Below are positions 1 through 22,277 of a stretch of 22,277 nt of DNA, piece by piece; position 1 is the first letter of the stretch; every line of letters begins with the position of its first letter. The DNA comes from Syncephalis plumigaleata. Taxonomy: Eukaryota; Zoopagomycota; Zoopagomycetes; Zoopagales; Piptocephalidaceae. The position numbers were made by a program, and so were the translations under genes. The stretch is from NCBI GenBank assembly GCA_025201365.1, contig JAIXMF010000227.1, positions 1 to 22,277 of the forward strand, in the 5' to 3' direction. Under the pieces are notes generated by a model that did no database searches, was not told the DNA's origin, and saw only the letters and a list, made by a program, of their open reading frames with translations.

Positions 1-519
1 CGCGCCAGTATCCGAGAATGGTTCCAATTTCAGTCAAGGTCAGCGTCAGTTGTTGGCTATGGCTCGTGCATTACTACGTAGCAGCAAGGTGAGTATTACT
101 ATTACTATTACTACTCAAATATACTAACGAATGCTTAATAGCTTATTATTATGGATGAAGCAACAGCCTCGGTAGACTTTGAAACAGATACGCTAATTCA
201 GCAGACAGTACGCAACGAATTTACGGAAGCCACACTGCTATGCATTGCTCATCGATTACGTACAATTATCGATTACGACAAAGTATTAGTGATGGGTAAG
301 CGAACCACAAATACATCTACATTCTTTGTTATTTATTCATTGTGTTCCCTTATTATTATAGATTCTGGTCGATTAGCCGAATTCGACTCGCCATCTGTTC
401 TTATTCAGCGTAAGGATTCATTGTTCCGTCGCCTTTGTGAGCAATCTGGCGAATTCGACATATTGTTGGCGATGGCAACAACAGGCCTTGAGACGATGAC
501 AGCATCTGATGCATTTTAG
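1..519 (+). CDS. ABC transporter, ABCC/MRP-like, C-terminal end of the last nucleotide-binding domain (5' partial)
   Basis: Exons 1-88, 142-295 and 362-519. The spliced frame reads an ABC signature ([15 protein letters not shown]), Walker B with catalytic Glu ([12 protein letters not shown]) and the H-loop ([21 protein letters not shown]), in that order. This is the tail of an ATP-binding domain. The SQGQRQ form of the signature and the short tail after the H-loop fit the second domain of full-length ABCC (MRP/Ycf1-type) exporters, which move conjugates or xenobiotics across membranes. The membrane domains and Walker A lie left of the window. Intron 1 (89-141) has GTGAGT and a perfect TACTAAC branch site. 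Intron 2 (296-361) is 66 nt, a multiple of three and stop-free, so an unspliced message would stay in frame but would insert 22 residues just after the H-loop. The ABC family is certain; the ABCC subfamily is likely; the substrate is unknown. Confidence 0.9.
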
Positions 520-638
520 AATGTCACCATCTACTGATCACCCCTACAAACAAAGCAATGAGTAGAGTGCTTCATTCAAGAAAGAAATATTATTATTAAA
601 GTCATTCGATATTTACTAAAGCAACATAAAGAGAATGA

Positions 639-1375
639 ATTATTAGTACTCTCAGTTATCTAACATGGCATTGCCTATGTCATTTTATTGTAAAATGTCA
701 TCAGGCTTACTATGCATTACTAAATGGCATAGTAAAGTCATTAACGAATCACCCTCGATCTATTCATGTTGTACAACTGTCTAAATTGTCTCACAATGAT
801 CTAGCCACTTCAAAGGCATGTAAGCATCGTTTCTTCATTTCTAATATTGCTTTATTCTATTTCCATATATCTATATATATATATAATAACAAAGACGTGC
901 ATTGTTATTGCAAACAGCGGCCATCCAGCCCATCAAACTCCTGAATAAAGATCCAACACTTGCAACAAAACAAATAACCTATTCCATTGGTGGTGGCATG
1001 AATGAAACGCAAACGATAACGCAATCATTACACGTCGTCGATGCCACGCTTGGATCCAACAAATATTGTGCCAATGATAATCCAATAGTCACGCCAAATA
1101 TCGATCAATTCCTGTGTAATATCTACGTATACGGACGTGGTATATGCCAAGGCGATTCCGGTGGTCCTCTCCTGATCAAATCCAACAGTGAAAGCAGTAC
1201 TGCAAAGTCCTACGTTCAAATTGGTATTGCAAGTTACATTTGGAATCGAGAGGTTAACGAGATAAAATGCAACAGCGCTGGTAATACTGGATACTACATG
1301 CGCGCAAGCTACTTTATTCCATGGATTAGTAGCACCACTGGCATGTCTATAGATGCATTCACTGTCAACTCGTAG
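639..1375 (+). pseudogene. Trypsin-fold (S1) serine protease relic, N-terminal part lost
   Basis: Exon 2 (918-1375) encodes a normal C-terminal half of an S1 protease: AAIQPIKLL, the catalytic-serine motif GICQGDSGGPLL and a closing GYYMRASYFIPWI. Intron 820-917 (GTAAGC...ACAG) joins it to an open stretch, 639-819, whose frame gives NHPRSIHVV and HNDLATSKA. These match the segment around the catalytic Asp (usual NDIAL). Just upstream, SYLTWHCL sits where family members have a YVLTAAHC-like motif, so the His is visible but one or two residues are missing. The frame is closed by TGA at 636-638. Only about 120 bp separate this from the ABC gene stop, with no signal peptide, propeptide or IVGG start. 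The residue at the position equivalent to 189 is Gly and the wall of the pocket is not trypsin-like, so the ancestor was not Arg/Lys-specific. Decay by truncation is my inference; an undetected distant first exon is the alternative. Confidence 0.6.
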
Positions 1376-1852
1376 GTATATCTAGACATTATATGCATAA
1401 CATGTTGTTGTAGTAGTAAATACAAATACACTGATTTGTTACCCTTGATACTCATATGCATGCTTACCAGGCATGATGCCGTGCTTAGTTAAAGGAGTGT
1501 TTACGTTTATTTGGTAGTGCAGTAAATAATAATAATGATAATAATGATAACCACAACAACCACAATAGATAAGCTACCCCGGAAAAGGAGAATTTATTAT
1601 CATTGTCAAGAGATGTTTGTTGCTCAGTAGCTAATGCGTTACCTTCCTAGTCCCTTAAACTACTCCTGCATCTATCCAATTCAAAACGAATCCTAGATTG
1701 AATTTGTTATAAATGCCGTTAATTTTAATGGATTTTTAGCATGACTTTGTATACATCATTATCGTTGTTATCATCCTATATCATTTTGATTATTCCTATT
1801 ATAACCTATACTATACTGCTACTACTATCACTACTAGTGTATTGATTTGAAA
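1376..1852. other. Intergenic, AT-rich, no gene seen
   Basis: This is 477 bp of low-complexity AT-rich DNA. It includes an imperfect AAT/GAT repeat followed by CCACAACAACCACAA (about 1526-1565) and many TATTA-type strings near 1750-1840. No coding frame of interest, RNA fold or repeat element was recognised. The last 100 bp probably carry the promoter of the secreted protein gene that follows. Confidence 0.6.
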
Positions 1853-2353
1853 ATGATGTTTAAAGTACAGTTGGCCAGTCTTGCCGTTCTCCTCGTTGCC
1901 GTGTTCGTCGATGCTAGTGCGTTGAAAGATGGACTAGATAATGCTGCTGCTGCTGCTGCCACACCCACAACCGCAGAGCAACCATCCACTACCGAGGCGC
2001 AAGCAACCCAAGCACAAGGAGCACCCGGTGCCACCATTATTTCCGCGTTGGAGACACCAACACACAGCGACCACTGGATGTATGACGGACGTTTCCCATC
2101 GAACGTTGGTGCTGCATGCGGTAGAGCCGTGGGACTATTGGACTGTGGTCATGGCTTGGTCTGCGTCATTAACCCTGAAGTACCTACCGTGCCTGGTGTT
2201 TGCGTACCACCCGGTATCCAATTCACTGGACGTAACTCGCGATGCCACGAATGGGCTCCCATAACCACTCGCTGTCTTCCCGGTCTTACTTGCGTGCCAT
2301 TTGAACCACTTCGCGGCGATGGACCAGGACGTTGCGAATTCGTCACCATTTAA
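1853..2353 (+). CDS. Small secreted cysteine-rich protein with two four-Cys repeats
   Basis: Single exon, 166 residues from ATG 1853; a second in-frame ATG follows directly at 1856, and the TTG six bases upstream is not needed. Residues 1-23 form a signal peptide (hydrophobic LASLAVLLVAVFV, likely cut after ASA). Residues 31-60 are an Ala/Thr/Gln/Pro-rich linker with a run of six alanines. The C-terminal half has eight cysteines at 89, 98, 104, 117 and 131, 141, 147, 161, which form two copies of a C-x8/9-C-x5-C-x12/13-C module, each with a GLVC/GLTC core and a PGVC/PGRC end. Four disulfides in a secreted or wall-associated protein are a reasonable inference. I do not recognise a named family; the module is loosely like the short C..C.pGl.C...gvC units found in secreted fungal and plant proteins. 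AATAATAATAAA-type sequence near 2401 may serve 3' processing. Confidence 0.75.
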   Translation: MMFKVQLASLAVLLVAVFVDASALKDGLDNAAAAAATPTTAEQPSTTEAQATQAQGAPGATIISALETPTHSDHWMYDGRFPSNVGAACGRAVGLLDCGHGLVCVINPEVPTVPGVCVPPGIQFTGRNSRCHEWAPITTRCLPGLTCVPFEPLRGDGPGRCEFVTI

Positions 2354-2471
2354 TTGCGGTTCCCTACACCGAGCGTAATGTCATTTCACGCTGTCTATTC
2401 AATAATAATAAAAAATGTTACACCTCATACACTTCCCTCGTTATGTAATCTACATGCAATTCAGATGTAGC

Positions 2472-2482
2472 AAAAGCAAAAA
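2472..2482 (-). terminator. Pol III terminator of the tRNA-Gly gene
   Basis: Read on the minus strand, a T5 run (2482-2478) begins 6 nt after the tRNA discriminator base, followed by a backup T4 (2475-2472). Runs of four or more T are the standard RNA polymerase III stop. Confidence 0.75.
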
Positions 2483-2488
2483 GATCAG

Positions 2489-2559
2489 TGCGTAGTCGGG
2501 GAATCGAACCCCGGTCTACCGCGTGGCAGGCGGTAATTATACCACTAAACCAACTACGC
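2489..2559 (-). tRNA. tRNA-Gly (anticodon GCC)
   Basis: On the minus strand this is a 71-nt intronless tRNA. The 7-bp acceptor is GCGTAGT with ACTACGC and the discriminator is A. The D arm contains TGGTTTAGTGGTA (A box). The anticodon stem ACCGC/GCGGT closes the loop CTGCCAC with anticodon GCC (plus strand 2525-2527), and the T arm is CCGGG-GTTCGATTC-CCCG (B box). All stems pair. It lies 8 bp downstream of the 5S rRNA gene, in the same orientation. Confidence 0.97.
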
Positions 2560-2567
2560 ATGCTGAA

Positions 2568-2685
2568 AACTACATTACCCGAGATTCCCGCGTGGTCTCC
2601 CACCGCAGTACTAAGGGGGCGCGGCCTGGCTTAACTTCGGAGATCGGACGGGATCCGGTGCTTTTCAGGCGCTATGAACGTAGTT
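2568..2685 (-). rRNA. 5S ribosomal RNA
   Basis: The minus strand shows conserved 5S blocks in order: GAAAAGCACCGGATCCCGTC, CGATCTCCGAAGTTAAGC, TTAGTACTGCGGTGGGAGAC and CACGCGGGAATCTCGGG. The ends pair as helix I: 5' AACTACGTT against 3' AATGTAGTT, nine pairs with one G-U. This sets the gene at 118 nt, the normal size, give or take 1-2 nt at each end. A T4 run overlaps the 3' end (minus strand 2569-2566). The LTR retrotransposon begins 4 bp beyond the 5' end, so the gene body is intact but its native upstream flank has been displaced to 8349 onward. Confidence 0.95.
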
Positions 2686-2689
2686 GAAA
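2686..2689. repeat. Target-site duplication, left copy (GAAA)
   Basis: GAAA lies between the 5S gene 5' end and the TG of the left LTR, and is repeated directly after the right LTR. Four or five bp is the usual duplication size for Ty3/Gypsy integrases. Confidence 0.85.
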
Positions 2690-3189
2690 TGTAATCCGCT
2701 CCTGTGATATATGAACTTCACAGTAGGATTTCCTCACTTTAACGAATCTCCACCTAGATTTGATCACGTGATGATACACTTGCTCATTATTACGTCAGGA
2801 TCTATAACGATCACCCACTCGCCTCTTATTCCCTTACACAAACAATCAACAACCACCCGACGATTCAACATAAAGTAGCATTCGCCATGCTACGCTTCCC
2901 GCTCATCAACAAGTACTACGCGAACTAGTACATCTTCGACTAACTCGGCAAAGATGCGCTGTAGCAAACTCACATCTACTGCTGGTACCTCTTTACATTC
3001 ATAGCTGTTCTAGCTATATAAGCGTACTTACATTTATACGAAATAAAGACATTATCTTATCACACACTTACTCATCGAACAATACCCTCTACTCTACAAT
3101 TCTCTCAACTTATCATAGTGTCTTATCTTAACACGAGCTCTCGAATCTATCGTAACATTATTTCAGGCAGAACAAATTGCCGCGTTACA
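2690..3189 (+). repeat. Left LTR
   Basis: 500 bp, bounded by TGTAATCC and GCGTTACA (a 5-bp terminal inverted repeat). It contains a CACGTG E-box inside the 10-bp palindrome ATCACGTGAT (2763-2772), a perfect 7-bp-stem hairpin with a 5-nt loop (2875-2893), a 6-bp-stem hairpin (3001-3017) overlapping the TATA box, and AATAAA at 3042-3047. The sequence matches 7849-8348 base for base as far as I could compare. Confidence 0.97.
3015..3022 (+). promoter_or_regulatory. LTR TATA box
   Basis: TATATAAG lies in the last third of the LTR, about 175 bp from its end. It would start the genomic RNA near 3045. The equivalent copy in the right LTR is 8174-8181. The poly(A) signal AATAAA (3042-3047; right copy 8201-8206) lies close to the inferred start. 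Confidence 0.6.
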
Positions 3190-3193
3190 ATTT

Positions 3194-3208
3194 TGGTGCT
3201 CACTACAG
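3194..3208 (+). other. Primer-binding site (minus-strand DNA primer)
   Basis: TGGTGCTCACTACAG begins 4 nt after the left LTR, where the primer-binding site belongs, and its TGG pairs with the CCA tail of a tRNA. The implied tRNA 3' end is CTGTAGTGAGCACCA. The GAGCACCA end resembles elongator tRNA-Met of yeast, but the rest differs, so the primer tRNA is not identified. Confidence 0.6.
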
Positions 3209-3278
3209 GGAGTTCTTCTAGCTAAGACTAAGACATTTATTTTTCATATTTAGTTACATTTCTACATCAAGTATCGCA

Positions 3279-6200
3279 ATGGACGGCAAGATCGGATGTA
3301 TGGAAGCCCCTACCTTCGGAAGACGCAAGAGTGAAGACCCCGAGAAATGGCTGAGCCGATTCAAGAAGATCAAACGTGCAAACAATTGGCTCGACGACCA
3401 AGCAATCGCAATGGCAGGAGTCAGCTTAGAAGGGACGGCCGAGGCATGGTATGAATCCATCGAAGAAGTGACTACGACCTGGCAAGAATTCGAGAATGCC
3501 TTCCGTAGTAAATATGTTACCGTTGGCTATAAACATCATGCAACTAGGCAGCTCTTCTCGTATCGTCAAGGAAAAGAAGAATCCATCGACGAGCTACTCA
3601 CCACATTGGATAGCCTGATCAAGCGTGCGGAAATTACAAGCGACGAGGTCAAGTTGGAATTACTAGCTCAAGCCATTCGACCGGAGTACAAGCGTGAATT
3701 TCGAAAGGAAGGTCCAAATACATACCGACGAGCCAAGGAGTTATTACTGCGAGAAGAAAGTCTTGATTTAGAAGCGCAGGATATCTTACCAAGTATCAAG
3801 GCATCCTACGACCAACCAGCGTTAATTGGTCGGACCAAGAGCGAAGAAAGCAAGAGTCAGTCTCTCGAAACCAGCATGGAACGTCTAATGGAGCGATTTC
3901 AAGAAATGTCGCTCAACATGATACAAGCCATGGTACAAGAAAAGAACAAGCCCACGGAACGAAACAATGAGCGTTCATTCAGCGAAAGACGATGTTACAA
4001 TTGTCAAGGCAAAGGACATATGGCCCGAGAATGTCCCCAGAGACAAGGAGAAAATCTGAATCTATTAGATAACGATGCTAATGAAGATGATTTGTTCCCC
4101 TTAGGAAAGAGGAAAGAACGAGATATAGCTATTCCCGCTACAAGGAAGAACGCTAGAAAAGCCGTTGCTACCGATATGGAAATGGATATCCAAGAACAGA
4201 CGGTACCAACAACACACGTTGCGCAACCAACGGTACAAGCGAAGGATGTACCACGAAGGAAAGCCCCCGCAGCGAAAGAAGGAAATGTGGCTGCAAGAGT
4301 TCCCCGGCAACCACGAATGCCTCCTAATCTAAATTTGGAGACAGACAGAAATGCGTACAAGATTGAGGATCAACTACGTTCGACGCCAGCAAATATCTCG
4401 ATTGCACAACTGATTTACCAATCACCGGCAATCAGACAACAGTTAGCACGAGCTTTACGACGTGAGATGGATGCCAACAATCTTGATGATGAAATTGGTC
4501 ACAATTACACTTCAGCTCGACGACGTGTAATCATCAACGGTATAGAAGTAATGGCAATTATCGATACTGGAGCTGCCAGCTCGGTGATCAGCCCTGCGTT
4601 GGTCTCACACTTAGGTATACGACCTAGACACCGCGTTGATCGAGTATTGGTCACCGCAGATGGACAACGACATACTCCCCGGCATATGGTGAAAGACTTA
4701 CCCATAAGTATTGGACCCCTCACTTTACCCGCGGATATCATTGTATTCGAAAGAACAGGTCATCTACTGATTCTAGGTATCGACTGGATGAAGAGAAATT
4801 CCATTACCCCAGATATCATTCAAAACAAGTTAATTTATCGAAAGGATGGTATAACAATGGAAATTCCCATGAATACGCAGCAGTACGACGATATCGACCC
4901 CCTATTAGAGGACGCTCCCGTATTTGCCGCTCCAGACACGCCTCCAACGGATACCGCTAGCATTGAAACCTTATTCGAACATTTCAGTGTACAAAATGAA
5001 GGAGTAACTGCCGTGAACAGTCAGAGCGATTCAGGAAACGATGCAGATCTCGATATCATGGACCCGGACGATCTGTTTGGACTCGCAGTCACTACACCAA
5101 CCACTGCTTATCAACCGTTACCGGAAGACGACAGAGCCCAGTTACAAGCGGTAGTTGACGACTTTAAGGATGTTTTCGCAGAGGAAATCGAGGAATTAGG
5201 ACGTACAACCGCAGCAACGCACTCGATTGATACAGGAGATCATTCGCCGGTAAGAATTCGACCTTACCGTGTACCACAAGCAATGCTACGTCAAATCAAA
5301 GAAGAAATCGAGAAGATGAAGCAAAGTGGCGTAATCGAAGAAGCGCAATCACCCTGGTGTGCTCCACTTGTGCCCATTCAAAAGAAGAACGGTGGACTAC
5401 GTCTATGTGTCGACTATCGAAAGTTAAATGCAATTACTAGAAAGGATAAGTATCCCTTACCTTTAATTGACGAAATTATGGACGCCTTAGGTGGATCATC
5501 AGTTTACTCAACACTCGATGCGCGTTCTGGATATTGGCAAGTCCCTTTGGCTACGGAAGACGATCGCGACAAAACGGCTTTTGCAATCCCTGGTGGAGGC
5601 TTTTACCGCTTTTTAGTTATGCCTTTCGGTCTAGCAAACGCCCCTGGAACGTATCAACGCATGATGGAACGTGTGTTCGCTGATATGTTATGGAAAAACG
5701 TCATAGTATTCATTGACGACATTATTATTTACTCGAAGAATGTGGACGAACATTTGGACCATCTAAAAATAGCCCTCGATAGATGCCGAAAAGTTCAACT
5801 TCAACTATCTCCCACTAAATGCTTCATTGGATATCAAGGACTGGAATATTTAGGTTTTCGAATTTCAGCTCATGGTTTAGCACCCACCCCGAACAAAATC
5901 GATGCGATTATACATGCTAAACCACCTACTAACGTTACGACAGTTAGATCATTTATGGGCCTGGCCAGTTATTATAGACGCTTTGTGGAAGGCTTTGCAA
6001 CTATATCACGCCCATTAAATCGATTAATGCGGAAGAATACGCCCTGGTCGTGGGATGAAGATCAAATAGAAGCGTTTCAAACGTTGCAATCCAAACTCGC
6101 TAACGCTCCTATTCTACGATTTGTAGATTGGAACTTACCTTTTGTTTTAACTACAGATGGATCGGGACGAGGTCTTGGAGCAATCCTACAACAACGGTTG

Positions 6201-7820
6201 CCCGATCAGAAGGAAGTTGTTATTTCTTATGCTAGCCGTAGTCTCAGTCAAGCCGAAAGCAATTATAGTCCCACCCACCTGGAAGGACTCGCCGTCATAT
6301 GGGCTGTAAAGCATTACCGACATTACCTGTATGGACGACGATTTACGCTTAAAACGGATCACTCTGCATTATTATCGCTATTTAAGACGTCAGAACCACT
6401 CACCGGTCGACTAGCTAGATGGCAATTAATGTTAATGGAATACGACTACGACATCGAACATATCAAAGGCAAGATAAACCCGGCCGATTACTTATCTCGA
6501 CATCCAGCTCCTATGGAACAGCATACCGACCTATTTGCAATGTCATTCACCTTCTATAACGCAACTAGAGATTATGTGAACAAAATGGTTTATCCTACCA
6601 ACGCCACGGAAATTGAAAGAAAGCGATTACGAAGAATCGCAGGAAAGTATAAGGTTATCGATGATAAATTGTATCAAGTTATCAATAATCAGGAAAAGGA
6701 AGTATTACATGAGCATAACGCTCACGAGGAAATAGCAAGGATACATAATGAAGGACACAATGGTGTCGAAAATACATGGAGACGTGTGAAGATGCGTTTC
6801 GCCGGCATCGGTTTATACAAAGTCGTAAAAGAAGTAGTAAAAGGATGCGACATATGCCAGCGAAATACTACGACGGCCATTAGACAGGAACCTATGCATT
6901 CTATCAGTTCCAGTTATCCATTCCAATTACTCGGTGTTGACGCCATGGGACCCATCAACCCCATCAGTACGTCCGGAAATCGATATATTTTGACAGCTAT
7001 CGATTACTTCACTAAATGGCCTATTGCTCGAGCTACCAAGGATATCACCACTGAGACGGTCATTCGTTTCTTAATAGAAGATGTTGTGGCATTATATGGA
7101 GTTCCTCAGCAGTTAATTACGGATCGAGGAGCCGACTTCACGAGCGATTTAGCCGACGAATTCTTTAAGTATTTACGAATTCATCATACTCCTACTACTG
7201 CTTATAGACCACAAGCGAACGGTCAAGTAGAACGGTTAAATCGAACATTGAAAGAGCAGCTAACTAAACTGACTAACGGCAATTTACAATGGGATGTAGA
7301 TTTATGGAAAGCTTTATTAGTTATTCGCACCATGACCAGTGCTACTACGAAGTTTACCCCTAGTCGTTTGTTATATGGTTATGAGCTCAAAACGCCAGCC
7401 GTGTGGACGTTGAATACGAATAGTTTCATTGATTCCGAAGAAGAATACGATCAGCGTTTACAAAGTATTCAGTACGAATTACCGAAGTTACGAGAAGTGG
7501 CTCAAGAGAATACGCGAATTGCACAGATACGTCAGAAGATTCGCTACGATCGAACGGTTCAACCGCGTTCTTTCCAACCAAATACGGAGGTTTTATTACG
7601 GGTAATGGTATCATCAAGCGGAAAATTCACTAACTTGTATGATGGACCGTACAAAGTCATTCGTTTATTACACCCCGGTACTTACCTTATATCGGATGGT
7701 AAGAGTTTCGATATCGTTCACGTCGACAGACTTAAACCATACCATGAATATCAACAAATGATACCTGTCGTTCGACCAAGCCAACTACGATCCACTCTTC
7801 GCCGCTTCCGACAACCTTGA
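3279..7820 (+). CDS. Gag-Pol polyprotein, Ty3/Gypsy retrotransposon
   Basis: 1513 residues in one frame, with no gag-pol shift or stop. Gag (about 1-235) has a retrotransposon-gag core around WLSRFKKIKRANNW and EGTAEAWY. The zinc knuckle is C-x2-C-x4-H-x4-C at 239-252. The aspartic protease has IIDTGAASS with Asp429. Reverse transcriptase spans about 655-830 (VDYRKLNAIT, FIDD at 811-814). RNase H has Asp960, Glu1002, Asp1027 and Asp1070. The integrase has an HHCC finger (His1156, His1160, Cys1190, Cys1193) and a D,D35E core (Asp1221, Asp1282, Glu1318), then a GPY module at 1456-1458 (YDGPYKVIR). The chain ends about 55 residues later in a basic tail, with no chromodomain. All catalytic residues are present. 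A single gag-pol frame implies that Gag excess, if needed, arises by protein turnover or assembly and not by frameshifting; this is inference. Confidence 0.97.
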   Translation: MDGKIGCMEAPTFGRRKSEDPEKWLSRFKKIKRANNWLDDQAIAMAGVSLEGTAEAWYESIEEVTTTWQEFENAFRSKYVTVGYKHHATRQLFSYRQGKEESIDELLTTLDSLIKRAEITSDEVKLELLAQAIRPEYKREFRKEGPNTYRRAKELLLREESLDLEAQDILPSIKASYDQPALIGRTKSEESKSQSLETSMERLMERFQEMSLNMIQAMVQEKNKPTERNNERSFSERRCYNCQGKGHMARECPQRQGENLNLLDNDANEDDLFPLGKRKERDIAIPATRKNARKAVATDMEMDIQEQTVPTTHVAQPTVQAKDVPRRKAPAAKEGNVAARVPRQPRMPPNLNLETDRNAYKIEDQLRSTPANISIAQLIYQSPAIRQQLARALRREMDANNLDDEIGHNYTSARRRVIINGIEVMAIIDTGAASSVISPALVSHLGIRPRHRVDRVLVTADGQRHTPRHMVKDLPISIGPLTLPADIIVFERTGHLLILGIDWMKRNSITPDIIQNKLIYRKDGITMEIPMNTQQYDDIDPLLEDAPVFAAPDTPPTDTASIETLFEHFSVQNEGVTAVNSQSDSGNDADLDIMDPDDLFGLAVTTPTTAYQPLPEDDRAQLQAVVDDFKDVFAEEIEELGRTTAATHSIDTGDHSPVRIRPYRVPQAMLRQIKEEIEKMKQSGVIEEAQSPWCAPLVPIQKKNGGLRLCVDYRKLNAITRKDKYPLPLIDEIMDALGGSSVYSTLDARSGYWQVPLATEDDRDKTAFAIPGGGFYRFLVMPFGLANAPGTYQRMMERVFADMLWKNVIVFIDDIIIYSKNVDEHLDHLKIALDRCRKVQLQLSPTKCFIGYQGLEYLGFRISAHGLAPTPNKIDAIIHAKPPTNVTTVRSFMGLASYYRRFVEGFATISRPLNRLMRKNTPWSWDEDQIEAFQTLQSKLANAPILRFVDWNLPFVLTTDGSGRGLGAILQQRLPDQKEVVISYASRSLSQAESNYSPTHLEGLAVIWAVKHYRHYLYGRRFTLKTDHSALLSLFKTSEPLTGRLARWQLMLMEYDYDIEHIKGKINPADYLSRHPAPMEQHTDLFAMSFTFYNATRDYVNKMVYPTNATEIERKRLRRIAGKYKVIDDKLYQVINNQEKEVLHEHNAHEEIARIHNEGHNGVENTWRRVKMRFAGIGLYKVVKEVVKGCDICQRNTTTAIRQEPMHSISSSYPFQLLGVDAMGPINPISTSGNRYILTAIDYFTKWPIARATKDITTETVIRFLIEDVVALYGVPQQLITDRGADFTSDLADEFFKYLRIHHTPTTAYRPQANGQVERLNRTLKEQLTKLTNGNLQWDVDLWKALLVIRTMTSATTKFTPSRLLYGYELKTPAVWTLNTNSFIDSEEEYDQRLQSIQYELPKLREVAQENTRIAQIRQKIRYDRTVQPRSFQPNTEVLLRVMVSSSGKFTNLYDGPYKVIRLLHPGTYLISDGKSFDIVHVDRLKPYHEYQQMIPVVRPSQLRSTLRRFRQP

Positions 7821-7848
7821 ACGAGGACGTCAAGCATTTGTGTGGGCA

Positions 7849-8348
7849 TGTAATCCGCTCCTGTGATATATGAACTTCACAGTAGGATTTCCTCACTTTA
7901 ACGAATCTCCACCTAGATTTGATCACGTGATGATACACTTGCTCATTATTACGTCAGGATCTATAACGATCACCCACTCGCCTCTTATTCCCTTACACAA
8001 ACAATCAACAACCACCCGACGATTCAACATAAAGTAGCATTCGCCATGCTACGCTTCCCGCTCATCAACAAGTACTACGCGAACTAGTACATCTTCGACT
8101 AACTCGGCAAAGATGCGCTGTAGCAAACTCACATCTACTGCTGGTACCTCTTTACATTCATAGCTGTTCTAGCTATATAAGCGTACTTACATTTATACGA
8201 AATAAAGACATTATCTTATCACACACTTACTCATCGAACAATACCCTCTACTCTACAATTCTCTCAACTTATCATAGTGTCTTATCTTAACACGAGCTCT
8301 CGAATCTATCGTAACATTATTTCAGGCAGAACAAATTGCCGCGTTACA
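7849..8348 (+). repeat. Right LTR
   Basis: 500 bp, apparently identical to 2690-3189. The 28 bp between the gag-pol stop and this LTR (7821-7848) lack a convincing polypurine tract: directly before the LTR the sequence is TTTGTGTGGGCA. Confidence 0.97.
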
Positions 8349-8352
8349 GAAA
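8349..8352. repeat. Target-site duplication, right copy (GAAA)
   Basis: It matches 2686-2689. Joining it back to the 5S gene gives the pre-insertion order: 5S 5' end, GAAA, ATTTGGCA. Confidence 0.85.
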
Positions 8353-8605
8353 ATTTGGCATTTTTTGCCATGGTATTATATGTGTTAAAATTTGCCATTT
8401 TTCGAAAAAATAGATTTTTTTACTGTTTTTTTTATAATAACATGCTTGCTTAGTTATTCTACATCATATAACGCGAGAATATATTTATTGCTAATAATGT
8501 ATAATATATATATAACTTAATGTATATATAGCGACTAATCAATCTACAATAAAAAACTTGTTGTCTAATCGTATATATCCTGCTTCCATGTCGTGGCCTC
8601 TATGC
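8353..8605. other. Displaced 5S upstream flank and GLE1 3' flank, AT-rich
   Basis: 253 bp with no gene. The left end is the former 5' flank of the 5S gene: it holds TGGCA-TTTTTT-style inverted repeat sequence (TGGCA and TGCCA, 8356-8371) and a second AAAATTTGCCA copy near 8388. The right end holds AT-rich strings (8490-8530) and, on the minus strand, AATAAA (plus-strand TTTATT near 8474) that could serve GLE1. Confidence 0.55.
8374..8380 (-). promoter_or_regulatory. TATA-like box of the 5S gene before insertion
   Basis: Read on the minus strand this is TATAATA. In the reconstructed empty site it lies at -26 to -32 from the 5S start, where TATA-like boxes help TFIIIB at Pol III genes in several fungi. 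It is now 5.7 kb from the gene. The role is inferred from position only. Confidence 0.4.
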
Positions 8606-11206
8606 TTATGAGTATTGACGACCGGGGAAATCTTTAATACGCCCAGTGGCCATGTATTCCTCGAGGAACGATTTTAGACGGCTGTTGGCTGCCGGACTCT
8701 TGGGTGGTAAGCGCGGCACGTAGTCTTGAATAATAAATTGTAGTAGTTTACGTGCTTGATCGCCGTACACTTCAAGTAGGGCAGGACCGGCAATCTCGAG
8801 GAATGTATTAATCAGCATAGGTGTAATCGTATGCGGGGAACGATTTAGTATACAGGCGAGCCATCGCCAACCGTACAGCATACCGTATGGATTGGGATTG
8901 TTGCCTGACGGCGTGGTTTGTACAATGGCCGAGAATAGAGCTACCATACCGCACATACGCTCTTTGTATTGTTCAGCTTCCTCGTTGGATGCATAGCCGA
9001 GTACTTTACGATATGCCTCATCAGATTGTCCCTAACAATGATCATGTATATGCATGAGGCAACTAATAGTGACATTGACTAAGTGAATACTCTACTTACC
9101 GGTTGACGTATTATATAGTCAGGAATAACGTAAGGGCAATTCTTCATTAAACGACCAGCCATAAACTTAATTAACGGTGGATGCTCGATAAATAGTGCTA
9201 CACACATACGGGCTAGTGGAAATGCCGATGACAGTTTGACGCGTACTTCCGTTTCCGCTTGTTTCTAATGCAACACACATATATACATACACAATTAGAT
9301 GATTACTAGATGATTTGTGCATGTACATGCGACTTACTACTACGGATTTAGCAAAAAAGTTCAGTAAAAAGTAATAAACACTGGGTGATATTTGTTGCGC
9401 TTGTTTGAATAGTTGATTCAACTCGTTCACCTTTTCTAAACGTTAACATCTAGTCGTATAATAATCTGCTCTAGTCTACTTACAATTCGATCAATTTGAG
9501 ATCGTGTATTTGTAATCTGACCAATCTTCGGTTTAACTTTCATTCTGCCTTCAAAGCAAATCTTCTTAAATTCGGGATTGCTCGCTATTTCCGGTTTAAT
9601 TCGTTCGTTGTAGTCCTACATCGATTATATGTCAGTATTATCATTATTGGTATGACATGACGGCATACTTACCTTAATAAATGTTAACATATCGATGGTT
9701 GCACTGCGCGTGCGATTCGATCTTTCATTAGCAATGGCAGCTTCCTATACTAGATTGTAGCCTATTGTCGATAGTAATGCACGCATACTGCTTACCTTTC
9801 GTTCTTGCTCTAGTTTCGCTTCTAGTTCTGCCTCTTTCACACGACGCTCCTCTTCTTCTTTCATCTTTTGTCTCGCTAATGCTTCCTCGGCAGCCTTTTT
9901 CCGTTTTATCTCTTCCTCTCGTTCCCGCTCCAATTGGGCAATGCACCGTCTAATTTCTATTACTAAAGATTAATATATATATATATATGTATGTATATTA
10001 CTAATGTTTCATACACCTACCGAGAACATGGCTTGTTTACGCGATGCTAATGAATATTCAGCTTGTCGTTCCTTTTCATCACTATGTCATCTCGTTAATA
10101 TTACCATAGGTGTCGCGCTGCTACCTCACTAACCTGGTCAATAGTAGTCTTTCAAGTGCCTTGGTTGCCTCTTCAGTCGCTTGGTATATCTGTTGCATAT
10201 ACTGCTCCTGATTCCGTATACTCTCCTCCCGTATACGTGATTTCTCCTGTCTAACCTGAATGGCCTTATCCGCTGCCGCTACCTATTCAGCATATTAGCG
10301 TACATTTCCCCAAGTCAATCATGCTATATCACACGCGTGTAATTACCTTTCCGGCACGCTTGGCTTCCTTAATAATAATCTCTTGTGCATCAACATAGTT
10401 GACATATTTCATCAACACTGCTTCCGGTTCATCTTTCAGAGTAATTGAAGCATCCGTTCGATGACGTGCTTGTGGTGTGCGTAGACGTGGTGCTGACCGC
10501 GACAACGGTGTATGCACCACATTATTGCCTTCCATATCGTCTTGCGACCATTGTAAACTAGATTATGTCATGAGTAAGTAAATTGATGTTTGTGATATGC
10601 ATGTATGCATGCATGTATGCTGATTTACCTTTTGCTAGGCGTGGCCGCTGGACTAGCTGAACGCATACGCGCGGCCAATGGCGACATATGAAATTGCTCT
10701 GTCGGTAAGGATGCTCGCTCATACGATAATCGCGTGTGTGGAGACTCGTCACTACGTAGTCGTGCATTGGGTGATGTTGCGCTAACTAACGAGGTTGATA
10801 AGGAGGGAGTACCGGGTTGTTTATGCGCAAGTACGGGAAGCCCCGTCAATAACTCATCGTCGCTACTATCCTCCTCCTCGGAACTAGGACAGCGGAACGA
10901 GTTGTACGAGTGAGGAGAGTGCCAATGTCTATAGTTATTAGTGCGGCGTTAGTATATCCGCTACTGCTATTACGGTGTTGCAACTTACGTTGATAGGTCG
11001 GAATAGCCTGTAGACGGTGAGAGCGCGTTTGTTGACGAAGTTAACGCTGAGTTCCCCTTAGGAATCGGTCGTGGCTGACTCGAAGCAAAGTTAAGCGAGG
11101 ATGACGGTTGCGAGTGCTCGTTCGTCGGTTGCTTATGGGCAATCCACGTTTCGTCTAACTGGCCTAGATCGTCGTCGCCGTTATCGTCAATAAGCCCGAA
11201 TCGCAT
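8606..11206 (-). CDS. GLE1: Gle1-type mRNA export factor
   Basis: Eleven exons (coding order): 11206-10989, 10928-10629, 10557-10347, 10282-10134, 10081-10017, 9956-9796, 9744-9673, 9615-9484, 9430-9338, 9264-9100, 9031-8606; 663 residues. Gle1 sits at the cytoplasmic face of the nuclear pore and, with inositol hexakisphosphate, activates the DEAD-box helicase Dbp5 for mRNA release. Residues 1-240 are Ser/Pro-rich and disordered with an acidic patch. About 244-368 is a long charged coiled coil (ERERE, EEEERRVKEAELEAK). About 380-650 is the Gle1 C-terminal domain, with KPKIGQIT, KQAETEVRVKLSSAFPLA, CPYVIPDY and YGMLYGWRWLACILN. Exon 5 has tandem donors four bases apart (GTAGGTGT); only the second keeps the frame (SVEIRRC). 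It is divergent to NDUFA6 with 294 bp between start codons. Confidence 0.93.
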
Positions 11207-11500
11207 TGCAGCTACTAAACACGACTATGGCGTTGATTCTTGAACAGATAGTAAAGAACAGTATGGCACAATGATATCGGAGGAAAAAGAACTACGAGGA
11301 ACGTGCTACAAGACGTCAGTTCTTGAAGAGAGCACAAGTTTTATTGTAAATAAGCATTCTGTTATTATTATTATGAATAATGATAGATTTATTTTTTTAG
11401 TGTTAGCGCATCACATCGTTCGTTTCATTCGTTTCATATCACTCCTACTATTTCATTGCTTCTCTCTCTCTCTCTCTCTCTACTTTCCACCTTCTATATC
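11207..11500. promoter_or_regulatory. Divergent promoter region, GLE1 and NDUFA6
   Basis: 294 bp between two start codons. On the NDUFA6 side it holds a (TC)10 tract (11461-11480) ending 20 bp before the ATG, preceded by T-rich sequence. A 69-codon frame from ATG 11271 crosses the region, but it is AT-biased and resembles nothing. No clear TATA box. Confidence 0.5.
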
Positions 11501-11968
11501 ATGTCTACTTTGGCTGTGAAAGCTGCCTCTTCGGCTTCTATTAAGGAATGCCGTATCAAGGCATTGCGTCTCTATCGTCAATGGCAGATTGCGGTAGGTA
11601 GATTAAGACGACGTTCACCAAGGATCATTAGTAGATGGCAACTCGTCTTGATATTATTTATACATACATACATGCGCATGTAGATTCAATATTAACGCGA
11701 CTATTAGGTACCCACTATCATAGGTATCTACCAGTTGGACGTGCCCATTCCAGTATTTCGCGCTAAAATCCGACAAGAATTCGAGCGTCATCGTAATGTA
11801 ACTGACCCGCGCATTGCCGATATCCTTATTCATAAGGGTAACGTCGAGCTAGAAGAAACTATGAACATGTGGAAGCAACCCGCTCAGCTAATGTATTCGT
11901 TCTGGCGCGAAGAACAAGAACCAAAACCGCAGGATTTCCTTTCGCGTTTCTATGAAGGTCGTTCCTAA
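11501..11968 (+). CDS. NDUFA6: NADH:ubiquinone oxidoreductase subunit B14 (LYR-motif protein)
   Basis: Exons 11501-11593 and 11708-11968, 117 residues (human about 128). It is an accessory subunit of mitochondrial complex I that binds the acyl-carrier protein through its LYR helix. The start ATG gives an Ala/Ser-rich end followed by the LYR motif in RIKALRLYRQW. The hallmark stretches NVTDPRIADILIHKGNVELE, TMNMWKQ and KPQDFLSRFY line up with animal B14. The junction gives QIAVPTIIGIYQLDV, the same length as the animal sequence at that place. A second AG 16 bp into exon 2 would break the frame. The presence of this gene rules out yeasts that lost complex I. AATAAA at 12022 may be its poly(A) signal. 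Confidence 0.9.
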
Positions 11969-12090
11969 ATACTCATATACATATATACATATGATTGATA
12001 TTAGGGTCTTGGTTGAACATTAATAAAGTAGTACGCATTATACTGGCAATAATGGTTGTTATTCTAACATCATACTATCAATGAATTTAT

Positions 12091-12731
12091 TTAACTAGTA
12101 GCTGCCTGTTCTTCAGCAGCTTGCTGTTCACGGCCTATCCGATCAGCCTCCATGGCTATTTCTAGATCTTCCTCAGGAGTTGTATCTTCACGTCCAGCAT
12201 AATTAAGTTTGCGTAAAATAGTCTAAACATCCTACGTTAGTTTCTCGATTACAAAGCTCTAGTTCCTTTTACCTCTTGTCGGCTAACACAGTTCCAGAAC
12301 GCGCTACGACGGAACTCGCACATGGTAAGCCAGTCCCTCCAACTGCCACTACGGAAACATTCGCGTAGATCGGCGTGTACATCGGCACAGTTATCCAGTG
12401 CTCGGTCTTTGATCCGTCTTGCTTGGTAATAGGACGCTTGTGCTTGCGCTAAAATTGCCGCTTGCTCCTCGCGGGGTGGCGCACCAAATCGATCAAACAT
12501 CTCGCTCCAGCTCTGCTCTTTGTTAGCTTCCTTCGTTCCTGATGTCTCTGCCTCCGTGTCATTCGTTGTTTGGGTCGATTCCGTTGCTGTTGTGTCATAC
12601 AGTATCTGATCAAGCTTAGATTGCGCAGTGGTTCGTGCGCGTTCTAAATAATCCTGCAACGCGGGACTATCCGGTGCTGCCGCATTGCTGCTATTAGCTT
12701 GGTCCGCGGGACGCGACTGACTACTCCCCAT
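12091..12731 (-). CDS. Twin CX9C (CHCH) protein with N-myristoylation-type start, Mic19-like
   Basis: Exons 12731-12273 and 12222-12091, 196 residues. Cysteines form two CX9C pairs (CADVHADLREC and CEFRRSAFWNC) 12 residues apart, the coiled-coil-helix fold oxidised by Mia40 in the mitochondrial intermembrane space. The N-terminus MGSSQSRP is a good N-myristoylation signal. That combination, plus an Ala/Glu-rich middle, recalls Mic19/CHCHD3 of the MICOS complex, but the 45-residue tail after the last cysteine (YAGREDTTPEEDLEIAMEAD) is unusual for it, so the family name is tentative. An in-frame ATG 63 bp upstream (12794) would add a 21-residue hydrophobic leader. I prefer the MGSS start because it keeps a 151-bp gap to SDS22 and makes a myristoylation site. 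Tail-to-tail with NDUFA6. Confidence 0.75.
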
Positions 12732-12882
12732 TGCGGTATTCAAGGTGATCGACAGTGCAAGGAAGTAAATAACAAGTGACGAAATGACAATCACCAGGAA
12801 TCCACGGTTTTCTTTTTATCTCTCTCTCTCTTACGCACTCACTCACTCATCTTATTGTTCGATAGTTTCTAGCGATTTCGTC
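12732..12882. promoter_or_regulatory. Divergent promoter region, CX9C gene and SDS22
   Basis: 151 bp between start codons. It contains a coding-strand pyrimidine tract for SDS22 (12808-12832, mostly CT repeats) and ACTCACTCACTCA just after it. No other element was recognised. Confidence 0.45.
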
Positions 12883-14544
12883 ATGTCGTCATTACAAGAT
12901 AGCCGTTTATCTGCCTTGGAGAACGAGGAGAACGCCTCTAAGAGTCAAGCAACTGAGGGTGTGAGCACTCAGGAACTCAATAACAACAGCAACAAGGATA
13001 CAGCTAAGGTAGCAGAAAGTGATTCAGAAGGCGAAGAAAGTCAAGATAAAGCAGTAGCCGCAGGAGAGAAAGTAGGAGAAGAAGGAAAGGTCGAAGAAGA
13101 AGAAGGTAAGCATAACATGTTCTTATTATACTTACTAAGCATATGTATGATATGATAGATGATTATCTAGAAGAGTTTGATGACGATGTAGAGGTATATA
13201 TATATATAGAGGCAGCATTGTAGTTTCATTGTAGCTAATAACCATACAAATGCTATTGTATAGGACTTGCCATTAACACAGATGCGTATAAGATCTTTAC
13301 AGAAAGATGAATTCAAACGATTTACGCAATTAAAGGTAGGTCTCGATTGTAGGTAGTAGTCAATGATCGATCATGTAATTAATACCGAATCGCGTAGAGT
13401 CTTTGTTTACGACAAAATCTGATACCAGAGATTTGCGGATTAGAATCGTTGGTTATGCTCACTGAATTGGACTTGTACGATAATCGTATTTCCTATATCG
13501 AAAACCTTGACACGCTCACTCAGCTTGAGTAAGTGTTTTTGTTTAGTCGATATTAGATAATTGACCTATTTCATTATGAATTAATCTAGATCATTGGATC
13601 TATCATTTAACAAGATCAAACATATCGAGGGTGTTGATAAGCTTACACAACTCAAAGACTTATACTTTGTCAGTAACAAGATAGCAAACATTCAAGGATT
13701 GGATAGCCTCGTTAATCTACGTAATTTGGAGTTGGGTGCCAATCGAATTCGTGTAAGTCGATGGAACCATACAATGTTGTAATATTAACGATATGATCAC
13801 CCTTTAGAATATAGAAAATCTGGATTGTCTAGTTAACTTGGAGCAATTATGGTTGGGTAAAAACAAGATTAGTCAATTCCAGGTAAGTGATATGAATGCT
13901 ATGCCGTGCTGATGAACTAAATGTATACATGATGTAATGAAATAGAATCTTAGTGCATTACGCAATTTAAAGATCTTAAGCATACAGGTAACTTGACTAA
14001 TGTGTCTATACGTTGCAGTCATGAGTAATATCGTGTATTTTAGAGCAATCGTATTACCAAATTACAAGGACTCGAGCAACTGGAACAACTGGAGGAACTC
14101 TACCTTAGTCATAATGGAATTGAACGAATCGAAGGACTCGAGCATAATGTAGGCGTATCATCGAATAGTATAATAGCTCGCCTGCTTACTTAATGATGCT
14201 TAGACAAATCTACGTATCCTGGATATTGCCTCCAACCAAGTTGCTAAACTGGAGAATGTATCGCATCTAGTGAATTTAGAAGAGTTTTGGGCAAGTTTAA
14301 TGAATAATAATGAATAACTGAATGGTAATCATGACGTTTTAACATCATCATTGCACTATAGGCCAATCACAATAAGCTCGATTCATTCGATGATGTTGAA
14401 AAGGAACTCGGTCAACTTGCTCATTTAGAGACCGTGTATTTCGAGGGTAATCCATTGCAGACGCAGCAACCCACTCATTACCGATTAAAGGTTAAGCTAG
14501 CATTGCCGCGAATTCAACAAATCGATGCAACTATGGCACGATAA
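12883..14544 (+). CDS. SDS22: Leucine-rich-repeat regulator of protein phosphatase 1
   Basis: Ten exons: 12883-13105, 13159-13193, 13264-13335, 13398-13528, 13590-13752, 13808-13882, 13946-13987, 14044-14148, 14204-14290, 14362-14544; 371 residues. Sds22 (PPP1R7) binds the PP1 catalytic subunit and controls its loading and its mitotic function. Residues 1-85 are disordered and acidic. From about 90 onward there are about eleven 22-residue SDS22-type repeats (LTELDLYDNRISYIENLDTL, LKDLYFVSNKIANIQGL, LEQLWLGKNKISQFQ). The end is the diagnostic LRR cap: LETVYFEGNPLQ, HYRLKVKLALPRIQQIDAT. Introns are 46-71 nt, several at repeat boundaries. Intron 9 (14291-14361) starts GCAAGT, a GC-AG intron; no usable GT gives the conserved EEFWANHNKLDSF join. 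PolyA-like AATAAA near 14590. Confidence 0.96.
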
Positions 14545-14803
14545 TGGCCGACAATAATGAAATATTGCTTACTTGATGGGAATGAATGAATAAACATGTA
14601 AACATCTACTTTCTCGATTGGTTTATTGATTTTAATTGTTTGACGATAGAGTGTGATTACTAGCACTATCGCTACTGGTCTGACATGATGCAGGCTAATA
14701 TTCAATAAAGTATGCTTCAGCTATAATAATGAGCTATTTTGTAATAGTTACTGTCGATTACTACTTGACACATAACTAGATGACTACCATGATCGGTAAT
14801 AGT

Positions 14804-15541
14804 CTACTCGGTTTCCTCGCCTAAATGGAAAGTGCTCTTTCGTCGATGTTCTAGTTGGCGTCGTAGCCATCGACGATAATCGCGCAATGAGCGAATCTTT
14901 TCGCCGTAATAGTCGGGCAACGGGTTACGCGCACTGCTCAATGATGGGTCAGATCGATACTTGACAATATGACGATATAATTCGCGATCCATCTCAAATG
15001 ATGATAATGAAAGGTTAGCAATAGCTACATAATAAAGAATGATACTGCCTACCTCGTCCACTGTATTGGCCAGGCTTCGATTCGACATACGCCATATGGT
15101 GCTTGCCGCCACTGGTCCTAATAGAAATCCTACGATACCGCAAGAGAATGCGCCTATACCATAGAGTAGAAACGGATCCAATCCCATAAATGTATTGGTT
15201 ACATCGATGGTACGCGTGCCAAAGAAGCCGACACCACCGGCGAGACCTAGTAAAGTGGTGGGTACCGTGGCCAGTCGTTCCTGAAGAATACGCTTGCGAC
15301 GAATCTTAAAGTACTCCGTCCAACTGATAGGAAAGCGGTAGTGTGACGGTAGCGTGTTCGTCGTGTTTTGTTTAGGCTGGTCTACTTCATTAGTGGTTTG
15401 GGAAGAGAAATTACGACATAATGGAAGCAGTGATCGTGTGTATACCGACGATGATTTACCAATAGAACCTGATCCTATGGTAAGTAAACGTCGTGTAGGG
15501 AATGGCACGGACGCGCCTGCTATAGCACAACGGAATAGCAT
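14804..15541 (-). CDS. PAM17: TIM23 import motor subunit Pam17
   Basis: Exons 15541-15053 and 14992-14804, 225 residues. Pam17 is an inner-membrane protein of the presequence import motor, which joins the TIM23 channel to the Pam16/Pam18-mtHsp70 system. The N-terminus (to about residue 60) is Arg/Ser-rich without acidic residues, a matrix presequence. Then come the family core [20 protein letters not shown], a first membrane span starting [15 protein letters not shown], a second ending [12 protein letters not shown], and the C-terminal [34 protein letters not shown] block. The single 60-nt intron (15052-14993) is in frame and stop-free. Without splicing, 20 residues appear before MDRELYRH and interrupt the conserved region, so splicing is the better model; it has a GCTAAC branch site. 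It lies 113 bp downstream of the UGT gene on the same strand. Confidence 0.92.
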   Translation of the reverse strand: [245 protein letters not shown]

Positions 15542-15654
15542 AGTTGGAACAAATGAAGAAAAGGAAAGAGCTCTTTAATTGGATTAATAATAAAAGCAAA
15601 TTTAATTAAAATGGATAGATCAATATCATCGACTACTAAATTTCCTTTATTTGA

Positions 15655-17482
15655 CTAAGCTTCTTTCTGCTTATACTGTTTCGATGATACTAACATGTAC
15701 ATGTATCTTATCGATGCCACTAATAAATAACTTGTTGATAGTAATAATAGCACTGTAAATGCGTATATGTCATAGTTTCTCGATTGCCACCATGGCATTC
15801 GTTTATCGGCAGTTTCGTGTGCTTTAATGGCACCGGGAATGGCAGCCAGCTCAATAAGATTGGGAGCATAGTCACGAGTGTTATCGATGATACGGATGGT
15901 TCGTTGAAGTAGAAGAGCATTATCACGGAAACGCTTATATTCCGGTGTATCGCGTAGTAATAGCCGGTATAGTGCATGACCGAGTGTCTTCTCGTTTGTC
16001 TCGGATCGTCGTAGCCAGAGACCGGCACCATGCTCATACATCCTGATGGCATTGCTAGGCTGGTCACCGAATATCGGCAGTCCAAGTATAGGCACACCGG
16101 CAAACATCGTTTCGTAAATGGACGCAATGCCGCAATGAGTAATGAAGAGTATGGTCGACGGGTGTTCTAGCACGGCGCGTTGTGGTGCACGATCCATCAT
16201 ACGGATAAACAAATGTTTGCCTGAGCGCATATCCGATATAGTATGCACGGTGCCATCGATGGTCAAGCTAGTCGGTATATGATCGCCAGCGGTAGCGGTA
16301 TTCATCAGGCCCCAGACTACACCGTCGATTAGTCCATCGGCATGAGCGGATATCAGCGAGCGAAGCAGTAAAGTCATACGCCATGATGATAGAATCATAT
16401 TCGAGCCAAAACCAACATAGACTGTACGTTTGTGATTACCTAGGAATAGCTTCAATTCATCGCTTAATGGTGGATAATTACGCGGCATACATGGTCCCAC
16501 CAGGAATACATTGGGCGATAGTGCTCGTGGTATCTAAAGATCAATGCTAGTTAGTTATGCCTAAATGAGTGATAATAATAATGATAATTGCACAATTGCA
16601 CGAACCTCCAATCCAAAGAAATTGTTAACCAACACGAAACCTTGTTTCCAGCGATCAGCCATGAATTCATATGTGCTTATATTCAATTCAGCAGCTATCG
16701 AGTTTCTCAGTTGGGTGGTGTTCCTCAGATCCCAGTAATAAAGTGCTGGTCGTATAAGCTTGTCGTAAAATCGATCAAGGAACCCGGTTGTCTCGTGAGT
16801 ACTTGGCAAATAGGACATTAGATCGCTTAGATAGGGTGCGTGTTCCATATCTATTGTTTACACATTAGCATGGATGACTCACGCGTATTGCAACGGATAG
16901 CATACCTTGATAGCTTAGCATGTTGCTAGTAATGACAAATGGTGTTCCTGTTTCGTAGGCGGCATCGTAGCAACCTGAGACGAAAAAATCGCAAACAACA
17001 ACATCAGGCTTGTTTGTTACGATCCAATCGTGGAATAGTTGAAAGTGCTTCTTGTAGAACTTTATTATAAGTAGTTCAAGCATTTCTTTAGTGGCGAGTG
17101 ATTGCAAGTCGTACTCCTTCATCATGTAGTCCCACATGATGGCCTTAAGCTCTGCTGTATCATGAGTATCTTTCCCAATACCATACGGTGTGATATTAGG
17201 ATGATCGGCGAGCCATAAATCCAGTACATTGTCGAATGATGCAAATGTTACGCGGTGGCCTCGCTCCACTAGAATGTCGGCCATTTGAAGTTGCGGTCTC
17301 GCGTGGGACATGCCCCCAAACCACGCGCTAAATAAAATATTTAACGATGGATTGCTTGCATATTTTATATTGTTGTTCGCGATAACCTCGGATTGAGCAT
17401 TATCGGTGATGTCGCCAATCTCCCTACATTGGAATAATGGTAAGCATACCATTAAATACAATATAATAATGGAACGATACAT
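15655..17482 (-). CDS. Membrane-anchored UDP-glycosyltransferase (GT1 family)
   Basis: Exons 17482-16906, 16850-16606, 16533-15655; 566 residues. It has a signal peptide (IIILYLMVCLPLF), then an acceptor-side Rossmann domain with FGGMSHARPQLQMADILVE and RGHRVTFASF, NNFFGLE joined to IPRALSPNVFLVGP, VYVGFGS, and the UDP-sugar-binding signature at about 391-437 (PQRAVLEHP, THCGIASIYETMFAGVP, GDQPSNA). One membrane span follows (about 532-554) and a short basic tail (KQYKQKEA). This layout matches animal ER-type UGTs, not soluble fungal sterol glucosyltransferases, and suggests a lumenal enzyme that glycosylates a lipid or small molecule; the acceptor is unknown. The intron 2 donor is GTTCGT, off consensus, but frame and the family motif support it. 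A CT-rich tract lies 70-100 bp upstream on the coding strand. Confidence 0.92.
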
Positions 17483-17802
17483 GGTATATCACTATGGTAT
17501 AAGTCAGATGGTATATTGGGTGACCGATAGAGTGTTGTACAAAAAACAAGAAAGGGGAAGCAGAGAGACAGAGAGAGAGCGTAACGACAAAGACAAGGCC
17601 AAATGTGGCCCCTCCACATGAAAACAAACAGGGTAACCGGCATTGCTTCATCAATGCTGCTTCGTATTGGTCGTTTCTAGATTGCTTTGTTCTCGAATGA
17701 GGCATGACCATAATTGTGGAGCAAGTGCGGGAACATTCGTTCCAATGTTTAGTTTCCCACTTTTTTAATATATATTTGCCTTATTAATCCTATATTGTCA
17801 AT
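17483..17802. promoter_or_regulatory. Divergent promoter region, UGT and 7TM genes
   Basis: 320 bp between two start codons. On the minus strand (UGT side) there is a pyrimidine tract (17549-17579 shows as GA-rich on plus) and CCAAT (plus ATTGG at 17666-17670). On the plus strand CCAAT at 17742-17746 is 57 bp before the 7TM start, followed by a T-run. GGCCA-AATG-TGGCC (17597-17610) is a short perfect inverted repeat. No coding frame of interest. Confidence 0.5.
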
Positions 17803-19884
17803 ATGACATCAAATTTATTATTCGTTTATTTGCCCAAGTTGTGCTTAATCCTCTGCTTTATCAGTCGGATTCTACCGGCCACTGGCTCCATTGAGATCAT
17901 TAGTGATGCGGATGTTAAGCAACGGTATTCAACTCATGACCCTACGGAAGTTCGTAGTGATTTTTTCAATACCACCGGATTGCTAATACAACCGAGATTT
18001 ACATCAACAGAAGCGTGTGAATTGGATGCTGATCAAATGATATTGCCAACCTCTGCTAATCGCAGCCAGCTAGAAGGGATGGACGCATCGATTGGCATAG
18101 TCGATCATTACGACGCTAAATCACATGGATGTACGAGTTTGGAACAAGTAAGTAAAATGGCAAGTAACCTTGGATTTAGCTAACATCTAATTGTGATTAT
18201 TACTATTACTACTTGTAGATTAGCAAAACATTAGTCCGATACAATGAGCAATTAGCTAGGAATGGAATACCGGCAGTTCAGGTCATCCTCTACGTACTTC
18301 TTAGCAATGAGTCGGATGTATACGTTTTCGCGGGTGCCACCATGTTCAACTCGCCATTTCTATCCATTCCAAGTGGTAATCCATCATTGCCGGTGGCTGT
18401 ACTTTCACGGAAAACCAGTAGTAAATTTACCAGTCGATTCAATAGTTTGCCACAACCTATCATTGCTCGTATAATACAAGGTAATTAAGACCAGTATCAA
18501 TACATCATTGCTAGCTAACGTGATTTGCATGCCTTCTTTTAGAGCCTGAACCATGGAATAACTTTGTTTTCTCTACCCTTTACGGTGTACTAGTATGGGT
18601 ATTCTTTGCTCTTAATGTTATCATTGCATTACGTGCCATTGGAAATCTACTGTTCATCATAACCTCTGGTGCGTTCAAAAGCGAGCTACGCACCCTAGCC
18701 TTCTCGATCGCGCTCTTCTCCGTTATTCGTAAGATACTAATTTCAATTAATCCCCATTGCTTTATGATTACTCACCTATAATTATCTTAATTCGATGTAT
18801 ATGTATACATATGTATTGCTAGTCGCGCTAACTGCCCTGCCACTTAAATCGATTCTCCTTTCTACTCAACTGCTATACCAAACAAGTACCATTTTATTCT
18901 GCATTTCATTTTATATTGTCCTATTAATATGGTAAGTAGTAGATGTACCAGTAATTAATGCTAACATCAACGATGCTAGGTGTTCATTCCATTCGCTTAT
19001 CTACGTGGGAAATCATAGTAGAATAATGCGAATCATGGTGCACGCCAGTTTTCTTCTACAAATTGTAGGGGAAGTCACCATTTTCGTCTGTTACTTTATC
19101 ACCAAAACTGTATTAACATTCAGGATATATTCAGTACTCGTCTATGCCATCATTGTACTACAAATCATGACGGCACAGCTATTTGTTTATAGTGGTATGA
19201 TAAGAAAGAAAAACAAAAAAACAAAAATTCCTCCCTAAATTCGACTAATTAAAAGTACCACGTACATGCATGTACGTATAGGTATCATGTTTTACATGAA
19301 AACAAGAAGTTGCACCAATACAGCTGCCAAAGACGCTTTACTTAAAGTGAGTAAATGACGCATATCGCATATCTTTCCCTAGTTAATATACATAGTTGTT
19401 AACTCATCGTTTGCAGTTAGCCCTCATATCGTTCGTGTCATTTGCCTATTTTATGTTGATAGGCATTGAACGCATACTAGCACTGGATTTCGAATGGGGA
19501 CATCTTGCCGTAAAAATCATCACACGCAAGATATTCAAACTTGTTGGGTTTACCGTAGAATCATGGATCTTACTCTACCTACTAGGCATTCGCATGCCTA
19601 ACGAAAGCACCGCCCATTCAATCAATGTAAAATCACTCATACATGAACTGTGGCAAAAAACTCGTAAATGCCTGTCGAATAAGAATCCTACGAAGAAATC
19701 ATCCCAAGTGATCAATGCGACTATCAATGAGCATTCCACATTCTCCACCGAGCCCACTTCTACTATGGATGCTCGTTCTGGTTGTGCCAGTAGTGTATTA
19801 CGCTCTGAATTTAACTCTAATCCGCAACACATTGATCTCACCATTCCGCTTTCATCAAGATGGGCCAATTCCCATCATGTCTAA
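17803..19884 (+). CDS. Secreted-ectodomain seven-transmembrane protein, receptor-like, PA-like lumenal part
   Basis: Seven exons: 17803-18147, 18219-18480, 18543-18728, 18823-18931, 18980-19194, 19282-19346, 19417-19884; 549 residues. There is a signal peptide (LPKLCLILCFISRILPATG), then about 180 lumenal or extracellular residues with NFT/NRS-type glycosylation sites. Within it, residues from about IGIVDHYD to PSLPVAVLSRKT follow the plan of a protease-associated (PA) domain: Cys then helix, GIPAVQVILY strand, late Pro-Val-Ala-Val strand. Seven hydrophobic spans follow at roughly 210-232, 251-272, 283-300, 318-340, 346-371, 395-417 and 433-455, and then a 95-residue Ser/Thr-rich cytoplasmic tail. 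The topology is that of a 7TM receptor with the N-terminus outside. I do not recognise the family; the PA assignment is weak (about 0.4). Every junction keeps frame and has GT-AG ends. Confidence 0.8.
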
Positions 19885-20576
19885 CTAGCTCATTCTTTAT
19901 CTTATCTGCCAGCAATATTGTAGAGTAAATGCATAAAGCGATTATCCTATCATTACTGGATCGATCAATGAACAAACATGCATAAAGCATGTGTATACTT
20001 TGAAATAAACATAACGTGCTTCAACCGCAATAGCGACATCACGACTCCGCAATTATCACGTGCCTCAGGCAATTTTACTGATTAAAAAATGGTGACTGAC
20101 CAACCAATACCTGCCAACGTGACGAATCACTATTATTACTCCCTACTATTATTATTGAGACTTTTAGCTTGCAACGGTTACTGCCCCATTCTCTCGCCTA
20201 TTCTCTCGCCCTTCTCTTTCTCCTTTCTTTAGCTGCCATTTAACTAGTTGATCGTGTACTTGTTATTAGTAGTTATTCTACGACTACTAGGATCCACAGC
20301 AACAAGAACAATACTCCCTCCCTCCATAGTTTCTTGACTGACGACACATACCCCTCACTTTGTTCTTACGTGTATACTGAAGAAACGTTGTAAGCCAGTA
20401 TTGCGCTACCCCCTTTTCTTTATTGTCTATTTAGTGCTGTCTTTATCGCACAGTGTATCTGCTTCTCTCTTACTCTCTCGCCTTTCACTTTACTTCGCTT
20501 TTGCTTTGTAGGCAATGACTGATTAGTATCTGCTCCTCTTGCTCCATCCGCTGTCGATCCCTCATTATCCAAAGCA
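19885..20576. other. Intergenic, 3' flank of 7TM gene and SEY1 promoter
   Basis: 692 bp without a recognised gene. AATAAA at about 20003 may end the 7TM transcript. The rest is pyrimidine-rich on the plus strand. A 12-bp near-repeat (ATTCTCTCGCC plus C/T) occurs twice in tandem at 20188-20211, and CTCTCGCC returns near 20475 within a CT tract (20461-20508). TTTGTAG at about 20505-20511 could be the acceptor of a 5' UTR intron. A 67-codon minus-strand frame here looks like chance. Confidence 0.5.
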
Positions 20577-22277
20577 ATGTCGTCTGCCGAGGCTAACGAA
20601 GCAAGTGGCTCACCCGCCGACACAACTGCTCCTCAATCCAATGCCAGCCCTAATGGCATCACCGGGGAAAAGTGTAAAAGTTTGCAGTTAATTGACGGTG
20701 AACAGAACTTCTCGTAAGTCAATTATAGTCTATCGTTAATGCCACTTACATGAACAAACACGATTTCGATGATTGCAGCGAGGATGTAGGAAAGTACATG
20801 GATGTTGAATGGCGTCTGGCCGATCAAGGCTTCGACTATAATGTAGTTGCAGTATTTGGATCACAAAGTACTGGTAAAAGTAGGTATAAGACAAGGCATG
20901 AGTTCTCCTAGCTAGAATGATAAACAAACTTACATGTACAATTCCTTCTTAGGTACTTTATTGAATAAGCTTTTTGGCACGAAATTCGACACCATGGATG
21001 AGAATACTCGTCAGCAAACAACTAAAGGCAAGCATTAGGATAGTGTCCGTATAAATGGGATACTGACTCAATATTCTCGTTCGTGTATAGGTATCTGGAT
21101 GAGCAAGGGCGTTGGTATGGATGTACTCGTGATGGACGTCGAAGGTACCGATGGTCGTGAACGTGGTGAGAACCAGGTAACTTACAAGTGAACAATAAGA
21201 TCAATCATGGTTTATCCTAGCATCTTCTAATCTGCATAACGAATTACTAGGATTTTGAACGTAAAAGTGCATTGTTCTCGTTGGCTACGGCCGAAGTAAT
21301 GATTGTCAATCTGTGGGAGCATATGGTTGGTCTCTATAATGGTGCCAATATGGGTTTGCTCAAAACGGTATTTGAGGTCAATCTACAGTTGTTCCAAAAG
21401 AAGGGGTAGGTTCCACTTGACAATCGTAGATCCAATGCTAGACTGATACATATATATATATACATCTATATATTGTAGAAAGGAGAAGTCGCTACTTTTC
21501 TTTGTTATTCGTGATTTCATTGGTAACACCCATTGGAGAACCTGGCTCGTACCATCAACACGGATTTGGAGAAGATATGGCGTGAACTATCCAAGGTAGA
21601 CTAGCTTATGAGATGTAGACAGTAATAGATTCAGTGATTAATAATAATGATTACTAGCCTGAAGGATTGGAAGATTGTAGTATTACTGACTTCTTCGATA
21701 CCATGTTTACTGCATTGCCGCACAAGATATTGATGCCAGAGAAGTTTGATCAATCGGTGGATGCACTTCGCAATCGGTAATGAGTAGCGATCATATTGGC
21801 TAGTCGAATGACTAACAATGTATATTGATAGATTCATGGATAAGCGTGACGAGAACTACGTGTTTAAGCCAAGATACCATAAGCGAATTCCTGCCGATGG
21901 ATTCCCTCATTATGCATCGGCTATTTGGGAGAAGATCATTACCAATCGTGATTTGGATCTGCCTACTCAACAAGAATTGCTGGCACAATATCGTTGTGAT
22001 GAATATTGAATGTAAGCTGATGATAGTAGGCTGGTTGAATATGATCTAACGAATATGTTTGCATGTAGGCTGCCTATGCAGAATTCATGACAGGTATCAA
22101 GCCATTCCAACGTCCAATCGAGTCAGGCAAGGTAGTCGATGAGTTGGGCGAACGTATGCAAATCTATTTGATTGAAGCATTGGGTAAGTGCAATTGTTGC
22201 ATGGTAGCATTCATTTTATAATAATTGAATATCGTATTAGCGGCATTTGACAAGAACGCCAGTCGGTATCACCAACA
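20577..22277 (+). CDS. SEY1: Sey1/RHD3-type dynamin-like GTPase, 3' partial, two apparent frameshifts
   Basis: Exons so far: 20577-20713, 20779-20879, 20953-21027, 21091-21176, 21251-21405, 21479-21595, 21658-21776, 21832-22011, 22069-22183, 22241 onward. Sey1 is the fungal atlastin analogue that fuses ER tubules. It has a Ser/Ala/Pro-rich N-terminus, [10 protein letters not shown] (P-loop), [10 protein letters not shown] (switch I), [11 protein letters not shown] (G3), FFVIRDF (G4), and [18 protein letters not shown] in the helical domain. The frame breaks twice. Near 21529-21531 a CCC run needs one more base to pass from GNT to [15 protein letters not shown]. Near 22002-22006 one more base is needed to read RCDEI and not RCDEY-stop. 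Both are in short homopolymers, so assembly error or recent inactivation are both possible. Intron 3 (21028-21090) begins GCAAGC, a GC-AG intron. The gene runs off the right edge. Confidence 0.88.

What the first reader, a model, noticed from the sequence alone, without database searches (positions are those of the whole stretch)
2680..2700. Ty3/Gypsy element inserted exactly at -1 to -4 of a 5S rRNA gene
The 5S gene 5' end, set by helix I pairing, is at 2685 on the minus strand. The duplicated target GAAA is 2686-2689 and the LTR starts at 2690. Yeast Ty3 integrates within a few bp of Pol III start sites through TFIIIB/TFIIIC. The same geometry here, in an element with no chromodomain, suggests start-site targeting at 5S genes in this fungus. 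The coincidence within 4 bp in a 22-kb window is hard to ascribe to chance.
Basis: partly seen in the sequence, partly recalled or inferred. Interest (0 to 1): 0.85.

Follow-up and report, generated by a model that had tools for sequence, protein, structure and literature searches.

The report
Retrotransposon aimed at Pol III starts
In a mould that parasitises other moulds, one family of jumping genes lands nearly always within a few letters of where the cell starts copying its 5S and transfer-RNA genes, and faces the same way each time, which makes it a natural example of precisely aimed, low-damage insertion.

Summary
Confirmed and extended. The window holds a 5S gene (2567-2685, minus) and a full-length Ty3/Gypsy element whose LTR (from 2690) follows a 4-bp target duplication at -1 to -4 of that gene. 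Of 24 independent insertions with a readable 5' junction, 22 lie 3-25 bp upstream of a Pol III gene (4 5S, 17 tRNA, 1 tRNA-Sec); 2 do not. Three unfilled alleles show single-copy target sites. A second Gypsy family in the same genome has 0 of 18 insertions near Pol III genes. All 22 point away from the gene, the mirror image of Tj1 of fission yeast; one rearranged copy may be reversed. The integrase ends without the chromodomain that Ty3 uses to grip TFIIIB, but its close relatives share its short C-terminal tail. Targeting is well supported; TFIIIB as docking factor, and the cause of the fixed orientation, are inferred. A tRNA-derived SINE in the same genome also sits by Pol III genes: 22 of 37 heads are 75-106 bp upstream, divergent. 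Verdict: a new variant of a known kind.

The parts
2567..2685 (-). 5S rRNA gene, the target; mature 5' end at 2685
   Evidence: Rfam RF00001, 100.5 bits; one of 22 5S genes found in the genome
2489..2559 (-). tRNA-Gly(GCC), second gene of a 5S-tRNA cassette
   Evidence: Rfam 65.7 bits; ARAGORN anticodon GCC
2686..2689 (.). target-site duplication GAAA, left copy, at -1 to -4 of the 5S gene
   Evidence: sequence; equal to 8349-8352
2690..3189 (+). 5' LTR, 500 bp
   Evidence: identical to 7849-8348
2690..2715 (-). LTR end facing the 5S gene; read from the gene it places TATAT at -26 to -22
   Evidence: computed; that it acts as a TBP site is inference
3194..3211 (+). primer-binding site: 18 nt complementary to the 3' end of tRNA-Ile(AAT) plus CCA
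3279..7820 (+). single gag-pol ORF, 1513 aa: gag, zinc knuckle, protease, RT, RNase H, integrase
   Evidence: Pfam domains in that order
6726..7739 (+). integrase, from the H2C2 zinc domain (residue 1150) to the end of the p58 C-terminal motif (residue 1487); no chromodomain follows
   Evidence: Pfam; Ty3 alignment stops at chain residue 1458; AF2 model
7740..7817 (+). C-terminal integrase tail of 26 residues, shared with close relatives; candidate tether
   Evidence: tail listing and alignment
7849..8348 (+). 3' LTR, 500 bp
8349..8352 (.). target-site duplication GAAA, right copy

Best explanation
This is a recently active Ty3/Gypsy LTR retrotransposon family whose integrase is directed to the start of RNA polymerase III transcription units, 5S and tRNA genes alike. 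Most likely the intasome docks on TFIIIB, or on a complex with TFIIIC, sitting just upstream of the start, joins its ends across a 4-bp stagger at about -4 to +1, and docks in one orientation, so that the element is always transcribed away from the target gene. Shown: position, 4-bp stagger, unfilled alleles, orientation, contrast with a second Gypsy family. Inferred: TFIIIB as docking partner, the integrase C-terminal tail as the contact, and the cause of the fixed orientation.
For: (1) 22 of 24 resolved independent insertions are 3-25 bp from the mature 5' end of a 5S or tRNA gene; binomial probability 3.8e-80. (2) The position follows the start, not the gene body: 5S 3-4 bp and tRNA-Sec 5 bp (genes thought to have no 5' leader; for tRNA-Sec that is recalled), ordinary tRNAs 7-13 bp in 14 of 17 and 23-25 bp in 3. 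(3) Target duplications match on both sides in 19 of 23 junctions, with 12 different 4-mers, so it is not a fixed target sequence. (4) Three unfilled alleles hold the target once: C41 for the C112 5S site; C223 and C195 each for the other's tRNA site. (5) Gypsy family 2 of the same genome: 0 of 18 insertions have a tRNA or 5S gene within about 200 bp of either end. (6) Three copies found after the pattern was stated all fitted it. (7) 22 of 22 divergent, two-sided sign test 4.8e-7. (8) Two haplotypes of the window's 5S locus carry elements at the same position with different duplications (GAAA, GTAA) and six differences over 1.45 kb of the 5' end; the window's copy is identical there to the C38 copy instead, which suggests two separate hits.
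Against: Two insertions are not at a Pol III gene (C1:2405852 and C1:2510556); the first has a B-box-like 11-mer 68 bp in, on the expected strand, at null frequency 0.025, one of two sites looked at. One rearranged copy (C88) has its 3' LTR 27 bp from a tRNA-Ala, so it could be a reversed insertion. In point (8) the 3' ends differ by only two bases and do not separate the copies. Two duplications do not match (C230, C322) and two could not be read (C340, C1:388k). Transcription starts were not mapped. No binding to TFIIIB was tested.
Confidence: 0.87

Rival explanations
1. Insertion is random, and only copies upstream of Pol III genes survive because others harm the host.
For: The genome has short introns and closely packed genes in the window, so harmless sites may be limited (inference).
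Against: Gypsy family 2 has 18 insertions none of which is near a Pol III gene, so other sites are tolerated. Family 1 copies are near-identical (0-8 differences over 1.45 kb of the 5' end, leaving out C57, whose internal deletion falls in the segment), leaving little time for selection. Survival alone would not give a window of a few base pairs.
Confidence: 0.03
2. The integrase or intasome recognises a DNA sequence shared by the sites, not a bound factor.
For: Many target 4-mers are A+T-rich, and conserved blocks lie at -31 to -27 and -19 to -13 of unoccupied 5S genes.
Against: 12 different 4-mers among 19 matching duplications; 5S, tRNA-Sec and 17 tRNA genes share no start-proximal sequence, but do share Pol III.
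Confidence: 0.05
3. Integration occurs in both orientations, but only divergent copies persist, because that LTR end brings a TATA-like site to about -26 of the target gene and keeps it active.
For: Read from the gene, the 5' LTR end gives TATAT at -26 to -22; the other LTR end has no TATAW within 60 bp. SINE copies at the usual -90 distance inside family 1 LTRs (C373, C351, C329, C322) suggest that LTR-occupied genes still recruit the Pol III machinery.
Against: Near-identical copies leave little time for selection. Tj1 shows that one orientation can arise in de novo events, though its authors also kept selection open (PMC4600332).
Confidence: 0.25
4. The contact is with Pol III itself, as for Ty1 integrase and AC40, not with TFIIIB.
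For: A short C-terminal integrase tail is shared among close relatives; Ty1 uses a short C-terminal segment (abstract start in the listing of PMC10050235).
Against: Ty1 inserts over about 1 kb upstream, Ty3 at the start (review passages, PMC5911963); the window here is 3-25 bp.
Confidence: 0.15

Closest known systems
Ty3 of Saccharomyces cerevisiae
   Same: Gypsy domain order; insertion 1-4 bp upstream of Pol III starts (review table, PMC5911963); integrase fold: Foldseek to 7q5b at E 9.7e-19, with a long predicted CCD-CTD linker helix (residues 331-368 of the modelled piece) like the one described for Ty3
   Different: Ty3 inserts in both orientations; has a vestigial chromodomain (integrase residues 446-511) that contacts Brf1 and DNA (PMC8632968 passages); gag and pol are joined by a frameshift. 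Here: one orientation, no chromodomain, one ORF, 4-bp duplication.
Tj1 of Schizosaccharomyces japonicus
   Same: Pol III targeting and fixed orientation: 16 of 17 de novo inserts at Pol III genes, those 16 in one orientation (PMC4600332, parts 1-2 of 4 read)
   Different: Tj1 points the same way as the target gene, this element the opposite way. Tj1 has a 5-bp duplication, a stop between gag and pol, and self-priming; here a tRNA-Ile primer site.
DGLT-A of Dictyostelium
   Same: Gypsy, single ORF, no chromodomain, just upstream of tRNA genes (PMC5006619 passages)
   Different: Either orientation; 13-33 bp upstream; amoebozoan host (PMC5911963 passages).
Tyl3 and Tyl6 of Yarrowia lipolytica
   Same: Gypsy elements at tRNA starts, one Tyl3-like LTR at the 5' end of a 5S gene, described as lacking a chromodomain (PMC5014426 passages)
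   Different: Few copies; no statement on orientation bias in the passages seen; ascomycete host.
TRE5 of Dictyostelium (for the SINE)
   Same: Non-LTR element at fixed distance upstream of tRNA genes in opposite orientation (PMC5911963 passages)
   Different: About 44-54 bp upstream; an autonomous L1-type element. Here a tRNA-Pro-derived SINE at 75-106 bp; no LINE partner was looked for.

Membership tests
Ty3/Gypsy (Metaviridae) LTR retrotransposon | gag, protease, RT, RNase H, integrase in that order | tested here: met
   Pfam domain order in the 1513-aa ORF
Ty3/Gypsy (Metaviridae) LTR retrotransposon | LTRs with TG...CA ends, target duplication, primer-binding site | tested here: met
Chromovirus | chromodomain after the integrase C-terminal domain | tested here: not met
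   no chromodomain in Pfam; 26 residues follow the p58_C match; AF2 model shows a short tail
Ty3 itself | insertion within a few bp of Pol III starts | tested here: met
   22 of 24 resolved insertions 3-25 bp from mature 5' ends; starts inferred, not mapped
Ty3 itself | both orientations | tested here: not met
   22 of 22 divergent; one unresolved copy, C88
Ty3 itself | vestigial chromodomain contacting Brf1 | tested here: not met
   alignment to 7q5b ends at chain residue 1458, about where the Ty3 chromodomain begins
Ty3 itself | integrase binds TFIIIB | not testable with these tools
   needs a binding assay
Tj1 | one orientation, same direction as the target gene | tested here: not met
   one orientation, opposite direction
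Tj1 | self-priming | tested here: not met
   no reverse complement of 9-12 nt of the start of the internal region within 2600-3300; an 18-nt tRNA-Ile match instead
DGLT-A | single ORF without chromodomain, upstream of tRNA genes | tested here: met
DGLT-A | common ancestry with the dictyostelid group | not tested
   no DGLT-A sequence was fetched and no tree built; nearest named relatives are fungal

The most novel reading that the evidence does not exclude
A chromodomain-free Gypsy lineage of zoopagomycete fungi reaches Pol III starts by a short C-terminal integrase peptide and docks in only one orientation, the mirror image of Tj1. Its LTR end carries a TATA-like box that lands at about -26 of the target and stands in for the displaced host promoter element, so insertion leaves the gene working. 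The same genome's SINE uses the same genes from -90, so two unrelated retroelements have divided one Pol III promoter between them.
Probability: 0.3. Interest if true: 0.8.

Novelty: new variant of a known kind. Interest (0 to 1): 0.66.

Why it matters
Pol III start-site targeting by Gypsy elements is known from ascomycete yeasts and social amoebae; the held papers searched here show none in Zoopagomycota. The authors of the Tj1 paper knew of no other wild-type LTR element with fixed orientation; a second one facing the opposite way would let the two be compared to find what sets orientation. It also separates targeting from the chromodomain contact seen in the Ty3 structure and points to a short peptide to test. 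The SINE at -90 in the same genome is a second, independent readout of Pol III complexes, and SINEs inside LTRs suggest that LTR-occupied genes remain competent targets.

Tried and rejected
Random insertion: rejected by the distance distribution and by Gypsy family 2. A fixed target sequence: disfavoured, 12 different 4-mers. Self-priming: no complement found. Relatives of the integrase in viral contigs: none found. Looking for an unfilled allele of the window's own site: the allelic contigs in hand (C230, C1:115k) both carry an LTR, so other loci had to serve. Cryptic Pol III gene at the two exceptions: Rfam to E 0.1 finds none within about 1.5 kb; the B-box-like match at one is weak. Literature on Syncephalis elements: no listed paper held the species name.

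Rows dropped or set aside. LTR: C230, taken as a haplotig of the C1:115k locus; C79:495k (5' end missing, degenerate); C88 (palindromic rearrangement; 3' LTR 27 bp from tRNA-Ala); the second LTR at the end of contig C340. In one search the printed row for C1:2510k is a wrong match of my script; its junction (ACTT on both sides) is. The LTR searches scored 40 of 49, 53, 47 and 46 candidates, so a few copies may be missing. Gypsy family 2: 36 LTR hits were grouped into 18 insertions; three short diverged hits (C223:332808, C351:822990, C131) were not examined. ARAGORN missed two real tRNA genes, so every family 2 flank was also run through Rfam. SINE: 40 of 45 candidates scored; haplotig copies were not removed; genes were sought on the head side only, mostly within 260 bp. 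Ten of the 37 heads had no gene there, C112:660k was not corrected for the element beside it, and four had a gene at 175, 183, 518 and 654 bp.

Full report
Observation. The window is contig C143 of a 32.6-Mb genome of 383 contigs. A 5S rRNA gene lies at 2567-2685 on the minus strand, followed by tRNA-Gly(GCC). An LTR begins at 2690; its partner ends at 8348; both are 500 bp and identical. GAAA flanks the element on both sides. Between the LTRs is one ORF of 1513 aa with gag, zinc knuckle, protease, RT, RNase H and integrase. An 18-nt primer-binding site at 3194-3211 matches the 3' end of tRNA-Ile(AAT) plus CCA.

Host. The window's Pam17 gene matches a Syncephalis plumigaleata protein on a contig of 3,046,566 bp; that is the length of C1 of this genome. 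The host is therefore inferred to be that species, a zoopagomycete; Syncephalis is a parasite of other moulds (recalled). Nearest named relatives of the gag-pol are in Smittium culicis (46%), Zancudomyces culisetae (47%) and Calcarisporiella thermophila (42%). The assembly holds haplotigs at about 98-99% identity.

All copies. The LTR was searched in the genome four ways, and flanks of every group of hits were read. Twenty-three LTR 5' junctions lie by a Pol III gene: 5S genes at C143, C1:115k, C230, C1:826k and C112:514k, and tRNA genes Leu(AAG), Pro(AGG), Ser(AGA), Sec, Tyr, Ala(AGC) twice, Gly(TCC), Ala(TGC), Arg, Trp, Lys, Thr, Ser(GCT), Pro(CGG), Cys, Leu(CAA) and Ser(CGA). C230 is a haplotig of the C1:115k and window locus, which leaves 22 independent insertions. 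Two further resolved insertions are not at Pol III genes: C1:2405852, target duplication ATAT, and C1:2510556, a solo LTR at 98.4% identity, target duplication ACTT. Three copies could not be resolved (C79:495k, C88, the second LTR of C340). Among the flanks of the 23 junction loci, only C143, C1:115k and C230 proved allelic at the same insertion; C195 and C223 are allelic with different insertions.

Geometry. The LTR end is 3-4 bp from the 5S gene, 5 bp from tRNA-Sec, and 7-13 bp from ordinary tRNA genes, except 23, 24 and 25 bp at Ser(CGA), Gly(TCC) and Ala(TGC). Genes thought to start at the mature end (5S; tRNA-Sec, recalled) are hit closest and genes with leaders further out, as expected if the start, not the gene body, is the mark. 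The 4-bp duplications match on both sides in 19 of 23 junctions, with 12 different sequences. Three unfilled alleles were found. C41 carries TACA once where C112:514k has it on both sides of the element; C223 lacks the C195 insertion and C195 lacks the C223 insertion, each with one copy of the target. At the window's locus two haplotypes carry an element at the same position with different duplications (GAAA and GTAA). Over the first 1.45 kb the window's copy is identical to the C38 copy and differs at six columns from the C1:115k copy. Two independent hits on one position is the simplest reading; the 3' ends do not decide it.

Controls. A second Gypsy family (12 copies with matching pol; 36 LTR hits) gave 18 insertions; about 200 bp beyond both ends held no tRNA or 5S gene by ARAGORN or Rfam. 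A generous null (200 Pol III genes, 31-bp windows) gives 3.8e-80 for 22 or more of 24. Three copies located only after the pattern was stated all fitted.

Orientation. In 23 of 23 junctions (22 independent) the 5' LTR end faces the gene, so the element is transcribed away from it; the sign test gives 4.8e-7. The one possible exception is C88, a rearranged copy with its 3' LTR 27 bp from a tRNA-Ala. Ty3 inserts both ways, DGLT-A either way (passages of PMC5911963). Tj1 is fixed in the same direction as its target, and its authors wrote that they knew of no other such wild-type element (PMC4600332, parts 1-2 of 4).

Integrase. The alignment to Ty3 (7q5b) ends at chain residue 1458, near where the Ty3 chromodomain starts (integrase 446-511; passages of PMC8632968; the conversion to chain numbers is mine). 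Pfam finds no chromodomain. The AlphaFold2 model (mean pLDDT 77.8, 11 sequences) shows a long linker helix (331-368), a small barrel (381-431) and a short tail; Foldseek finds foamy-virus integrase first and Ty3 at 9.7e-19. The last 26 residues share a pattern (M[IV], then [LI]R near the end) with seven of ten relatives aligned. Such a tail is a plausible tether, as a short C-terminal segment is for Ty1 (abstract start in a listing, PMC10050235), but this is inference.

Effect on the target. Twelve unoccupied 5S upstream regions, some related to each other, share blocks at -31 to -27 and -19 to -13. Insertion moves these away and brings TATAT of the LTR end to -26 to -22; the other LTR end has none within 60 bp. 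SINEs inside family 1 LTRs at the usual SINE distance (C373, C351, C329, C322) must be later than the LTR and suggest that occupied genes still assemble Pol III factors. Both points are suggestive only.

SINE. A tRNA-Pro-derived repeat of about 320 bp with poly-A tail and, in several LTRs, a 14-17-bp duplication was searched genome-wide. Of 37 heads, 22 lie 75-106 bp upstream of a Pol III gene (one after subtracting an intervening LTR), all divergent. In C88, where the LTR is reversed, the SINE lies at a different LTR position but again at 88 bp. This recalls TRE5 of Dictyostelium in orientation, at roughly twice the distance.

Conclusion. Targeting of Pol III starts is as firm as a single genome allows. 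The system is a new variant of a known kind: Ty3-like in aim, Tj1-like in having one orientation but the opposite one, and DGLT-A-like in lacking a chromodomain. Absence from print is claimed only for the held library and the searches named.

Noticed in passing
SINE heads in G000, e.g. L059:2210-2533, L044:2225-2542, L004:1695-1966; table: A tRNA-Pro-derived SINE (about 320 bp, poly-A) sits 75-106 bp upstream of Pol III genes in 22 of 37 heads, all divergent: a second Pol III-targeting retroelement. No LINE partner was sought.
   Followed up: partly
window 2488-2685 and 21 other 5S genes: 22 of 22 5S genes found are followed 5-10 bp later by a tRNA gene (Gly, Ile, Asp, Glu or Lys; one copy not named by ARAGORN). 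No T run longer than 4 lies at the junction and T5-T6 follows the tRNA, so they look like 5S-tRNA dicistrons, the reverse order of the tRNA-5S units reported in Yarrowia (title in a reference list).
   Followed up: partly
L017:2005-2090 (C65): A tRNA-Sec gene (Rfam 74.7 bits, cut-off 47) with a solo LTR 5 bp upstream; SepSecS exons match on C35 and C110, so this fungus may use selenocysteine.
   Followed up: partly
C57:462138-473044: Four identical LTRs spaced exactly 3469 bp apart with three internally deleted inserts, beside tRNA-Tyr: a tandem array or an assembly artefact.
   Followed up: no
C88:2573-10301 (L042, L068): Head-to-head palindromic junction of two LTRs, with SINE and another repeat, next to tRNA-Ala.
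   Followed up: partly
L003:853-1386, L026:2132-2665, L060:4255-4788, L107:1361-1601, L055:1826-2358: A repeat of about 534 bp at 99% identity lies some 35-125 bp downstream of Pol III genes in these loci, in mixed orientation: perhaps a third element, on the downstream side. The loci were chosen for Pol III genes, so this is biased.
   Followed up: no
L004:1994-3119, L062:3855-4713, L067:1-749: A 43-bp-period tandem array appears at three loci upstream of Pol III genes (overlap pattern).
   Followed up: no
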